Source: Halobacteriales archaeon QS_4_62_28
GTDB lineage: Archaea; Halobacteriota; Halobacteria; Halobacteriales; Haloarculaceae
Direction of reading: 5' to 3'
DNA: 64,000 bases
NCBI GenBank assembly: GCA_003021685.1
Contig: PXRO01000008.1
Coordinates: 1 to 64,000, forward strand
Shown: piece by piece, positions 1 through 64,000 of the stretch
Layout of the letters: each line of letters starts with the position of its first letter
How positions within the stretch are numbered: position 1 is the stretch's first letter
Made by a program: the position numbers and the translations under genes
The notes under the pieces: generated by a model
What the model was told of the DNA's origin: nothing
The model's database searches: none
Seen by the model: only the letters and a program-made list of their open reading frames with translations

Positions 1-783
1 GGCCACATCTTTACGGTACCGCCGCGGCATCTCGCCGCCGACCATCATCTCGACGATGTCGTCTTTTACCGCATCGTCCGTGTCGACGGTGCCGACCATA
101 TCGCCGTTGTGTAGGACGGTCGTTCGATCGGCGAGGTCGAAGATTTCGTCGATGCTGTGACTGATGACAAGGATGGTGATCCCCTCATCGTTTAGCGTCT
201 GAATAAGGTTCTGGACGCGCTCTGAAGAGTCGGTCGAAAGTGCCGCGGTCGGTTCGTCCAGAATGACGACGTCGGGATCGGTGACGAGCGTCCGTGCGAT
301 GGCAACGGCCTGTCGCTCCCCTCCCGACAGGAATTCCACGTCGGTCTCGAGGTCAACGTTGAGTTCTAGCCTCGACTCAAGGATCTCCTGTGACCGCTCT
401 TTCATCTGTTTCCAGTCCACTCTTGGAAGCACGCCGAGGAACCGCTTCGTCGGCGTTCGTCCAAGGAAGACGTTCGCGGCAACGGACATCGTATCGACCA
501 GTGCGAGATCCTGGTACACGGTCGCGATGCCGAGCTGTCGGGCATTTTTCGGGTTCTTGACCTCCGTTGGCTCCCCACGGATGTAGATAGTCCCCGAAGA
601 CGGCTGATGGAGACCGACAATGGTTTTAATAAGCGTTGACTTCCCGGAGCCATTGTCGCCGGCCAGTGCGTGAACCTCGCCCTCCTTTAGTGAGAAATCG
701 ATGTCGTTCAGTGCAGTGACGTGACCGAAGTGCTTCGAGATGTCCTCCAATTCGACGATATTGGTAGTACCCGTTTCTTCCAT
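1..783 (-). CDS. Sugar ABC transporter ATP-binding protein (partial, runs off left edge)
   Basis: ATPase of a carbohydrate importer of the RbsA/FrcA type, acting at the inner face of the membrane. The 261 codons visible have no stop. Walker A is GDNGSGKST near residue 43, the signature is LSGGERQ, Walker B is VVILDEPTAAL and the switch is ISHS. An in-frame TAA lies four codons before the ATG, so the start is firm. The visible part matches one ABC domain; whether a second RbsA-like domain follows outside the window cannot be seen. It is downstream of, and co-directional with, the permease at 1017-2063, though separated by 233 bases, which is unusually long. No substrate-binding protein is visible; it may lie beyond the left edge. 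Confidence 0.88.
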   Translation of the reverse strand, partial: MEETGTTNIVELEDISKHFGHVTALNDIDFSLKEGEVHALAGDNGSGKSTLIKTIVGLHQPSSGTIYIRGEPTEVKNPKNARQLGIATVYQDLALVDTMSVAANVFLGRTPTKRFLGVLPRVDWKQMKERSQEILESRLELNVDLETDVEFLSGGERQAVAIARTLVTDPDVVILDEPTAALSTDSSERVQNLIQTLNDEGITILVISHSIDEIFDLADRTTVLHNGDMVGTVDTDDAVKDDIVEMMVGGEMPRRYRKDVA

Positions 784-1016
784 AGATATCCATGATTACA
801 AGGACAAATACATAAAACCACGTTCTCCACAGTAGGCACATCCAGTCCACGTGAATTGCTGGCATTTGTTCCCTTCACCCAGGGCGACGTAGAATACAAT
901 TGGATGGATCGACTCACGGTTACGCCGAATCTTCACCGCTGAAGTGCCTCGGCTACCAGTTAAATGGTGTCGGAGCTGGGAGGTTCGATTCCGAGCGGCC
1001 GAGAACCAGAGTGAAC

Positions 1017-2063
1017 TTACTTGGAGGTGATTCGCTCGCGGAGGCGCGTGTCGAACAGGTAGAAGTAGATTGCCACCAGCAGGACCAGCCCGTTCACGAA
1101 CTGGATTTCCTCGGCCCCGACGCGCAACTGGACCAGGCCGACCTTGATCATGGTCAGGAGGATCAGACCGCCGAAGGCATTCGCGATGCTTCCGCGGCCA
1201 CCGTCGAGACTGATTCCAGCGATGACGGCGGCGGCAAAGGCCGGGAAGAGTTCACCCCGGGCGAGCGTGGGCGTCGCGGCGGTCAGGTACCCGGTGTAGA
1301 GGAGGCCAGCGAGTCCACTGAGCATGCCGGAGATGACGAAGACGAGAAGGACAACCCGCTCTTTCGGAATCCCAGCCGCCTTCGCGGAGTTCTCACTCCC
1401 ACCGACGGCCAGTATCGAGAGGCCGATGCGCGTGTAGTTCATGCCGTACCACGTGAGTGAAAACAGACCGAGAATCAGGATGATTGCGAAGGGAATTCCA
1501 CTGAGGAAGCCGATGGAACCGATCACGGGGATCGCACTCATGGTTCCGCCCCCGACAAACAGATAGCTATCGGGGAGACCGGCAACGGTGCCGGGCGAAA
1601 GGATGACGACCGCACCTCTGAACATGATGTAGATACCGAGCGTCTGTAGGAACGGGTTGATGCCCAAGTAGCCGATGGCGAATCCGTTCACGAGGCCGAT
1701 GATACCGCCAATGACGAGGATCACGAGAATCCCAACGAAGCCCCCCATTCCGGGGAACCACTGGGTGATGAACAAGGCAGTGAACATCGCCGAGAAGCCT
1801 GCGATCGAACCGATGGAGAGGTCGAAGTTCCCGCTAAGGAGGGCAATCGACTCGGCAAGCACGAGCGCTCCGAGTGCCGCGCTGGCATAGAGCATGAACT
1901 CGATGTTCTGATACGACGTGAACGTGCCTGGTAACAGGAGCGAGAAGAGGACGAAGGCCACCGCAACCATCACCCAGATCAAGTTGTCGAGAGCCCACAG
2001 GGCTAAATTGGAGCGTTTTGATGTCACTCCAGTCACCATTTCGGAAAGGGTACTGGTACTCAT
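1017..2063 (-). CDS. Sugar ABC transporter permease (RbsC/BPD_transp_2 family)
   Basis: Integral-membrane subunit of a ribose/fructose/xylose-type importer, 348 aa, the usual family length. About nine to ten hydrophobic segments are seen after a short charged N-terminus, and the central EAA-like loop region (ILAVGGSENSAKAAGI) carries the motif typical of RbsC-like permeases, which contacts the ATPase. The ATG gives the expected N-terminus. It diverges from the cyclase gene at 2309. With the ATPase it most likely imports the sugar acid or a precursor degraded by the enzymes at 2.3-7.4 kb; the substrate itself is inference from position. Confidence 0.9.
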   Translation of the reverse strand: MSTSTLSEMVTGVTSKRSNLALWALDNLIWVMVAVAFVLFSLLLPGTFTSYQNIEFMLYASAALGALVLAESIALLSGNFDLSIGSIAGFSAMFTALFITQWFPGMGGFVGILVILVIGGIIGLVNGFAIGYLGINPFLQTLGIYIMFRGAVVILSPGTVAGLPDSYLFVGGGTMSAIPVIGSIGFLSGIPFAIILILGLFSLTWYGMNYTRIGLSILAVGGSENSAKAAGIPKERVVLLVFVISGMLSGLAGLLYTGYLTAATPTLARGELFPAFAAAVIAGISLDGGRGSIANAFGGLILLTMIKVGLVQLRVGAEEIQFVNGLVLLVAIYFYLFDTRLRERITSK

Positions 2064-2308
2064 TTGATCTAATGTAAGATCGCAATGCGGTCATTTCAAC
2101 GTTGCGGTGGCGGTCGTCTTCTGGGATTTCAGCTCCCGGTGCTCGGCTGTCGCCACCCCTTCGACATCGGCAGCCGGCTGCTCGGTCACTGCCAATCGCA
2201 CGACTCAATATATCGTGACGCCACGTGTGGGGCGCTGCTTGAACTGGGGTGACGTGTGACGCTAATCCAAGGCGAATATTTATTGCGTCACGGTTGGGTA
2301 TGGCACGT

Positions 2309-3010
2309 ATGTTCCAGCCACCCGATGAGATAATCGATTTGAGTAATCCGATCGACGAGACCATCCCGACCTGGCCGACATTCGAGCCGGTCCGCTGTGA
2401 ACAGACGGACTGGGCCGCCCGGGACGGATTCACTATGGAGCGCGTCGAGATGGCGACTCACACGGCGACCCACGTCGATGCCCCGCTTCACTTCATCCCC
2501 GAGGGAAAAACACTCGACGACTTCCCGCTAGAGAAATTTGTGGGGGAAGGTGTCGTCCTCGACCTCTCCGAGCGCGACGGCAAAATCACGATTACGGAGT
2601 CGGAACTGCGCGAGTTCGACCCGGAGATAGAACCCGACGACGTAGTGATGCTTTACACGGGCTGGGATCAATACTACGGGCGCACACCGGAGTATCTCTT
2701 CGAGTTTCCCCACCTATCCGGTAACGCGTCGCAGTACCTGGCCGATCAGGACGCGAAAGCGGTCGGCATCGACACGCCGAGCGTCGGCGGGTGGGTCGAC
2801 GAGGCGCCGGCCCACGGTCCGTCCACGGAGGTCCAACCCGACGAGTCCCACCTTCCGCTGCTTGAAAACGATGTCATTCCCCTTGAGGAACTCCGGAACC
2901 TCGACGAAGTCCTCGCTGGGGAGACATCCCGGCGGGCGTACTTCTGCTTCCCGCCGCTGAACTACCAGAACACAGGCGGCGGTTCAGTCCGCGCCTTCGC
3001 TATGCTATAG
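2309..3010 (+). CDS. Cyclase-family (kynurenine formamidase-like) metal-dependent hydrolase
   Basis: Protein of 233 aa in the cyclase family (PF04199), whose members hydrolyse amide or lactone bonds. The metal-binding motif HTATHVDAPLHF is present in the N-terminal third, followed by YTGWD and the C-terminal FPPLNYQNTGGG block typical of the family. An open frame continues upstream to a GTG at 2249 and an ATG at 2300, but a TATA-like stretch (aatatttatt, about 2275-2284) lies about 25-30 bases before the ATG at 2309, favouring a leaderless start there. In a sugar-acid island a lactonase-like role is possible; this is not shown by the sequence. Confidence 0.85.
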   Translation: MFQPPDEIIDLSNPIDETIPTWPTFEPVRCEQTDWAARDGFTMERVEMATHTATHVDAPLHFIPEGKTLDDFPLEKFVGEGVVLDLSERDGKITITESELREFDPEIEPDDVVMLYTGWDQYYGRTPEYLFEFPHLSGNASQYLADQDAKAVGIDTPSVGGWVDEAPAHGPSTEVQPDESHLPLLENDVIPLEELRNLDEVLAGETSRRAYFCFPPLNYQNTGGGSVRAFAML

Positions 3011-3103
3011 CCCGGCTGCGGAGTAGACTGTTTTTTCCGCCGGCCCTCTTGGCAGTTCGACCATGGATGTATAATACGGTGGAAGGTGTTGGCACGAACG
3101 CAA

Positions 3104-3886
3104 ATGCCAGACTACACCCAGGATTTCGATGGCGAAACGGTATTGATAACGGGGGCAACGTCCGGCATCGGTCGTGAGATTGCCTTACGATTCGGTGCGG
3201 CGGGGGCGACGGTGCTAAACGCCGACATCGAACGCGAACCGAAAGATGCCGACGTCCCGACGCACGAACGCATCCGGGGGGAGGGCGGAGAGGCCGCGTA
3301 CGTCGAGACCGACGTCTCGAACCCCGAGGAGATCGAAGACGCCCTGGTGACTGCACGCGAGTACGGCGGCGTCGACGTGATGGTCAACAACGCCGGCCTG
3401 TTCATCGGTGGGGACTTCCTCGACATCACTCCGGCAGAATTCGACTCGATCTTCGGGGTGAACGCGAAAGGGGTCTTCTTCGGCTGTCAGGCGGCCGCCG
3501 CGGACATGATCGATCGCGGTGTCGAGGGATCCATCGTTAATACCGCCTCGATCAGTTCGTGGATGGCACAACACGACCAGGTCCAATACGACGCGACGAA
3601 GGGCGCGGTGAAAATGGTCACGCGCGGTGCTGCACTCGAACTCGCCGAGCACGGCATCCGCGTCAATGGCGTCGGGCCCGGTCAGATCGCGACCGAGTTC
3701 ATCGAGGACTGGTCGGAGGACGCCCCGCAGGCGGCAAAAGAGGAGGAATTTCTCAAGCCGGTTCCGCTCGGGCGGGCCGGTTATCCCAGGGACGTCGCCG
3801 GTGCGGTACTCTTCCTCGCGAGCGAGGACGCCGCGTACATTTCGGGGGAGATCATCATGGTCGACGGCGGCTGGCAGATCATCTAA
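3104..3886 (+). CDS. SDR-family oxidoreductase
   Basis: Classical short-chain dehydrogenase/reductase of 260 aa using NAD(P). The cofactor motif TGATSGIG is at residues about 17-24, the structural NNAG follows VMV, and the catalytic Ser and YxxxK (YDATK) are in order, with the C-terminal SGEIIMVDGGW characteristic of 3-oxoacyl-reductase/sugar dehydrogenase types. The ATG at 3104 is about 30 bases after a tataata element at 3070, so a leaderless start is likely. Co-directional with the cyclase gene and inside the sugar-acid cluster; a hydroxy-acid or sugar dehydrogenase is the reasonable guess. Confidence 0.9.
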   Translation: MPDYTQDFDGETVLITGATSGIGREIALRFGAAGATVLNADIEREPKDADVPTHERIRGEGGEAAYVETDVSNPEEIEDALVTAREYGGVDVMVNNAGLFIGGDFLDITPAEFDSIFGVNAKGVFFGCQAAAADMIDRGVEGSIVNTASISSWMAQHDQVQYDATKGAVKMVTRGAALELAEHGIRVNGVGPGQIATEFIEDWSEDAPQAAKEEEFLKPVPLGRAGYPRDVAGAVLFLASEDAAYISGEIIMVDGGWQII

Positions 3887-3899
3887 ACCGCCGAGGCCG

Positions 3900-4898
3900 T
3901 CAGTCAGCAGTTGCGACCCGCGCGGCGGTTTCGACTGCATCGATCAAGCTCGCTTCCGAGGCGATTCCCTGCCCTGCGATGTCGAATGCGGTGCCGTGGT
4001 CAACGCTCGTCCGCACGATAGGCAACCCGATTGTCATGTTAACGCCGCTGACGGTCCGATCCGACAGCGCACCGAGCATCTTGACGGGAATGTGACCCTG
4101 GTCGTGATACATCGCGACGACCGCGTCGTATTGCCCGCCAGCTGCTTGCTTGAAGACAATGTCTGGCGATTCCGGACCGACGACATCGATGCCGTTCTCG
4201 ACGGCCCCCTCGACGGCCGGTTTGATCTCCTCGGCGTCCTCGTTGCCGAGGAGACCGCCGTCGCTCGCGTGCGGATTCAGTCCCGCGGCGGCAATCGTGG
4301 GATCAGCAACGCCGAGTCCCTCGAGGGCACTAGCTGTTACCTCGATTGTGGCCAGCACATTGTCGCTGGTTACCTGCTCGACAGCCTCGCGCAACGAAAT
4401 ATGGGTTGATACGTGACTCACTCGAAGCTGATCTTCGATTAACAGCATCGCGTAATTCTCGGTGTTAGTATGGGATGCTAACATCCCGGTATGCCCAGCA
4501 AAATCGCTTCCCGCCATGCGGGTCGCCTGTTTGTTGATGGGCGCTGTCGCAATCGCGTCGATGTCTCCGGCTTTGGCGAACTCGATGGCGCGCTGAATGT
4601 AGGCGAGGCTCGCTTCACCGTATTCTTCATGCAGTTCCCCGTATTCGACGTCGTCGATCAGCCCGAAGTCGAGGACGGGTATCTCCTCGGGAGCCCCGAA
4701 TTCAAACGACTCGCCAACTCGCCGGACAGTCAGTGGGCTGTCACAGACATCGATCGAGGACTTCAGCACGGCCGCGTCCCCGAAAACGACGACCCGAGCG
4801 TGCTCCCGCAGATCGGGGTACGCCTTGATAATTATCTCGCTACCGATCCCGGCGGGATCGCCCATCGTTACGGCTACTATCGGCTTTTGGGTCGACAT
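3900..4898 (-). CDS. pdxA2: PdxA-family dehydrogenase, probably 4-phospho-D-threonate/erythronate 3-dehydrogenase (PdxA2)
   Basis: NAD-dependent oxidative decarboxylase family of 332 aa. Family marks include TMGDPAGIGSEI at the N-terminus, FAGHTGMLA in the middle and MYHDQGHIPVKML with downstream TIGLPIVRTSVDHGTAFDIAG. Family members either make vitamin B6 (PdxA) or degrade phosphorylated four-carbon acids (PdxA2). The gene directly upstream is a DUF1537 kinase, and that pairing is the established signature of D-threonate catabolism, in which the kinase product is oxidised and decarboxylated to dihydroxyacetone phosphate. The catabolic role is therefore preferred. It follows the kinase gene by 56 bases on the same strand. 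Confidence 0.88.
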   Translation of the reverse strand: MSTQKPIVAVTMGDPAGIGSEIIIKAYPDLREHARVVVFGDAAVLKSSIDVCDSPLTVRRVGESFEFGAPEEIPVLDFGLIDDVEYGELHEEYGEASLAYIQRAIEFAKAGDIDAIATAPINKQATRMAGSDFAGHTGMLASHTNTENYAMLLIEDQLRVSHVSTHISLREAVEQVTSDNVLATIEVTASALEGLGVADPTIAAAGLNPHASDGGLLGNEDAEEIKPAVEGAVENGIDVVGPESPDIVFKQAAGGQYDAVVAMYHDQGHIPVKMLGALSDRTVSGVNMTIGLPIVRTSVDHGTAFDIAGQGIASEASLIDAVETAARVATAD

Positions 4899-4954
4899 AC
4901 AGTATCAATCAGAACGAGGAAAGTAAACGATTTCGGACGGTAGACCAACGCTCG

Positions 4955-6187
4955 TCAGGTGTGCCGCAAGTAATGCAAAGAGCGCGTGATCGCATCACTA
5001 TCGCCAAACCCACCGGCTTTCGTCACAAGTCGCGTGGTCGTGCCGTCAGCCGTTTCCAACTGTGCGATCGGGATTCCGCTTGCGATTTCCCGCCCAGTTA
5101 GTTCGACAGAATCGACATCCAAGGTGGAAAGGACGTTGCTCGCCACGGCTCCGCCGGTTGCGAATATGTCAACGGGACCGATTTCCTCCCAGCAAGCGGC
5201 CGCTGCGATGCGAAGTGATCGGAGGACTCGTTCCTCTACGTCGTCTCGATCAAGTCCCAACGCTGTCCCCGCCGCCAGAGCCTCGTCAATGCTCGCCGAC
5301 GTGTTCACTGAGGTGATTACGCCGACGCGGTGGGTTTCGATCGCATCAAGGACACGAGCCGCCGCGGCATCTCCTGCTCGTCGCGGCGACTCCACCGCGG
5401 CCTCGCAATCGATGGCCACCACGCGCTCGCCCGGGACGCCGGAGAGTTGTTCGATCGTTCGCTCGTTGGTACTCCCAACGACGCCAAGTACCGCACTGGC
5501 GTCGGAGGGGCCAATCAAAGGTGCGACCTGATTCGCAAGTCCCGCCGAGCCGACATACACCGCCGCGTCGACTCGCTGGCCCACGTTTGCGATGGTAGCG
5601 AGGTGGGATTCGGTGGACGCGTCACAGACCAGAGCGGCGGAGTCGCTGCCCGTCGGAATCGAATCGATTGCGTCGACGACCGCTGTCTCACCCCCGGCTA
5701 TCACGTCGATGGCCACGTGCTCGACGGGGTACTCGATATCAGACAGCAACTCGACGATGTTTGAGGTCGACGGCGCGTTTTCCCCCTCGTAGTCGCCGCT
5801 GGCCGTGATTGGCTCACCGTCGACTAGCTGATAACCCCCGACGGTCACACGTCCGTTGCCGGGGAACGCCGGAGCGACGAGTGCGATGCCTGGACCAAGG
5901 CTATCTAAGGCACCCGCTACCTCCGCGGCGACGTTGCCCCGCAAGGTCGAGTCCACTTTCTTGTAGACGGTCCCGGCCCCGTGGTTCGCCGTTAATTCCG
6001 CGACCGTCTTTCGCGCCCGCTCAGCCGATGTCGACCGCGTGCCAGTCTCAACGACGAGTATGTCCGCAGCGACCTCGACCTCCCTTGGCACTGAACTCAC
6101 CACGGTCTGCAGGCCGGCCTTCGAGAACTGATAGCCGGTATCGATTGCCCCCGTCAGGTCGTCCGCGATGACGAGTCCATCGTACAT
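4955..6187 (-). CDS. Four-carbon acid sugar kinase (DUF1537 family)
   Basis: ATP-dependent kinase of 410 aa that phosphorylates acid sugars such as threonate or erythronate at the 4-position. The N-terminal domain begins VIADDLTGAIDTGYQF, the typical DUF1537 substrate-side signature (ADDLTGA), then KVDSTLRG; the C-terminal nucleotide-binding domain contains FATGGAVASNVL and the near-terminal KAGGFG. The open frame extends upstream over the dehydratase stop, but the ATG at 6187 starts exactly at the family N-terminus, 40 bases after that gene. Neighbouring PdxA2 suggests the D-threonate-type route. The exact substrate is not readable from sequence. Confidence 0.88.
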   Translation of the reverse strand: MYDGLVIADDLTGAIDTGYQFSKAGLQTVVSSVPREVEVAADILVVETGTRSTSAERARKTVAELTANHGAGTVYKKVDSTLRGNVAAEVAGALDSLGPGIALVAPAFPGNGRVTVGGYQLVDGEPITASGDYEGENAPSTSNIVELLSDIEYPVEHVAIDVIAGGETAVVDAIDSIPTGSDSAALVCDASTESHLATIANVGQRVDAAVYVGSAGLANQVAPLIGPSDASAVLGVVGSTNERTIEQLSGVPGERVVAIDCEAAVESPRRAGDAAAARVLDAIETHRVGVITSVNTSASIDEALAAGTALGLDRDDVEERVLRSLRIAAAACWEEIGPVDIFATGGAVASNVLSTLDVDSVELTGREIASGIPIAQLETADGTTTRLVTKAGGFGDSDAITRSLHYLRHT

Positions 6188-6227
6188 GGTCAAAGAGGTA
6201 ATCTGTCGACCCGGCGTTGATGCTCGC

Positions 6228-7403
6228 TCATTCGTACACGTGGACGCTGCCTGTCGCGTTGGCTTCGATGAAGTCCCAGTCGTACTCGATGCCGAGCCCG
6301 GGGTCGTCCGGTACCGGTACCGTACCGTCCGAAGATACTGTCCCAAGGGCATCGGAGTAGTCGCCTGCATAGACCGGTGGGAGAGTGTTCTCGCAGTTCG
6401 GGTGGACGAGCGACAGTTCGTAGTAGTTGGTGTTACGCGTCGCGGCCATACAGTGGCGCTGGGCTGGCCCGGTTGCGTGGAACTCCACGTCCAAACCGAA
6501 TCCCTCGGCGACGTGAGCGATCTTCATCGCGCCGGTGATGCCGCCGTCGTACTCGGGATCGGCCCGGACGAAGTCCGTCGCCCCCTGGGCAACGAAATCG
6601 CTGTGGAGTTCAAGGCCGCGGACATGCTCAGTCTGTAGGACCGGCGTATCGAGTGCATCGTTGAGACGTTCGTGAGCATGCATGGAGATTCCGCCGTCAC
6701 GATAGGGATCTTCGTACCAAAAGTACCCCTGCTCGTCAAGCGCGCGCCCCACTTTCAACGCGTCCGCGTACGTCTCGTATTCGCAAGCGGGATCGAGCAT
6801 GAGATCCATGTCGTCGCCAACGCGCTCGCCGACTTCACGGACCATCGCCACTTCACGGTCGATGTTGCGATCTTCGTCGGAGCCGCCCCAGCTGTGAATC
6901 TTGTATCCGCCGTAACCGAGATTCCGACAGGTTTCGCCAAAGTCCGCGAAGGCCTCCGGAGAATCCAGTCCCCCGTTCGTATCGCCAAAGTACGTCGAGG
7001 CGTAAGTCGGAAGCTCCGTTCGATAGCTGCCAAGCAGTTCGTGGATCGGTGCGTCGTGATACTTCCCCGCAATGTCCCAGAGAGCGATGTCGATCGGCCC
7101 GATTCCCATCCGGTCGTACTTCCGCAACGCGCGTTTGACCTCGCTCCAGAGCCGCTCGCGGTGCAGCGGGTTTTTTCCTATCAGGTAGTCTGCAAACATG
7201 TTGATCTGGGCCGCACCCGGGGAGTTGCCGCCGACGTACCGCCCGGTGATACCCTCGTTCGTGAATATCTCGATAGCAAAGAGCTTCCGCTCCATTTGGC
7301 TACCGGGGTCGTATACCGGATTGAACCCGTTCCCGTCAGTCCCGACGTCCTCAAGAGGAAAACTGAACTCTGTCGACTCTATTCGCTCTATTTCCAACGC
7401 CAT
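6228..7403 (-). CDS. Enolase-superfamily sugar-acid dehydratase (mandelate racemase subgroup)
   Basis: Protein of 391 aa that should abstract the proton alpha to a carboxylate and eliminate water from a sugar acid. Visible active-site residues are K168-x-H170 (YKIH), metal ligands D204 (LDP), E231 (YEDP) and E259 (TEH), an Asp at 282 or 286 and H309 (EFHATGP), the His-Asp pair of the mandelate racemase subgroup. A TATA-like ctattatat at 7422-7430 lies about 24 bases before the ATG, fitting a leaderless transcript that would continue into the kinase and pdxA2 genes. Substrate could be a C4 to C6 aldonate; four-carbon is favoured by neighbours only. Confidence 0.87.
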   Translation of the reverse strand: MALEIERIESTEFSFPLEDVGTDGNGFNPVYDPGSQMERKLFAIEIFTNEGITGRYVGGNSPGAAQINMFADYLIGKNPLHRERLWSEVKRALRKYDRMGIGPIDIALWDIAGKYHDAPIHELLGSYRTELPTYASTYFGDTNGGLDSPEAFADFGETCRNLGYGGYKIHSWGGSDEDRNIDREVAMVREVGERVGDDMDLMLDPACEYETYADALKVGRALDEQGYFWYEDPYRDGGISMHAHERLNDALDTPVLQTEHVRGLELHSDFVAQGATDFVRADPEYDGGITGAMKIAHVAEGFGLDVEFHATGPAQRHCMAATRNTNYYELSLVHPNCENTLPPVYAGDYSDALGTVSSDGTVPVPDDPGLGIEYDWDFIEANATGSVHVYE

Positions 7404-7478
7404 GATATGGCGAATGCGTGTCTATTATATGGCTTTTGGGGTGGACGCAAGCCCGACCTGTTCGACCCTGGCCCCGCC

Positions 7479-8246
7479 TCACTTCGAGAGGATTTTGAGC
7501 TGGATCTCGTCCGTCGCGGCCGTCACGAGGTCGGGAACAGTCTCTGAGAAGCGCTTGCCGTCCATCCGATGTTTGGGCCCGGATACGGCGACTGAGCCAA
7601 GGACCTCCCCTTCGTGAATGATCGGGCTAGCGACAGCGCGCCAACCTTCGAGGTTTTCGCCGTCGTTGATCGCATATCTCTTCTCCCTGATCTCAGCCAG
7701 TTCCTCACGCAGTTCCGCTTCTCTGGTAATAGTCTGGTCGGTCTTCCGCACCAGTCCCCTCTCAGCGATGATCTCGTCAATACGACTCTCGGGCAAGTGT
7801 GCGAGGATCGCTTTGCCTCCCGCGATGTCGTGTAGCGTCGTCCGCCGTCCGACGTGGCCATACGGCTGGACCGAGTCTTTCCCAGTGGCCTTTTCGACGA
7901 AGACGGCGTGTCCACCTTCCTCAACGATAAACCACGAGATTCCACCAACTTTATCGATGATTTCGCGAAGCGACCCCCTGACGATGTCGATAATGTCGAT
8001 ACCGTTCCGGACGCCTTCGCCAAGTTCGAGGAACTGCAAGCCCAACCGATATTTGTTACCGTCTTGGATCAGGTACCCAGAGTTTTTCATGGTTGCCAGG
8101 TACGTGTGAACGGTCCCTTTGGAGAGGCCCATCTCTTCGGTAAGTTCACCGAGGGTTGCTTCCCCGTTATCATGAAGGTATTCGATAAAATCAAACGTGT
8201 TCTCAGTCGCGTTTATCTTCCTGCCGGGCGTTGTTGTGTCACTCAT
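7479..8246 (-). CDS. IclR-family transcriptional regulator
   Basis: DNA-binding regulator of 255 aa. Residues about 10-65 form the N-terminal winged helix (TLGELTEEMGLSKGTVHTYLATMKNSGYL) and residues about 75-250 the IclR effector domain (GRRTTLHDIAGGKAILAHLP, VASPI, GSVAVSGP). It lies just upstream of the dehydratase-kinase-pdxA2 genes on the same strand and is the obvious local regulator of the sugar-acid island, probably responding to a pathway acid. A TATA-like tatattg near 8270-8276 sits about 25 bases before its ATG. No clear shared operator was recognised by eye in front of the island promoters. Confidence 0.93.
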   Translation of the reverse strand: MSDTTTPGRKINATENTFDFIEYLHDNGEATLGELTEEMGLSKGTVHTYLATMKNSGYLIQDGNKYRLGLQFLELGEGVRNGIDIIDIVRGSLREIIDKVGGISWFIVEEGGHAVFVEKATGKDSVQPYGHVGRRTTLHDIAGGKAILAHLPESRIDEIIAERGLVRKTDQTITREAELREELAEIREKRYAINDGENLEGWRAVASPIIHEGEVLGSVAVSGPKHRMDGKRFSETVPDLVTAATDEIQLKILSK

Positions 8247-8249
8247 ACG

Positions 8250-9040
8250 TAGACGTGGGGTTTACAAGACAATATACATTTGGTCCGGATCGCCCCGGAG
8301 ATGGGTCAACACGCTCGCAAACAAGTTGAGGTTTCGCCCAGACAAGAGTCGTCCGATGGATCGCTGCAATGTAAGGCCACTCGTCAAAACCGGCCAGTTA
8401 ATCGGAAAACAACACCGTTCGATGTTATCAAATCGTTTCCCGGGGGCTCGCGGCCCGAAAACCAGCTTATTCAGACGGACCGTTCACCAGGAGTGCACGT
8501 CGGTTGGTACATCGATGCCGGCTGGAATCGAAAACAGCGCGGGCATTAAAGTACGATACCGGCGAGGCTGTGTCGGCGCGGATTGCCCGCTTGCGGCATC
8601 GAGTTTCCGTCGAATCAGTGACCAATCGTACAGGGTGATGTCCCGCTACGTATGCCGCTTTATCGGGTTGGGATAATCGTCAGTCCGATGGTTCTACTCG
8701 GGCCATTGAGCAGTCGGTTACTTCCGATCGCAACTTGGCTAGGCTGGCAGCAGCCGGACGGGAACACCCCACCACCCTCTTCGTTATTATCAAATACAAA
8801 GTCGCCACTGCAGCTACCGTTCGTGCACTACAATTCGTTTTACAAACCTAATTTTGTAATGGGTACGGTCACTCAAATCCAACCACGTATCCGACCGAGA
8901 GGAACAATTTCGGAAGTATCATAAGATTTATTTAAATATATAAATTATAATAAAATCCTTCGCCTATTCCAGCTCATCCATAGAAAACCCGGCGGTTTAA
9001 TCGCCAACACCGCTGTATAGATGTATAATCAACTATTTCG
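8250..9040. other. Gene-free region with an AT-rich stretch
   Basis: About 800 bases with no convincing gene on either strand; the short open frames lack haloarchaeal codon bias or any recognisable domain. The last part, about 8920-8975, is very AT-rich (runs such as atttatttaaatatataaat) against a GC-rich background and lies directly before the CRISPR-like repeats. That position and composition fit a CRISPR leader. The rest could be decayed sequence of an old insertion. Confidence 0.5.
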
Positions 9041-9256
9041 GGACTGAAACCGAGCACGGTAGAGACATCGAGTGTCTCGACGGACAGAAAGCTCAGAGCA
9101 GGATTGAAACCTATCGATCCAGCGATTATCGTCGGTCGCGACGGGTGTCGCGACGGACAGAAAAACCAGAACGGGATTGAAACAGGCCGAACTCCGGATC
9201 AGCGAGGACAAAACCGGAGTCGCGACGGACAGAAAACCCAGCACGAGGATTGAAAC
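9041..9256 (+). CRISPR. Short degenerate CRISPR array without cas genes
   Basis: Three near-identical direct repeats of 37-38 bases lie at 9074-9110, 9147-9183 and 9219-9256. Each starts gtcKcgacggacaga and ends ggattgaaac, with the middle diverging; the third has one extra base. The two spacers, 9111-9146 and 9184-9218, are 36 and 35 bases and unrelated. A fourth worn end, ggactgaaac, is at 9041-9050. Repeat length, the attgaaac end and spacer sizes fit type I or III archaeal repeats. Repeat divergence and the absence of cas genes indicate an inactive remnant; transcription from an AT-rich leader on the left would be expected. Confidence 0.72.
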
Positions 9257-9439
9257 TACGAACGACAGATGCGCGACCACGACTTCGTGGACGACCACGA
9301 CGCACCGCTGGGCGTGGTCGTCACACCTGAGCGAACGACCAAGACTGAAACGCCTCTCAGCCGCCCGACCGGCATCGACTGGGACGCGCTCGACGACGAG
9401 CGAATCGACGAGATTCCGGTGCTCGAAAGATTGCAGTAG
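9257..9439 (+). pseudogene. C-terminal gene fragment, possibly 5-formyltetrahydrofolate cyclo-ligase
   Basis: An open frame of about 60 codons without a proper start follows the last CRISPR repeat and ends at TAG 9437-9439. It reads HDAPLGVVVTPERTT then GIDWDALDDERIDEIPVLE, which has the codon use and feel of a genuine haloarchaeal C-terminus. It resembles my recollection of the end of archaeal 5-formyltetrahydrofolate cyclo-ligases, but this is unverified. Its 5' part is missing exactly where the repeats begin, so it looks truncated. Confidence 0.4.
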
Positions 9440-9560
9440 CTCCACCAGTAACACGGGCCGCTCACAGGCCTTGAGGACCTGTGTGGTGATCGTGCCGAGG
9501 GTACGGTCGTGTCGTGGCCCTGATAGCCCATGACGACCAAGTCGGCGTCGATATCGTCCC
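9440..9560 (-). pseudogene. Frameshifted 3' remnant of a universal stress protein gene
   Basis: Reading leftward, one frame gives YVGDDIDADLVVMGYQGHD and, after a frameshift near 9500, the next frame gives RTLGTITTQVLKACERPVLL, which together match the UspA C-terminus (ADLVVMGxxG...TxxVLxxxxxPVLxV). No N-terminal part exists: the fragment begins within the last codons of the GH5 gene. The remnant adjoins the fragment at 9257-9439, so two unrelated broken gene ends meet here. Confidence 0.65.
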
Positions 9561-11051
9561 CTACGTATTGAAGACCCACCAGCGCTGGTTGTCGGAGCCG
9601 AAGTCGTCCCAGAGTTGGACGTTCGTGCCGTTCTCGCGTTTGCCACCCGAGACATCGAGGACCTTCCCGGATGCGTGGGAGGGCGAGATCCTGAACCTGT
9701 CGTTGCCGGTGTCTTCCATGTACCAGCGCTGGTTAGTGTTGTCGTTGTCATCCCAGATCCTGACGTCGGTGCCATTGTCCGTCCCCCAGCCGTAGGCGTC
9801 CATGACCTTGCTGGTCGCGTGGGCTGGCGCGAGTTCGTATTTCCCGCCGCCGACGTGGTTGATGTACCAGCGCTGATTGTCAGTGTCGTAGTCCTTCCAG
9901 ATCTGGATGTTCGTGCCGTTCTGCTCACCCCACCCCGCTACGTCGAGGGACTTGTTCGAGGTGTGGACTGGCTTCAGACGGTAGGTGGCGCTGGGGTCGA
10001 ACAGGCCATTGTCACCGCCACCGCCACAATCCTTACTCTGGCCGCCCAGTAGCGTGTACATCTCGTTGAAGTAGCCGTCGCCGCCGTTACAGTCGAGGTT
10101 CAGGCTATAGGTCTGGTCCTCGGGCACGCTGTGGTTGCGGGAGGGCCACCCCGGCTGGACCATGTTCATCGGCCAGTCCTCATCGTCGCCGTTCCAGGCC
10201 CAGGCCAGTACCGGCCAGTTGAGTGTGTCTCGTGCGTAGTTGACGATATTGGTGACGTTGGCGTTTTCCTCGTTGCTGTAGTTGTTTCGGGTTCCGAACT
10301 CGCCAACGATGCCCGGGAACGAGGAGTTCGCGACGTAATCTAGATCGCTCGCTTGTAGCGGTCCCCAGCTACTGGCAGGGCTTGACTTGCCGTAGACGTG
10401 GACGCCAATGGCGATATTTTCCCAGTCGAGCCAGGCTTCCAGTCCGTCGACAGTGTTGTAGATGTCCTGTGCGTAACCGGTACAGTCGACGATCACCTGC
10501 TCGTCGTAACCAGCGTCCCGAAGTTTCGAAATCTCTTCCTTGTACCATTTCCCGATGTTGTCGGGGTCGATGCCGTGGCTCCCCCACTCGTTGATGAGGT
10601 TGACCGTGAAATCGCCGGCCTGGCTGAGGTCCCAGTAGTTGTTTCTCCACCAGTCGCCGGCCGCTCGGAGCGATTCCCGATCTGTCCCTTCGTTGTTCGA
10701 TCCGTTGTACGGCTCGTGATGGTAGGTACAGATCACGTCGAGCCCTTCGTTGTTGGCCTCCCAGATCAGGTCCTTGTACCCGCCGATGCCGAACTTCGAA
10801 AGCCCCTCGTTCGGTGGTTCGACCTCGATCCGGACGGTGTCGATGGCCGACTGCTGGCTCATCAGGCCCCAGCCGACCGGTGGCTCGTCGTTGTTGCTCG
10901 TGTTTTCGGTGTAGCCAGCCTGAAGGTTGACACCGTTCCCCATCCACTCGACGGGCGTGGCCGCGGCGGCGCTGTTACTGCCGGTCAGAACGCCCGGTCC
11001 AAGTGCTGTCCCTGTCGCCGTCGACTTCAAGAGTTTCCGTCGTGTGTACAT
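9561..11051 (-). CDS. Exported GH5-type glycoside hydrolase with C-terminal ricin-type lectin (CBM13) domain
   Basis: Secreted polysaccharide hydrolase of 496 aa. The N-terminus MYTRRKLLKS is a twin-arginine signal. The catalytic TIM barrel (about residues 45-330) has the probable acid/base Glu in LINEWGSH and nucleophile Glu in GIVGEFGT, as in GH5 endoglucanases or mannanases; NEW replaces the common NEP. A CGGGGDNG linker leads to a beta-trefoil with three QxW-type repeats ending NQRWYI, NQRWYM and NQRWWV, a carbohydrate-binding module. The ATG at 11051 is chosen because it begins the Tat signal and follows a purine-rich ggggaag. The gene sits alone beside the accessory scar, consistent with acquisition. 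Confidence 0.85.
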   Translation of the reverse strand: MYTRRKLLKSTATGTALGPGVLTGSNSAAAATPVEWMGNGVNLQAGYTENTSNNDEPPVGWGLMSQQSAIDTVRIEVEPPNEGLSKFGIGGYKDLIWEANNEGLDVICTYHHEPYNGSNNEGTDRESLRAAGDWWRNNYWDLSQAGDFTVNLINEWGSHGIDPDNIGKWYKEEISKLRDAGYDEQVIVDCTGYAQDIYNTVDGLEAWLDWENIAIGVHVYGKSSPASSWGPLQASDLDYVANSSFPGIVGEFGTRNNYSNEENANVTNIVNYARDTLNWPVLAWAWNGDDEDWPMNMVQPGWPSRNHSVPEDQTYSLNLDCNGGDGYFNEMYTLLGGQSKDCGGGGDNGLFDPSATYRLKPVHTSNKSLDVAGWGEQNGTNIQIWKDYDTDNQRWYINHVGGGKYELAPAHATSKVMDAYGWGTDNGTDVRIWDDNDNTNQRWYMEDTGNDRFRISPSHASGKVLDVSGGKRENGTNVQLWDDFGSDNQRWWVFNT

Positions 11052-11214
11052 GACTTCCCCCGCCGATGGTTTCCCCCAGCGGTATGTAAACAAACAACGC
11101 TCATGATCATTAATTCTTTTTCAAAGAAAACATAATTTACAATGGTGCCAGAGAAAAGTAGTCGCCATCACCCATCAGGGATCTCGCTGTCCGGTCGCCC
11201 GGTCTGACGGGTGC

Positions 11215-12621
11215 CTACTCCCCGACGGCGTCGGCAGCGTCCCGGAACAGTCCGTCGAGATTCTCGGGCAGGGTCGGGTGGTAGGCCCGGTCCGGAATCT
11301 CGCGTACGTCCAGGCCCATCTCGACGACGATCTGCATCGTCTTGGCGAAGCTATCGGCGTGGTAGTGCATCCCCTGCCAGCCCAATACGGTGCCGGCCTC
11401 GCGGTCGACGATCAGTTTCGCGAGTCCCTCGGAGACGTTTTTCGACTTGAATACGCCGTCGTCGCTGGCCTGTCTGGTGGCCACGGCGACGTCGTAGCCC
11501 GCCTCGCGGGCCGTCTCCTCGTTGTGGCCGACGCGGGCGAAGGGGTAGACACCCAGGCCGGAGAAGATGACGTGATGGTGGACGTTCTCGTACTCCGTGA
11601 GCGAGCCACCGGCCTCTTGGCGCAGGATGTTCTCGGCGGCGGTGAAGCCCTGCTCCTTGGCGACGTGGAGGATCGGCTCTTTGCCGTTGACGTCGCCGAC
11701 GGCGTAGATGTGGTCGTGAGCCTCGGTTTGCATCGTTTCCCGGACCCAGTCGCCCTCGACGACGATATCGGTGTTGTCCAGGCCGAGTCCCTCGACGGTG
11801 GGGCGGCGGCCGGTAAAGAGGAACAGCTGGTCGGCCTCGTAGGTCTCCTCGCGGCCGTCCTCGAACTCGACGAACAGGCGGACGCCGCCGTCGTCGGTTC
11901 GCTCCAGTTTCTGCTCGTAGCAGTTGGTCGGAATCGTCAGGTCCCAGTTGTTCTCGTAGAGGTCGAGTGCGGCGTCGCCGAACTCGGGGTCGGCCTCGTC
12001 GATGGGCCGGTCGTCGTGCTCGATGACGGTCAGCTCCATCCCGCCGGCCTCTGCGAGGTAGGGCACCATCTCCATCCCGACGTAGCCAAAGCCCATCACG
12101 ATGCCAGAGTCGGGCAACTCGGTGGCATCGAGCACGTCGGCGCTGGTCATGAAATCGACCTCGTCGATGCCGGGCAGGTCGGGGACATTGACGCTCGATC
12201 CGGTAGCGACGACGACGTAATCGGCCTCGAACGCCTCGCCGCCGGCCTGGACGGTGTGGGGGTCGACGAAGTGCGCGGTGTCGTGGACGAACGTCACGTC
12301 GTCGCGCTCGGCCATTTCCTCGATGCCTGCGCGACGGTGGCCTGCCCAACTGAGTGTGTGTCCGTCCTTGCGTTCGACGGTCCGTTCGAGATCCACGTCC
12401 GGAATCTCGCCGACCAGTCGGTCGTCGTGGCGCGCCTGGAAGCGGTGGGCACCCGCCGACAGGACCTCCTTCGAGGGCATACAGCCCCTGAGGATACAGA
12501 GGCCGCCGCCGGGTTCACCGTCGTCGATCAGCGTCAGTTCGACATCCGGTCCCTCGACTAGCTCGCCGGCCATCGCGGCCCCGGCACTCCCGTACGCGCC
12601 GATGATAACGACGTGGGTCAT
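11215..12621 (-). CDS. Pyridine nucleotide-disulfide oxidoreductase (dihydrolipoamide dehydrogenase-like)
   Basis: FAD/NAD(P)-linked flavoprotein of 468 aa. The redox disulfide is present (GGLCILRGCMPSK, Cys-x4-Cys), with ATGSSVNVP, the second Rossmann motif GFGYVGME, the FAD-binding YAVGDVNG and the C-terminal HPTLPE catalytic histidine. The first dinucleotide motif is unusual: IIGAYGSAG, with Tyr where the second glycine of GxGxxG is expected. The frame extends to 12681, but the ATG at 12621 begins the flavin domain directly. It is not beside lipoamide complex genes, so a specialised reductase (mercuric reductase-like or other) is possible; the substrate is unknown. Confidence 0.85.
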   Translation of the reverse strand: MTHVVIIGAYGSAGAAMAGELVEGPDVELTLIDDGEPGGGLCILRGCMPSKEVLSAGAHRFQARHDDRLVGEIPDVDLERTVERKDGHTLSWAGHRRAGIEEMAERDDVTFVHDTAHFVDPHTVQAGGEAFEADYVVVATGSSVNVPDLPGIDEVDFMTSADVLDATELPDSGIVMGFGYVGMEMVPYLAEAGGMELTVIEHDDRPIDEADPEFGDAALDLYENNWDLTIPTNCYEQKLERTDDGGVRLFVEFEDGREETYEADQLFLFTGRRPTVEGLGLDNTDIVVEGDWVRETMQTEAHDHIYAVGDVNGKEPILHVAKEQGFTAAENILRQEAGGSLTEYENVHHHVIFSGLGVYPFARVGHNEETAREAGYDVAVATRQASDDGVFKSKNVSEGLAKLIVDREAGTVLGWQGMHYHADSFAKTMQIVVEMGLDVREIPDRAYHPTLPENLDGLFRDAADAVGE

Positions 12622-12677
12622 ACCTGTATCTCTGACCCTACGGGGCAAAAAGGGTTGATAGTGACTGTTGGCAGTCT

Positions 12678-15203
12678 TCACTCCTCGCCGCCGTCAGCAG
12701 CAGCCACCGACTGGGGCTGCTTGGGACCGACGCCAAAGAGCGAGAGCCAGCGCCGGTCCCGGTTGACGAGCGCGTCCCAGATTACCAGCGTCGGCGGGAG
12801 AACGATCAGCGACGCGAAGAAGGCGTAGGCGACCGAGAGGCCGGTGAGGATGCCGAACTGGCCCAGCGCCGGGAACAGGGCGAGTGCCAGCACGCCGATG
12901 CCCGAGACGGTCGTGAGCATACTGCCGAGCAATGCGCCGCCGGTCCCACGGACAGTGCGGTCCAGCGCAGTGCGGAGGTCGTTCTCGCCGCGTTCGTCGG
13001 CAAAGCGGTGGGTAATGTGAACGGAGTAATCGACCCCCAGTCCGATAGTAATCGCGAGAATCGTCGCCGTGATAGCGTTGAACGGGATCGACAGGAAGCG
13101 CATCGAGGCCGCGACGAAGGTCACGGTCACCGCCACGGGGACGATGTTCGCGATGCCAAGCGTCGCGTACCCCTCGAACACTCGGTAGATGAGCATCAGG
13201 AAGATCGACGCACCGATCAACGCGACTGCGAGGCTCGTGATCGCGGATTCGAAGATCAGGTCCGAGACGGCCTTGAACACGACGGTGCCGCCGGTCGCGG
13301 TTGCCTCCATTCGGAAGCGGTCTGCGACATCGCGAGTGTCTGCCGTGATCTCCGCCTGGCTGGCGTCGGCCTCGACAGTGTAGACGATGCGCGCACTCCG
13401 CCGCTCTTCGGTCATGTAGTTGCGTGCCCGGTCACCGAACGACGAGGCGAACAGTTCGTCGTAGATTTTGCCGAGGTTCTGGTCTGGGACGCCGTTACCG
13501 TTCTGGTCGTTTCGCTCGACCAGTTGCCGGAATTCGGGGTCTTGCTCGGCGTAGCTCTGAATGATCGTGACAATCGAGGTAGTCTCGGCCTGCCCGTCGC
13601 TCTCCGTGAAGGAACTCGGCGGGTCGTCGCCCGCTCGATAGATCTCTTCGAGGGCCGTCTCCCGTTGCATCGGCCCCTCGACGTACACAGTCGTCTGACT
13701 CGACTGGGTCGTCGCGAACTTCTCTTCGAGGAAATTCAACTGTGCGGCGACCGTGTAGTCGTTGGGTGCGAACGGTTCGGGGAGTTCCTCGAGGAAGTCG
13801 GGGTTGTCTTCGGGCGGGAGGAAGTCCTCCTGGCTGAACGCCGTATCGACGTCTTGTGCGTACACGCCGGCACCGACGCTGCCGACGAGCAAGACTGCCA
13901 GGAACAGCGCCGGCGCAGCGTCGCCGACGCTGACGCCGATCCGGAGTACCGACCCGAGCACCGACTCCTCCGATCCCAGCGGCGTGTTGCTGAACGTCGG
14001 AATCAGCGAACGCTCCCGCAGCCGGTCCAGTTCGACCTTCGCCGCTGGCAGGAAGATACCGAAGATCAGGAACGTGAAGACGATACCGACACTCGCGACG
14101 AGTCCGAATTCTTTGATCGGTGTCAGCGCACTCGTGAAGTTCGCCAGGAAGCCGATCACCGTCGTGCCGGTGACGATAAAGAAGGCCACGAGGAGCTGGT
14201 CGGTCGTGATCCGCATCGACTCGTTGGTCGATTTCCCGAGGACGACTTCCTCGCGGTAGCGGTTCACCGCGTGGATACCGAAGTCGATCCCGACTGCCAG
14301 CAAGAGTGGGGGCACGGCGATCAGGAGGTTGCTGAAGGGGATTCCGGCCAGACCGGTGAAGCCGAACGTCCAGACGATTGCCATCAGGAGGGCAAACAGC
14401 CCGAGCAGGAGGTCGGCGAGATCGCGGTACGCGACGGTCAAAAACAGGAGGATGAAGACGACCGCTGCCGGGACCACGATCAACAGCGAGTCGAGGATGA
14501 CCGTAGAGTTCTCGGCCGCGATGATCCCGTTTCCGAAGACCGAAATGCTACCACCAGCCGCCGCATCGACCTGAAACTCGGCCTGTTGCTGGATGGCCGT
14601 CAGCGGGCTGGACCCGCCCTGGCCCGATCCCGAGGAGATGCCGGCGGGGACCTCGTGGGTGACGACGCCGATGGTCGCCGACGCCGATGCGTCGCCCCGG
14701 TTGAAATCCTCGCTGAGCAGCGAGCCAAACTGCGGGTTCGACTCGGCGGCCTGCCGAACTGCCCGGTCGATTTCGGTCGGACTGGCCCGCTCGATGGCGT
14801 CGATCTGTTCGTCCGTCGTCCGGGCAGACGGGTCAAGCGTCTGGGCGACGATGGCCGCCGCGCTGCTCGTCGACGTGACTCGCATCTCGGGATGGTCTTC
14901 GAGTCGCTGCTGGGACCGGAGCATTCGTAATAGCGCGGGCTTGGCGAGGACGTTGTTCTCGCTCTGGATCAACTGTGTGCTCCCGGTGTCCGTCTCGAAC
15001 GTCGGCGAGAACTCGCGGTTGATGTCCTCGAACGCCTCTTCCTCGGGGAGGCCAGTCGCGAACTGTGAGGTGCCCGACGACGTGGTGATATTGCCAAAGC
15101 CGACGGTAAAGACGACTGTCAGTACCAGGAAGGCCAGCACGACTGTCCGGGAATCGTGGATGATCCGGTCGTCGATCCAGTCGATGTAGCGTTGGTAGGC
15201 CAT
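12678..15203 (-). CDS. MMPL/RND superfamily transporter
   Basis: Large membrane exporter of 841 aa with the duplicated RND layout: one N-terminal helix, an outer loop of about 180 residues, five to six helices with the GIDFGIHAVNRYREE block, a second helix-loop unit, and six C-terminal helices with the matching LGVDYSVHITHRFADE block. These GxDxxxH motifs carry the proton-relay acids typical of MMPL and hydrophobe/amphiphile exporters. The ATG at 15203 immediately abuts the stop of the COG1361 gene, so the two are one operon. Cargo is unknown; lipids, pigments or drugs are the usual candidates. Confidence 0.88.
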   Translation of the reverse strand: MAYQRYIDWIDDRIIHDSRTVVLAFLVLTVVFTVGFGNITTSSGTSQFATGLPEEEAFEDINREFSPTFETDTGSTQLIQSENNVLAKPALLRMLRSQQRLEDHPEMRVTSTSSAAAIVAQTLDPSARTTDEQIDAIERASPTEIDRAVRQAAESNPQFGSLLSEDFNRGDASASATIGVVTHEVPAGISSGSGQGGSSPLTAIQQQAEFQVDAAAGGSISVFGNGIIAAENSTVILDSLLIVVPAAVVFILLFLTVAYRDLADLLLGLFALLMAIVWTFGFTGLAGIPFSNLLIAVPPLLLAVGIDFGIHAVNRYREEVVLGKSTNESMRITTDQLLVAFFIVTGTTVIGFLANFTSALTPIKEFGLVASVGIVFTFLIFGIFLPAAKVELDRLRERSLIPTFSNTPLGSEESVLGSVLRIGVSVGDAAPALFLAVLLVGSVGAGVYAQDVDTAFSQEDFLPPEDNPDFLEELPEPFAPNDYTVAAQLNFLEEKFATTQSSQTTVYVEGPMQRETALEEIYRAGDDPPSSFTESDGQAETTSIVTIIQSYAEQDPEFRQLVERNDQNGNGVPDQNLGKIYDELFASSFGDRARNYMTEERRSARIVYTVEADASQAEITADTRDVADRFRMEATATGGTVVFKAVSDLIFESAITSLAVALIGASIFLMLIYRVFEGYATLGIANIVPVAVTVTFVAASMRFLSIPFNAITATILAITIGLGVDYSVHITHRFADERGENDLRTALDRTVRGTGGALLGSMLTTVSGIGVLALALFPALGQFGILTGLSVAYAFFASLIVLPPTLVIWDALVNRDRRWLSLFGVGPKQPQSVAAADGGEE

Positions 15204-15204
15204 A

Positions 15205-17472
15205 CTAGCTGAAACGAATGTAGCCGCCGATTGCGACCACAGCAAGCAGGACTGCGCCGCCGATCAGTCCGAGTGGGAGGTCGCCGCCGCCACCGTCCCG
15301 GTTCACCTCGACCGGGATTTTGTACGTGTCGGAGGTTTCCGTGTCGCCGTCTGCCTCGTCGTACTGGAAGTCCATCGACAGCGGGTAGGTCTTGTCGAGT
15401 GCACTACCACTGACGCTGATCGAGAACGTCAGCGTCGCCGATTCACCGGGGTCGAGCGAACTGACGAACGCCTCGTCGTCGCTGGTCGATATCGGCGAGT
15501 CGGCGAATACCTTGCCGTTGATGTCGGTCAAGGCATTCGATTTAGTGTTCGTGATCTCGAGTCTGACCGTCGTGCTCTCGCCCGCGGTCACGTTGGCACT
15601 CCGGATCGCCACGTCGAACTCGTCGCTCTCGGATTCGACCGGTGCCCGGACGGCGAGTGGGTCGCTGGTTCGCTGTTGGCCCTCGTCGTTGTCATACTGG
15701 GCCTGGAGTGTGAACTGGCGAGGGCCGCTCCGTGCGCTGTCGCTGATGTCCACGTCGAAATCGAACGTCGCCGACTCGTTCGCATCGAGCTCGCCGACGG
15801 AGTACTCCGTCTCGACCGGGTCGACGTTACGCTGCTCGCTCGTCCACTGGACGACGACGCTGGAGACCGACTCTGTGCCGGTGTTGGTGATTTGACCTTG
15901 CAGTTGTCCGTCGTCACCGACGCGCAGCGAGGACTCGACATCGTCGATGGCGAAGGTCTGCTCGGGAGTCGGCCGGAGGCCGAGTGAGATGCCGTCCTGC
16001 TGGCCGGCGGCCCCACTCGGGCGCTCGTAGCGCACCGTTCCAGTGAGCGCGTAGTCGCGTTGCTCCGCGTTCTGGCCGACCGTCGGGTCGAAAGTAACGG
16101 TCCGCTCTTCGCCGACGGCCCACGAGCCGAGGAACTGACTCGCCGTGTTCGACTGGCCGAAGGTCACATCGGCGTTCTGGGAGGTAAGTTGCACCGACGC
16201 GTCGTTCAGGGGCGTCGGGCCGTCGTTGCGGAGCGTGACAGTGTACTCACCGGTGTCACCGACCGGTGCCGCGCTTTCCGTCGAGACGACGGCGATCCGT
16301 CGTGGCTGGGGCACCAGTTCGGTGGTGAGTCCCTCGACCGCCCCAGCGTTGCCTGTGCTGTCCTCGAAGGAGACCGACGCAGCGAGCGAGTAGGCCTGTT
16401 GCTGGGCGCTGGCACTCGCGCGTGCGTCGAAGGTGACAGTCCGTTCGTCACCTGCTTCCCACGTGCCGACAGTCCGACTCGCCGTGTTCGACTGGCCGAA
16501 GGTCACATCGGCGTTCTGGGAGGTCAACTGGACGCTGGCATCGCGTGCGATGTCGGGGCCGTCGTTCCTGATGGTTACGTTGTACGTTCCGGCCCCGCCG
16601 ACTGGCACGGTGTTGTTCGTCGAGACGATGGTGAACTCCTGTTCGGGTTCGGGCTGGATCGGTACCGTAACTGGCCGTGCCGACCGTGATTCCCCGGACG
16701 GGAGATCGTAATCGGCCGTGAGCGTGAACGGGTATGCCTCGGTGTCTGCAGTCCGGGCCGCGGTCATCTGGTACTCGAAGGTCCGCTGTTCGCCCGGTGC
16801 CCACTCCTCGACGTAGCGGGTCGCCTCGGCCGACTGACCGAAAGTCAGGTCGCCACTGGGTGATGCCAGTGACACCGTGGTATCGGTCGCAGTCGCGGAC
16901 CCGACGTTCTCGACTGTCATCGAGACCGTCCCGGTTCCGCCTACGCGCGTGCCCGCATCGACGGTGACAACGCCCAGTTGGGCCGAGTCCTCGACGGTCA
17001 CCTCGACGTCGAACGTTTCCGTGGTCGATTCGCGCTCTCTGGTCCCCTCAGACTCGGAAATGTAGCTGTAGTACTCGTATTCGACAGTGACTGGCACGTC
17101 GTACGTGCCCGGATCGGCGTCTTTCGGCACCGATATGTCGAAGGAGATCGGTGGTGTCTTGCCCTCAGGAACCGTTCCGACGGCTTGGGTCCCTGTGGTC
17201 ACTTCGAACGGCGCGTCGCCGCTCTCGACAGTCACTGTCGTCCCACGGGCGGTCGTCACCTCGCTGTTCAGTGCCGGATTCCGGGACGCGCCCGATTCGA
17301 GGTTGCCGCTGTTGACCAGCACCACGTCGAGCGTGGTCTCCTCGCCCGGTGCGACGCTATCGTCGGTCACGTAGACGCTGATATCGGGGCTTCCGGTGAC
17401 TGCTGCCGTGGCCACCCCTGCCGTTGCGAGCAATGCGACGACTGCCAGTGTGAGAAGTGAACGCGAATTCAT
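15205..17472 (-). CDS. COG1361 surface protein with CARDB-like repeats, partner of the MMPL exporter
   Basis: Cell-surface protein of 755 aa. It has a signal peptide (MNSRSLLTLAVVALLATAGVATA), several Ig-like CARDB/COG1361 modules of about 113 residues with the recurring pattern VTLRNDGP...TFGQSNTAS, and a single C-terminal anchor helix (LIGGAVLLAVVAIGGYI). Two modules share a 49-base identical DNA stretch at about 16137-16185 and 16476-16524, 339 bases apart, showing recent duplication or gene conversion. It is the first gene of an operon with the MMPL transporter and probably forms the extracellular part of that system. Divergent from tetR. Confidence 0.86.
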   Translation of the reverse strand: MNSRSLLTLAVVALLATAGVATAAVTGSPDISVYVTDDSVAPGEETTLDVVLVNSGNLESGASRNPALNSEVTTARGTTVTVESGDAPFEVTTGTQAVGTVPEGKTPPISFDISVPKDADPGTYDVPVTVEYEYYSYISESEGTRERESTTETFDVEVTVEDSAQLGVVTVDAGTRVGGTGTVSMTVENVGSATATDTTVSLASPSGDLTFGQSAEATRYVEEWAPGEQRTFEYQMTAARTADTEAYPFTLTADYDLPSGESRSARPVTVPIQPEPEQEFTIVSTNNTVPVGGAGTYNVTIRNDGPDIARDASVQLTSQNADVTFGQSNTASRTVGTWEAGDERTVTFDARASASAQQQAYSLAASVSFEDSTGNAGAVEGLTTELVPQPRRIAVVSTESAAPVGDTGEYTVTLRNDGPTPLNDASVQLTSQNADVTFGQSNTASQFLGSWAVGEERTVTFDPTVGQNAEQRDYALTGTVRYERPSGAAGQQDGISLGLRPTPEQTFAIDDVESSLRVGDDGQLQGQITNTGTESVSSVVVQWTSEQRNVDPVETEYSVGELDANESATFDFDVDISDSARSGPRQFTLQAQYDNDEGQQRTSDPLAVRAPVESESDEFDVAIRSANVTAGESTTVRLEITNTKSNALTDINGKVFADSPISTSDDEAFVSSLDPGESATLTFSISVSGSALDKTYPLSMDFQYDEADGDTETSDTYKIPVEVNRDGGGGDLPLGLIGGAVLLAVVAIGGYIRFS

Positions 17473-17579
17473 ATACGTGCTGGGTCTCCTGCACTCTCAT
17501 TCGAGTGCGACGGCCGACCGCCACCTCGGTGTGGTGCTAGACGACTGTCTCTATCAGTGTGGCACTCACCGTCTCGCAC

Positions 17580-17688
17580 ATCGAACGTTCGTTCGGCCAT
17601 CTGTATCGAACGTTCGTTCGGCAACATATCAATCTACCGTCTTGCTCTCACCGAAAGCCTTAGGCTCCCGACCGAATATTCGTTCGGT
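17580..17688. promoter_or_regulatory. Three TetR operator-like sites between the MMPL operon and tetR
   Basis: The same 18-base motif occurs at 17580-17597, 17605-17622 and 17671-17688. The first two copies are identical (atcgaacgttcgttcggc) and start 25 bases apart; the third is accgaatattcgttcggt, with accgaa and ttcggt as inverted halves. The third abuts the tetR ATG, so binding there would cover its probable transcript start; the other two lie about 110 bases before the COG1361 start codon. Repression of both divergent units by the TetR protein is inferred. Confidence 0.75.
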
Positions 17689-18318
17689 ATGGACGCGGAC
17701 ACGCCGTTCCCGGGTGAGCCAGCCGATTCTCGCGAGGCGATCATGCGCGCGACCTTCCTCGCGCTCAAACAGTACGGCTACGCCGGGTTGTCGATCCAGC
17801 GGATCGCCGACAAGGCAGATCTGAGCAAATCAACGTTCTACCACCACTACGACGACAAACAGGACCTGCTGACTGCCTTCGTCGATTACATCCTCGCGGA
17901 GTTTACGCGTGCCTTCTCGATGGAAGCCAGCGACGACCCCCTGGAGAACTTCCGGACCTACGTCGACCTGATCCTCGATCCCGAGTCGATCAGTGAACTC
18001 GAGGATCCATCGCCGGCGACGGCCGTCCTCGGGACCTACGTCGAACTCCGGGCACAGGCAGTTCAGGACGAAACGTTCCGGGCGAAGTTTACCGAGATCG
18101 ACCGCGCCTTCGAGGACCAGCTGGCCGAGATCATCGCCGACGGTATCGCAGCCGGCGTCTTCCGGGATGTCGATCCCGACCGGACGGCCACGTTCCTCTT
18201 GACGATGATCGCCGGGCACACGTTTCGCCGGACCACCAGGGACGACGATCCGACCGACGCCGTCCGCGCGGAGTTCGACAACTACGTTGAACGAACCCTG
18301 CGTCACACACCTGAATAG
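17689..18318 (+). CDS. TetR/AcrR-family transcriptional regulator
   Basis: Regulator of 209 aa. The N-terminal helix-turn-helix (about residues 15-60) reads GYAGLSIQRIADKADLSKSTFYHHYDDKQDLL, the standard TetR signature; the rest is an all-helical ligand domain. The frame is open upstream, but the operator-like site ends one base before this ATG, and translation through a DNA operator is unlikely. It diverges from the COG1361-MMPL exporter operon and most likely controls that exporter and itself, as is usual for TetR-exporter pairs. Confidence 0.92.
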   Translation: MDADTPFPGEPADSREAIMRATFLALKQYGYAGLSIQRIADKADLSKSTFYHHYDDKQDLLTAFVDYILAEFTRAFSMEASDDPLENFRTYVDLILDPESISELEDPSPATAVLGTYVELRAQAVQDETFRAKFTEIDRAFEDQLAEIIADGIAAGVFRDVDPDRTATFLLTMIAGHTFRRTTRDDDPTDAVRAEFDNYVERTLRHTPE

Positions 18319-18459
18319 TCGCGCGACTCGTCACTGACCGACGGTCCGAGAACGGACGAGATGTCTCCTGCCGGGCGGCCAACGGCGAATGCCCCTTCCG
18401 ACGCCGGACAGCAGGCACTGGCGATAGGTATCTGGTCTACACGCCGGGAAACCCGATAC

Positions 18460-19041
18460 TCAACTCGGATGGCGGCTGATCTCTTTGAACGCCCGCTCGA
18501 TGTTGTCGAACTCGCCCAGCGCCTCGTCCATCTCGTCTTTGAGCCGGTCGATGCGTTCTTTGAGCTGTGTCACGTCCTCGTTCGCATCGAGGCTCTGTGA
18601 GGTTTTTTCGGCTTCGAGCAGCGCGAGTTTCGATGTCGCTTCGAGATACTTCGTCAGCTGGTCGTCGTACCGGCGGGCGGTCAACTGCTGTTCGATTGCC
18701 GCCACGAGGTCGTCTTTCTCGAGTGGTTTGCAGAGGTAGTCATCGAACTCCATGTCGATGATATCGAAGTCCGGATCGACCGCAGTAATCATGATCATAC
18801 GGCAGTCCGCGTCCCGTTCGCGAACCCGCTCCAGGACTTCGTCGCCGGACGTGCCCGGCATCCGCCGGTCGAGGAGCACCACGTCGACTTCGCCGCCGTC
18901 ACCGATCACCTCCAGTGCCTCCTCGCCACCGTACGCTGTATCGGTCTCGAACTCGCTCCGGAGACGGAGTGCGTATACGTCTGCGACCTCCTTTTCGTCG
19001 TCGACGACCAGAACGGTAGCGTCCTCTGTAGACTCTGGCAC
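18460..19041 (-). CDS. Response regulator with HalX domain
   Basis: Signalling protein of 193 aa. An N-terminal receiver domain has the acidic pair in VVDDEK, the phosphoacceptor Asp in VVLLDRRMPG, the Thr in MITA and the Lys in YLCKPL. A C-terminal helical part (about residues 130-190) fits the haloarchaeal HalX domain, including a coiled coil (ATSKLALLEAEKTSQSL, then DVTQLKERIDRLKDEMDEAL). No ATG is available: TTG at 19050 or GTG at 19041 may start it. GTG is preferred because it is about 28 bases from the TATA-like attataa near 19070. No histidine kinase gene is adjacent. Confidence 0.85.
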   Translation of the reverse strand: MPESTEDATVLVVDDEKEVADVYALRLRSEFETDTAYGGEEALEVIGDGGEVDVVLLDRRMPGTSGDEVLERVRERDADCRMIMITAVDPDFDIIDMEFDDYLCKPLEKDDLVAAIEQQLTARRYDDQLTKYLEATSKLALLEAEKTSQSLDANEDVTQLKERIDRLKDEMDEALGEFDNIERAFKEISRHPS

Positions 19042-19211
19042 TACCTCCAATTACGATATCCCCTCGCTTATAATTGTTTGCTAGCACCGTTTTGCCGTTA
19101 TGCGAGCGGACGGTTAGCTTCGCTACGCCGGTCCCGACCACCGCTATGGCCGTCGCCGCCTCCGTGGAACGGAAGTTTAAAGACTGCCAGACGGCGAAAA
19201 TTCGAACGAGG

Positions 19212-19496
19212 ATGTTTACGCCACTACAAGTCATCGACAGTTTCCTGTTGAACTACAACGTCGGGGACGTGTTGCTGCTGGTGACCGTACTGGGCGCTGT
19301 CGGCATCTTTCTCCAGCGGTCGAACAAGATTCTGGGCCTGCATCTGCTCTCACTTGGGCTGCTCTTTCTCGTTTTGCCCGGTGGGATGCTGGAACCGGCC
19401 GCCGGGAGTCTCCTGCCCAGCCAACTGATGTACAAGTTCGTCGGTCTCGCACTGCTGGTTGTCGCGCCCGTTATCTACGCTGTAGGCCGGCGCTAG
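19212..19496 (+). CDS. Small membrane protein, unknown function
   Basis: Protein of 94 aa with three hydrophobic segments (about residues 15-33, 40-56 and 73-90) and a short basic tail VGRR. No known domain was recognised. The frame is open further upstream, but the ATG at 19212 is about 35 bases after tttaaa at 19175 and begins a natural N-terminus MFTPLQVIDSFLLNYNVGD. It is divergent from the response regulator and convergent with the NAD kinase gene, whose stop is three bases away. Confidence 0.7.
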   Translation: MFTPLQVIDSFLLNYNVGDVLLLVTVLGAVGIFLQRSNKILGLHLLSLGLLFLVLPGGMLEPAAGSLLPSQLMYKFVGLALLVVAPVIYAVGRR

Positions 19497-19499
19497 CGC

Positions 19500-20363
19500 T
19501 CATTCGAGTTTACCGAGTGCGGCGAAAAAGTCACGCTGTGGGCCCGCAATCTTCACCGGTTTATCGGCCCGCGACACGTCGACTTGCGCTGGTGGCATCA
19601 CCGTTTCCCTGATTCGTCCGTCACTGACGACGACGCTCTCCGGTGCGTCCTCGATGCGGATGGTAATCTCGCTGTCGCCGTCGACGACCAGTGGCGGCAT
19701 CGCCGCCTCGCCCGCCATCTCGGTGACGACGATCCCATCGACAGACGGGTGTACCAGCGGTCCGTCCTCGCTGAGATTGTAGGCCGTCGAACCGGTCGGT
19801 GTCGCGATCAACACGCCGTCGGCGTGGCCGCTGGTGTACAGTGAGCCGTCGACCCGGACCTCGAAGCCAGCGCCGCCGCCGTGGCCGCGCTGTCCGCCCT
19901 GCGCGACGACCTCGTTGAGTGCCGGCGGGATCGTCCAGTCTGCTCCCTGCGCCTGGAGGCGGGGGACAGTCTGGGTCCGAACGCTGCCTGTCTCGCGAAG
20001 CAGTTCGATTTCGGACAGCACCGTCCCCACCGCCTCGTCCGGGGCAACGGCGTTCAGGAACCCGACTTCCCCGAGATTGACGCCCAGTATCGGCGTCGAA
20101 CCGGCCCCGCGAGCGGCATAGAGGAAGGTGCCGTCCCCGCCGATGCTGACGACGAGCGCGCAATCGGTCATCGTGTCGACCGGGACGCCCGTCGGTGTCG
20201 GTCGGTCGCCGCTTGACCACTGACTCTCGTCTTCGGCCAGCGCCGCCGCCGTCGTCTCGTCGAAGACGACCGTCACGCCGACCTCGTGGAGTCGCTCGTG
20301 CAGTTGTGCGGCCAGCGGAACCGCTCGGTGATTCGAACGCTGGGCGACGATCCCGACCTTCAT
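19500..20363 (-). CDS. nadK: NAD kinase
   Basis: Cytosolic enzyme of 287 aa that phosphorylates NAD to NADP. The diagnostic GGDGT motif ([15 protein letters not shown], near residue 75) is followed by [11 protein letters not shown], the NE motif (LNEVVAQGG) and the glycine-rich [19 protein letters not shown]. The Q(R)GHGGGAGF insertion after NEVV is slightly longer than in bacterial enzymes. The ATG at 20363 begins MKVGIVAQR, the normal N-terminus. Works downstream of the nadABC route found at 42.9-46.4 kb in the same window. Confidence 0.93.
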
Positions 20364-20471
20364 TGATTCGGGATTTCGGCGGCGCGTACATAAACCCGTT
20401 CACGGCTTTCCTGTCGAGGATGTAAGGTGTGTGGCGGCAAGATTAATCTGTCCGCACAGCAAGCCTATGGT

Positions 20472-20504
20472 ATGACGCTCGGGGGCGAGGTGATCTGTCG
20501 ATGA
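20472..20504 (+). promoter_or_regulatory. Possible 10-codon leader ORF with Shine-Dalgarno site before the KaiC-like gene
   Basis: An ATG at 20472 opens a frame MTLGGEVICR that stops at TGA 20502-20504, overlapping the ATG (20501) of the next gene. Within it lies gaggtgat (20487-20494), a near-perfect match to the archaeal anti-Shine-Dalgarno, six bases before that ATG. The TATA-like attaat at 20440 would place the transcript start close to the leader ATG. Translational coupling is suggested, not shown. Confidence 0.4.
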
Positions 20505-21601
20505 GCGAAGACGCGTCGGACGAGGACTGGTTCGAACGTGCAGTCGACGACGAGGCACAAGCCAAGTCGCCGTCAGATGAGACACCCGACACCGGGGCCA
20601 AGTCGGACGACACTGACACTACTCCGGGCACACGGACCGACGACAGCGCCGGTAGCAATAGCCCATTCGAGAGCGGTGCCAGCAGTGACGGGAGCCCGTT
20701 CGATGACGATGGCGGGGGCAGTCCGTTCGACGACGGCGGCGGCAGTGGCGGAACTCCGTTCGACGACAGCGGCAGTGGCGGAACTCCGTTCGACGACAGT
20801 GATAGTGGTGGTTCGTTGTTCGACGACGACTTCGAGTCGGCGTTCGCCGGTGCTGACGGGCCGGGCGGTGACTCGGATGAGTTCGAAGACGACGATTTCG
20901 ATTCGGAAATTCCGCGGATCGACCTGGGTATCGAAGGACTCGACCGGATGGTCCGTGGTGGCGTCCCGGAGCGACACCTCACCGTCACCATCGGGTCAGC
21001 CGGGACCGGCAAGACGACCTTCGGCCTGCAGTTCCTGCACCACGGCCTCGAACAGGGTGACAGCGCCGTGTTCATCACGCTCGAACAGACGCGCGAGGCC
21101 ATCATCGATACCGCTGAAGAACGGGACTGGGGCTTCGAGACGTACGAAGACGAGGGCCAACTGGCGATTGTCGACCTCGACCCGGTCGAAATGGCAAACA
21201 GCCTCGACAACATCCGCGGCGAACTCCCGCAACTGATCGAGGACTTCGACGCCGACCGCCTCGTGCTGGACTCGGTTTCCTTGCTGGAGATGATGTACGA
21301 CGACCAGGCCAAGCGCCGGACCGAAGTGTTCGATTTCACGCGCTCGCTGAAACAGGCCGGCGTCACGACGATGCTCACCTCCGAAGCCAGCGAGGACAAC
21401 CCGTACGCCTCTCGCCACGGCATCATCGAGTACCTGACCGATGCCGTGTTTATCCTCCAGTACGTCCGTACCGAGACCCGCGAGACGCGCCTGGCCGTCG
21501 AAATCCAGAAGATCCGCAACGCGAACCACTCCCGCGAGACGAAACCCTACGAAATTACCGACCAGGGAATCAGCGTCTACCAGCAGGCAAACATCTTCTA
21601 G
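20501..21601 (+). CDS. KaiC-like RecA-superfamily ATPase with disordered acidic N-terminus
   Basis: Protein of 366 aa. Residues 1-135 are low-complexity, Asp/Gly/Ser-rich with repeated SPFDD/TPFDDSGSGG units, probably disordered. The ATPase core follows: RIDLGIEGLDRMVRGGVPE, Walker A GSAGTGKTT at 165-173, catalytic acids in FITLEQ, Walker B-like RLVLDSVSLLEMM and a C-terminal EIQKIRNANHSRETKPYEI as in RadA/KaiC single-domain ATPases of archaea. It probably acts in signalling, like other single KaiC-domain proteins, rather than in a clock. The start is fixed by a strong Shine-Dalgarno site six bases upstream. Confidence 0.85.
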   Translation: MSEDASDEDWFERAVDDEAQAKSPSDETPDTGAKSDDTDTTPGTRTDDSAGSNSPFESGASSDGSPFDDDGGGSPFDDGGGSGGTPFDDSGSGGTPFDDSDSGGSLFDDDFESAFAGADGPGGDSDEFEDDDFDSEIPRIDLGIEGLDRMVRGGVPERHLTVTIGSAGTGKTTFGLQFLHHGLEQGDSAVFITLEQTREAIIDTAEERDWGFETYEDEGQLAIVDLDPVEMANSLDNIRGELPQLIEDFDADRLVLDSVSLLEMMYDDQAKRRTEVFDFTRSLKQAGVTTMLTSEASEDNPYASRHGIIEYLTDAVFILQYVRTETRETRLAVEIQKIRNANHSRETKPYEITDQGISVYQQANIF

Positions 21602-21696
21602 CATCTGGCTGTCATAGAACGTCGGCAGACTCAACCTGTGCATCGCTCGCGACCGGCGATTCACGATTGGACTAACCCGCCTGTATGTTCGCGCCG

Positions 21697-22563
21697 CTAT
21701 TGTAGCGGGTCAGTCTCGAACACGAGTTCCCTATCAGTGACATTGATTAACCCTTTCTCATCTAACCGGTCGAGCCCCTCGCGTAGCTGATCGTCAGTCG
21801 AGTGAGAGTCTGGAGCAAACGCTTCGATGAACCCGTCTTTTGCAACCGACCCTCGCCGCCGGAGTTCGTAGAAGAGTTCTCGTTCGGCGTCGACCACGTC
21901 AGCCAACTGCCGCACCTTCTCAACGAGATCGTCTGGTAACCCCTCGATATTCGCAAACGTCGATTCGAGCTGAAAGATTGGATGTTGTTTCCCCTCTTGC
22001 GCAATCCACTCATATTCATCAACGCCATAGTTCAGTGGCAATTGGTTGTCTATTTCTGTAGCCAGTGTGTCGAAGTCGATCCCACGCGCGAGCAGCGCTT
22101 CTACGTCATTCCGGTCGTCATCTCGCGGCGTCATCGATTTAAAAAGTGTAATATCAACCCAACTCAGACGGTGGACGGACAACTGCTCTTGCTCGAAGAC
22201 GTGTTCGGACCGTGCTTGCATGCCCTCAGAGAGGGACAACTTCGACATCACCTGCCGGTCGAAGAGGTCGATATGGCCGTCGTCGTACTTGAGGACACTT
22301 GTCGCCCCCAATGAATCGTAATCCGGTTCAGTATGTTCCTTCGGCTCGAATTTCAGATCGAGTAATGCCGCTCGGATCCGGCGGTAGTCATCGTTCGTCG
22401 GTGCGAGCAAATCGATATCTTTGGTGGCCGGCTTAATCCGTTCAAGGGCCATTGCCCCACCACCGAGAAGATACACAGTCACACTCTGCTTTAGCTGCTC
22501 ATCAATCGTCTCCAACGTCTCAATGATATCTTCCCGGCTTGAATATCGTTGCTCATCGCTCAT
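21697..22563 (-). CDS. DUF6036/AbiEii-like nucleotidyltransferase, candidate toxin
   Basis: Protein of 288 aa. Residues about 28-60 hold the nucleotidyltransferase core: YLLGGGAMALE followed by TKDIDLLAP, i.e. the GG motif and the DxD metal site of the MNT/AbiEii superfamily; DGHIDLFDRQ may give the third acid. The C-terminal third looks like a winged helix (STDDQLREGLDRLDEKGLINVTD). A GTG at 22566 precedes the ATG by one codon. It follows the winged-helix regulator by 60 bases on the same strand. By analogy with AbiE this would modify tRNA or another nucleotide target; that is inference. Confidence 0.72.
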   Translation of the reverse strand: MSDEQRYSSREDIIETLETIDEQLKQSVTVYLLGGGAMALERIKPATKDIDLLAPTNDDYRRIRAALLDLKFEPKEHTEPDYDSLGATSVLKYDDGHIDLFDRQVMSKLSLSEGMQARSEHVFEQEQLSVHRLSWVDITLFKSMTPRDDDRNDVEALLARGIDFDTLATEIDNQLPLNYGVDEYEWIAQEGKQHPIFQLESTFANIEGLPDDLVEKVRQLADVVDAERELFYELRRRGSVAKDGFIEAFAPDSHSTDDQLREGLDRLDEKGLINVTDRELVFETDPLQ

Positions 22564-22623
22564 CACATAAACGTCTGCACTACTATTGAAAAAAGCACTG
22601 CTGGCGCGAACCGATCCGATACA

Positions 22624-23661
22624 TTACGATTCTCTGGCCTCCGCTGACAGCCGTGTGGCTGCCTCTTCGACATCGATATCATACTGCGTGCCCGTGTCGA
22701 CGAGCCGCTCCCAGGTTGGAAATGAACTCGATAGATCTGCTGACAGCACGTCAGTGTCACCACGACGTTCGATGAAATCAATTAGTGTGTCAATCTCACG
22801 TTTGACACCGTAGATCTCCGCTGCCTCACGCAGGCCTGGGACCGACATCTGCTCCTCGCGAGTTGTTCCAAGCACGACCAATATACAGAACCTGACCAAC
22901 CGATGCTCAATACGACGACAGAGCGCGTGACAAACTGCTTCTGCCGGAGTTACGTGAAGGTCGCCTTGTGTAACCGTATTTCTATACAATAATGGGGCAA
23001 CGGCAACAGTGAAGTCGAATCCAAATTGCGGGAATGCGGCAAGCCCGGTCACGACCCATTCAGTATCATCGACAAGCTCCTCAGCTACTCCCTCTGTTGA
23101 CTCACCAGGGACAACGAGCGCTTCACAGGGCGCTGCCCAGACAAGTGTGGCGTCTGGGAGGATCGGTCCGATATCCACCTGCTGGTTGTGGCGAGCAGTC
23201 ACAGCTGCCAGTCTACCGAGCTTTTTATACTCAGCTTTCAGTTCGTAGCGGCCTCGAGCCGGCTTGGTAACGAACTGCCGTCTGACCAATGTGGCGAGGA
23301 GTTGCTGTACGCGAACCCGGCTGAGATTAATGCGTAGCGAAATATCGGACGGACCGAGTGGCTTCTCCGCCCAGTAAAGGACTGTCAGTAGCGACGGCGT
23401 CAGTAATTCAGGAAGATCAACGTGCGGGACAGAGTCTGCAGCTGTATCGAGCGCTCCCGCGACATCGCTTTGCTGACGCCGGTAATATATTGTCGACTCC
23501 GCTGTCGCTTCAAGTCGCTCCAACAGTCCCTGCTCACAGAGTGTCGTCACTCGCCGCCGAACGGTCCCGAGTGCGAGCCCTGTTTGTTCGCTGATCTTGG
23601 ATGCGTCCAAAGGTTTCTGTCGAAGGCCAGAGAGAATTCTGAGATCACTCTGCTGAAGCAT
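22624..23661 (-). CDS. Winged-helix DNA-binding protein, candidate antitoxin/autorepressor (AbiEi-like arrangement)
   Basis: Protein of 345 aa with two helix-turn-helix units: about residues 5-50 (LDASKISEQTGLALGTVRRRVTTL) and 88-140 (LGPSDISLRINLSRVRVQQL). The remaining 200 residues are a mixed domain I do not recognise (PCEALVVPGE, EWVVTGLAAF). First gene of a pair with the nucleotidyltransferase. A TATA-like element at 23683-23693 on this strand puts the transcript start almost at the ATG, and a perfect inverted repeat flanks it. The organisation (DNA-binding first, nucleotidyltransferase second) is that of type IV AbiE-like systems. Confidence 0.72.
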   Translation of the reverse strand: MLQQSDLRILSGLRQKPLDASKISEQTGLALGTVRRRVTTLCEQGLLERLEATAESTIYYRRQQSDVAGALDTAADSVPHVDLPELLTPSLLTVLYWAEKPLGPSDISLRINLSRVRVQQLLATLVRRQFVTKPARGRYELKAEYKKLGRLAAVTARHNQQVDIGPILPDATLVWAAPCEALVVPGESTEGVAEELVDDTEWVVTGLAAFPQFGFDFTVAVAPLLYRNTVTQGDLHVTPAEAVCHALCRRIEHRLVRFCILVVLGTTREEQMSVPGLREAAEIYGVKREIDTLIDFIERRGDTDVLSADLSSSFPTWERLVDTGTQYDIDVEEAATRLSAEARES

Positions 23662-23663
23662 AT

Positions 23664-23711
23664 GTAAAATTTGGACTGGGTCACATATAAAAGCTATGAG
23701 CCAAATTTTAC
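23664..23711. promoter_or_regulatory. Perfect 11-bp inverted repeat flanking the promoter of the winged-helix/nucleotidyltransferase pair
   Basis: gtaaaatttgg at 23664-23674 and its exact reverse complement ccaaattttac at 23701-23711 are 26 bases apart. The TATA-like cttttatatgt (minus strand, 23683-23693) lies between them. One arm covers the expected transcript start just before the ATG and the other lies upstream of the TATA element. This is a strong candidate operator for autoregulation. Confidence 0.75.
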
Positions 23712-23932
23712 AACACCGTTATTTGTCGGCTGTACCGGTACGCGATATCCTTTCGTTCTGACACAGGATTCGGTCGAGAGTATATGGGGACCTGCATCCT
23801 GAACTTGTGAACTGTTGTGTGACATCTCTCTGGTGTCGCCATTTTAGTCGATTGTTTCCGGTATCGCCATGACAGCAGCAGTCGCTCGATGGAACCCGAA
23901 CAAATATTGTTGACGGATATGAAAGTCAGGGT

Positions 23933-24109
23933 ATGCCACAGCTCGAAGTCCACGTGACGGCTGACGACACGAGCGACCCTGTCACGTATCTGGTCGATGG
24001 CGACCTGAAACGACCCGGAGACGCAATCGAACACGCGCGGGAACTGGCAGCGGCCGACGGCCACGAGAACCCGGAACTCGACGAAGTGAAACTGGCAGAG
24101 CCAGCCTGA
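23933..24109 (+). CDS. Small hypothetical protein
   Basis: A 58-aa open frame, MPQLEVHVTADDTSDPVTYL ending VKLAEPA, acidic and with typical haloarchaeal codon use. A TATA-like aaatatt at about 23911 is roughly 22 bases before the ATG, supporting a leaderless transcript. No domain recognised. It is convergent with the DUF63 gene, whose stop is 22 bases beyond. The space before it (23712-23932) holds only this promoter. Confidence 0.6.
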   Translation: MPQLEVHVTADDTSDPVTYLVDGDLKRPGDAIEHARELAAADGHENPELDEVKLAEPA

Positions 24110-24130
24110 CAGTGCTGGTAGGACAGAGTA

Positions 24131-24964
24131 TTAGGGACTGCTGAGGAAAAACAGGAACACGTTGTTCGCGGCCGGTCCCAGTCCGACGGCAGCGATCAAT
24201 GAGAACATGAGCGTGCCCTCGACCGGCGACTCGTCGAGATAGCGGTTGAACGAGACGACGATCGCGGCGGCGATGACGAGTTTGACGAGGACGAAGAGCC
24301 AGCCAACGCCGATAACGTCAGCGGTGGGGAGTCTGCCGGCCAGATCCATGATCAGTCTCGGTATTGGCGTCCGTTCGGTGACGCCGATAACGTCGGCACC
24401 GATTGCTGTCGAGACGCCATCGAGTGCGTGGGCGAACACGACGACCGGTCCCGCATACCGCGTTCGGACGAACACCGGCGTTCGCCAGAGGCTGACAGCG
24501 AGCACCGTCAGGGCCGCGACCACGAGGGCGACGATGATCGAGACGGCGGGCCAGACGGGCGAGAGCTGTCCCTCACGGACTGACTGGGCGATCATCATCA
24601 CCAGCAAGACGACGAGGACCGCCGTTCCGATCAGCCCGAGATTCCGGGTCACGGTGTGCTCGTTGCCACGTACGATACCGATTCCCGTAAGCAGGAGCCA
24701 GGTGCTGGCCGTCAGGACGTACGTCGTCAGGTACACTGCCGGCGTGCCAAACAACGGCTCGTAGAGCGGCGGATACACGCCAATCTGGTAGAAGGCATGG
24801 AGACCGCCCCCGATGGCCATCCACGGCGCGAGCGAGACGGCTACTTTCTGATCAATCGGTGGTTTCCCGGCCAACAGCAGTACGGTCAACAGTCCTGCTC
24901 CCCCCAGGAGAACGACCAGATACGGGAGCGCCGGCAGGGCAAACCCGGTCGGTAAGAACTGCAT
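24131..24964 (-). CDS. DUF63 family membrane protein
   Basis: Protein of 277 aa with about seven to eight hydrophobic segments. The blocks [39 protein letters not shown] and [18 protein letters not shown] fit the archaeal DUF63 family of unknown function; the conserved His and Asp in these lines are the family marks. The frame is open to 25063, but the ATG at 24964 gives a natural start ([16 protein letters not shown]). Divergent from deoC. Confidence 0.8.
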
Positions 24965-25055
24965 ATGCCGGCAAGGGAGTGGGAGTGGGGAAAGCCTTCC
25001 GACCTGCGCTTGCGACCAGCGGGACTTACAAACCGGCCAGTCGATGCGTGTGTGT

Positions 25056-25691
25056 ATGAACAACGTCTCTCAGCGCATCGAGCACACGGTGCTCGGTCCG
25101 ACGACGCAGTGGGCCGACGTTCAGCGAGTGCTCGACGAGGCCGAGGAGCACGGGATGCTTGCGTGTCTCCCGCCGTGTTACGTCGAGCGTGCCCGGGAGT
25201 ACGGGACGGTCCCGCTGACGACTGTGATCGATTTTCCACACGGACAAGGCTCGACCGAGGCCGTCTGCGGGGCCGCGAGAGCGGCCTGGGACGACGGGGC
25301 CGAGGAACTCGACCTCGTCTGTCCCGTCGGCCGCCTCAAAGCCGGCGAGGACGACGCCGTCGCCGAGAAAATCACCGAGGTCGTCTCCGCCGTCCCGGTG
25401 CCGGTGAAAGTGATCGTCGAAGCGCCGCTGTTGACCGACGAAGAGAAACACCGGATCGGTCAGATTACGGCCGACGCCGGGGCGGCCTTCCTCAAGACCG
25501 CGACCGGTTTTGCCGACGGTGGCGCGACTGTCGACGACGTGGCGCTGTTGAGCCAGTACCGACCGGTCAAGGCAAGTGGTGGCATCGGCTCTTGGGAGCG
25601 AGCGAAGGCGATGTTCGACGCCGGTGCTGACCGCATCGGAGCTTCCAGCGGGGTGACCATCGTCGAGGAATGGCAGGCAGCGGATGGGTGA
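25056..25691 (+). CDS. deoC: Deoxyribose-phosphate aldolase
   Basis: Class I aldolase of 211 aa splitting 2-deoxyribose 5-phosphate into glyceraldehyde 3-phosphate and acetaldehyde in nucleoside degradation. The Schiff-base lysine motif FLKTATGF is present, with the second lysine in VKASGGI, and the N-terminal RIEHTVLGP and VIDFPHGQ blocks. It belongs to the short archaeal form. The ATG at 25056 is chosen over an in-frame ATG at 25044 because it is about 30 bases after ttacaaa and matches the family N-terminus. Overlaps the next gene by eight bases. Confidence 0.9.
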
Positions 25692-25989
25692 CGTGAGAGA
25701 CATACGTGCACAAATCGACCGCCGCCTGCCGGTTCCCGCCGGGAGTGTGAGAGCGTCTATCGACCGTTTACGCGACCGTGACTGTTTTCCCTCCGAGTCA
25801 CTGAGTGGGTGTGTGACTGCCGCCGAACCGACCACCTCCGACGACGCCGATCAACTGACGAGTCAGGGCTATCACATCACTGTCGACGACGGCCGTGACT
25901 CGTTTTTTGCACTCTGTATCGAAGCACAGGACAGTGAGGACGCCTGGCTGATGTCCGACACCGTTCGGTCTCTCGACGAGATGCGGTAG
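25684..25989 (+). CDS. Hypothetical protein
   Basis: Protein of 101 aa whose ATG lies inside the end of deoC, so probably co-transcribed. The first 50 residues are charged; the second half ([36 protein letters not shown]) looks like a small beta-rich domain seen in short haloarchaeal proteins. Function unknown; I do not recognise a family with confidence. Confidence 0.6.
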
Positions 25990-26054
25990 GCGAATTGCCG
26001 GTCGAATTCGTCGTCCTTTTGCCCGCGAACGACAACACTCCAGTAACGCAGCGC

Positions 26055-27311
26055 ATGGCCCAGTATCACATCGAGACGTACGGGTGTACGTCCAACCGCG
26101 GCGAGAGCCAGGAGATCGAACAGGCACTCCGCGAGGGTGGCCACCACCCCGCCGACGGCCCCAGAGAGGCAGACGTGGCGATTCTCAACACCTGTACGGT
26201 CCTTGAAAAGACGGAGCGAAACATGCTCCGGCGGGCCGAAGAGCTGGACGAAGAGACACCGGCAGACCTGATCGTCACTGGCTGTATGGCACTGGCCCAG
26301 GGCGAGGAGTTTCGCGAAGCTGGCGTCGACGCCGAGATCCTCCACTGGGACGACGTTCCCCAGCACGTCCTCAACGGGGAGTGTCCGACAGTGACGCCGG
26401 ACACCGAAACAGTGCTCGACGGCGTCGTCGGCATTCTCCCCATCGCACGGGGTTGTATGTCCGACTGCTCGTACTGCATCACCAAGCACGCCACCGGCCG
26501 TATCGAGTCGCCGCCGGTCGAGGAAAACGTCGAGAAGGCCCGCGCCCTCGTCCACGCCGGCGCGAAGGAAATCCGAATCACTGGCCAGGACACGGGCGTC
26601 TATGGCTGGGACCGAAACCAGGGCGAGAGTCTTCTGCCAGAACTGCTGGAGCGGATCTGCACGGAAATCGACGGCGAGTTCCGGGTTCGCGTCGGGATGG
26701 CCAATCCGAAGGGCGTCCACGGCGTTCGCGAGGACCTCGCCGCGGTCTTTGCCGAGCACGACGAACTGTACAACTTCCTGCATGCGCCAGTCCAGTCCGG
26801 TAGCGACGACGTGCTCGCGGAGATGCGCCGCCAGCACGCCGTCTCCGAGTACGTCGACGTCGTCGAGACGTTCGACGAATACCTCGACTACTGGACGCTG
26901 TCGACGGACTTCATCGTCGGATTCCCCAGCGAGACCGACCGCGACTTCCAGCAGTCGATGGCCCTGCTCCGGGAGACCCGTCCCGAGAAGATCAACGTCA
27001 CGCGCTTCTCGAAGCGACCCGGCACCGACGCCGCCGAAATGAAGGGCCTAGGCGGCCAGATCAAGAAGGACCGCTCGAAGGCCATGTCGGAGTTGAAGAT
27101 GGACGTGACCGGCGAGGCCTACGAGGCGATGATCGGCGAACAGAAGCGCGTCTTGCTCGTCGAGGACGGCACTGACGAGTCGCTGGTGGGCTACGACGAG
27201 GGATACCGCCAGGTGGTCATCGCCGACGCCGAGGAGCGAGGACTCGAGATCGGCGAGTTCGTCGACTGCGAGATTACCAGCCACAACACCGTTTATGCGT
27301 TCGGTACGTGA
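26055..27311 (+). CDS. tRNA t6A37 methylthiotransferase (MtaB/CDKAL1-type)
   Basis: Radical-SAM methylthiotransferase of 418 aa that adds a methylthio group to t6A at position 37 of tRNAs. The N-terminal domain has the three cluster cysteines in YGCTSN, NTCTV and TGCM; the radical-SAM CxxxCxxC is GCMSDCSYC near residue 140; then ITGQDTGVYGWD, and the C-terminal TRAM domain from about residue 360 (EAYEAMIGEQKRVLLVE). The frame is open from 25995, but the ATG at 26055 begins the family N-terminus MAQYHIETYGC. Confidence 0.92.
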   Translation: MAQYHIETYGCTSNRGESQEIEQALREGGHHPADGPREADVAILNTCTVLEKTERNMLRRAEELDEETPADLIVTGCMALAQGEEFREAGVDAEILHWDDVPQHVLNGECPTVTPDTETVLDGVVGILPIARGCMSDCSYCITKHATGRIESPPVEENVEKARALVHAGAKEIRITGQDTGVYGWDRNQGESLLPELLERICTEIDGEFRVRVGMANPKGVHGVREDLAAVFAEHDELYNFLHAPVQSGSDDVLAEMRRQHAVSEYVDVVETFDEYLDYWTLSTDFIVGFPSETDRDFQQSMALLRETRPEKINVTRFSKRPGTDAAEMKGLGGQIKKDRSKAMSELKMDVTGEAYEAMIGEQKRVLLVEDGTDESLVGYDEGYRQVVIADAEERGLEIGEFVDCEITSHNTVYAFGT

Positions 27312-27343
27312 CCGAAACCTATCGGCAGTGCGACACGGGAACG

Positions 27344-28480
27344 TTAGTCCCGCAGCGCTTCGACTGGCGGGGCGTTGGCTGCCTTCCAGGCGGGATAGAG
27401 TCCACTCAGGAAGCTCGCACCAGTCCCGAACAGGAAGCCGAGGACGGTAAATCGCAACGCTTCCGTGGTGAAGGCGAGCGGATCCGAGAGCAACTCGGCG
27501 TTCATCAGCATGCCGAGGCCGATGCTGATGACGACGCCGACGACTGATCCCACGACGCCCAGCAGCGCCGCCTCGTACAGCATCAACCGGAGAATATCGG
27601 TTCGGTGATAGCCGACGGCCCGGAGGACGCCGATTTCGGCTTTGCGCTCGATAGTGCTCATCAGCATGACGTTGAGGATACTGACAGAGGCGACGAGCAG
27701 CGAGACCCCACCGACGGCGAGCAGGAAGGTCCGGATGAGGCTCATCTGCTGGTTGAATCGTTCGAGCGACGACTCGGCGTCGAAGACGCTGTAGTAACTC
27801 CGGCGGTCGTTGAGGTTTCGCTCCAGTCTGTCGCTTATCTGGAAGGCCGCCTGTGGAGACTCCGCCCGGATCAGGACCTGTGTGGCCCCGTTGCCCACTT
27901 CCCCATCGGGCAGCAATACACCGTCGTCGACCCGCACCCACGACGAGCGACTCTGTTCTTTCAGGACAGCGATCACGCGCCGATTCTCGCCGTCGACCTG
28001 GATGCTGTCGCCCGGTTCGACCCCGAGACGTTCCGCCAGCTGGGACCCGACTGCGACCCCGGACCGCCAGTTCTCCGGAATTTGACCGGACGCTGGCGTG
28101 ACGAAGGCCGCTGGCTCTGACACCGAGACCAGCGACGCACGCGTCGTGGTCTGTAACCCGGTTACCCTGGCACGTGACCGGGAGACAGTGTACACCGCAC
28201 CGTTCCCGGCGTAGCGTTCGATCTGTGCGACGTGATCCCGGTCGAACTCACGGAAATCGGCGTCCTCGCCGGGACTGACACCGACAGTCCGGATGGCGTC
28301 GTCGGCCGTGTTCAGGAACGACTGTTCGAGCGTCGCCCCGAACATGCCAAGCGATGCGATGGCGACGACACCGATTGTGATTCCCGCCATCGCGAGCACT
28401 GTTCGGGCACGCGCCCGGGAAAGATTGTTTCGTGCGAACGCGGCGAGCGGGAACAGTCGTGCGAGTGAGCTATCGATCAT
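27344..28480 (-). CDS. ABC transporter permease, MacB/FtsX type
   Basis: Membrane subunit of 378 aa: one N-terminal helix (TVLAMAGITIGVVAIASL), a large extracytoplasmic MacB_PCD domain (about residues 40-230), then three C-terminal helices forming the FtsX domain with VASVSILNVMLMSTIERKAEIGVLRAVGY. This is the mechanotransmission type that works on extracytoplasmic substrates rather than transporting through a pore. Its ATG overlaps the end of the ATPase gene by 11 bases. Third gene of the COG1361-ATPase-permease operon. Confidence 0.9.
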   Translation of the reverse strand: MIDSSLARLFPLAAFARNNLSRARARTVLAMAGITIGVVAIASLGMFGATLEQSFLNTADDAIRTVGVSPGEDADFREFDRDHVAQIERYAGNGAVYTVSRSRARVTGLQTTTRASLVSVSEPAAFVTPASGQIPENWRSGVAVGSQLAERLGVEPGDSIQVDGENRRVIAVLKEQSRSSWVRVDDGVLLPDGEVGNGATQVLIRAESPQAAFQISDRLERNLNDRRSYYSVFDAESSLERFNQQMSLIRTFLLAVGGVSLLVASVSILNVMLMSTIERKAEIGVLRAVGYHRTDILRLMLYEAALLGVVGSVVGVVISIGLGMLMNAELLSDPLAFTTEALRFTVLGFLFGTGASFLSGLYPAWKAANAPPVEALRD

Positions 28481-29141
28481 TCCGTATCTCCCCGTCGACG
28501 AGTCGAATCGTCCGCTCGGCAAACGCCGTCACCTGTTCGTCGTGGGTCACCGTCAGGATCGCGACCCCCTCTTCGGTGAACGCGTCGAACACGTCGAGCA
28601 CCTGTGCACCGGTGTCCTGATCGAGATTCCCGGTCGGTTCGTCGGCCAGCAGGATATCGGGACCGTTGATCATCGACCGGGCGATTGCGACGCGTTGCTT
28701 TTGCCCACCCGAGAGTTCATTGGGGTAATGATCGAGTCGGTCACCCAGGCCGACACGGGTCAGCAGTTCGTCGGCGCGGTCGAGCAACGTCTCGCGGTCG
28801 TCGCGAACGAGTCCCGGGACAGCGACGTTCTCGCGAGCGGTCAGGGTCGGTACCAGGTAGAAGCTCTGGAAGATGAACCCGACTGTCTCACGACGGAGGT
28901 CAGTTCGCTCGCGTTTCGAGAGTGTCGACAACGACGTGCCATCGACCGTCACCGATCCCTCGGACGGGTCGTCGAGCAGTCCCAGCAGGTTCAACAGCGT
29001 CGATTTCCCGCTCCCACTCGGGCCGACGACGGCGGCGAACTCGCCGGAATCGACGCTCACCGAGACGCCATCGAGGGCGCGCAGCGTCTTGTCGCCCGAC
29101 TCGTAGATTTTCACCGCGTCGGAGGCACTGATGACACTCAT
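28470..29141 (-). CDS. ABC transporter ATP-binding protein, LolD/MacB type
   Basis: ATPase of 223 aa. Walker [11 protein letters not shown]-loop [14 protein letters not shown], signature LSGGQKQR, Walker [13 protein letters not shown] and the switch VTHDEQ are all intact. The TGNLD and SFYLVPTLT wording places it in the MacB/LolD group that pairs with FtsX-type permeases such as the next gene. The ATG overlaps the stop of the COG1361 gene as ATGA, showing tight coupling. Confidence 0.93.
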
Positions 29142-30952
29142 CGGTAGCGTCGGTATGCGAACCCAGCGGCGATCACCAGAAGGACACCACCACCGACCAG
29201 CGCGACCGGGAACGACGAGGTGTGTTGTGAGTCACTCGCCACTGTGGTCGCACTCGGTGTGTAGGAGACAGTGATCCGCTCGGTCACTTGCTGTCCATCG
29301 ACTCGGTAGCGCACGTCGAGCGGGAGTTCGACCGTCTGGTTGGTCTGGGCAGTGAGTCGGGCGTCGACCTGGAAGGACTTGAAGTCGCTCTGTGCGACGC
29401 TCCCGACGAAGTAGCGAGATTCTGATTCGGCCGGTGCAACGTTGGTCCCGTCGGCGACCGATACCACGAGTGAGGAGGCGTTGGTCGTGCCGACGTTGCT
29501 TGCACTCCCCCGGACCGTCAACCGATTCCCGGTCTGTTCGACCCGGATCCCGGTGGCCTCGATGTCGCTGTCAGCGGACGGTTCGTGTTCGATGTCCACG
29601 GTACGCGTGACTCGTTCGCCATCGACCTGGTACTGGACCGTCAGCGGGACCGTAACTGCCCGGTCGCCGTCCTCGGTGAGGCGAGCGGTGACTTCGAATG
29701 GTGTGGTCCCGTTCCGTTCGAGTGAGCCCACGAAGTGGCTGGCACCTGACTGTGCCGGTGTGACCGCCTCGCTGTCTGCAATCGATACGAGGACCGAGGC
29801 GGCGGCCGACTGACCGAGGTTACTCGCACTGCCACGGATCGTCAACCGTTCACCGACTTGCTGTATCTCGACGTCCGTGAGTGCGATGTCGCTGTCCGTT
29901 CTCGGGTCATACGCGACGGTCTGGATCGTGGTCGTGCGTTTGCCGTCGACGCGATACTGGATGTCGAGTGGAATCGTCGTCTCCTGGTCCGACGCCGGCA
30001 CCGCAGCAGCGAGTTCGAACGCCTTCGAGGCGTCCGGTTCGAGAGCGCCAGCGAAGGCACTGGACTGTGCGTTACCGAGACTCGCGTTCCCGGCGGCAGC
30101 GATCTGGACCGACGAGACGGCCGTCTCACCGGCGTTGTTCAACGTCCCGGAGACGGTCAGTTTGTCACCAGTGTTGGTCACTTCCACGCCGCTTAGCGAG
30201 ACCTCGCCGGGGTTCTCGACGCGGTCGACAGTCGTGATCAGTTCCTGTGTCGTGGACTCGTATTCGCCGTCGCTGGTCGTGTACTCGACGTAAGCCGTCA
30301 CCGATCTCTCGCCACCAGTGACGTTGGTCGCGGGGTACCGCAACGTCGCTTCACTCCCGGAACCGAGTTGTGAGACGATACGGCGATTCTCGCTGAAACT
30401 GATGTCCTCGGACTCCAGATCGACCGTCAGTGCCCGGATCGCCGTCGTTCGGGCGTTGGAGACACGCAGATCGAACGTCGTCTCGCCGGAGGGGCCGACC
30501 GGCGCTGCCGACAGCGAGAGCGCAGGATCGGCCTGTCCGGCCGTTACCGTCACCGTTCGTTCGAGGTTGATCACGTCGCCCTCCGCAAGCAACTGGATGT
30601 GGAGGACGAACGTCTGCGTGCCGCTCTCGTCGATATCGACCGAGAGGTCACGAGTGACCGACTGGCCGGCGCTGATAGAGGCGTCGAGATTCGACCTGTC
30701 GTAGACGGTACTGTTGTCCTGTGCAGACTCCTGAACCGATATTTTGCGCAGCGAGTAGGACTCGGTCCCCGCTTCGGGGTTTGCAATCGTCGTACTGATC
30801 GTGACGGACTCACCGGGTGCCGGACGCTCGGGTATCGTCGTCGTCTCGATCGTTACGACGCTTGCGCTTCCACCCGCGACCGGACCAACCGCGACCGCAG
30901 CGGTGCTGAACAGTACGGTCACGATCAAGAGGAGGGACCGCGCACGACTCAT
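29138..30952 (-). CDS. COG1361 surface protein, partner of the MacB-type ABC system
   Basis: Cell-surface protein of 604 aa: signal peptide (SLLLIVTVLFSTAAVAVGPVAGG), four or more CARDB-like modules with repeated phrases such as VQYQVDGERVTRTV and RLTVRGSASN(V/L)G, and a C-terminal membrane helix ([24 protein letters not shown]). It leads an operon with the ATPase and FtsX permease and is likely the external part of that complex. Same architecture as the protein at 15205-17472, which is paired with an MMPL exporter instead. Confidence 0.86.
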   Translation of the reverse strand: MSRARSLLLIVTVLFSTAAVAVGPVAGGSASVVTIETTTIPERPAPGESVTISTTIANPEAGTESYSLRKISVQESAQDNSTVYDRSNLDASISAGQSVTRDLSVDIDESGTQTFVLHIQLLAEGDVINLERTVTVTAGQADPALSLSAAPVGPSGETTFDLRVSNARTTAIRALTVDLESEDISFSENRRIVSQLGSGSEATLRYPATNVTGGERSVTAYVEYTTSDGEYESTTQELITTVDRVENPGEVSLSGVEVTNTGDKLTVSGTLNNAGETAVSSVQIAAAGNASLGNAQSSAFAGALEPDASKAFELAAAVPASDQETTIPLDIQYRVDGKRTTTIQTVAYDPRTDSDIALTDVEIQQVGERLTIRGSASNLGQSAAASVLVSIADSEAVTPAQSGASHFVGSLERNGTTPFEVTARLTEDGDRAVTVPLTVQYQVDGERVTRTVDIEHEPSADSDIEATGIRVEQTGNRLTVRGSASNVGTTNASSLVVSVADGTNVAPAESESRYFVGSVAQSDFKSFQVDARLTAQTNQTVELPLDVRYRVDGQQVTERITVSYTPSATTVASDSQHTSSFPVALVGGGVLLVIAAGFAYRRYR

Positions 30953-31045
30953 CTGTGCACCTCACCAGAGGCAGAGACAGTCGTTGGACGGGACAGAGTA
31001 TCGAGGGAGCCGTCGTAATGTCGTGTGGCGCTCATTGCATCTTAG

Positions 31046-31068
31046 ATAAAAATTATCGAATAAAAAAA
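31046..31068 (-). terminator. Possible terminator of the CDF transporter gene
   Basis: On the minus strand a run of seven T (31062-31068) lies about 130 bases after the CDF stop, next to an inverted repeat gataaaaattatc (31046-31058). Archaeal termination is driven mainly by such T-tracts. It could instead belong to the promoter region of the COG1361 operon that starts at 30952. Confidence 0.35.
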
Positions 31069-31193
31069 CACCTATCCGCAGTTTCAGATCGTGAAACTGT
31101 GGCGCTCATCTCATCATCCGGATGGTGACCACCAACTTACAACGTGTTTCGAGACCGAACTGGAAACCGTCGCCAGCCTGCGCTGGCGGGACG

Positions 31194-32105
31194 CTACCAG
31201 TCGACCAGTCGGTCGACCTCGTCGTCCGATTTCCACTCGCCGAGTTCTTTCGGGTCGACGTGGACGAACACGTCGTCGACTTCCGGCAGCGTCTGGATCG
31301 AATCGATGACTGCCGTTTCGATGTCGTGGACCTCCATGAGCGTCCTGTCACCTTCGACCTCGACGTGGAGGCTCACGTCGATTTCGGGTCCGACGTAGTG
31401 GGCGATGACGTCGTGGGCACCCTCGACATCGGGGTGTGCCAGCGCCCTGCGGAGGATCTCTGTTCGCAGGTCCTCGGGCGGTGCTGCGCCGACGAGGTAG
31501 TCGACGTTGTCCCGGACTACTCCGACGCCAGTGTAGATGATGCCGACCGAGACCAGCACCGCCGCGAGCGGATCGAGGACGGGCACACCGAGTGTTGCGC
31601 CGACGACGCCGACGAGCGCCGCTCCGGCGGTGAGAATGTCGTTCCGGTTGTCCATCGCTGTGGCGACGAGCGCCGGCGAATGCTGGTCGCGACCGGCCGA
31701 AAGGCAGTACCGGTACAGTCCGTACTTGACGACGCCGGAAACGGCGAGCACTGCGACGGCAGCCGGGCCACGTGTCACCGAGACAGATCCCGAGAGCAAC
31801 GACTGGCCCGCCTGCCAGAGGATCGCGCCACCGGCCGTGAAGATACCGACCGCGACGAACAGCGAGACGAACGGTTCGATGCGCTCGTGTCCGTGCGGGT
31901 GCTCGAAGTCGGGCGGGCGCGTCGTCAGGGAGAGACCGGCGACGATCACGAGACTGTAGGCCGTGTCGGCGAGGCTGTTGACCGCCTCGGATCCGACCGC
32001 GAGGCTCCCGGTCTCGACCCAGACGACCCCCTTGAGCAGGGCGAGGGCGAGGTTCACCCCGAGCATGATCAGTCCGACCCGACGAAGCACGCCACGACGC
32101 GACAT
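31194..32105 (-). CDS. Cation diffusion facilitator (CDF) family transporter
   Basis: Membrane transporter of 303 aa exporting divalent metals such as zinc, manganese or iron. Helices span about residues 10-200; the second helix reads GSEAVNSLADTAYSLV with the metal-site Asp, followed by the His-rich loop PPDFEHPHGHERIEP and the fifth-helix site MDNRNDILTA. The C-terminal cytoplasmic metal domain (IDVSLHVEVEGDRTLMEVHDI) is complete. The NSLAD and DNRND patterns resemble manganese/iron-type CDFs, but metal choice is uncertain. Followed upstream by the HIT gene 25 bases away on the same strand. Confidence 0.9.
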   Translation of the reverse strand: MSRRGVLRRVGLIMLGVNLALALLKGVVWVETGSLAVGSEAVNSLADTAYSLVIVAGLSLTTRPPDFEHPHGHERIEPFVSLFVAVGIFTAGGAILWQAGQSLLSGSVSVTRGPAAVAVLAVSGVVKYGLYRYCLSAGRDQHSPALVATAMDNRNDILTAGAALVGVVGATLGVPVLDPLAAVLVSVGIIYTGVGVVRDNVDYLVGAAPPEDLRTEILRRALAHPDVEGAHDVIAHYVGPEIDVSLHVEVEGDRTLMEVHDIETAVIDSIQTLPEVDDVFVHVDPKELGEWKSDDEVDRLVDW

Positions 32106-32130
32106 CGTCTCGTGGTTGCAGCGGGCGCGA

Positions 32131-32697
32131 CTAAGCCGCTTCGCTCGGTCGCCCGTCCTGCGAGAACGTGACGGCGCACCTGGAGTGTTCGACCGTTGCG
32201 CCCTCGAGTTCCCCGAACGCCTCGTGCAACCGGTCGTAGGTGTCCTCGATGGCCTCGACGATCACCTGCGTATCACCGACGACAGGCATGAAGTTCGTAT
32301 CCCCCTCCCACCGCGGGACAACGTGAGTGTGGAGGTGGTTCTCGATTGATCCACCCGCCGGTCCACCACCCAGGTTCAATCCCGCGTTGAACGCGTCCGG
32401 TTCGAGTGCCGCTTCGAGTGCCTCGAACGTCCGTTGTTTCAACCGTGCGTGTGCGAGCAACACCTCCGAGGACAGGTCACCGTAGTCGCCAGTGTGCTGG
32501 TAGGGAATGACCATCGCGTGACCCGGACTGTACGGAGCGTTGTTCAGCAAGACGTACGCGTGATCGTTGCGAGCCACGATGCGGTTCGAGCGGTCGCTGT
32601 CCTGCCCGGGCAGTCCACAGAAGACACACTCCATGCCGGAATTCTGCTCCTCGCGTTCGACCCACTCGATACGCCACGGTGCGAACACCTGTTCCAT
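32131..32697 (-). CDS. HIT-family nucleotide hydrolase
   Basis: Protein of 188 aa that cleaves dinucleoside polyphosphates or nucleotide conjugates. The histidine triad is ENHLHTHVVPRW (about residues 96-107), and NNAPYSPGHAMVIPYQHTGDY is the conserved substrate segment. An N-terminal CVFC (GMECVFCGLP) indicates a zinc site, as in archaeal and Fhit/Ap4A-type members. The C-terminus extends past the HIT fold by 60 residues. Same strand as and directly upstream of the CDF gene. Confidence 0.92.
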   Translation of the reverse strand: MEQVFAPWRIEWVEREEQNSGMECVFCGLPGQDSDRSNRIVARNDHAYVLLNNAPYSPGHAMVIPYQHTGDYGDLSSEVLLAHARLKQRTFEALEAALEPDAFNAGLNLGGGPAGGSIENHLHTHVVPRWEGDTNFMPVVGDTQVIVEAIEDTYDRLHEAFGELEGATVEHSRCAVTFSQDGRPSEAA

Positions 32698-32940
32698 GCC
32701 TCATGCTCCACTGGAACACAGTAAACCGCTTTGCCACACAGGGTCAGATTCTAGTATTTAAATCTTCTTGCCGTTCACGATCAGATACCCCAACTTGATG
32801 TCTCAAAGCAGGGTATAAACTATCTAAAGAGTTCTGACGCACTGAGATCAGAATACTGCTTCTGTACTGCGATAAACAGTCTAAACGGCCTCGAACCGTG
32901 GGGGATTTTTATGCCTCTCTCAGCGTAGCACTCGATTGGG

Positions 32941-33138
32941 ATGGCAGTCAAAAACGGCACCACGGAGGTCACGGAAACGTGCTCGGCCTGCAACCGAACG
33001 ACCCCCCACGAGGTCACAGTAGAGATTCTCACAGAAAGCACGAACGAGAAGAACGCCGCGTTCTCTCGCGAACCGTACCGGGTCAGTGAGTGCCGGATCT
33101 GTGGGACAACCACCCAGATTCGAATGAACAACGCCTGA
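32941..33138 (+). CDS. Small zinc-ribbon protein (DUF7835-like)
   Basis: Protein of 65 aa with two Cys-x2-Cys knuckles, TCSACNRTTPH and SECRICGTTTQ, forming a zinc beta-ribbon. Such short proteins are common in haloarchaea and their function is unknown. A TATA-like tttttat at about 32906 lies 30 bases before the ATG, so it is expressed alone and leaderless. Convergent with the Nudix gene. Confidence 0.8.
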   Translation: MAVKNGTTEVTETCSACNRTTPHEVTVEILTESTNEKNAAFSREPYRVSECRICGTTTQIRMNNA

Positions 33139-33164
33139 CGCCACCGAAAATAGCGTAGCAAGTA

Positions 33165-33632
33165 TCAATCAGCAGCCAGACCAACAGGGCTGCTCGTGGC
33201 CACAGAGTCAGTCAGCGCGTGGAGATAATCATCGAGGTCGAGTGCCAGCGAGGGACCACTCTGGAGGTCCACCCAGAAAAAGTCGAACGCCGCCCCGCGT
33301 TCCTCGCCCGACCCGGTGACGGTGTGGGTCCACTCGTCGCGGGCCTCGTACACCGGCATATGATAGAAATTCCGGACGTACCGCTTGGGCGGTGAATCAC
33401 GTCGCTTCCAGACATCGGTGACGAGATGCCGTCGACCTTTGAACGTCGCGAGCCCGCTCTCCTCGATTGCTTCCCTATAAACGGCTTCCCGGGGCAGTTC
33501 ACCCGGTTCGACCGTCCCTTTCGGTATCTGGGGTTTCTCGTGTCCCGGCCCGTCGAACACCAGCAGCTCCGATCTGTTTCTCGTGATATAGGCACAGGCT
33601 TTCTTGACGTGCGTTACGTCCTGATCTCGCAT
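33165..33632 (-). CDS. Nudix hydrolase
   Basis: Pyrophosphohydrolase of 155 aa. The Nudix box runs from GTVEPGE through REAIEESGL with all the acidic residues present. An N-terminal ACAYITRN begins the fold; the C-terminal HALTDSV tail is not family-specific. TTG at 33647 is possible, but the ATG at 33632 gives a normal length. A small inverted repeat (gacca-aata-tggtc, 33666-33679) overlaps the promoter region. Substrate cannot be deduced. Confidence 0.88.
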   Translation of the reverse strand: MRDQDVTHVKKACAYITRNRSELLVFDGPGHEKPQIPKGTVEPGELPREAVYREAIEESGLATFKGRRHLVTDVWKRRDSPPKRYVRNFYHMPVYEARDEWTHTVTGSGEERGAAFDFFWVDLQSGPSLALDLDDYLHALTDSVATSSPVGLAAD

Positions 33633-33737
33633 ATTGACAGAGATCAACTGGAGTCATATAATACTGACCAAATATGGTCCTTTAGATGTAATAGGGTCAT
33701 GAACGTATTACAGAAACCGTATCTGGTAGACAAAATT

Positions 33738-34634
33738 CTATCGGCTCCGTGTTGTCACTTCACACCCGTCCTCGGTGACGATAATCGTGTGTTCTTTCTG
33801 ACTGACGAGTTCGCCCTCTTCTTCCTGCAGGACGGGGTAGCCGTGAACGATGTCCTGCTGCTTGAGTCGACGAAGCGCCATGCTCGCCCGGGATGTGTCG
33901 AGCCAACGGGTCGCAAACGGGAGCGTCTTGAACTCCTCGCTGATCTGGTCAAGCGCCTGCCGGGCCTGACGATTGCGAACGGAGCCTTCGCGTTCGAGTG
34001 CGAAAATCTCCTCGTCGTTCCCTTCGTGGACCTTGCCCGTGCCCGTCGTGGCAAAGGGTTCGATGGCGACGACCTGTCCCGTTTCGAGGGTGGTGCTCTG
34101 TGAAATCGACCGGTTCGGGATGTTCGGAGCGGTGTGTTGTTCCCAGTGGCCGAGGCCGTGACCGGTGAGGTTGACCACGGGATTGAAGCCGTAACCGTCG
34201 ATGACCCCCTCGATTGCGGCACCGATCTCGCCGGTATCGACGCCGGCCTCGACGGTTTCGAGTGCCGCATCGAGCGCCTCGGCGGATGCCGCGGCAAGGT
34301 CGTCGTTGCCAGACAGGTCGACCGTCACGGCGGTATCGGCAAGCCAGCCGTCGATGTGGACGCCGATGTCGAGGTTTATCATCTCCTCACCGAAGGTGGA
34401 GTCGTCGTCGACACTGGGCGTCGCGTGTGCGGCCTCGTGGTCGATACTGATGTTGACCGGGAACGCCGGCTTGCCGCCCAGTTCCCGGATTCGGTCCTCG
34501 GCCCACTCGGCGACTTCGAGGTGCGAGACGCCGACGTCGACCATCTCGGCGGCCTCGTCACGTACTTCTGCGAGGATTTCGCCGGCCTCGCGGTGTTTCT
34601 CGTACTCCTCGTCGTCCAGGTCCACGTCTGTCAT
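33738..34634 (-). CDS. map: Methionine aminopeptidase, type II
   Basis: Metalloprotease of 298 aa removing N-terminal methionine from new proteins. The five metal ligands are visible: the two Asp in NLDIGVHIDGWLADTAVT, His in GHGLGHWEQH, Glu in VVAIEPFATT and Glu in SQKEHTII. The helical insertion between metal sites (about residues 200-260) marks type II, the archaeal/eukaryotic form. The frame is open to 34661, but the ATG at 34634 (MTDVDLDDEEYE) is the natural start. Divergent from the small membrane protein at 34695. Confidence 0.94.
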   Translation of the reverse strand: MTDVDLDDEEYEKHREAGEILAEVRDEAAEMVDVGVSHLEVAEWAEDRIRELGGKPAFPVNISIDHEAAHATPSVDDDSTFGEEMINLDIGVHIDGWLADTAVTVDLSGNDDLAAASAEALDAALETVEAGVDTGEIGAAIEGVIDGYGFNPVVNLTGHGLGHWEQHTAPNIPNRSISQSTTLETGQVVAIEPFATTGTGKVHEGNDEEIFALEREGSVRNRQARQALDQISEEFKTLPFATRWLDTSRASMALRRLKQQDIVHGYPVLQEEEGELVSQKEHTIIVTEDGCEVTTRSR

Positions 34635-34694
34635 AGGGGAGGCTTGGACACTGTGGGGCAAAGGGTTTGCCGTTGTACGTGGAAGGGGTGAGTG

Positions 34695-34922
34695 ATGGCC
34701 GCCACGCGTGGACTGCGCTCGATCTACACCAGCCCGCTCCTCTGGGGGCTGATCCTGCTGGCGACGGCCGCCGTCATCGTAACCAGGGGTCTCTGGTCCG
34801 GTGCCGCGGTGTTCGGGAGCGCGGCGGCGGGCGTCGTACTCATCACCACGGCGCTCGTCGTCGTCGACCGGATAGATCGAAAACCGGAGTACGACAACAA
34901 ACTCGATCCCTGGGACGAGTAG
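34695..34922 (+). CDS. Small membrane protein
   Basis: Protein of 75 aa with two hydrophobic helices (about residues 14-30 and 38-56) and an acidic tail ending KLDPWDE. A Shine-Dalgarno-like ggggtga lies a few bases before the ATG. No family recognised. Convergent with the asparaginase gene. Confidence 0.7.
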   Translation: MAATRGLRSIYTSPLLWGLILLATAAVIVTRGLWSGAAVFGSAAAGVVLITTALVVVDRIDRKPEYDNKLDPWDE

Positions 34923-34940
34923 TGGTGCCCGGAATCCGCA

Positions 34941-35786
34941 TCACCGCCGTGCCGTCTGCATCGCCGCGGTGTTGAACGCCGACCCGGTGTGGCCCGCGTG
35001 GTCGAGGACGATCACGCCAGCCGCCCCACCGGTCTCGTTCTCGAACGCCGACAGCGCACGCTCCGCTGCCTGGCGCGGGCCGGACTGGTCGAGTTCGCGC
35101 ACCGCTTCTTTCGCGAGACCAAAGCGGGCGATAGCCTCACCCTCGCCGGTCGCGCTCGCCCCGCCCCGTTCGTCGGCGTAAACGCCAGCGCCCAGCTGGG
35201 GCACGTCACCGACTCGGCCCGCGAGCGCGAACCACCGGCCACCGGTCGATGTCGCTGCCGCCAGCCGCTCGCCCTCGGTCGCCACCGCCCCGACGGTGTC
35301 GTGACCGGCTCCGTAGCGCTCGCGAACCCACGCCAGTCGCTCGCGAACGCCTCCCGTCGGCGGGTCGGCTGACTCCCACCGCTGTCGCGTCCGGTCGGTC
35401 CACAGATCGCACGCCGTCTCGATATCGACACCGTCGGCAAAGGCCACGGCTTGGTCGCCGGCCAGCATGACGTGTGGCGTTTCGGTCCCGACAGCACGGG
35501 CCACGTCGACAGCGTGTTCGACCCCCGGCATCGCACAGGCCCCGCCCGCAGTGCCGTCGTCTCGCATCACGCTCGCGTCCGTTCGGATGACGCCGTCGCT
35601 CTGGACGGCGCTGCCGACGCCAGCGTTGAACAGTGGACTCGTCTCCAGTGCGCGAACTGCCCCACAGACCGCATCGAGCGGGGACGACGCCAGCGTGCCG
35701 GCCGCTGCAGCGTCGGCGAGTACACGCTGGCGGTCGCCGGGTTCGTCTGGAGCCGGACCGGCACCCCCGTGGATGATGATCTCCAT
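34941..35786 (-). CDS. Isoaspartyl peptidase/L-asparaginase (Ntn-hydrolase type 2)
   Basis: Autoprocessed amidohydrolase of 281 aa acting on asparagine or isoaspartyl peptides. It begins MEIIIHGGAG, has NAGVGSAVQSDG and the autocleavage site GHDTVGAVA whose Thr becomes the nucleophile, then TSTGG and GRVGDVPQLGAGVYAD with the substrate Arg and Asp. The frame is open to 35897, but the ATG at 35786 is the true family start. Unrelated to the class I asparaginase domain of GatD at 60-61 kb. Confidence 0.92.
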   Translation of the reverse strand: MEIIIHGGAGPAPDEPGDRQRVLADAAAAGTLASSPLDAVCGAVRALETSPLFNAGVGSAVQSDGVIRTDASVMRDDGTAGGACAMPGVEHAVDVARAVGTETPHVMLAGDQAVAFADGVDIETACDLWTDRTRQRWESADPPTGGVRERLAWVRERYGAGHDTVGAVATEGERLAAATSTGGRWFALAGRVGDVPQLGAGVYADERGGASATGEGEAIARFGLAKEAVRELDQSGPRQAAERALSAFENETGGAAGVIVLDHAGHTGSAFNTAAMQTARR

Positions 35787-36015
35787 GGGCCAGACGACGG
35801 GTGCCACAGGCCTAAAAGCGGGGGCGAACCGAAACGCGCGCCGGCCATTCGCGCACTGGTCACGACCTCCGCGCGCTGGTGACGAACTGGCTGACACCGA
35901 CCCGCGGCGTATGCGGGGCTCTCACACCAGTGCTGGGAACAACATGTGGTGGTATTTACTGCCATATCTGGAACGAAGCGGCAATCCTTTAGGCGCGACC
36001 ATCCACCCACCGATT

Positions 36016-37293
36016 ATGAGCTACGATTACGAGAAGGTGGAAATGCCGGGCGACGGCCAGAAGATCGAGGTCGTCGACGAGGACAACGACGAACTCGACG
36101 TCCCGGAAACACCGATCATCCCAATCGTCCACGGCGACGGAATCGGGACAGATGTCGGGCCGGCCGCTCAAACGGTTCTGGAGGCCGCTGCGAACGCCAC
36201 CGGACGTGACATCGCGTGGATGCGCGTCTTCGCCGGCGAATCCGCCCGCGAGAAGTACGACGAGAACCTGCCCGACGACACCGTCACCGCAATCGACGAA
36301 CACCGCGTCGCGATCAAGGGGCCGCTAACGACGCCGGTCGGCGCTGGGTTCCGCTCGCTCAACGTCGCACTCCGCCAGACGCTGGATTTCTACTCGAACG
36401 TCCGACCGACCTACTACCTCGACGGCGTCCCGTCGCCGATGAAAGCGCCCGAGGAGATGGACATGATCACCTTCCGTGAGAACACCGAGGACGTCTATGC
36501 CGGTATCGAGTGGGAAGCCGGCACCGAGGAAGTCAAGAAGGTCCGGAACTTCGTCGAGGAGGAGATGGGCTTCGGCGAGACGATGCACGACGGCCCAATC
36601 GGCATCGGCATCAAGCCGATCACCGAGTTCGGTTCCAAGCGCCTGGTTCGCAAGGCCATCGATTACGCCATCGAGCACGACCGTGACAAGGTGACGCTGG
36701 TCGGCAAGGGCAACATCATGAAATTCACCGAGGGGCAGTTCACCGAGTGGGGGATGGAGGTCGCACAGGAGGAATACGACGACGAAGAGGTCTTCGCCGC
36801 GCCTGACTCACTGTGGGAAGAGCGTGACGACATCGACGTCCCCGAGGACGCCGTCATGGTCGAGGAACGCCTCGCCGACGCCATGCTCCAGTGGATACAA
36901 CTCCGCACTGACGAGTTCAGCGTCCTCGCGATGCCGAACCTCAACGGTGACTACCTCTCGGACGCCGCCGGCGCACAGATCGGCGGTCTCGGCATCGCCC
37001 CTGGTGCCAACTTCGGTGACGCCCGCGTCCTCGCGGAACCGGTCCACGGCTCCGCACCAAAGCACGCCGGTCAGGACAAGGCCAACCCGACTGCGATGAT
37101 CCTCTCCGGTCGCCTCATGTTCGATTACATGGGCTGGGACGACGCCGCCGACCTCGTTCGCGACGCCGTCGAGGAGACCATCTCCTCGGGTACGGTCACG
37201 TACGACCTCGAACGCCAGCTCGCCGACGCTGAGAAACTCAGCACGACCGAATACACCGCCGCCATCGTGGAGCATATCGAGAAACTCGCGTAA
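36016..37293 (+). CDS. icd: Isocitrate dehydrogenase (NADP-type)
   Basis: TCA-cycle enzyme of 425 aa forming 2-oxoglutarate. Features: IVHGDGIGTDVG, the substrate and phosphorylation-type loop VGAGFRSLNVALRQ, RENTEDVYAGIE, the catalytic Tyr/Lys region ITEFGSKRLVRKAI with KGNIMKFTEG, and the C-terminal GSAPKHAGQDKANPTA with downstream Tyr and Arg favouring NADP. The frame is open for 180 codons upstream, but the ATG at 36016 begins the family N-terminus and a TATA-like cttta lies about 27 bases before it. Confidence 0.95.
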   Translation: MSYDYEKVEMPGDGQKIEVVDEDNDELDVPETPIIPIVHGDGIGTDVGPAAQTVLEAAANATGRDIAWMRVFAGESAREKYDENLPDDTVTAIDEHRVAIKGPLTTPVGAGFRSLNVALRQTLDFYSNVRPTYYLDGVPSPMKAPEEMDMITFRENTEDVYAGIEWEAGTEEVKKVRNFVEEEMGFGETMHDGPIGIGIKPITEFGSKRLVRKAIDYAIEHDRDKVTLVGKGNIMKFTEGQFTEWGMEVAQEEYDDEEVFAAPDSLWEERDDIDVPEDAVMVEERLADAMLQWIQLRTDEFSVLAMPNLNGDYLSDAAGAQIGGLGIAPGANFGDARVLAEPVHGSAPKHAGQDKANPTAMILSGRLMFDYMGWDDAADLVRDAVEETISSGTVTYDLERQLADAEKLSTTEYTAAIVEHIEKLA

Positions 37294-37361
37294 CGTGTTT
37301 CTCGTGCTTTCGCGGTGAACCGCGAAAACATCGAGAGACACCTCGTTCACTCGCCGCCCGG

Positions 37362-37697
37362 CTACCCCCAGTCTGGCTCCGCCCGTGGTGGACTGAACAC
37401 GTCGATACCGCGAACGGGTTCGTCCGTTCGGTTCTCTGCCTCGTGTGGTTCCCCGGCAGTTACGTGGTAGGACTCCCCGGAGTCGATGATGTACTCGGTA
37501 CCGTCGACCCGGAACGTGAACGTGCCGCAGGCGACGAAGCCGACCTGTTCGTTGCCGTGGCTGTGCTCCGGAACGACGGCTCCGGGTTCGATGTGGAAAT
37601 GCTGGACGCTCATCTGCTCGCCGGTCACTACTGGTGCGATGTGAACGCCATCGACGACTTCCGTGAACCCGCTATCGGCCGGGCTACAGACCTGCAT
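37362..37697 (-). CDS. Cupin-domain protein
   Basis: Single-domain cupin of 111 aa. Motif 1 is PEHSHGNEQVGFVACGTFTF, motif 2 is VTAGEPHEAEN, giving the usual His/Glu/His metal site. The tail GIDVFSPPRAEPDW is shared with cupins associated with sugar metabolism such as RemF-like proteins, but no role can be assigned. The ATG at 37697 is chosen for normal cupin length; an upstream frame to 37784 is not protein-like. Confidence 0.85.
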   Translation of the reverse strand: MQVCSPADSGFTEVVDGVHIAPVVTGEQMSVQHFHIEPGAVVPEHSHGNEQVGFVACGTFTFRVDGTEYIIDSGESYHVTAGEPHEAENRTDEPVRGIDVFSPPRAEPDWG

Positions 37698-37817
37698 ACA
37701 GGAACATAGAGAGCGCGTCAAGTAAGCGTGCGGGCCGCTCGCAATGTCGCGAAAGCGCCGACGGCGTGGAGCAACTGTTTTCATTCCTTCAGGTGCAAGT
37801 TTCGACTATCAGCGACG

Positions 37818-38639
37818 ATGAGTGATCGATCAACGGTTCGAACGGGCATTGCAGTGGTCGCTGCACTGGGGCTAGGCGCTGGCGGATTGTTGTTCGGAGT
37901 GCTGTTGTTGTCGATCACCGCCGGGGTCCTGATCGCCGGGCTGGGCATCAACATCGGTGGCGTCGAGTCCCTGGCGCTGTCACTGGTGTTCATCCAGGGC
38001 GTGGGGTGTGTTGGCGTCTCGATAGCGTACATCAAGTTACGACCGTCGATTGGTCCGAGGGTCCGCGAACTGCTCGGTTTCGACAGGGATCGAACACCGT
38101 TCGACATCGGCTACGACGTGCCAGACCTGCGGGACGTGGGTGTGATCGTCGGCGGCTACTTCCTCGCTTTCTCGGGCGTTATCGTCGGGTCGCTGATCGT
38201 CTCACAACTGGATGTCGAGACCGGTCGAAACGCGCTGGCAGACACCGCAATGGCGAACCCGGAGATCATTCTCTATCTGGTCCCGGTGATGATTTTCATC
38301 GTCGGCCCGAGCGAAGAACTGCTCTTCCGGGGCGTCGTCCAGGGCCGACTGCGCGAGGTGTTCGGGCCGGTCCCGGCAATCCTGATCGCTAGCGCCGCCT
38401 TCGCCGGGATGCACGGCATCGCGCTGGTCGGTGGCTCACTCGCTGGCAACCTGCTCGTGCTTACGCTCCTGCTGTCACCGGCTCTCGTCCTCGGGGCGGC
38501 TTACGAGTACACGAACAACATCGTCGTCCCCGCGATCATCCATGGGATTTACAACTCGACGCTCGTGTTGCTGATGTACGCCGCTGTCGTCCTCGGAGAC
38601 GAAATGCCCCGAGCGGCGACGCTCGTCGTCCCGACGTGA
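37818..38639 (+). CDS. CPBP-family intramembrane metalloprotease
   Basis: Membrane protein of 273 aa with about eight helices. The Abi/CAAX-protease motifs are complete: GPSEELLFRGVVQG (EExxxR), SAAFAGMHG (FxxxH) and PAIIHGIYNS (HxxxN), which set the glutamate and histidines of the intramembrane site. Archaeal members may process prenylated or other membrane proteins, and bacterial ones confer bacteriocin immunity; the target here is unknown. The ATG at 37818 follows tttcgactatc and gives a short polar N-terminus. Confidence 0.9.
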   Translation: MSDRSTVRTGIAVVAALGLGAGGLLFGVLLLSITAGVLIAGLGINIGGVESLALSLVFIQGVGCVGVSIAYIKLRPSIGPRVRELLGFDRDRTPFDIGYDVPDLRDVGVIVGGYFLAFSGVIVGSLIVSQLDVETGRNALADTAMANPEIILYLVPVMIFIVGPSEELLFRGVVQGRLREVFGPVPAILIASAAFAGMHGIALVGGSLAGNLLVLTLLLSPALVLGAAYEYTNNIVVPAIIHGIYNSTLVLLMYAAVVLGDEMPRAATLVVPT

Positions 38640-38685
38640 CGACAGCGACCGCCAGATTCAATCCCGGAACGCACTAACAGCGAGT

Positions 38686-39210
38686 ATGTACGCCGTCGTG
38701 GGGTGTAGCGACTGTCAGGCGCTGTGGATCGTCGAGGGGCGACCCGAAACGACGCAGTGTCCCCGCTGTGGGTCGACCAGGCAACACGAAAAGCGCCGGA
38801 AGTTCGTCGAGACCGACGACGAGGACCACGCCCGAGAGGTCCGGTCGTCGATGCTTGCGACCCGCCAGGACCACGGCGAGGCCTTCGCAAAACTCGATTC
38901 GTTCACCGAGATGGAAGACCGGGTAGACGACGCGGGACCGAGCGAAGACGCGGTCCTCGAAGCCGCAGGCGTCGACCCAGACGAGGCGAGCGCAGCAGGC
39001 GAACGCGCCGGGAGCGGGACTGGCGGATCGACGAGTCGGACGGAGACGGTGCTCGCGGCCCTCAGAGAGTCCGAGGAGCCAACAGCCGAGGATATCGTCG
39101 CCTACGCGACCGAGCGGGGCGTCCCGGAATCGTACGTCCGCGACGCGCTCGAAAAGCTCAAGCGGCGGGGCGAAGTGACCGAGAGCGGCGGCACGTACCG
39201 ACGGCTATGA
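38686..39210 (+). CDS. DUF5817-type zinc-ribbon and winged-helix protein
   Basis: Protein of 174 aa. The N-terminus MYAVVGCSDCQALWIVEG with CPRCGS makes a zinc ribbon; residues about 110-174 form a winged helix (TAEDIVAYATERGVPESYVRDALEKLKRRGEVTE). A charged, flexible stretch links them. This layout fits the haloarchaeal DUF5817 family and suggests a nucleic-acid-binding role, possibly in transcription or replication. Its stop overlaps the next ATG (ATGA). Confidence 0.82.
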   Translation: MYAVVGCSDCQALWIVEGRPETTQCPRCGSTRQHEKRRKFVETDDEDHAREVRSSMLATRQDHGEAFAKLDSFTEMEDRVDDAGPSEDAVLEAAGVDPDEASAAGERAGSGTGGSTSRTETVLAALRESEEPTAEDIVAYATERGVPESYVRDALEKLKRRGEVTESGGTYRRL

Positions 39211-39554
39211 GCGTCGCCGGCCATCGCGTCGAACCCGGCCGGATCGTCGTTGGACTGCTGACGGGTATCGCCGGACTGCTCTTCGTGCTCCAGCCACTGA
39301 CCGGTCCGATCGCGCTCGGCAGCGTCGCCGTTCACCCCGCGGCTCTGTCACCGGTCGTCCTCGCCACCGGCTTTACGCTCGGGGCGGTCGTGTTCTGCCG
39401 TCAGGGGTACTGGCTGTTCGCGTTTGCCCACGCCGTCTTCGCCATCGCGTTGCTGGCACTACTCGTCAGCGTCTCGACTGGCAGTGATCTGTTCCTGCTG
39501 GTCAGCGTCGCTGCACTGGTCGCCGGGTCGGGCTGGCTGATCACCCAGGCGTGA
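39207..39554 (+). CDS. Small integral membrane protein
   Basis: Protein of 115 aa with four hydrophobic helices and few charges after a short N-terminus (MSVAGHRVEPGR). No known domain. Translation is coupled to the zinc-ribbon gene by an ATGA overlap, so the two are expressed together. Convergent with hmgA. Confidence 0.75.
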   Translation: MSVAGHRVEPGRIVVGLLTGIAGLLFVLQPLTGPIALGSVAVHPAALSPVVLATGFTLGAVVFCRQGYWLFAFAHAVFAIALLALLVSVSTGSDLFLLVSVAALVAGSGWLITQA

Positions 39555-39582
39555 GGAGCCATAGCCGGCGTCCTGAAGGCGT

Positions 39583-40794
39583 TCACCGCCCGAGGTCCTC
39601 GTGGGCGCTGGAGAGGTGCCGCGAAGCCAGGGCCGCGAGCAGGGAGAGTTCGCCCGCGAGGACACCGCCGGCGATCACTTCCGCGAGCGCGTCGGCATTG
39701 TGCCCGCCGGGGTCGCCACCACCGGCGTAGCCGATCACGTCAAGCCCCTCGGCCTGGGTCGGCAGCGTCGTGCCCCCGCCGACGGTCCCGACTTCCAGCG
39801 AGGACAGGGTGACGGAGGCGTAGAGCCCGTCTTCGCGGGCGTCGACGGTCGTGATCGTGTTCGACCCCTCGACGACCTGGGCGGCGTCCTGTCCGGTCGC
39901 GAGGAAGGCCGCTGCGACGACGTTGGCGGCGTGGGCGTTGAAGCCAAGCGCGCCGGCCTTTGCAGAGCCGACGAGGTTCTTGCGCGTGTTGGCCTCCGCG
40001 ATGGCCTCTGTCGTCGTTCCTAGCCGTTCCTCGACCTGCTCGTGAGAGAGGAGTACGTCGGCGGCCACGGTGCGGCCCCGGCCCTCGATGGCGTTGATCG
40101 CGGCGGGCTTCTTGTCCGAACAGAGGTTGCCCGAGAGCGCGACGAGGTCGGCGGGCGTTTCAGCCTCGACGACCTCACAGGCGGCCTCGGTCGCGATAGT
40201 CGCCATGTTCATCCCCATCGCGTCTTTCGTGTCGTAGGCAAACCGCAGAAAGACGTTGTCGCCGACGACGTAGGGCGTCACGTCCTGTACCTCGCCGTGG
40301 TTCGTGGTCCGCTCGGCCGCCTCGGCGAGCGTTGGAACGTTCTCTCGGACCCAGGCCGCAACCGCACCGGCCTCGGCGACGTCCTCGACTCGAAATACGG
40401 GGGCGCGCGTCATCCCGGATTTCAGGACGCGAACGGTCGCGCCGCCGGCCTCCCTGATCGTGCCGACGCCGCGGTTGACGCTCGCGACGAGTGCACCCTC
40501 AGTGGTCGCAAGCGGGAGGTAGTGCTCGCCGTCGGCGGCACTGCCGTCGATCGGCAGTGGGCCGACGACACCCATCGGGATCTGGGCCGCGCCGATCATG
40601 TTCTCGATGTTGGCCTCTGCATCCGCTGCGTCGAAGGCGTAGTCGCCGACGGCGTCGAGGTCGACGCCCGTCTCGGCGGCCAGCAAGCGTCGGCGGGCCT
40701 GTGTGGCAGTCCCGGCGTCAGCGTGCTCTTCGAGTTCGTAGAGGCGCAACTCCCCGTCACGGACACGCTGTGCGAGGTCCTCGGCGTCTGTCAT
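39583..40794 (-). CDS. hmgA: 3-hydroxy-3-methylglutaryl-CoA reductase (class I)
   Basis: NADPH enzyme of 403 aa making mevalonate for archaeal isoprenoid lipids. Class I marks: ENMIGAAQIPMGVVGPL, ATTEGALVASVNRG with the catalytic Glu, DAMGMNMATIATE, the Lys in SDKKPAAIN, the catalytic Asp in GQDAAQVVEGS and VGTVGGGTTLPTQAE, with the C-terminal His in SRHLSSAHEDLGR. This gene is the target of mevinolin in haloarchaea. It starts at a single clear ATG with MTDAEDLAQRV and stands alone between convergent and upstream neighbours. Confidence 0.96.
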   Translation of the reverse strand: MTDAEDLAQRVRDGELRLYELEEHADAGTATQARRRLLAAETGVDLDAVGDYAFDAADAEANIENMIGAAQIPMGVVGPLPIDGSAADGEHYLPLATTEGALVASVNRGVGTIREAGGATVRVLKSGMTRAPVFRVEDVAEAGAVAAWVRENVPTLAEAAERTTNHGEVQDVTPYVVGDNVFLRFAYDTKDAMGMNMATIATEAACEVVEAETPADLVALSGNLCSDKKPAAINAIEGRGRTVAADVLLSHEQVEERLGTTTEAIAEANTRKNLVGSAKAGALGFNAHAANVVAAAFLATGQDAAQVVEGSNTITTVDAREDGLYASVTLSSLEVGTVGGGTTLPTQAEGLDVIGYAGGGDPGGHNADALAEVIAGGVLAGELSLLAALASRHLSSAHEDLGR

Positions 40795-40864
40795 GCCCGG
40801 ATACTCGCGGTGGACTGTCCTAACAGTTCTGGATCTGGAACGTCAAGCGAGACCGCTGGAGCAG

Positions 40865-42565
40865 CTATTGATCGATCCGTTCGAGCGAGTACTCGCCGGT
40901 CGGGCACCGGAACTGCCGGAGCAGTCGGCGGTTCGCGTCGGCACTGTCGGTCGACTTGTCGACGGCATAGATCGAGTAGGTGACGGCATCGGGCGTGAAC
41001 TCGACGACGCCGTAGCCCCAGTGGTGGCTGTCGAAGAAGTCGACGTGGGGGTTCTGGCGGCGGGTGAGTCGTTCGAGCAGGAGCGTCAGTTCACGGGAGT
41101 CCGGCCCCAGTAGCTCCCGGAGATTGTTACTGCTGATCGCGGGCGCGACGAACTCGACGCCGAGGCGCTCGTCGGGACGCGCGCGGTCGTCGTCGTAGAT
41201 CCGGTGGAGATAGCCCGCGACAGCGGTGTGGAGGTCACCGGTCAGTGCGACGAAGTTCTCGACCGGCGCGTCCCGAACTGTCGCCATGATCCGCTCGCGC
41301 TCGGGTTTGAAGCCGTCCCAGGAGTCGGCATTAAAGAGGCTGAGTTCGTCCCAGTCGAGCTGGAGGTCCATTGCCACCACCTCGTTGGCCCAGGCGGTCC
41401 AGGTAGCCCCGCTCTCCCGCAAGCGGTCGAGGAACCACTCGCGCTGGTCGGCCCCCAGTATCGTCTCGTCGAAGTCACCCGGTACGCCCCCGCTGGCTTC
41501 GAGTCGGACACCGGCCTGGGTACCACCGGTCGGACTCGACCGGTAGAGCCGCTCGTCGGTGACCAGCAGTTCGACCAGGTCGCCAAACTGGACGGAGCGC
41601 CACAGCTCGAGCTGGTCTCGGAGCGAATCGGCGTCGGGGTCGTACCGGACCCGCGTCGGGAGGTACTCCCACCAGGCACGGATGCCGTCGGCGAACAACT
41701 GGGTCATGAACGCTGCGTCGTCGTTGCGCGGATGGTCCTCGAAGCCCGCGTATGGCCGTTCTTCGGCGTAGGACCAGAAGCGATTGTTCACGATTTCGTG
41801 GTCGTCCCAGGTCGCGATCAGCGAGTGCTGTGCCAGTGCGGCCTGCAGGAACCCATCCGAGCGGTAGGTCCGGTATAAGTGTCGATAGTCGTCGAGTCCC
41901 ATCGCGGTCGTCTCGCCGCTCGGGAGCGAGATGTCCCGGCCCTCGAGGCCGGAACGGCCGCCGTGTTCGTAAATAAAATCCCCCAGGTGCAGGAGGAAAT
42001 CGACCGACTCCTGGGCGACGTGGTGGTACGCGCCGTAGTAGCCGTTGCGGTAGTTCTGGCAGGTCAGCATCGCCAATCGGAGGCTGTCCGGTGAGCTATC
42101 CGGGGCGGGGAGGGTGCGACAGCGACCGACAGGGCTCGTGGCACCGTCGTACCGAAAGCGGTAGGCGTAGCTCTGGCCGGGTTCGAGGGTGCCATCGAGG
42201 TCGACCTTGACGGTGAAATCCGTGTCGGCACTGATCCGGTCGGCGGGGACCGTCCACGCACGCGGGTCGTCGAACGACTCGTCCGTCGAGAGTTCGACGC
42301 GAACATCCGTTCTGGCACGGTAGACGTCGGGATCGATCCGGGTCCAGAGGACCACGCCGCTCGGCGTCGGGTCGCCGCTGGCGACTCCCTGTGGGAACAC
42401 AGCGTCGTCCGAAGCGTCGGCGGGACCGTTCGTGGTAGTCGCCGAGGGAAGTCGGTCGACGCGACTGGCCCTGGCAAGCCCGTTCTCGGGCAGGACTGTC
42501 GCCAGCGACCCGGTCGCGAGTGCAGAGAGGACCGCCCGCCTGTCGAGTCGGTAATCGTCGGCCAT
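40865..42565 (-). CDS. phoD: Exported alkaline phosphatase D family protein
   Basis: Tat-exported phosphatase/phosphodiesterase of 566 aa. The N-terminus YRLDRRAVLSALATGS is a twin-arginine signal, followed by the PhoD N-terminal beta domain (FPQGVASGDPTPSGVVLWTR) and the metallophosphatase domain with LLHLGDFIYEHGG, IATWDDHEIVNN and FVALTGDLHTAVAG as metal ligands. It would release phosphate from organic esters or phosphodiesters outside the cell. No phosphate-regulated operator was recognised. Confidence 0.92.
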   Translation of the reverse strand: MADDYRLDRRAVLSALATGSLATVLPENGLARASRVDRLPSATTTNGPADASDDAVFPQGVASGDPTPSGVVLWTRIDPDVYRARTDVRVELSTDESFDDPRAWTVPADRISADTDFTVKVDLDGTLEPGQSYAYRFRYDGATSPVGRCRTLPAPDSSPDSLRLAMLTCQNYRNGYYGAYHHVAQESVDFLLHLGDFIYEHGGRSGLEGRDISLPSGETTAMGLDDYRHLYRTYRSDGFLQAALAQHSLIATWDDHEIVNNRFWSYAEERPYAGFEDHPRNDDAAFMTQLFADGIRAWWEYLPTRVRYDPDADSLRDQLELWRSVQFGDLVELLVTDERLYRSSPTGGTQAGVRLEASGGVPGDFDETILGADQREWFLDRLRESGATWTAWANEVVAMDLQLDWDELSLFNADSWDGFKPERERIMATVRDAPVENFVALTGDLHTAVAGYLHRIYDDDRARPDERLGVEFVAPAISSNNLRELLGPDSRELTLLLERLTRRQNPHVDFFDSHHWGYGVVEFTPDAVTYSIYAVDKSTDSADANRRLLRQFRCPTGEYSLERIDQ

Positions 42566-42874
42566 CGCCAGGCACGTACGTGTTAGCCTACTAAGTTATG
42601 CACAGCGTGGCCACCCGTAGCACGGTAAGCCCAGTCTATCGACCGTCGCCGCCTGGGCCGCTCGATCGGTGCCTCGCCACGTCGTTACAGCTGGCAGTAC
42701 CAACCGGGACGTGCACAGGTGTGGAGTCGTTTTTCCGATCAGTAATTCGTGTCAATCGTTACCATATATCGTTCGAACGGGCAAACTGGGGTCTCAATAT
42801 CACCAGAGAGCGGTATTGAAGGTAAAATCTTTTCAATATGGAGTTCCGTAGATATCAGACGAGAAGTACCAGTC
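42566..42874. other. Intergenic region between divergent phoD and nadA
   Basis: About 310 bases with no gene. The right half is AT-richer and carries the nadA promoter; TATA-like stretches are seen at about 42763 (ccatatatcg) and within 42821-42840. It contains the inverted repeat described separately. The left half shows nothing recognisable. Confidence 0.6.
42814..42838. promoter_or_regulatory. Inverted repeat upstream of nadABC, candidate NAD-responsive operator
   Basis: tattgaa at 42814-42820 and ttcaata at 42832-42838 are exact inverted arms with an 11-base spacer; a further tcaata is at 42794-42799. The site is 37-61 bases before the nadA ATG, over the expected core promoter. Regulation of nadABC by binding here is inferred from position. 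Confidence 0.5.
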
Positions 42875-44005
42875 ATGCCAGAGATGGAAACCGCCCAATT
42901 CGAGACTGATCTCAGCCTCTTCAAATACGACAACCTCGAGCAACTCCCGCCGGAGTACCGGGACCTCGGGGAAGCAGAACGAACCGAGCGCATAGAGCGC
43001 GCACTCGACACGCTCGGCGACGACGTGGTGATCCTGGGCCACAACTACCAGCGCCGGGAGATCGTCGAACACGCCGACTTCATCGGCGACTCCTACCAGC
43101 TCAGCAAGGAGGCCGCAAGCGCCGACGCCGACTACGTCATTTTCGGCGGCGTGACGTTCATGGCCGAATCCGCCGACATCATCACCGACGACAGCCAGCG
43201 GGTAATCCTCCCGAGCATGGAGGCGTCCTGTCCGATGGCCGGGATGGCCGAAGCTCTGCAGGTCGACGCCGCGTGGGCCGAACTCACCGCGGAAACCGAT
43301 GCCAACGTTATCCCGATCACCTACATGAACAGCTACGCCGACCTGAAGGCGTTCTGTGCCGAGCAGGGCGGGCTGGTCTGTACGTCCTCGAACGCCCACA
43401 AGGCCTTCGAGTATGCCTTCGAGAAGGGAGACAAGGTCCTCTTTTTACCCGACAAGCACCTCGGAGAGAACACGGCCTACCGACTCGGACTCGAGGACGA
43501 AATCGTCGAGTGGGATCCCTGGGATCCCGAGTCCAAGGACGCCAGCAAGGCCGTCGAGAACGACATCATCCTCTGGGACGGCTACTGCCAGGTCCACGAG
43601 CGCTTTCGCCAGTCCCACATCGAGCAGATCCGCGCGGAGTACGACGACGCCAACGTCATCGTCCACCCCGAGTGTCGCCGCGAGGTCGTCGAGGCTGCCG
43701 ACAGGGCAGGCTCTACCGCCACGATCTGCGAAACCGTCGAGAACGCAGATCCCGGCGACACCTGGGCCATCGGCACCGAGATCCACCTCACGAACCACCT
43801 CCAGCGCTGGCATCCCGAGGTAAACGTCGTGCCGCTGTGTGGCGACGCCTGCATGGACTGTAACGCGATGCGACAGATCGACCCGAACTACCTGACGTGG
43901 GTGCTAGAAGAACTGGTCGCGGGCCGCGAGCGCAACGTCATCCGGGTCGCGCCCGAGGAGAAGGACCTCGCACAGGTCGCACTCGACCGGATGCTGGAGA
44001 TCTAA
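42875..44005 (+). CDS. nadA: Quinolinate synthase
   Basis: Iron-sulfur enzyme of 376 aa condensing iminoaspartate with dihydroxyacetone phosphate to quinolinate in NAD synthesis. Seen: ILGHNYQRREIVEHADFIGD, ASCPMAGMA, YMNSYADLKA, LPDKHLGENTAYR, HPECRREV and CGDACMDCNAM; the conserved cysteines for the 4Fe-4S cluster are in ASCPM, HPEC and the last block. The frame extends to 42749, but the ATG at 42875 lies after the promoter repeat. First gene of nadABC, two bases before nadB. Confidence 0.95.
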   Translation: MPEMETAQFETDLSLFKYDNLEQLPPEYRDLGEAERTERIERALDTLGDDVVILGHNYQRREIVEHADFIGDSYQLSKEAASADADYVIFGGVTFMAESADIITDDSQRVILPSMEASCPMAGMAEALQVDAAWAELTAETDANVIPITYMNSYADLKAFCAEQGGLVCTSSNAHKAFEYAFEKGDKVLFLPDKHLGENTAYRLGLEDEIVEWDPWDPESKDASKAVENDIILWDGYCQVHERFRQSHIEQIRAEYDDANVIVHPECRREVVEAADRAGSTATICETVENADPGDTWAIGTEIHLTNHLQRWHPEVNVVPLCGDACMDCNAMRQIDPNYLTWVLEELVAGRERNVIRVAPEEKDLAQVALDRMLEI

Positions 44006-44007
44006 CC

Positions 44008-45573
44008 ATGCCAGAGACCACTGACGTCCTCGTCGTCGGGTCCGGTATCGCCGGTCTCGCGAGCGCACTCGCCGCCGCACGCGCCGGCCAGGACGTGCTC
44101 GTCGCGACGAAAGCCACCCGCCCGGAGGGGGCCTCCTCCTGGTGGGCGCAGGGCGGCATCGCGGTCGCACGAGACCATCCCGAACAGTTCAAGGAGGACA
44201 TTATCGCGGCCTCCGACGACACCGCCGACCCCGACGCCGTCGACGTCCTCGTCGAGAACGCCAACGACGCCGTCCGGGACGTGCTCGTCGAGACACTGGC
44301 AGTCGAGTTCGACAGCGAGGACGACGAGGAGTACGACTTCACCCGCGAGGCCGCCCACAGCGAGGACCGCATCCTCCACGTCGATGCCTCGACGGGCAGA
44401 CACATCCACGTCCCGTTTCTGAATTACCTCGACGACCACGAGAACATCGAACTCCGCGACGACACCGCCGCGCTCGAACTGGTCCGTCACGAGGGGCGGG
44501 TCCACGGCGCGATCCTCGAATCCGATGGGGCATACGAGCCAGTGTACGCCGGCGCGACGGTGCTCGCGACCGGCGGCATCGGCGACCTGTTCCCGCGCTC
44601 GACGAACCCCACCGGTTCGACCGGCGACGGTATCGCGATGGCCGCGCTGGCCGGCGCAGATCTCGCCGACATGGAGTACGTCCAGTTCCACCCGACGGTG
44701 TATACGGGGGGGCAAGCGGAGCGAGGCCCTCGAAAGGCGAGCGGTGAAACCGCGAGCAGCGAGGACGCCGATCCGTTCCTCGTCAGTGAGGCTGTCCGTG
44801 GCGAAGGCGGCCTGCTCCGGAACGGCGACGGCGAGCGGTTCATGCCCGACTACCACGAGGACGCCGAACTCGCCCCTCGGGACGTGGTCGCTCGCGCCGT
44901 CGCGACCGAACGCCGCGAGACCGGCGTGGTCACGCTGGACGTGGGACCGCTGGACTTTGCAGAAGCGTTCCCGGATCTCGTCGAACTGTGTGAGGATCGC
45001 GGCGTCGACTGGACCGACGGCATCCCGGTCGCGCCCGCAGAGCACTTCCTCTGTGGCGGCATCGACGTTGACGACCGTGGCCGGACGAGTCTGGATCGCC
45101 TGTACGCCGTCGGCGAGTGTGCCCGTACCGGCGTTCACGGCGCGAACCGCCTCGCCTCGACGAGTCTGCTCGAAGGACTCGTCTGGGGTCTGCGCGCCGG
45201 CGAGGACGCCGCCGGAGACGAGGCCGACCCCATCGAGGCCCCGGACCTGCTCGAACGAGACCCGGACCTGCCCGACGACTTCGCCCGCCAGAAGTTCCAC
45301 CGCCTGACCCGCGTGATGGACGAGTGCGTCGGCCTCGAACGCGACCCCGACGATCTGAACCGGGCGCTTGCCGTGCTGCGCCGACTCAAGGGTGAGGTCG
45401 ACGCCTACGTGCGAACCCGGACCGCCCGCTCATTGTACGAACTGCGCAACGCGACTGTGACGGCGCTGCTGGTGACTCGCCACGCCATCGAGAACGACGA
45501 GAGTGTCGGGACCCACTACGTCGTCGACGCGGCGAGCGAAAGCGAGACGCCGGAACCGCGGGCCGACGACTGA
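44008..45573 (+). CDS. nadB: L-aspartate oxidase
   Basis: FAD enzyme of 521 aa oxidising L-aspartate to iminoaspartate, the substrate of NadA. The FAD motif VVGSGIAGLASALAAA, SSWWAQGGIAVA, HIHVPFLNYL, QFHPT, GEGG and the catalytic region ending GEC.RTGVHGANRLASTSLLEGLVWG are present. Between FHPTVYTGG and DPFLVSE is an extra segment of about 17 residues (QAERGPRKASGETASSED) absent from the corresponding loop of bacterial NadB; its DNA matches a repeat also found at 48394-48422. It overlaps nadC as TGATG. Confidence 0.94.
   Translation: MPETTDVLVVGSGIAGLASALAAARAGQDVLVATKATRPEGASSWWAQGGIAVARDHPEQFKEDIIAASDDTADPDAVDVLVENANDAVRDVLVETLAVEFDSEDDEEYDFTREAAHSEDRILHVDASTGRHIHVPFLNYLDDHENIELRDDTAALELVRHEGRVHGAILESDGAYEPVYAGATVLATGGIGDLFPRSTNPTGSTGDGIAMAALAGADLADMEYVQFHPTVYTGGQAERGPRKASGETASSEDADPFLVSEAVRGEGGLLRNGDGERFMPDYHEDAELAPRDVVARAVATERRETGVVTLDVGPLDFAEAFPDLVELCEDRGVDWTDGIPVAPAEHFLCGGIDVDDRGRTSLDRLYAVGECARTGVHGANRLASTSLLEGLVWGLRAGEDAAGDEADPIEAPDLLERDPDLPDDFARQKFHRLTRVMDECVGLERDPDDLNRALAVLRRLKGEVDAYVRTRTARSLYELRNATVTALLVTRHAIENDESVGTHYVVDAASESETPEPRADD
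44715..44743 (+). repeat. 29-nt motif inside nadB, copy 1
   Basis: agcggagcgaggcNctcgaa followed by aRgcgagcg, differing at two positions from the copy at 48394-48422. It encodes AERGPRKAS within an insertion in the NadB loop. The same reading frame is used in both genes. Confidence 0.65.
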
Positions 45574-46394
45574 TGCTGACCGACGCCGATATCGGGCGCT
45601 GGCTTCGCGAGGACGTGGGTCACCACGACGTGACCAACGACGTGTCCGGCGAGACGACCGGGAGACTCGTCGCTAAAGAGAGCGGCGTCGCGGCGGGTAT
45701 CGAGGCCGCCAGCGCAGTCTTCGACTATCTCGACGTGACGGTGACAGAGCGCCGCGACGGCGGAACCACAGTCGAACCCGGCGAGGTCGTTCTCCGCGTC
45801 GAGGGGCCGGCACGTGACGTGCTCCGGGCCGAACGCGTCGCCGTCAACGTCGCCGGCCACGCGGCGGGCATCGCGACGAAGACCCGCGCCGCCGTCGATG
45901 CGGCACGGACAGTTGATGACAGTGTCGCCATCGCCGCGACCCGAAAGACCACGCCCGGCCTGCGCGGGGTCGAAAAGCGCGCTGTCGTTGCGGGCGGGGG
46001 CGACACCCACCGGCTGGACCTTTCCCACATGGTGATGATCAAGGACAACCACGTCGCCGAGATGGGCCTGGCGGGGGCTATCGAGCACTTCCAGGAGCGA
46101 GCTTCCTTCGCCACGCAACTCGACGTGGAGGTCGAACGCCCTGCGGATGCGCCACGGGCCGCCGAGGCCGGGGCTGACATCGTCCTGTTCGACAACATGT
46201 CTCCCGAGGAGACGGCGATGGCCGTTTCGCTGCTCGAAGAGAGTGACGCCGACACGCTGGCGGAAGCCTCCGGCGGGATCACCGTCGAGACGGTCCCGGA
46301 GTACGCCGCGACGGGCGTCGACGTGATTTCGATGGGGAGCCTGACCCACTCCGCGCCGACGCTGGATCTCTCTTTCCGGACCGGCCAGCAGTGA
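45573..46394 (+). CDS. nadC: Nicotinate-nucleotide pyrophosphorylase (quinolinate phosphoribosyltransferase)
   Basis: Enzyme of 273 aa that joins quinolinate and PRPP to give nicotinate mononucleotide. Seen: ATRKTTPGLRGVEKRAVVAGGG for substrate binding, HRLDLSHMVMIKDNH, EVEVERPADA, DIVLFDNMSPEE and EASGGITVETVPEYAATGVDVISMGSLTHS, all family blocks. Last gene of nadABC; its ATG overlaps the nadB stop. Confidence 0.95.
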   Translation: MLTDADIGRWLREDVGHHDVTNDVSGETTGRLVAKESGVAAGIEAASAVFDYLDVTVTERRDGGTTVEPGEVVLRVEGPARDVLRAERVAVNVAGHAAGIATKTRAAVDAARTVDDSVAIAATRKTTPGLRGVEKRAVVAGGGDTHRLDLSHMVMIKDNHVAEMGLAGAIEHFQERASFATQLDVEVERPADAPRAAEAGADIVLFDNMSPEETAMAVSLLEESDADTLAEASGGITVETVPEYAATGVDVISMGSLTHSAPTLDLSFRTGQQ

Positions 46395-46799
46395 CGTGCT
46401 CGCGGAAGGCAGCGAGGGCGGCGGTGCCCGCCACGCCGCCGACCCCGTCGTTTTCGCCGTCGATGCCGGCACGATGCAGGCGAACGACCACCGTATCCTC
46501 AAGCGTAGGATCGAGACCGGTCACGTCCCGCCGAGATACCTTGCTGTACTCGACGAAACCAGACCGTAATTCCCATTCGAGTTGGATATACTACCAAAAC
46601 TTCGCTTTCGGCACGGACAAATACGGGTTGTGGGAACTACATGCTCCGACTTGGACCTCGACTGCGTCATATGTTCCACCTTCTTTTCTCCTTCGTTACA
46701 TATCCTGGTGTATGTAGAGACTATCGCGTCGTCTCGTCATACCTCTGTCTGACGATAGCCAGAAAGTATATCTTAGAGGGACCCTCCTGATTCGTCTTG
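46395..46799. other. Intergenic region after nadC
   Basis: The first 170 bases stay GC-rich and read open on both strands: about 57 codons on the plus strand from a GTG at 46396 (ending RYLAVLDETRP) and about 80 on the minus strand from 46524 overlapping nadC. Neither shows a recognisable domain, so a gene is not called. From 46570 on the sequence is AT-richer and ends with the promoter of the next gene (gtatatctt at about 46766, 34 bases before its ATG). Confidence 0.5.
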
Positions 46800-48029
46800 A
46801 TGAAGTCGATTCATACCATGTTCGTGGTGGTGCTTCTCGTCGCGAGTAGTGCCATCCCAGTTGGAACCGCCGCAGCAACACAACAAAGCGAAGCCTACGC
46901 CGGCACGCACGTCGAGTTCGAGACGACAAGTAACGCGATTGTCGATTACTCGGTGAACGACACCACCGTCTTCGAGTCGGTGAAAGTCCAGTCACAGAGC
47001 AGTGCGGAGAGCCAGGGTGACGTCCAGGCAGGTGTCGGACTGTCGGCAGTCACCGGCATTGCGGGTGAAGCGCTGTCGGTCGAGTCCCATGAAGTCAGCG
47101 CGACGGTCACCGCCGAGAGCGGCGCGACCATGGAGGCCCACGACAACTCACATGGCATTCTCGTCGTCGAGTCGGGTGGCGAGTCACAGTACGTCACTGT
47201 CAACGTCTCCAGTTCGTCACAGGCCGAGAGCGAGAACGACCAGCACGTCCTCGTAACAACCGAGGACGGAACGAAGGGGTCGTTCATCGTCGTCGGCGAC
47301 GGCAACGTTACTGTCAACGACCGGGGCAACGTCTCTGCGAACCTGGGGAGTGACGGCACGCTCGTGTTCCGCTCCTACTCCGACGAGCGTAGCGAAGACG
47401 ATGAACAGAAAGAGCAGCTCATCTCCGAAGGGAAGGCGACCGCTGAAGTGTACGTGATGCAAGCGGGCGACCAGGGAAGTGAGTTCGCGGCCGATGTCGT
47501 GCAGTACGGCAACGATACGACTGTTGAGGTCACCCAGCAGAGTGAGGGCACGGTGCAGATGACCGCCGAGCGCTCCCAGGAACAGGGCAAAATCATCATG
47601 ACATCCGTCTCCGAGCAAGCGATCAGTTCCGTCGAGGACCTGCAGGTGACTGTCGACGGGGAGGCGGCCGCGGAAGCTTCGTCCTACAGCGACCTCGAGA
47701 GTACGAGCGAGAGCGACACCTCGAAGTTCCTCGTCCGTCAAGAGTCGAGCGCTCAGGCGAGTGCCGACGTGCTCGTCGCGGTGAATCACTTCTCCGAACG
47801 GCAGATCACGATGCAAGACAGCAGCTCGGACGACAGCGGAAGCGACGATAATACGACTACTGGGGATGAGAGCGACGGGAGCGACAGCGGTACAGCGACT
47901 GGAGAAGAAAGCGACGGAAGTGACGAGACGAATCAAGAAGCGACTGATGCAGGCGGGCCTGGATTCGGTATCGGTGTTACACTCGTCGCACTGATCAGTG
48001 TGGCGCTGTACGCGTACCGGCGATACTGA
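46800..48029 (+). CDS. Secreted PGF-CTERM surface protein
   Basis: Surface protein of 409 aa. It has a signal peptide (SIHTMFVVVLLVASSAIPVGTAAA), a beta-rich body with many Ser, Val and Gln and no cysteine, a Ser/Asp/Thr-rich stalk (about residues 345-385) and the C-terminal tripartite tail PGFGIGVTLVALISVALYAYRRY, the PGF-CTERM signal cut by archaeosortase A and replaced by a lipid. Several NxS/T sequons are present. The body matches no family I know. Starts at ATG 46800, preferred over the adjacent TTG. Confidence 0.82.
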   Translation: MKSIHTMFVVVLLVASSAIPVGTAAATQQSEAYAGTHVEFETTSNAIVDYSVNDTTVFESVKVQSQSSAESQGDVQAGVGLSAVTGIAGEALSVESHEVSATVTAESGATMEAHDNSHGILVVESGGESQYVTVNVSSSSQAESENDQHVLVTTEDGTKGSFIVVGDGNVTVNDRGNVSANLGSDGTLVFRSYSDERSEDDEQKEQLISEGKATAEVYVMQAGDQGSEFAADVVQYGNDTTVEVTQQSEGTVQMTAERSQEQGKIIMTSVSEQAISSVEDLQVTVDGEAAAEASSYSDLESTSESDTSKFLVRQESSAQASADVLVAVNHFSERQITMQDSSSDDSGSDDNTTTGDESDGSDSGTATGEESDGSDETNQEATDAGGPGFGIGVTLVALISVALYAYRRY

Positions 48030-48166
48030 GCAGGCAGTTTTCCCGTTATTTTGTTCGCGGAATGTCGCGTGTGCCAAATGTACTGGATAATCGGTACGTT
48101 TATCTGAATCTTGCAATACCTACACGTGGGAAGCAAGGGGATCGCCGTTCGCGGTCACAGGGACAC

Positions 48167-49045
48167 ATGTCGTCGGAAAACACAGGGACAGGAGCCAGAA
48201 ACGACTTTCTCCAGCAACCGCTTTCTTTGCACCTCGACGACTGCGAGTCGGTCGAGCAGACGCTTACGAACACGCGAGTCGGTGTGACCCGGATCGACGG
48301 TGAATCGACGACTATCGAACCCGTACAGGAGCGGGGCGCAGTTGCTGCTGTCACGGACAAACGGTTGCTGTTTGCCGTCGGTCGCGAGGAGCGAGCGGAG
48401 CGAGGCACTCGAAAAGCGAGCGACGACGATTTCACCGCATCGATCACCTACGATGCACTCGAAGCCGTCGAGAAGCGGACCGAAACCCTCACCCAGTCAC
48501 TCGTCGTCGAGGCGGCCGACGGGGTGACCTGGGAGTTTACTGCTCGCGAGCCATCGGCGGTCGATACCGCAATCGAGTGTGTCGAACAGCACATGGCCGA
48601 CCACGAACTCGCTGTCGCCAGGGGCCACCACGAAGCAGCCGAGGACGCCGGCGACGCGGCCCGCCGCGCCGAGGAACTGGAGGCCGCACTGGACGCCTAC
48701 CAGAGCGCCGCCGAGTTGCTCGGGACCGACAAGCGCCGGGTGACTGACGCGGAACGTGCGGCCCGCGAGGACGCAGAGGCGGTCATCGCGACGCTCGTCA
48801 CCGCACATCGCGACCACGGTGCCCAGAGCAAAGCGGCCGCAGAGTGGGAGTTTGCGGCCGACAACACGCGATCCGCCGACGAACTATTCGTCGACGCTCG
48901 TGAGGCCTACGACCGGGCACTCGAACTCGCGCGGGCGTATCCGCCGGGGGACCCCGAGACAATCGAACGCGAGCGAAACGAGGTCGTCGAGGCGATGGAA
49001 CCGCTCACAGTCGAGTCTGCCGTCGCCGACGCGACCGGAAACTGA
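48167..49045 (+). CDS. Hypothetical protein with PH-like N-terminal domain and helical C-terminus
   Basis: Protein of 292 aa. Residues about 25-150 look like a bacterial PH-like fold (VGVTRIDGESTTIEP, AAVTDKRLLFAVG, ITYDALEAVEKRTETL, VTWEFTAREPSAVDTAIECV); residues 160-290 are helical and Ala/Glu-rich. After FAVGREER is a short charged insertion AERGTRKASDD whose DNA repeats the nadB motif. The frame is open to 48062, but the ATG at 48167 gives a sensible start. Convergent with gpmI, the two stops abutting. Confidence 0.65.
   Translation: MSSENTGTGARNDFLQQPLSLHLDDCESVEQTLTNTRVGVTRIDGESTTIEPVQERGAVAAVTDKRLLFAVGREERAERGTRKASDDDFTASITYDALEAVEKRTETLTQSLVVEAADGVTWEFTAREPSAVDTAIECVEQHMADHELAVARGHHEAAEDAGDAARRAEELEAALDAYQSAAELLGTDKRRVTDAERAAREDAEAVIATLVTAHRDHGAQSKAAAEWEFAADNTRSADELFVDAREAYDRALELARAYPPGDPETIERERNEVVEAMEPLTVESAVADATGN
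48394..48422 (+). repeat. 29-nt motif inside the PH-like gene, copy 2
   Basis: Matches 44715-44743 at 27 of 29 bases and encodes AERGTRKAS between two predicted strands of the PH-like domain. The surrounding gcgagcggagcgag style is a common haloarchaeal low-complexity insertion. Confidence 0.65.
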
Positions 49046-50566
49046 TCACTCCAGCAGCGGCGTGCCCGTCATCGCCGGTGGTTGCTCGATGCCCATGAGC
49101 GTCAGCATCGTCGGCGCGAGGTCTGCCAGCGTGCCACCGTCACGGGCACTGCGACCGCCGGCGGTTCCGTCGGGACCGAGATAGATGAAGGGCACCGGAT
49201 TGAGTGTGTGTGCGGTGTACGGGTCGTCTTCGGTCCCCATGTCGTCGGCGTTGCCGTGGTCGGCACAGAGCAGGACGTGGCCGCCGGCCGCCGTAATCGC
49301 TTCGACGAGTCGCCCGAGTTGTTCGTCGACCGCCTCGACGGCTTCGATGGCAGCCTCGGCATCGCCCGTGTGGCCGACCATGTCCGGGTTCGCGTAGTTG
49401 AGCACCATCGCGTCCGGGTCGTCGGCCTCGATGACCTCGATTGCGGTGTCGGTCACCTTCGGGGCGCTCATCGCCGGTTGCAGGTCGTAGGTCGGCACGT
49501 CCGGGCTCTCGACGATCCGGCGGGTCTCGCCGTCGAACTTGATCTCGCGGCCGCCGTTGAGGAAGTAGGTGACGTGGGCGTACTTCTCGGTCTCGGCCAG
49601 CCTGAGTTGCGTGTGGCCGGTCTCTGACAGTACCTCGCCGAGCACGTTTTTGAGCTGGTTCGGCGGGTAGGCCACGGGAAGGTCGAACGTGGCGTCGTAC
49701 TGGGTCATCGTCACCAGTCGAACCGCCGGTGGGTCAGTGTTTGCTCCCCAGCCCTCGGGGCGGATGTCCCCGAGCATGCGGGTGAGCTGTCGCGCCCGGT
49801 CCGAGCGGAAATTGAAGAAGACGGCCCCGTCACCGTCCTCGATTGCCGGCCGGTCCTCGATCAGCGTCGGTTCGATGAACTCGTCGGTTTTCCCGCGCTC
49901 GTACGATTCGGTGGCTGCTTCGACGGCTGAGGCCGCGGTGTGCTCGGCCTCGCGGTCGACCATGGCATCGTAGGCCCGCCGCGTCCGGTCCCAGTTCTGG
50001 TCGCGGTCCATCGCGTAGTAACGCCCGCTGACGGTCGCGACGTGGCCTGTGCCCTGGGATTTGGCGTGAGCTTCGAGTTTCGTCAGATACCGTTCGCCAC
50101 CCGTCGGGGACGTGTCCCGGCCGTCGGTAAAGGCGTGGGTGACCGCGTCGGTGCCACGCTCTGCGGCGAGGTCGATCAGTGCGTGGAGGTGGCGCTGGTA
50201 GGAATGGACACCGCCGTCAGAGACGAGTCCCATGAAGTGGACTCGACCGTCGTGTTTCTCGGCGGCCTCGAACGCCGAGAGGAGTCGGTCGTTCTCGTAA
50301 AAGGTACCATCCGCGACGGCGTCGGTGATGCGGGCGGAATCCTGCTTGACGACTCGGCCGGCACCGATGTTGAGGTGGCCGACCTCGGAGTTGCCCATCT
50401 GTCCTACGGGAAGGCCGACGCGATGCCCGTGGGTTTCGAGCGTACTCGACGCGCCAACTGCCCGAAATCGATCAAAATTGGGTGTTTCGGCGGCAGCGAC
50501 CGCGTTCCGTACGTCCGTGTCTGGGTTCAAGCCCCAGCCGTCCAGAATGACAAGCCCGACCTGCAT
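49046..50566 (-). CDS. gpmI: 2,3-bisphosphoglycerate-independent phosphoglycerate mutase
   Basis: Metal-dependent glycolytic/gluconeogenic mutase of 506 aa. It starts MQVGLVILDGWGLNP with the first metal Asp, has the phosphoserine site MGNSEVGHLNIG, GLVSDGGVHSY, HAFTDGRDTSP, FFNFRSDRARQL and the C-terminal metal ligands in NYANPDMVGHTG and CADHGNADDM. Length and motifs are those of the bacterial-type GpmI, one of the two iPGM forms used by archaea. The frame is open to 50593; the ATG at 50566 is the family start. Confidence 0.94.
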   Translation of the reverse strand: MQVGLVILDGWGLNPDTDVRNAVAAAETPNFDRFRAVGASSTLETHGHRVGLPVGQMGNSEVGHLNIGAGRVVKQDSARITDAVADGTFYENDRLLSAFEAAEKHDGRVHFMGLVSDGGVHSYQRHLHALIDLAAERGTDAVTHAFTDGRDTSPTGGERYLTKLEAHAKSQGTGHVATVSGRYYAMDRDQNWDRTRRAYDAMVDREAEHTAASAVEAATESYERGKTDEFIEPTLIEDRPAIEDGDGAVFFNFRSDRARQLTRMLGDIRPEGWGANTDPPAVRLVTMTQYDATFDLPVAYPPNQLKNVLGEVLSETGHTQLRLAETEKYAHVTYFLNGGREIKFDGETRRIVESPDVPTYDLQPAMSAPKVTDTAIEVIEADDPDAMVLNYANPDMVGHTGDAEAAIEAVEAVDEQLGRLVEAITAAGGHVLLCADHGNADDMGTEDDPYTAHTLNPVPFIYLGPDGTAGGRSARDGGTLADLAPTMLTLMGIEQPPAMTGTPLLE

Positions 50567-50706
50567 AGATGAGGGGTCACAGGGGTTCCCCAAGACAGTT
50601 CGGGATTCGCCACTATCGGCGACCGTGTCGTCGTCCCCGTCAGCGGAAGGGGTCGGTCGTCGCCGCGAACCCCGAAGTTATACGTCTCGCTGGCAAGGCT
50701 TGTGGT

Positions 50707-51099
50707 ATGAGTCGGAGCATCATCGGCGACGAACTCGCTGAGAACCTCGTCACGACCGCCCGCACGGCGACTGGAGATAGCCTGCGATCAGTGACGTATT
50801 TCACCCGGGCGAACTTCGAGCAACTCTACCTTCGGGAGGACCTCGAGCAGGACGCCGACCTCAACGACTTCGTCGGCCACGAGTGGCAGGGGTACAAACA
50901 GACCGTGAACGCGTATCAGGAGTCCGAACTCGGCGACTACGAGTTCACCGTTCGCGCCTTCGAGAACGGCTATCTGTTGCGGGTCACCTCCGAGCGCTCC
51001 GGTGTTCTCATCACGACCGACGGTCTCTCGATGCAATCCTACGAGGAGATCGCGGAGGCCATCGGACGGATGCTCGAACAGCGATCTGACGACGACTGA
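50707..51099 (+). CDS. Conserved haloarchaeal protein of unknown function (DUF7522-like)
   Basis: Protein of 130 aa, acidic, with ELAENLVTTARTATGDSLRSVTYFTRANFEQLYLREDL and a C-terminal ERSGVLITTDGLSMQSYEEI. The DUF7522-type assignment is from memory. A TATA-like ttatacg at 50674 is about 28 bases before the ATG, so it is leaderless. Divergent from gpmI. Confidence 0.7.
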   Translation: MSRSIIGDELAENLVTTARTATGDSLRSVTYFTRANFEQLYLREDLEQDADLNDFVGHEWQGYKQTVNAYQESELGDYEFTVRAFENGYLLRVTSERSGVLITTDGLSMQSYEEIAEAIGRMLEQRSDDD

Positions 51100-51180
51100 T
51101 ACAGTAGGGTTTGCAAGTTTTCACTTCACCTGATCGCGCGCATGCAATCGGATAGAGCAATCGGTCGCAAATGCTACCAC

Positions 51181-51255
51181 ATACCGGTGGACGTACGCAC
51201 TGATACATTCAGCCCGGGGTCGCGAATCTCGTGACACAGTGATAGCCGGCGGTAT
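51181..51255. repeat. Palindromic intergenic element, copy D (degenerate)
   Basis: The left 34 bases (ataccggtggacgtac, then gatacattcagcc) match the left part of element C at 59991-60075. The right end ccggcggtat is an imperfect inverted copy of the left end ataccggtgg. It lies about 70 bases upstream of nurA. Confidence 0.55.
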
Positions 51256-51322
51256 TAGCCGGTCCGGCGGGAACGCCTCGACGGGGAACAATTCTTATAC
51301 GGTATCGGCGAAACCCACAGAT

Positions 51323-52573
51323 ATGACACTGGACCCGGTGCACGTCGACGGCATCGCGCGGCTGGCAGGGCAAATCGAGCAGGGCGTCGACGAGCAAGAC
51401 CACCGGGAGTTCGCAGAGACCGTCTGGCAGGAGTTTCTGGATCCACTGCTCGTCGAGGGAACACCGGTCCTGGAACCGATTGGCGAGCAGCGGCGTCTCG
51501 AAGTGGATATTCAGGACGCAGCGCTCCAGGAGACGCCGTTTCCGACCCAGCACGGCCTCGACTCGGGGACGATCAACCCGACGACGTTCAAGAACGGCCT
51601 CGTGCTTGACGTGGCCCAGGCCGCGATGAGTGCGGTCCCCTCAGATCTGGACCTGCATCGCGGTCGAACGATCATCATGACCGCCCACTCGAACGACGCG
51701 ACAGTGGCGCTGGACGAGGAGTGGCGGATGGACGACGAAGGGTACGTCCGCAAGCGGGTCCTCCAGACCCCGCGCGTCGACCGCTACGAGCAGGACGTGG
51801 TCCACGCACTCGCGCTGTATCTCTCGGAGAGTGAACACGCCCTCGAACAGGCAGACATCGTCGAGGATCTGCTCGTACTCGACGGACCGATCTACCCGAC
51901 CGGACTGCTGCAATGGGCCGATCACGACCCGGAACTGGCGGAGCTGCTGGTCAAAGACGACGTACTGGAGGTGGTCGAAAACTACGTGCGACTGGTCGAG
52001 CGGTTCCTCGACCGGGGGGTGCCACTCGTGGGCTTTGTCAAGTCGACGGGATCGAAGGCGATCACGCAGGCCGTTCGCCGTGACCGGGGGTCGGCACCGT
52101 GGGCAAACGACGCCGCTTTCTTCACCAAACTGCTGGAACGGCGTGACGAAGACGGCAAGCGCCTGACCGACGGGCTGACGTGTACGAACTGGTTTCGCTC
52201 GCGAGTGGGGATCGACCAGCCGCTCTCGACGGACGGCGACGCCCTCGGCATCGAGCGCGAGCGTTCCCCGGAGGCATACGAGGTCACGTTCTGTCTGGTG
52301 TACGACCCCCGCGAGGACCTGCTCTACCGCATCGAAGCCCCCTACGGCGTCACCCGTGACGACGACACCCGCGACGCGATCACTCACCAGTTGCTGGCAG
52401 ATGTGGCCGCAGAGCGAGGCCCGCCACTCGCCATCGTTAAGGCCGACGAACTCGCCCGGATCGGAATGGACGAGAAGGCGGCGCTCCGCGAGAAAATCGA
52501 GGAACGGTTCGATAGTGACCGCCAGCGCGAGTACAACGACACGCGCTGGGGCGCGGAGTTCGAGGATCTTTAA
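51323..52573 (+). CDS. nurA: DNA double-strand break repair nuclease NurA
   Basis: Mn-dependent 5'-3' nuclease of 416 aa that acts with HerA, Mre11 and Rad50 to resect broken DNA ends. The NurA domain covers most of the protein; the metal-site motif is GLDSGTINPTTFKNGLVLDVAQAA, followed by LDGPIYPTGL and GFVKSTGSKAIT, and the C-terminal PLAIVKADELARIG. The frame is open to 51239, but the ATG at 51323 follows the TATA-like cttatacgg (about 51293) by 28 bases. The partner herA is 1.4 kb further on, with two minus-strand genes between. Confidence 0.88.
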   Translation: MTLDPVHVDGIARLAGQIEQGVDEQDHREFAETVWQEFLDPLLVEGTPVLEPIGEQRRLEVDIQDAALQETPFPTQHGLDSGTINPTTFKNGLVLDVAQAAMSAVPSDLDLHRGRTIIMTAHSNDATVALDEEWRMDDEGYVRKRVLQTPRVDRYEQDVVHALALYLSESEHALEQADIVEDLLVLDGPIYPTGLLQWADHDPELAELLVKDDVLEVVENYVRLVERFLDRGVPLVGFVKSTGSKAITQAVRRDRGSAPWANDAAFFTKLLERRDEDGKRLTDGLTCTNWFRSRVGIDQPLSTDGDALGIERERSPEAYEVTFCLVYDPREDLLYRIEAPYGVTRDDDTRDAITHQLLADVAAERGPPLAIVKADELARIGMDEKAALREKIEERFDSDRQREYNDTRWGAEFEDL

Positions 52574-52917
52574 ACTTCCTGGCCGGCTTCCTGCACCTGG
52601 ATCACTTCCAGTTCGACATCGTCCTCGGGGACGCCCAGACGAGCGAACTGGGTCCTGACGTGGTCTTTCGCGGCCTCGATGGCGTCGTCCCGGCCGGCAA
52701 AGCCCCTGGGCATCGGCGATTCGAAGGCCACCTTGACCTCTTTGCCGTCGATTTGCTGTGACTGGCCGCCGCTCTCGACCTCGTAGAACGCGTCACACAC
52801 CCAGACATAGGGCGCGTCCTCGTCTGGCGCGCCCTTGAACGAGGGGGCTGGTTCGCCCTGTTCGTACAGCGTGCCGGTCAGTGCCGTCCCACCTGCCTGG
52901 CCACGGATTAGCAACAT
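52570..52917 (-). CDS. Conserved haloarchaeal protein of unknown function (DUF7113-like)
   Basis: Protein of 115 aa, acidic, starting MLLIRGQAGGTALTGTLYEQ, with DAPYVWVCDAFYEVESGG and a C-terminal helix-strand ending VIQVQEAGQEV. Family attribution is from memory. Its 3' end overlaps nurA by four bases in convergent orientation. Confidence 0.7.
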   Translation of the reverse strand: MLLIRGQAGGTALTGTLYEQGEPAPSFKGAPDEDAPYVWVCDAFYEVESGGQSQQIDGKEVKVAFESPMPRGFAGRDDAIEAAKDHVRTQFARLGVPEDDVELEVIQVQEAGQEV

Positions 52918-53014
52918 GGTGTGTGATACGGTGTCAAGGGGTAAAAGAGTCGCCCCGACAGGCTGTTATCCGGTCGACAGCGGGCGGCGGCACTGCCAGT
53001 GGCGAGCGAGTCGG

Positions 53015-53800
53015 CTACCGAGACACGTCGACGACGACGGGCAGGTGGTCTGAGGGATAGCGGTGTTCGGTGCGGTCGGTCGGGATGGCGTGGTGGGCAA
53101 CCCGGCACTCGTCGCTGACGAAGACGTGATCGATCTTCCGGTCGGGCAAGAACTCGTGGAAGTCCGTCCGTGTCGTCGCTGGACCGTGGTGGTGGTCGGC
53201 CACGCGCAGTGCCGACTGGAGGCGGTGTTCACCGACAGTGGCCCCGTCGAGACGCTCGTACGCGGGTGATCCGGCGACGCTGTTGAGATCACCTGAAACG
53301 ACCGGGATGTCGTCGTCGAGCAGGTCCCCCAGACGGTCGACGATCAGACCCGCACCGCGACGGCGTGCTTTCTCACCCTCGTGGTCCAGGTGCGTGTTGC
53401 AGACCAGCAGCGGCCGCTCGCTGCCGCCGTCGAGTCGGACCCAGGTCGCGATGCGGGGGTAGCGGGCGTCCCAGCCGACGCTCCCGGCCTCGTCTGGCAT
53501 CTCCGAGAGCCAGAACGTTCCGGTATCGGTGGCCCGGAACCGGTCGGCGCTGAAACCGACCGGCGTGTACTCGCCCTCGCCGTCGGCGACCTGGCGGGAC
53601 TGGCCGACCCATTCGTAGCCATCGAGCGTGTCGGTGATGTACTCGTACTGGTGGGGAAGTGGTTCCTGCAGCCCGATCACGTCCGGGTCGTGGTACCGGA
53701 GCAGCCCCACGAGATGATCGCGGCGGTTCAGCCAGGCGTCGTCACCATCCCCGTCAGTGTCGACGCGAACGTTCAACGACAGTACACGGAGGTCGTCCAT
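53015..53800 (-). CDS. Endonuclease/exonuclease/phosphatase (EEP) family protein
   Basis: Metal-dependent phosphohydrolase of 261 aa. The EEP landmarks are LSLNVRVDTDG (Asn), DVIGLQEPLPHQ (Glu), LVCNTHLDHEGEKARRRGA (His), VVSGDLNS (Asp, Asn), KIDHVFVS and the final YPSDHLPVVVDV (Asp-His). The family includes DNA repair nucleases, sphingomyelinases and inositol phosphatases; length and NTHLDHEGEKAR are typical of the group annotated as endonuclease/phosphatase. Position between nurA and herA hints at nucleic-acid work, only as inference. Confidence 0.88.
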   Translation of the reverse strand: MDDLRVLSLNVRVDTDGDGDDAWLNRRDHLVGLLRYHDPDVIGLQEPLPHQYEYITDTLDGYEWVGQSRQVADGEGEYTPVGFSADRFRATDTGTFWLSEMPDEAGSVGWDARYPRIATWVRLDGGSERPLLVCNTHLDHEGEKARRRGAGLIVDRLGDLLDDDIPVVSGDLNSVAGSPAYERLDGATVGEHRLQSALRVADHHHGPATTRTDFHEFLPDRKIDHVFVSDECRVAHHAIPTDRTEHRYPSDHLPVVVDVSR

Positions 53801-53828
53801 GGGGTATCTCTGGCTGTCGCCGACAGTA

Positions 53829-53908
53829 ATACTGTCGGACGTAACTGTGTAGAGATATTCGGCACCGTGGGGTGGCGAAATCTTCCACGGACGTACGTCC
53901 GACAGTAT
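53829..53908. repeat. 80-bp palindromic element, copy A
   Basis: It has perfect 15-bp inverted ends: atactgtcggacgta at 53829-53843 and tacgtccgacagtat at 53894-53908. An inner inverted pair lies around ggcaccgtggggtggcg. It aligns without gaps to copy B at 58591-58670, about 62 of 80 bases identical. The right end supplies gtataa, the likely TATA box of herA. Confidence 0.8.
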
Positions 53909-53956
53909 AAGCCTTCGGGGGAAAGGGGTTAGTCACGTGAGCCGCATTGGTCGGGT

Positions 53957-55765
53957 ATGTCTGATCTCGGGGATTTCACGGACTTCGACGGCGACGACGG
54001 GGAGACAGCGAGTGAGACGAACGACCAGAACGGGTTCGAAGGCTTAGACGTCGAACCCGCTGGCAGTGATCACGGTGTGGGCGTCCTCTCGGCATCTGAA
54101 GGACTGATGATCTGTGAAGACGAACGCGACACCTGCTTGCGGGCATACGTCACCGTCGGCAACCGCTCGGACGTTCGCATCGGGAAGTACCTGCTCGTTC
54201 CCTACCCCGACACAGCGGGCGGGCGCGCCAGCCAGACCGCGGGCGAACGGCTCTTCTGTCGGATCTCTGCACTGGAGTACGCCCAAGAGTTCCGGGCCGA
54301 CGACGCGACCGAGATTCACGCCCGGCGGGCGATGCGCTCGAACGGCATCGACGAACAGGACTTCAAGTTCATGGCGACGCTGGACCCGGTCGCGGTGCTC
54401 TACGAGGACGGCGGCGAACTCAAGCGGCGGATGACCGACCGGGTGCCAAAGCCCGAAACCGTCGTCCGGCAAGCCACCGACAAGAACGAGATCAAGACCG
54501 GACTGAAGATTCCCGGCGACGGCGTGTTCCTGGGCCACCTCTCGGTCGGTGGTGAGACGGTCCGGACCGCGGCCGAACCGCCGACAATCGACTACCGGCT
54601 GACGGACAACTACGAGGACGGTGACCCGCTCGTCTTTCGCCATACCCTCGTCGCTGGCGGGACCGGATCGGGCAAGACCCACGGCTCGAAGAACGTTCTC
54701 CGGCAGTTCCTCGCCGACGACCGCACCTACCCCATCGAGGGCGATGATCGGTCGGCCTCGCCGTGTCTGGTGATGTTCGACCCGCAGGACGAGTACGCCC
54801 AGATGCACGACGACGGGGAGTTACCCGACGAGTTCACGCGCCGGTGCGAGCGCGAAGACATCGCCTACGGCGGCCACGACGACACTACTGCCTTCGTCCC
54901 GAAAGTCGCCGGTACGAGTTATGCGGCCAGCCACCACCGCGCCGAGCAGGTCGAGTTCACCATTCCCTTCTCGATGGTCCACGATAACCCGTGGCTGATC
55001 GCCGGTAGCCGGCTCAACGACAACCAGTACAGCGCGTTGCACTACCTGCTCGACCAGTTCCGCACGGAGTACGGCGAGTCCGGCACCTACGATCAGTTCA
55101 CGACGTTCCTCGACGACCCCGCGCTCAAGGAGGAACTCGACGAGGCCGGGCGCGTCCACGAGGCCACCTTCGACGCGGTAAAGCGCCGTGCCTACGGCTT
55201 CGGCGGTGTGTTCGACCAGGACGCTCGTCCCATCACGGAGATGGTCAAGCAGTTCGTGCGCGCAGGCGGGATCAGCGTCGTCCCGACCTACCACATCAAC
55301 GACTCCCGGTCGAAGACAGCGGTGGTCCTGGCGCTGGCGTCGATGCTCGTCGACGAGAAGCTCTCGAACAACCCGACCCACGAGCGCATCAAGGAGACGC
55401 CGCTCGTTCTCGGGATGGACGAGGCCCACAACTTCCTCACCGACGCCGACAGCGTCCAGGCCCGGAAAGTGATCGGGAAGTTCACCGAAGCGGCAAAACA
55501 GGGCCGCAAGGAACGACTCGGCCTGTTTCTGATCACGCAGGACCCCCAGGATATCGCCGACTCCGTATTCAAACAGATCAACACGACAGTCGTATTGAAC
55601 CTCGGCGACGAGGACGCCATCTCCGCAGTGAACATTCCCCCGAACCTGGAGTCGAAAGTCCCCTACATGGAGAAAGGTCAGATGGTCGTCTACTCGCCGG
55701 ATAACTCCGAACCCGTCGAAATCCAGGGACTTGCGACGTGTGTGACCAAACACGGCCGGGATTGA
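53957..55765 (+). CDS. herA: HerA-type DNA translocase/helicase ATPase
   Basis: Hexameric DNA-pumping ATPase of 602 aa, partner of NurA in end resection. Disordered acidic N-terminus to about residue 35; a HAS-barrel-like domain (GVLSASEGLMICEDE...VGKYLLVPY) to about 200; then the RecA-like core with Walker A GGTGSGKTH at 234-242, PCLVMFDPQDEY, VVPTYHINDSRSKT, Walker B VLGMDEAHNFL and LFLITQDPQDIADSVF with the sensor and arginine residues. The ATG at 53957 is 46 bases after the TATA-like end of element A. Confidence 0.88.
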   Translation: MSDLGDFTDFDGDDGETASETNDQNGFEGLDVEPAGSDHGVGVLSASEGLMICEDERDTCLRAYVTVGNRSDVRIGKYLLVPYPDTAGGRASQTAGERLFCRISALEYAQEFRADDATEIHARRAMRSNGIDEQDFKFMATLDPVAVLYEDGGELKRRMTDRVPKPETVVRQATDKNEIKTGLKIPGDGVFLGHLSVGGETVRTAAEPPTIDYRLTDNYEDGDPLVFRHTLVAGGTGSGKTHGSKNVLRQFLADDRTYPIEGDDRSASPCLVMFDPQDEYAQMHDDGELPDEFTRRCEREDIAYGGHDDTTAFVPKVAGTSYAASHHRAEQVEFTIPFSMVHDNPWLIAGSRLNDNQYSALHYLLDQFRTEYGESGTYDQFTTFLDDPALKEELDEAGRVHEATFDAVKRRAYGFGGVFDQDARPITEMVKQFVRAGGISVVPTYHINDSRSKTAVVLALASMLVDEKLSNNPTHERIKETPLVLGMDEAHNFLTDADSVQARKVIGKFTEAAKQGRKERLGLFLITQDPQDIADSVFKQINTTVVLNLGDEDAISAVNIPPNLESKVPYMEKGQMVVYSPDNSEPVEIQGLATCVTKHGRD

Positions 55766-55806
55766 ACAGTCGAAGGATATAATCGACATCCATGTGAAAT
55801 CATAAC

Positions 55807-56235
55807 ATGGGCAAGCGAATCCTCGTCCCGGTCGACAGTTCCGAGCAGGCAAAAGAAGCCTGTGAGTTCGTCCGGTCTGAGTTTCCCGAGGCGACGATTG
55901 TCCTCCTGCACGTCATCAACCCGACGGAGGCGGGCTACAGCGCGCAGGCGTCGATTCCATCCTTCTCCGAGGAGTGGTACGAACAGCAGCAGGCGACCGC
56001 AGAACAGTTGTTCGACGAACTCATCGGAGGCCTCGACACCACCGAAACCGGTGTCGAGCGTGTCGTCGAGGTCGGCCGGCCGACGAACGTCATCGTCGAC
56101 TACGCCGACGACCACGACATCGATCAGGTTGTCATGGGCAGCCACGGTCGTTCAGGCGTCTCGCGCATCCTGCTGGGCAGCGTCGCCGAAACCGTCGTCC
56201 GACGGGCGTCCGTGCCGGTGACAGTAGCACGGTGA
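55807..56235 (+). CDS. Universal stress protein (UspA)
   Basis: Single-domain USP of 142 aa. The ATP-binding pattern GSHGRSGVSRILLGSVAETV is intact and the N-terminal ILVPVDSSEQAKEA starts the fold. Leaderless: gatataatc at 55775 is 27 bases before the ATG. Lies close to an HPP-USP fusion at 57105 and a nucleoside phosphorylase, all on the plus strand but with separate promoters. Confidence 0.93.
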   Translation: MGKRILVPVDSSEQAKEACEFVRSEFPEATIVLLHVINPTEAGYSAQASIPSFSEEWYEQQQATAEQLFDELIGGLDTTETGVERVVEVGRPTNVIVDYADDHDIDQVVMGSHGRSGVSRILLGSVAETVVRRASVPVTVAR

Positions 56236-56328
56236 GCGGGTCCAAACAGTATCAGTACGCGTCGCCCCCGCGCTCGCTGTCGCTGCGAACCAGCCCCATT
56301 TTAATCGCCGTCGCTCGTCGGGACCCAC

Positions 56329-57054
56329 ATGGCCAAACAGCCCCACTTGCTCGTCGAGGACGGCGACCTGAACGACATCGCGCTGGTCCCGGGTGACCCC
56401 GGTCGGGTCGACCGGATCGCACGCCAGTGTGAGAACGCCCAGACGGTCGCACAGAACCGGGAGTACACACTCGTCAACGCCAGCTACGAGGGCCGAGACC
56501 TGACGATCTGTTCGACCGGGATCGGCTCGCCGTCGGCGGCCATCGCGCTCGAAGAACTCCACGCGGTCGGCGTCGAGACGGTGCTTCGCGTCGGAACGAC
56601 CGGCGCGCTCCAGTCCGGCATCGAGATCGGTGACATGGTCGTCGCGACCGGCGCGGCGAAAGACGAGGGGACGACCAGGCGCTACGAGGACGAGACGGTG
56701 CCGGCCGTTCCGGACTACGAGGTGCTGACAGCACTGGTCGAGGCCGCCGAGGCACACGACGAGTCGGTCCACGTCGGCCCCATCGCGACGGACGACGCCT
56801 TCTATGCAGAGACCGAGGAGTACGTCGCCGCCTGGGAGGCCGCCGGTCTGCTCGCCGTCGAGATGGAGGCCGCGGCGCTGTTTACGCTTGCGCGGCGCAA
56901 GGGGATGCGTGCCGGTGCGATCTGTACCGTCGACGGGAACCTCGTCGAGGGGACCCAGAAGGGCGAGACCGACGACGGGGAACTGCCGGCGAAGGCGAAA
57001 AACAACGTCGAGCGAGCGATCACGCTCGCACTCGACGGGGCCGCGTCGCTGTGA
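56329..57054 (+). CDS. Nucleoside phosphorylase (uridine phosphorylase-like)
   Basis: Enzyme of 241 aa of the PNP/UDP family splitting nucleosides with phosphate. It contains IALVPGDPGRVDRIA with the phosphate Gly-Asp-Pro, STGIGSPSAAIALEEL, VLRVGTTGALQ with the second phosphate Arg/Thr, and LAVEMEAAALFTLA with the ribose Glu-Met-Glu. These fit uridine phosphorylase best. The ATG at 56329 is about 25 bases after attttaat. With deoC at 25 kb it may serve nucleoside salvage. Confidence 0.9.
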   Translation: MAKQPHLLVEDGDLNDIALVPGDPGRVDRIARQCENAQTVAQNREYTLVNASYEGRDLTICSTGIGSPSAAIALEELHAVGVETVLRVGTTGALQSGIEIGDMVVATGAAKDEGTTRRYEDETVPAVPDYEVLTALVEAAEAHDESVHVGPIATDDAFYAETEEYVAAWEAAGLLAVEMEAAALFTLARRKGMRAGAICTVDGNLVEGTQKGETDDGELPAKAKNNVERAITLALDGAASL

Positions 57055-57104
57055 GACGGCCGCGCTGCCGTTAACCTCATGCCGTTGCCACGGTGACACA
57101 CTGT

Positions 57105-58571
57105 ATGCGCGACCGCTTGCGCCGGGAGTTCCAGGCGCTTGTATATCGATTTCGCCGGTTCGAGCGCTACGAGATCCGGGAGTTCCGTGCCTGGATCGAA
57201 CGGACGACGACGATTGTCCATTTCTCTGTGCTCGTCTTCGTACCGCTGCTGATTGCTTTCGTCACGTACCTGGCAAACTCGCTCGAAGGGCTCTCGTTTC
57301 TACTCTTTCCCCCGCTCGCGTCAGGCGCGTACACGCTGTTTTCCAGCCCCGAGAGTCGGTATGCTTCCCCGTCGCGGTTCGTCGGTGGATTGACCCTCGG
57401 GGCAGCCTGTGGCTGGGTCGGGCTTGCCGCATCGAACGAGTACGTCACCGGGACGGCTGCGTCGATGGAGGTGACCGCGTTCTCGGCCGGACTGAGTGTG
57501 CTGCTTGTCGGACTGGTCACCTGGCTGCTGGACCTCGAAGAGCCGTCCGCATTCTCGACGGCGCTCCTGGGACTGCTGGTGCCGCCGGCACGGCAGCCGG
57601 CCTTTCTCGCGAGTGTCTTCGGTGCGACGCTGATCGTGTCGGGGGTCTTTGCCGTCTGGCGTCGGGAGTTCTACGAGCGGCGCGCGACCGTCCTCTACCA
57701 GTCGGTCAAGGGCGACGACCACGTGCTCGTTCCGATGGTCGGCAAACAGGCCGACGCGACGGCGATGCTGGGGGGCCGGATTGCGAGTGCTCACGACGCC
57801 GGCAAAGTCGTCTTGTTGGACGTCGTTGCAGACGACGCAATCGCACGGGCAGAGCGTACCCTGCTCGACAGTCACGGCGCTGTCGACCTCGCGAGTCCGA
57901 CACCCGAGGCAGGTGGGGAGTTCTGGGACGCCGTCGAGCGATCCGCTATCTCCGATACCGTCGGTGCGCTGGAGACGCGGGCAGGCGAGATAGAGACGAA
58001 GACTGGCGTACCCTGTGAGGTCGTCGTCGCGGTCGAACGCGGCTCTCTCGGCGGGACGATTCTCCAGACGGCAACTGAGGCCAAGTGCGACCTCATTGCG
58101 ACACCGTACGCCCAGCAATACGGCCGTCTCGCGCCCTTTATCCACGACCTGTTTCGCAGCGAGATGGACGTGCTCGTCCACCGGTCGGCAGGCGGCCAGA
58201 CCCGCTGGCACCGGGTGCTCGTTCCGGTCCGGCGTGCCAGCGACGTGGCTCACAGCATGATCGACTTCTCGATGCGCCTCATCAGGGCCGGCGGGCAGAT
58301 CAGCGTCTGTACCTGTCTCGGGCCGACAGGTGATCGGTGGCCTGCCGAATCGATGCTCGCAGACCTGGTCGAACCGTTCGATGCACCCATCGAGACCCGC
58401 GTCTCACGAGACAATATCGTCCCGTTCCTGGCCCAGACTGCGCCGTACTACGATCTCGTGATGATCGGTGCGAGCCGGGACCGGAGCGCCGCCTCACGAC
58501 TGGTCGCACCACCGACGTTCGAGGAGATTCAGGACTTGGGGACCGACGTCGCCATCGTCGACCGTGGTTAG
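57105..58571 (+). CDS. HPP family membrane protein fused to universal stress domains
   Basis: Protein of 488 aa. Residues about 40-190 form the HPP domain with four to five helices (FLLFPPLASGAYTLFSSPES is the HPP phosphate/proline motif; PSRFVGGLTLGAACGW follows). Residues about 200-350 and 355-488 are two USP-like domains (HVLVPMVGKQADATAML; WHRVLVPVRRASDVAHSMI), both lacking the glycine-rich ATP loop. HPP proteins have been tied to nitrite uptake in chloroplasts; in archaea the role is unknown. ATG at 57105 preferred over GTG at 57093. Confidence 0.85.
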   Translation: MRDRLRREFQALVYRFRRFERYEIREFRAWIERTTTIVHFSVLVFVPLLIAFVTYLANSLEGLSFLLFPPLASGAYTLFSSPESRYASPSRFVGGLTLGAACGWVGLAASNEYVTGTAASMEVTAFSAGLSVLLVGLVTWLLDLEEPSAFSTALLGLLVPPARQPAFLASVFGATLIVSGVFAVWRREFYERRATVLYQSVKGDDHVLVPMVGKQADATAMLGGRIASAHDAGKVVLLDVVADDAIARAERTLLDSHGAVDLASPTPEAGGEFWDAVERSAISDTVGALETRAGEIETKTGVPCEVVVAVERGSLGGTILQTATEAKCDLIATPYAQQYGRLAPFIHDLFRSEMDVLVHRSAGGQTRWHRVLVPVRRASDVAHSMIDFSMRLIRAGGQISVCTCLGPTGDRWPAESMLADLVEPFDAPIETRVSRDNIVPFLAQTAPYYDLVMIGASRDRSAASRLVAPPTFEEIQDLGTDVAIVDRG

Positions 58572-58590
58572 GACGCGCTCTGCCCTACTC

Positions 58591-58670
58591 ATCCTGTCGG
58601 ACGTACCTATCTGAGGTTTCTCGCCACCCCGGGGTGGCGAAATGCTTCACGGACTTCCGTCCGACAGTAT
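58591..58670. repeat. 80-bp palindromic element, copy B
   Basis: Left end atcctgtcggacgta (58591-58605) and right end cgtccgacagtat (58658-58670) form inverted ends; the centre is a near-perfect palindrome cgccaccccggggtggcg. Same length and gap-free alignment as copy A. It follows the stop of the HPP-USP gene by 19 bases, so it may also act as a terminator hairpin. Confidence 0.8.
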
Positions 58671-58777
58671 CACTCGCTTCGCTCGCTCCGTGAGGCCGGG
58701 GGCTCCACCGTGAATCACGCTGTCGGATCGACCGCAGGTGCGCAACGCTCTTTGTCACCGGGGCCGGCGATTCGCGT

Positions 58778-59050
58778 ATGCACTGGAGGCTCTTCGCGAC
58801 GCTGTCTGAGGCTGCCGACACTGATCGTGTCCCTGTCGAGGACGCCGACACGGTCGGTGAGGCCCTCGACGCGCTGGTCGCGACCCACCCAGACCTCGAA
58901 GCCGAGATTCTGGACGAGGACGGCTCGCTTCAGGAGCACATCCGCCTGCTCCACGACGGCAGTGACCCGTTCCGGGCCGGTGAGGGACTGTCGACACCGG
59001 TCGAGGACGGCGACGAACTCGCGCTCTTCCCCCCGGTCAGCGGTGGCTAA
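58778..59050 (+). CDS. MoaD/SAMP-like ubiquitin-fold protein
   Basis: Protein of 90 aa with the beta-grasp fold order: WRLFATLSEAADTDRV, EALDALVATHPDLE, VEDGDELALFPPVSGG. The C-terminal Gly-Gly is the activation site used by MoaD in molybdopterin synthesis and by SAMP proteins in protein conjugation and tRNA thiolation. Which of these applies cannot be told; no moaE or moeB-like gene is adjacent. Its end overlaps the GNAT gene by four bases, convergent. Confidence 0.88.
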   Translation: MHWRLFATLSEAADTDRVPVEDADTVGEALDALVATHPDLEAEILDEDGSLQEHIRLLHDGSDPFRAGEGLSTPVEDGDELALFPPVSGG

Positions 59051-59946
59051 TCGCTTGACTCGTCATCGGTGAGGTCCGCGGCCGTGACGAACGTCGGCCA
59101 GTCGCTGGTATCGGCCCGCACGAATGCGGCCTGGGCGACGTGGCGTGGCGTCTCAGGAATGAGGACGCGCGTGCTCTCGACGCCGAGACCGGCGGCGTCG
59201 GCCCGGATCGCGGTGAACAGTGCGGCGGCGGCGTCGGTGTCGTCCCAGGCCCCGATGGCGTACTCGGCGATGGTCGATTCTTCGCTCTCGGTCGTCCGAA
59301 CACGACAGCCCATTCCACAGGTCTCCTCGCGCCCGACGGCGAACACCTGCTGGTCGTCGGCGAGGCGGTGGAGAGCATCGCGGGTCAGTTCCGAGAGCGC
59401 CCACGAGCGGCCGTCGTCGAGCGTCAGACCACCGAGGATCCTGCGTGCGTCGCTGTCCGTCCAGTAGTCCCAGGCCGCTGCAGGGTCGCTTTCGACGGGG
59501 AGATCCGGTTGTCCCGCCCGTGGTGCTGGCTCGGCCCACCGGAAACTGGTGGCCGGTTCGAAGCCAGCAGCCAGTGACTGGCCGAGACCCGCGTCGTTCC
59601 ACGAAAAGACCATGTTGCGCGCGACGGTCCCACCGTGTCTGCCGGCCCACTCGAACAGGTGCTCGACCATACGAAGACCGAGACCCGCCTGGCGATAGTC
59701 GGGGTTGACGCGCATCCCCTGGAGCCACGCCTCGTGGTCCGAACACATGACTGCCTGGCAGAGACCACCGACATCGCCGTCCACGTCGGCGACGACCGTC
59801 CGCTGGTCGGGCCCGTCGCTCTCGACCCAGTCGAGAAACACGTCGGGAACGTAGTCGCGTTCCGCCCGGTCGTCCCAGGTATCGGCGGTGAAGGCGGCGA
59901 CTGCCTCGGAGTCGTCCTCGCGTGCCTGTCGAACGCTCACGTCCAT
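59047..59946 (-). CDS. GNAT-family N-acetyltransferase
   Basis: Protein of 299 aa. The N-terminal half (residues about 1-150) is a GNAT domain with the acetyl-CoA motif LQGMRVNPDYRQAGLGLRMVEHLFEWA; the second half (about 160-290) has a degenerate GNAT-like pattern ending RVLIPETPRHVAQAAF. The substrate is unknown. The frame is open upstream through element C, but the ATG at 59946 (MDVSVRQAREDDSE) is the typical start. Confidence 0.88.
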   Translation of the reverse strand: MDVSVRQAREDDSEAVAAFTADTWDDRAERDYVPDVFLDWVESDGPDQRTVVADVDGDVGGLCQAVMCSDHEAWLQGMRVNPDYRQAGLGLRMVEHLFEWAGRHGGTVARNMVFSWNDAGLGQSLAAGFEPATSFRWAEPAPRAGQPDLPVESDPAAAWDYWTDSDARRILGGLTLDDGRSWALSELTRDALHRLADDQQVFAVGREETCGMGCRVRTTESEESTIAEYAIGAWDDTDAAAALFTAIRADAAGLGVESTRVLIPETPRHVAQAAFVRADTSDWPTFVTAADLTDDESSD

Positions 59947-59990
59947 ACGTACATTGTCGACGGCGAGCGCCTTGAACGTACAGCCGGTAT

Positions 59991-60075
59991 ATACCGGTGG
60001 ACGTACCGTTCGATACATCTCAGCCGTCACGGTCCCCGGGCCGACTGTATCATTGCGCACGTCCACCGGTAGTAT
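59991..60075. repeat. 85-bp palindromic intergenic element, copy C
   Basis: Inverted ends taccggtggacgt (left, from 59992) and acgtccaccggta (right, 60059-60071), 13 bases exact, with outer ata/tat. Its left third matches copy D. It shares the outer pattern atacNgNNggacgta with copies A and B but differs inside. It fills the gap between the GNAT and gatD genes, its last base being in the gatD stop codon. Confidence 0.7.
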
Positions 60076-61334
60076 CAGGTCCAGGGTCGCGACTGGTCCT
60101 GAATCTCGCCGGCCAGCGGTTCCTGCATGGCGTCGTCGACGCCCTCGGTGTTTGCCAGTGCCCACATCAGTTTCACTTTCGCAGTGCCGGGGAGCATGTC
60201 CTCGCCCTCCACAACGCCCGCATCGAGGAGATCACGGCCGGTGTCGTAGACGCGGTCACAGACGCGGCCCTCGAGACACTGACTGGTCATGACCACCGTC
60301 GTTCCGTCGTCGATCAGAGACTCGATGGTCTCGATCCAGGCGGTGTTGACGTGGCCGAGACCGGTTCCCTCGATGACGATGCCGCGCGCGTCCTCACAGG
60401 CCGCCAGTCGTTCGGGTTCGGTGCCGGGCGTGAACGTCACGAGTTCCACGTCGGTCGCCAGGTCCTCATGCAGTGCCAGCTCGGCACTGCCCCGCTCGGC
60501 GTACGCCCGGCGGAAACGGACCCCGTCCTCGCCTCCGCTGATCGCGTCGTAGTCGACCGCACCCAGTGGCTTTGCCCCGACTGTCTCGAAAGCGTCGCGC
60601 CGCGAGGTGTGGTTCTTCCGGGCGCGGGTGCCTCGATGGAGTGCACACCGGTCGTCGGACCCGGTCGCGTGCATGCAGATCATGACCTCGGCGGCGTCGC
60701 TCATCGCCGCTTCGACGGCACAGACCGCGTTCATCACGTTGTCCGAGGACGGCCGGTCGGCCGAGCGTTGGCTCCCGGTGAAGACGATGGGGACCGGGGT
60801 GTCGAGCATGAATGCCATCGCACTCGCGGTAAACTGCATCGTGTCGGTGCCGTGCATGACGACGACGCCGTCCGCACCGGCCTCGATTTCTTCGTGGATC
60901 GCCCGCGCGAGGTCCTGCCAGACCGCGGGGGTCATGTTCTCCGAGAGGATGTTGGCGACGACGCGACCACGGTAATTGGCCATGCCGGCGAGGTCGGGCA
61001 CGGCCCGGAGCACGTCTTCAGCGTCGAACTGTGCCGTGACTGCGCCGGTACGGTAATCGACCGTCGAGGCGATGGTGCCACCGGTCGAGATTAGCGACAC
61101 CGTCGGGAGATCCTCGTCGAACTCGACGGTCGACGTACCGTCTTCGTCCTGAGCGCTCTCGACATCGTACACGTCCGATTCGAGGATCTCGACCGTTGCG
61201 TCCTCGCGGTCGACGCCGACGTTGTACCCGCCATCGAGTTTGACGACGAGATGGTCGGGCGTACTGGAGGGGAGCAACACACCCTCGTAGTCCTGGTCAC
61301 CGCGGTCCACGTAGATCCGGTCGCCTGCGTTCAT
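60075..61334 (-). CDS. gatD: Glutamyl-tRNA(Gln) amidotransferase subunit D
   Basis: Asparaginase-like subunit of the archaeal GatDE complex, 419 aa, releasing ammonia from an amide donor so that Glu-tRNA(Gln) is converted to Gln-tRNA(Gln). The N-terminal GatD domain (GDRIYVDRGDQDYEGVLLP, VVKLDGGYNVGV) is followed by asparaginase motifs STGGTIAS and VVMHGTDTMQFT with catalytic Thr, Thr, Asp and Lys. The frame is open to 61946; the ATG at 61334 is the family start. gatE is not in this window. Confidence 0.94.
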   Translation of the reverse strand: MNAGDRIYVDRGDQDYEGVLLPSSTPDHLVVKLDGGYNVGVDREDATVEILESDVYDVESAQDEDGTSTVEFDEDLPTVSLISTGGTIASTVDYRTGAVTAQFDAEDVLRAVPDLAGMANYRGRVVANILSENMTPAVWQDLARAIHEEIEAGADGVVVMHGTDTMQFTASAMAFMLDTPVPIVFTGSQRSADRPSSDNVMNAVCAVEAAMSDAAEVMICMHATGSDDRCALHRGTRARKNHTSRRDAFETVGAKPLGAVDYDAISGGEDGVRFRRAYAERGSAELALHEDLATDVELVTFTPGTEPERLAACEDARGIVIEGTGLGHVNTAWIETIESLIDDGTTVVMTSQCLEGRVCDRVYDTGRDLLDAGVVEGEDMLPGTAKVKLMWALANTEGVDDAMQEPLAGEIQDQSRPWT

Positions 61335-61433
61335 ACCCGGTCGTTCCGAGCGACCGGACGTAAATGCACCTTTTCTGGGTTCGCTCCCGTCGCCGTGAAA
61401 AGGCCCATACCGCTGGCGCGCCCACTGTCCGGT

Positions 61434-61991
61434 ATGAGCGAGCGTACCGACGACCTGACCCGCGATAGTGAGGCAAAGGAGAGCGTCGATGTCGGTGACC
61501 TCGCTGTCGACGACCGAATCGACGACACCGCGACGGAGTTCTCGACGGACGTCACTGACTTTGGCAGCGACCGGACGACCGATACCGAGCGAACGGCCAC
61601 GACGGAGACCGATGCCGGGGTAACCGGTCGGATGAGGGGCCGCGTCGACGACGCGTTCTCGCTGTCGTCGTTCGCGCTCAACGCCATTGGGGCACTCGTC
61701 GGGACGTTCGTCATCGGTGGCGCTGTTCCGCTCGGTCCGTTCAGTGGTATCGTCGGCGTGTTCCTCGCCCTGTTTGCCATCAGTCTGGTGTCGCGTGACT
61801 CTCGCTACGTCGAGGCGGGACTCTCCGGGGTACTTAGTGGTGTCCTGACGACCCTGCTGACGACGATCACGCTGTCGGTCGTTTCCGGCGGTCTCCTGCC
61901 TGTTGCCGGTGGGGTCGCCGGTGGTCTCGTGGCGGTACTGGCCCACTATGCCGGTCGGGACCTCCAGGACGGACTGACCCGGGACCTCTAG
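61434..61991 (+). CDS. Membrane protein with acidic N-terminal tail
   Basis: Protein of 185 aa. The first 75 residues are charged and Thr/Asp-rich, probably cytoplasmic; four hydrophobic helices follow (about 80-180), rich in Gly and Leu (GALVGTFVIGGAVPLGPFSG, VLSGVLTTLLTTITLSVVSG). Resembles DUF456-like haloarchaeal membrane proteins. Convergent with the ArsR-like gene, sharing four bases. Confidence 0.72.
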   Translation: MSERTDDLTRDSEAKESVDVGDLAVDDRIDDTATEFSTDVTDFGSDRTTDTERTATTETDAGVTGRMRGRVDDAFSLSSFALNAIGALVGTFVIGGAVPLGPFSGIVGVFLALFAISLVSRDSRYVEAGLSGVLSGVLTTLLTTITLSVVSGGLLPVAGGVAGGLVAVLAHYAGRDLQDGLTRDL

Positions 61992-62644
61992 TCCCGCAGT
62001 TGCCAGTCGTCACCGTCGCGCTCGACGATCCCCTCGCCGGCGAGATACGCCAGCGCGTCTTCGATCATCTCCGGTGGAGCCTCGACTTCGACGCTGAGTC
62101 GCCGGGTCGTCGTGACGCCGCTGGCGAGTGCACTGACGATTTCGGCGTACAGCCGGCCGTCGTCGCGGCCGTCCTCGACGGCTTCGCTGATCCGTTCACG
62201 AACCTCGGTCACCTGTCCCTGGACCCAGCGCTGTGCGAGTGAGAGTTCGTTCTCCAGTTGTTCGAGGCGCTGCAGGTCGTTAACGAGGTCCTGCAAGTCG
62301 CCGCCGCCGTTGCCACCGACATCGATAGTCAGGTGGCGACAGGAGCCGATATCGAAGCCTCGACGGGCCGGATAGGCGCTTTTCGTGCCGAACTCGTAGG
62401 GCGAGACCCTGACTTCGAGTCGAAGGTTCCGTGCAATCGAGAAGTACTTGCGCCGCTGGTCGTCGGTCCGGCTTTCGATGAGACCAGCGGATTCGAGTTT
62501 CCCGAGGTGGTCGATGACTGCCTTCGGGCTGACGCCGATGTACTCACTGATCTCGGTTACGTAACACGGTTTGTGCGCCAACAAGCGAAGAATACGTCGA
62601 CGGTTGGCGTTTCCGAGAAGGTCAAGCAGCTCGGCGGAGTCCAT
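61988..62644 (-). CDS. ArsR-family winged-helix transcriptional regulator
   Basis: Protein of 218 aa. The N-terminal winged helix (about residues 5-75) reads ELLDLLGNANRRRILRLLAHKPCYVTEISEYIGVSPKAVIDHLGKL, typical of haloarchaeal ArsR regulators. The C-terminal 140 residues include a coiled-coil-like helix (LQDLVNDLQRLEQLENELSLAQRW) and a second small winged-helix-like part (PEMIEDALAYLAGEGIVERD). Its ligand and targets are not evident. Confidence 0.88.
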   Translation of the reverse strand: MDSAELLDLLGNANRRRILRLLAHKPCYVTEISEYIGVSPKAVIDHLGKLESAGLIESRTDDQRRKYFSIARNLRLEVRVSPYEFGTKSAYPARRGFDIGSCRHLTIDVGGNGGGDLQDLVNDLQRLEQLENELSLAQRWVQGQVTEVRERISEAVEDGRDDGRLYAEIVSALASGVTTTRRLSVEVEAPPEMIEDALAYLAGEGIVERDGDDWQLRD

Positions 62645-62690
62645 TCACCTCTGGCTATGGAGCCACGGCAGAAAAGCATGTCTCCTCGCC

Positions 62691-62732
62691 CGCTGGCGAT
62701 CACCCGCTGACGATCACCCGCTGACGATCCAC
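62691..62732. repeat. 14-bp tandem repeat (three units) over the 3' end of the repeat-protein gene
   Basis: Units cgctggcgatcacc (62691-62704), cgctgacgatcacc (62705-62718) and cgctgacgatccac (62719-62732) run in tandem. The stop codon of the gene at 62714-63793 lies in the middle unit. Because 14 is not a multiple of three, copy number changes would alter the C-terminus. Confidence 0.8.
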
Positions 62733-63793
62733 ATTGCCCCGTTGTTGGACGGGGAAGGCAGTTCCTCGTCGGACGGCTCAGATGTCTCTCCGTCGGCTGT
62801 GCCAGGAGAAGTGGTCTCGGTTTCGGTATACGTTACCGAATTTTCGGTATCCCCATCTCCGGGGCCTTCGCTCGTCTCGTTGGTCGATTCCGACTCGTTG
62901 GTCGACTCCGACTCGCTGGTCGGCGGTCCAGTCGTATTGTTGCTGGCCTCGCCAACCCCGGTCGTGTTGTTGCCGGCCTCGCTACCCTCCGTCGGCGGTC
63001 CAGTTGTATTGTTGCCGGCCTCGCTACCCTCGGTTGGTGGTCCAGTCGTGTTGTTGCCGGCCTCGCTAACCTCGGTCGTATTGTTGCCGGCCTCACCGAC
63101 CTCCGTCGCCGGTTCAGTCGTATTGTTGCCAGCCTCACCGACCTCCGTCGCCGGTTCAGTCGTACCGTTGCCGACCTCACCAGTGTCTGTCGGCGGCCCG
63201 TCTCCGTTTCCCACTTCTGTCGGTTGGTCCCGTTCCGTCGGCGGACCCGCTTTCCCGGTCGTCACACCGTTTGCGACGCCGGGGACGCCGGGTGCTGTGA
63301 TGTTCTGGGCCAGTTCTCGAAGGTTCTCGATGGATGCCACATCAACGCCGGCCTGCTGGGCCGCCGATGTCGTGTCGTTGATGCTGCCCTGTAGTGCGTT
63401 GATCCGGCCCGCTATCTGGCTCGTCTGAGCGATGTACACCGGTTCCGGAATCTCACCGTTCTCGTATCGTTGCTGGAGTGTCCGGTTACGCTCACGGAGT
63501 CGTTCGGTCTGCCGTTCGAGGCGTGCTGTTCTGTCTGTCGCCAACTGGGCTCGCTCGGATTCGTTCGCCTGTTCGAATCCGGCCTTCCACATCCCCGATT
63601 CCACCGTATCGCTCGTCTCGGCGGCATTCGCCTGCATGAAAGCAGTCAGTTGGGTCCCCATCTCGGTCTCTGTTTCGTTCTCGTCGGTCCGGTTTGTTTG
63701 CTGGGCGCTGTCTCCCCCCGCGACCGGTAGCGTCACGATGCCGAGTGCAACAGCTGCGAGAACGACAACGACCGTCGCCTGCCGACTGTTCAT
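62714..63793 (-). CDS. Secreted sequon-rich repeat protein
   Basis: Exported protein of 359 aa. A signal peptide (ATVVVVLAAVALGIVTLPVAGG) is followed by a helical segment (residues about 40-170; ERAQLATDRTARLERQTERL) and a long low-complexity region of repeated 9-14-residue units such as EAGNNTTGPPTEGS, each with an N-glycosylation sequon (NNTT). There is no membrane anchor or PGF-CTERM tail; it ends abruptly NNGAMWIVSG within a tandem repeat, so the C-terminus may be altered. Function unknown; a glycosylated surface or matrix protein is likely. Confidence 0.75.
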   Translation of the reverse strand: MNSRQATVVVVLAAVALGIVTLPVAGGDSAQQTNRTDENETETEMGTQLTAFMQANAAETSDTVESGMWKAGFEQANESERAQLATDRTARLERQTERLRERNRTLQQRYENGEIPEPVYIAQTSQIAGRINALQGSINDTTSAAQQAGVDVASIENLRELAQNITAPGVPGVANGVTTGKAGPPTERDQPTEVGNGDGPPTDTGEVGNGTTEPATEVGEAGNNTTEPATEVGEAGNNTTEVSEAGNNTTGPPTEGSEAGNNTTGPPTEGSEAGNNTTGVGEASNNTTGPPTSESESTNESESTNETSEGPGDGDTENSVTYTETETTSPGTADGETSEPSDEELPSPSNNGAMWIVSG

Positions 63794-63940
63794 ACTTGTC
63801 TCTTCGTCCTCGGCACACCATAAAAAACAGCACTCACTGTTCGCACTGTTCAGCGCGCTCGGACGGTTATTATAAACAGTTTAGGCTCTGTTGATGTCGA
63901 ATTAAAATCGATAAGAGTGTTCAAAGGCATCTCTACTGCG

Positions 63941-64000
63941 ATGGATCCGGATGCCCGACCAATGCGTTCGGGCGAGTATCACTGTAGTGACTGTTGTAGG
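63941..64000 (+). CDS. Start of a gene, possibly zinc-ribbon (partial, runs off right edge)
   Basis: An ATG at 63941 opens a frame of 20 codons to the edge: MDPDARPMRSGEYHCSDCCR, containing Cys-x2-Cys as in a zinc knuckle. A TATA-like ttaaaatc at 63903 is about 35 bases upstream. Too short for a firm call. Confidence 0.4.
   Translation, partial: MDPDARPMRSGEYHCSDCCR

Follow-up and report, generated by a model that had tools for sequence, protein, structure and literature searches.

Genes and features of the locus

The window, the whole 64,000-nt stretch of DNA analysed here, carries two adjacent genes on the minus strand, a regulator gene (REG) followed 60 bp downstream by a nucleotidyltransferase gene (NT). 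The pair is flanked by genes for a KaiC-like ATPase and for a DUF63 membrane protein, and comprises the following features.

23701..23712, minus strand: upstream operator arm TGTAAAATTTGG (coding strand), -51 to -40 from the REG ATG
23684..23692, minus strand: TATA-like element CATATAAAA, which is TTTTATATG on the minus strand, located between the arms by direct reading
23663..23674, minus strand: downstream operator arm CCAAATTTTACA (coding strand), -13 to -2 from the REG ATG
22624..23661, minus strand: REG, double winged-helix regulator, predicted antitoxin/autorepressor, 345 aa from an ATG start (Pfam, AF2)
within REG: wHTH1, residues ~4-62; wHTH2, ~83-141; C-terminal domain HVO_2833_C, ~170-345
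21697..22563, minus strand: NT, nucleotidyltransferase, predicted toxin, 288 aa (Pfam DUF6036, PDB profile, fold)
within NT: T47, D49 and D51 (motif I-II), D99 (third acid), K142 and R147 (motif III-like), D150 and D153 (motif IV-like); C-terminal winged helix, residues ~211-282
21697..23765, no strand assigned: extent of the transferable module, from the DNA match to Halomicroarcula rubra

The initial annotation described a double-HTH protein of 345 aa and, after it on the same strand, a nucleotidyltransferase with GGGAMALE and KDIDLL motifs, and both descriptions agree with the open reading frames. In the AF2 model (mean pLDDT 92.5), REG folds into two winged helices in succession, followed by an alpha/beta domain at the C terminus. 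Two Pfam families score above their cut-offs: HTH_IclR (43.2 bits against 22), representing winged helices of the IclR/MarR type, and HVO_2833_C (PF24271, 49.5 bits against 34), which is present in all 20 of the REG relatives tested. Foldseek returned no full-length PDB match to REG, the winged helices alone being aligned (TM of 0.22 or less by query length), and no kinase or antitoxin homologue of the C-terminal domain is recognisable. This region had been described as an unknown domain of 200 residues and new; it is indeed without an assigned function or a PDB fold match, but it already bears a Pfam name. NCBI names the REG family 'MarR family transcriptional regulator' and the NT family 'DUF6036 family nucleotidyltransferase'.

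The NT reading frame spans 21697-22566 on the minus strand, with a conserved ATG start at 22563 and an alternative GTG at 22566. Its AF2 model (pLDDT 87.3) shows a nucleotidyltransferase (NTase) core followed by a C-terminal winged helix, and its match to Pfam DUF6036 (PF19502) exceeds the cut-off (36.7 bits against 23.6). Profile comparison with the PDB gives a single significant match to NT, MenT1 (HMMER, E 6e-5). By fold, too, the MenAT1 complex 8an5 ranks first (E 1.9e-4; TM normalised by target length 0.60), ahead of LnuA (4fo1, E 2.4e-4) and then TM1012. No substitution occurs at T47, D49, D51, D99, K142, R147, D150 or D153 among 20 diverse NT sequences; the loss of the catalytic acids in relatives, which the initial annotation had named as refuting its proposal, is thus not seen. 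NT combines an NTase fold with the conserved Thr/Ser-x-D-x-D, Lys and Asp catalytic set of MenT-like toxins in the broad sense. In MenT1, T39, D41, K137 and D152 are catalytic-site residues, and T39 becomes autophosphorylated upon MenA1 binding (PMC10435456, PMC11375011). T47 of NT aligns with T39 of MenT1 by HMMER, and from the order of motifs K142 and D150/D153 presumably correspond to MenT1 active-site residues. NT is therefore likely to be a toxin-type NTase, with transfer to tRNA and growth arrest as its predicted effects. The NT end is straddled by a further inverted repeat, GACTAACCCGC/GCGGGTCAGTC (91%, window 21670-21680 / 21705-21715), possibly a terminator or a boundary feature.

A predicted operator of constant geometry and variable sequence

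The REG promoter lies within an inverted repeat, TGTAAAATTTGG/CCAAATTTTACA, whose arms are exact over 12 of 12 positions and 26 nt apart; the downstream arm stops 1 nt short of the REG ATG. The repeat had been reported as 11 bp long (23664-23674 / 23701-23711), and its existence is confirmed, while its length is corrected to 12 bp (23663-23674 / 23701-23712). When the 200-bp region was shuffled 5000 times under a first-order Markov model, an exact 12-bp repeat never arose. The TATA element placed between the arms by the initial annotation is likewise present (23684-23692). It is centred ~27 nt upstream of the REG ATG, a distance suggesting that the REG transcript is leaderless, and a TTTATAT between the arms is conserved in relatives as well.

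The arrangement of the arms recurs in relatives with other arm sequences. In a survey of 125 bp around each REG start at 77 loci, no pair of positions was self-complementary as often as -52/-9 (51 loci), and the arms lie at about -52/-3 in most clades. Their sequences are clade-specific: TGTAAAATTTGG in the window, and elsewhere TGTAACA, TGTTGCA, TTGTAAAC or, in some of the fused genes described below, ATTCC/GGAAT. All of them surround the TATA box and finish just before the start codon, and the fit between left and right arms is better within a pair than with the arms of other clades (13 of 20,000 permutations were as good). This co-variation of arm sequences at a constant position across distant clades is strong evidence for autoregulation of REG through the candidate operator. 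In the two big clades each 23-bp half-operator contains two boxes, at positions ~1-7 and ~14-20, and we infer that a single REG subunit would use its two winged helices to read both boxes. The window operator retains just a longer outer box. The span of the REG operator, ~50 nt, is close to that in the abiE promoter, whose two 23-bp repeats, separated by 3 bp, are bound by AbiEi (PMC7319586).

Pairing, dependence and genomic setting

The pair was proposed to be a conserved unit across haloarchaea, and its distribution bears this out. A search of 97 related genomes yielded 59 NT matches in 37 genomes, and at 53 of these REG lies immediately upstream on the same strand. The other six are four REG-NT fusions, a broken gene with internal stops and a fragment of 54 residues. 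The fused proteins are 551-558 aa long, with REG at residues ~2-281 and NT at ~289-538, one of them confirmed by Pfam. Most pairs share a 4-bp ATGA overlap between REG and NT; the 60-bp gap in the window implies weaker translational coupling there and counts against the interpretation that we favour below. REG and NT distances correlate strongly over 75 loci (r=0.93, reached by no permutation). The association extends beyond haloarchaea: all seven non-haloarchaeal genomes of the phylum with REG also have NT, adjoining in at least six, and a nanohaloarchaeal MAG (L119) carries one pair.

The dependence between the two genes is one-sided. Both are intact at 75 of 80 named loci; three of the remaining five combine an intact REG with a truncated NT, one has a truncated NT and no REG, and the last runs into a contig end. 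That cut locus apart, no intact NT without REG was found among the 80 named loci or in the 97 genomes, as expected of a toxin-antitoxin (TA) module, whose toxin gene should not occur intact without the antitoxin gene. Conversely, the 97 genomes contain ~16 long REG matches without NT, one of which (L215) stands beside an NT cut by an IS. Intact NT was thus found only together with REG, and REG also occurs alone, an asymmetry to be expected of a pair in which NT does the harm.

Several loci depart from this arrangement in their own ways. At others of these REG matches (L220, L221, L222) the place of NT in the plasmid cassette is taken by a gene for a PIN-domain toxin, confirmed by Pfam in L220, together with a small AbrB-like gene, apparently one TA system replaced by another. 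On two plasmids a TnpB/transposase gene lies between intact REG and NT (L181, 6573-7802; L273, 3573-4802). At four loci (L212, L213, L216, L219) a solitary REG, its operator repeat degraded in appearance, and a neighbouring 454-aa gene stand tail-to-tail with 16-37 bp between them; on visual inspection the neighbour looks like an Mrr-type restriction endonuclease. In L227 a solitary REG (2938-3849) is faced by a different, AbiEii-like NTase gene of 275 aa. A ~272-aa gene is convergent just after NT at 27 of the 80 loci (e.g. L099, 10805-11623, minus strand), and a 107-aa gene is divergent before REG at 25; neither has a Pfam match.

The window copy has the appearance of a horizontally acquired, functional-looking chromosomal module. 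The DNA match to its nearest relative, in Halomicroarcula rubra (L061), covers 21696-23765 only, from the NT stop to 53 bp past the upstream operator arm. GC content is 53.1% over 21697-23712 against 62.5% for the window, and only three of 248 two-kb windows are as low. The dN/dS values against the same relative, 0.07 for NT and 0.09 for REG, indicate purifying selection. Genus relatives keep the right flank from about 23894 and carry the left-flank sequence at other genomic positions, which places the pair at a rearrangement junction; with the left flank rearranged, no clean empty site is readable in them. The 64-kb window contains no tRNA gene that could serve as an integration site. Elsewhere in it, three degenerate CRISPR-like repeats with 72-73 bp spacing occur at 9069-9255 (Rfam CRISPR-DR56 at 9147 and 9219), no cas gene having been noticed among the listed reading frames nearby, and a cluster of short tandem repeats with periods of 14-114 bp occupies 62689-63410.

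NT is present in 88 haloarchaeal plasmid records. A phage origin is rejected by its absence from 50,697 phage records and from IMG/VR. With clades labelled by NT length and locus order rather than by a tree, Orc1/Cdc6 is encoded within 5 kb, mostly 2-4 kb upstream, at 35 of 50 loci of the main, 267-aa clade, against two of 29 in the 270-aa clade; genomes of the group contain 1-16 Orc1 genes each. The nearest relative of the window copy has no such linkage. The Orc1/Cdc6 association and the plasmid records fit a role in plasmid maintenance. Among 139 proteins encoded near one clade, PADLOC matched BREX, Mokosh, Kiwa and SoFic models; defence models were also matched among 140 proteins from arbitrary stretches, some of them on plasmids. 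A role in defence, an option raised by the initial annotation, may apply; the clearest linkage is the one to plasmid replication.

A probable toxin-antitoxin system and its alternatives

We consider it probable that REG and NT form an autoregulated two-gene TA system of haloarchaea and related archaea, working like AbiE and MenAT; its toxicity, neutralisation and DNA binding are what we infer from the comparisons above. NT would be the toxin and, to judge from its fold, active site and homology, would most likely add nucleotides to RNA, probably tRNA, as MenT does, so that growth stops. REG, made first from the shared transcript, would keep NT harmless by direct contact or by inducing autophosphorylation of T47, the threonine preceding the DxD motif and the putative equivalent of MenT1 T39. 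The conserved geometry with co-varying arms suggests that REG subunits bind two facing half-operators around the BRE/TATA region and start site, shutting their own promoter. If the module were lost, REG would run out first and NT would poison the cell, which would stabilise the carrier plasmid or island; the window instance would be a chromosomal copy acquired horizontally. Several observations sit less comfortably with a TA system: the fold of NT is also close to that of LnuA, a resistance enzyme, its motifs deviate from those of DUF1814 as detailed below, the C-terminal domain of REG lacks a recognisable kinase or antitoxin homologue, the fused proteins misfit a simple labile-antitoxin scheme, and the Orc1 linkage holds in one clade only.

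The pair might instead be canonical AbiE, with REG as AbiEi (COG5340) and NT as AbiEii (DUF1814) diverged in haloarchaea. The two systems share the gene order of winged-helix autorepressor first and NTase second, a winged helix joined to a C-terminal domain, an inverted-repeat operator of similar span and a link to mobile elements, DNA binding by REG being predicted. The PADLOC AbiEii model also matches NT weakly (E 1e-4, 19.7 bits). However, Pfam gives no AbiEii or AbiEi match, AbiEii (PF08843) being absent up to E 1; in hhalign, NT against haloarchaeal AbiEii reaches a probability of 1%, and REG aligns with haloarchaeal AbiEi over a generic winged helix of 54 columns only. AbiEi is also absent from the best 50 Foldseek PDB matches of REG. 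REG has two winged helices and AbiEi a single one, and the C-terminal domains of the two proteins differ. The AbiE motifs I-IV read hG[G/S]..DhD, an Arg in motif II, K..R and +DxxD (PMC3985639); NT has invariant GG, DxD, K142/R147 and D150xxD153, with '+' before DxxD in one clade only, but it lacks the motif II arginine, and its 13 residues from GG to DxD are a shorter spacing than in AbiEii. True AbiE pairs, moreover, exist separately in the same genomes. We therefore reject membership of the AbiE family on the combined results of Pfam, PADLOC, hhalign and Foldseek, and regard divergent AbiE as an improbable identity for the pair. Of the initial proposal of a haloarchaeal AbiE relative, the AbiE-like architecture, the conserved unit and the retained catalytic acids survive; the family kinship does not, given the hhalign results and the match to MenT1.

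Location beside Orc1/Cdc6, the winged helix at the C terminus of NT and the REG-NT fusions would also suit a two-protein module for transcription or replication control, such as plasmid copy number, in which NT would rely on its own winged helix to modify REG or to co-regulate with it and would not be a toxin. The Orc1 link is missing in the other main clade and in the nearest relative of the window copy, the intact NT depends strictly on REG, and the closest match of NT is a toxin, all of which make such a module quite improbable. NT could, finally, be a resistance-type or small-molecule nucleotidyltransferase akin to LnuA/ANT with a dedicated regulator, as the second-ranking fold match to LnuA would allow. 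The sequence profile favours MenT1, and loss of REG is always accompanied by damage to NT, which would be unexpected for the regulator of a resistance gene; the fusions, the linkage to replication cassettes and the C-terminal winged helix of NT argue in the same direction, leaving this the faintest prospect of the three. A HEPN/MNT system is rejected, the partner REG consisting of two winged helices and HVO_2833_C with no HEPN match in Pfam or the AF2 model.

Among known TA systems, MenAT1 of Mycobacterium tuberculosis (Rv0078A/Rv0078B; PDB 8an4/8an5/8rr5) resembles the REG-NT pair in its NTase core, with a Thr before DxD, the DxD itself, a Lys and a downstream Asp, and in its antitoxin-first two-gene unit. 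MenA1, in contrast, has 68 aa and no DNA-binding domain, and NT differs from MenT1 by the extra C-terminal winged helix and ~90 aa of additional length. PygAT of Pyrococcus yayanosii, known here as a COG2253-type NTase TA system through its citation in PMC11375011, is alike in its archaeal NTase toxin, upstream putative regulator and location on a genomic island. An NTase toxin with a winged-helix autorepressor is a known kind of system. The Pfam names DUF6036 and HVO_2833_C give neither function nor pairing, and the literature searched yielded no paper naming DUF6036 or HVO_2833 or describing the REG-NT pair; the REG antitoxin family, its operator logic, the fused forms and the replicon linkage appear undescribed there.

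Taken further, the TA interpretation would make REG-NT a new archaeal class, a possibility that we hold only tentatively. Its antitoxin would have two winged helices, each reading one box per half-operator, and a C-terminal fold absent from the PDB, and would induce autophosphorylation of the invariant threonine in a winged-helix NTase toxin. Such a class would provide Orc1-type haloarchaeal plasmids with their standard addiction unit and would also occur in the form of a single fused, self-controlled protein.

If the pair is a TA system, DUF6036 and HVO_2833_C, two large families that occur in about 40-50% of the haloarchaeal genomes sampled and have no assigned function, would gain a testable one. 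For one clade of haloarchaeal plasmids, a candidate addiction module would be identified next to the replication initiator, and NTase toxins would be seen paired with unrelated antitoxins in archaea. Operators of constant geometry and clade-specific sequence would make the specificity of the repressor directly testable in Haloferax volcanii.
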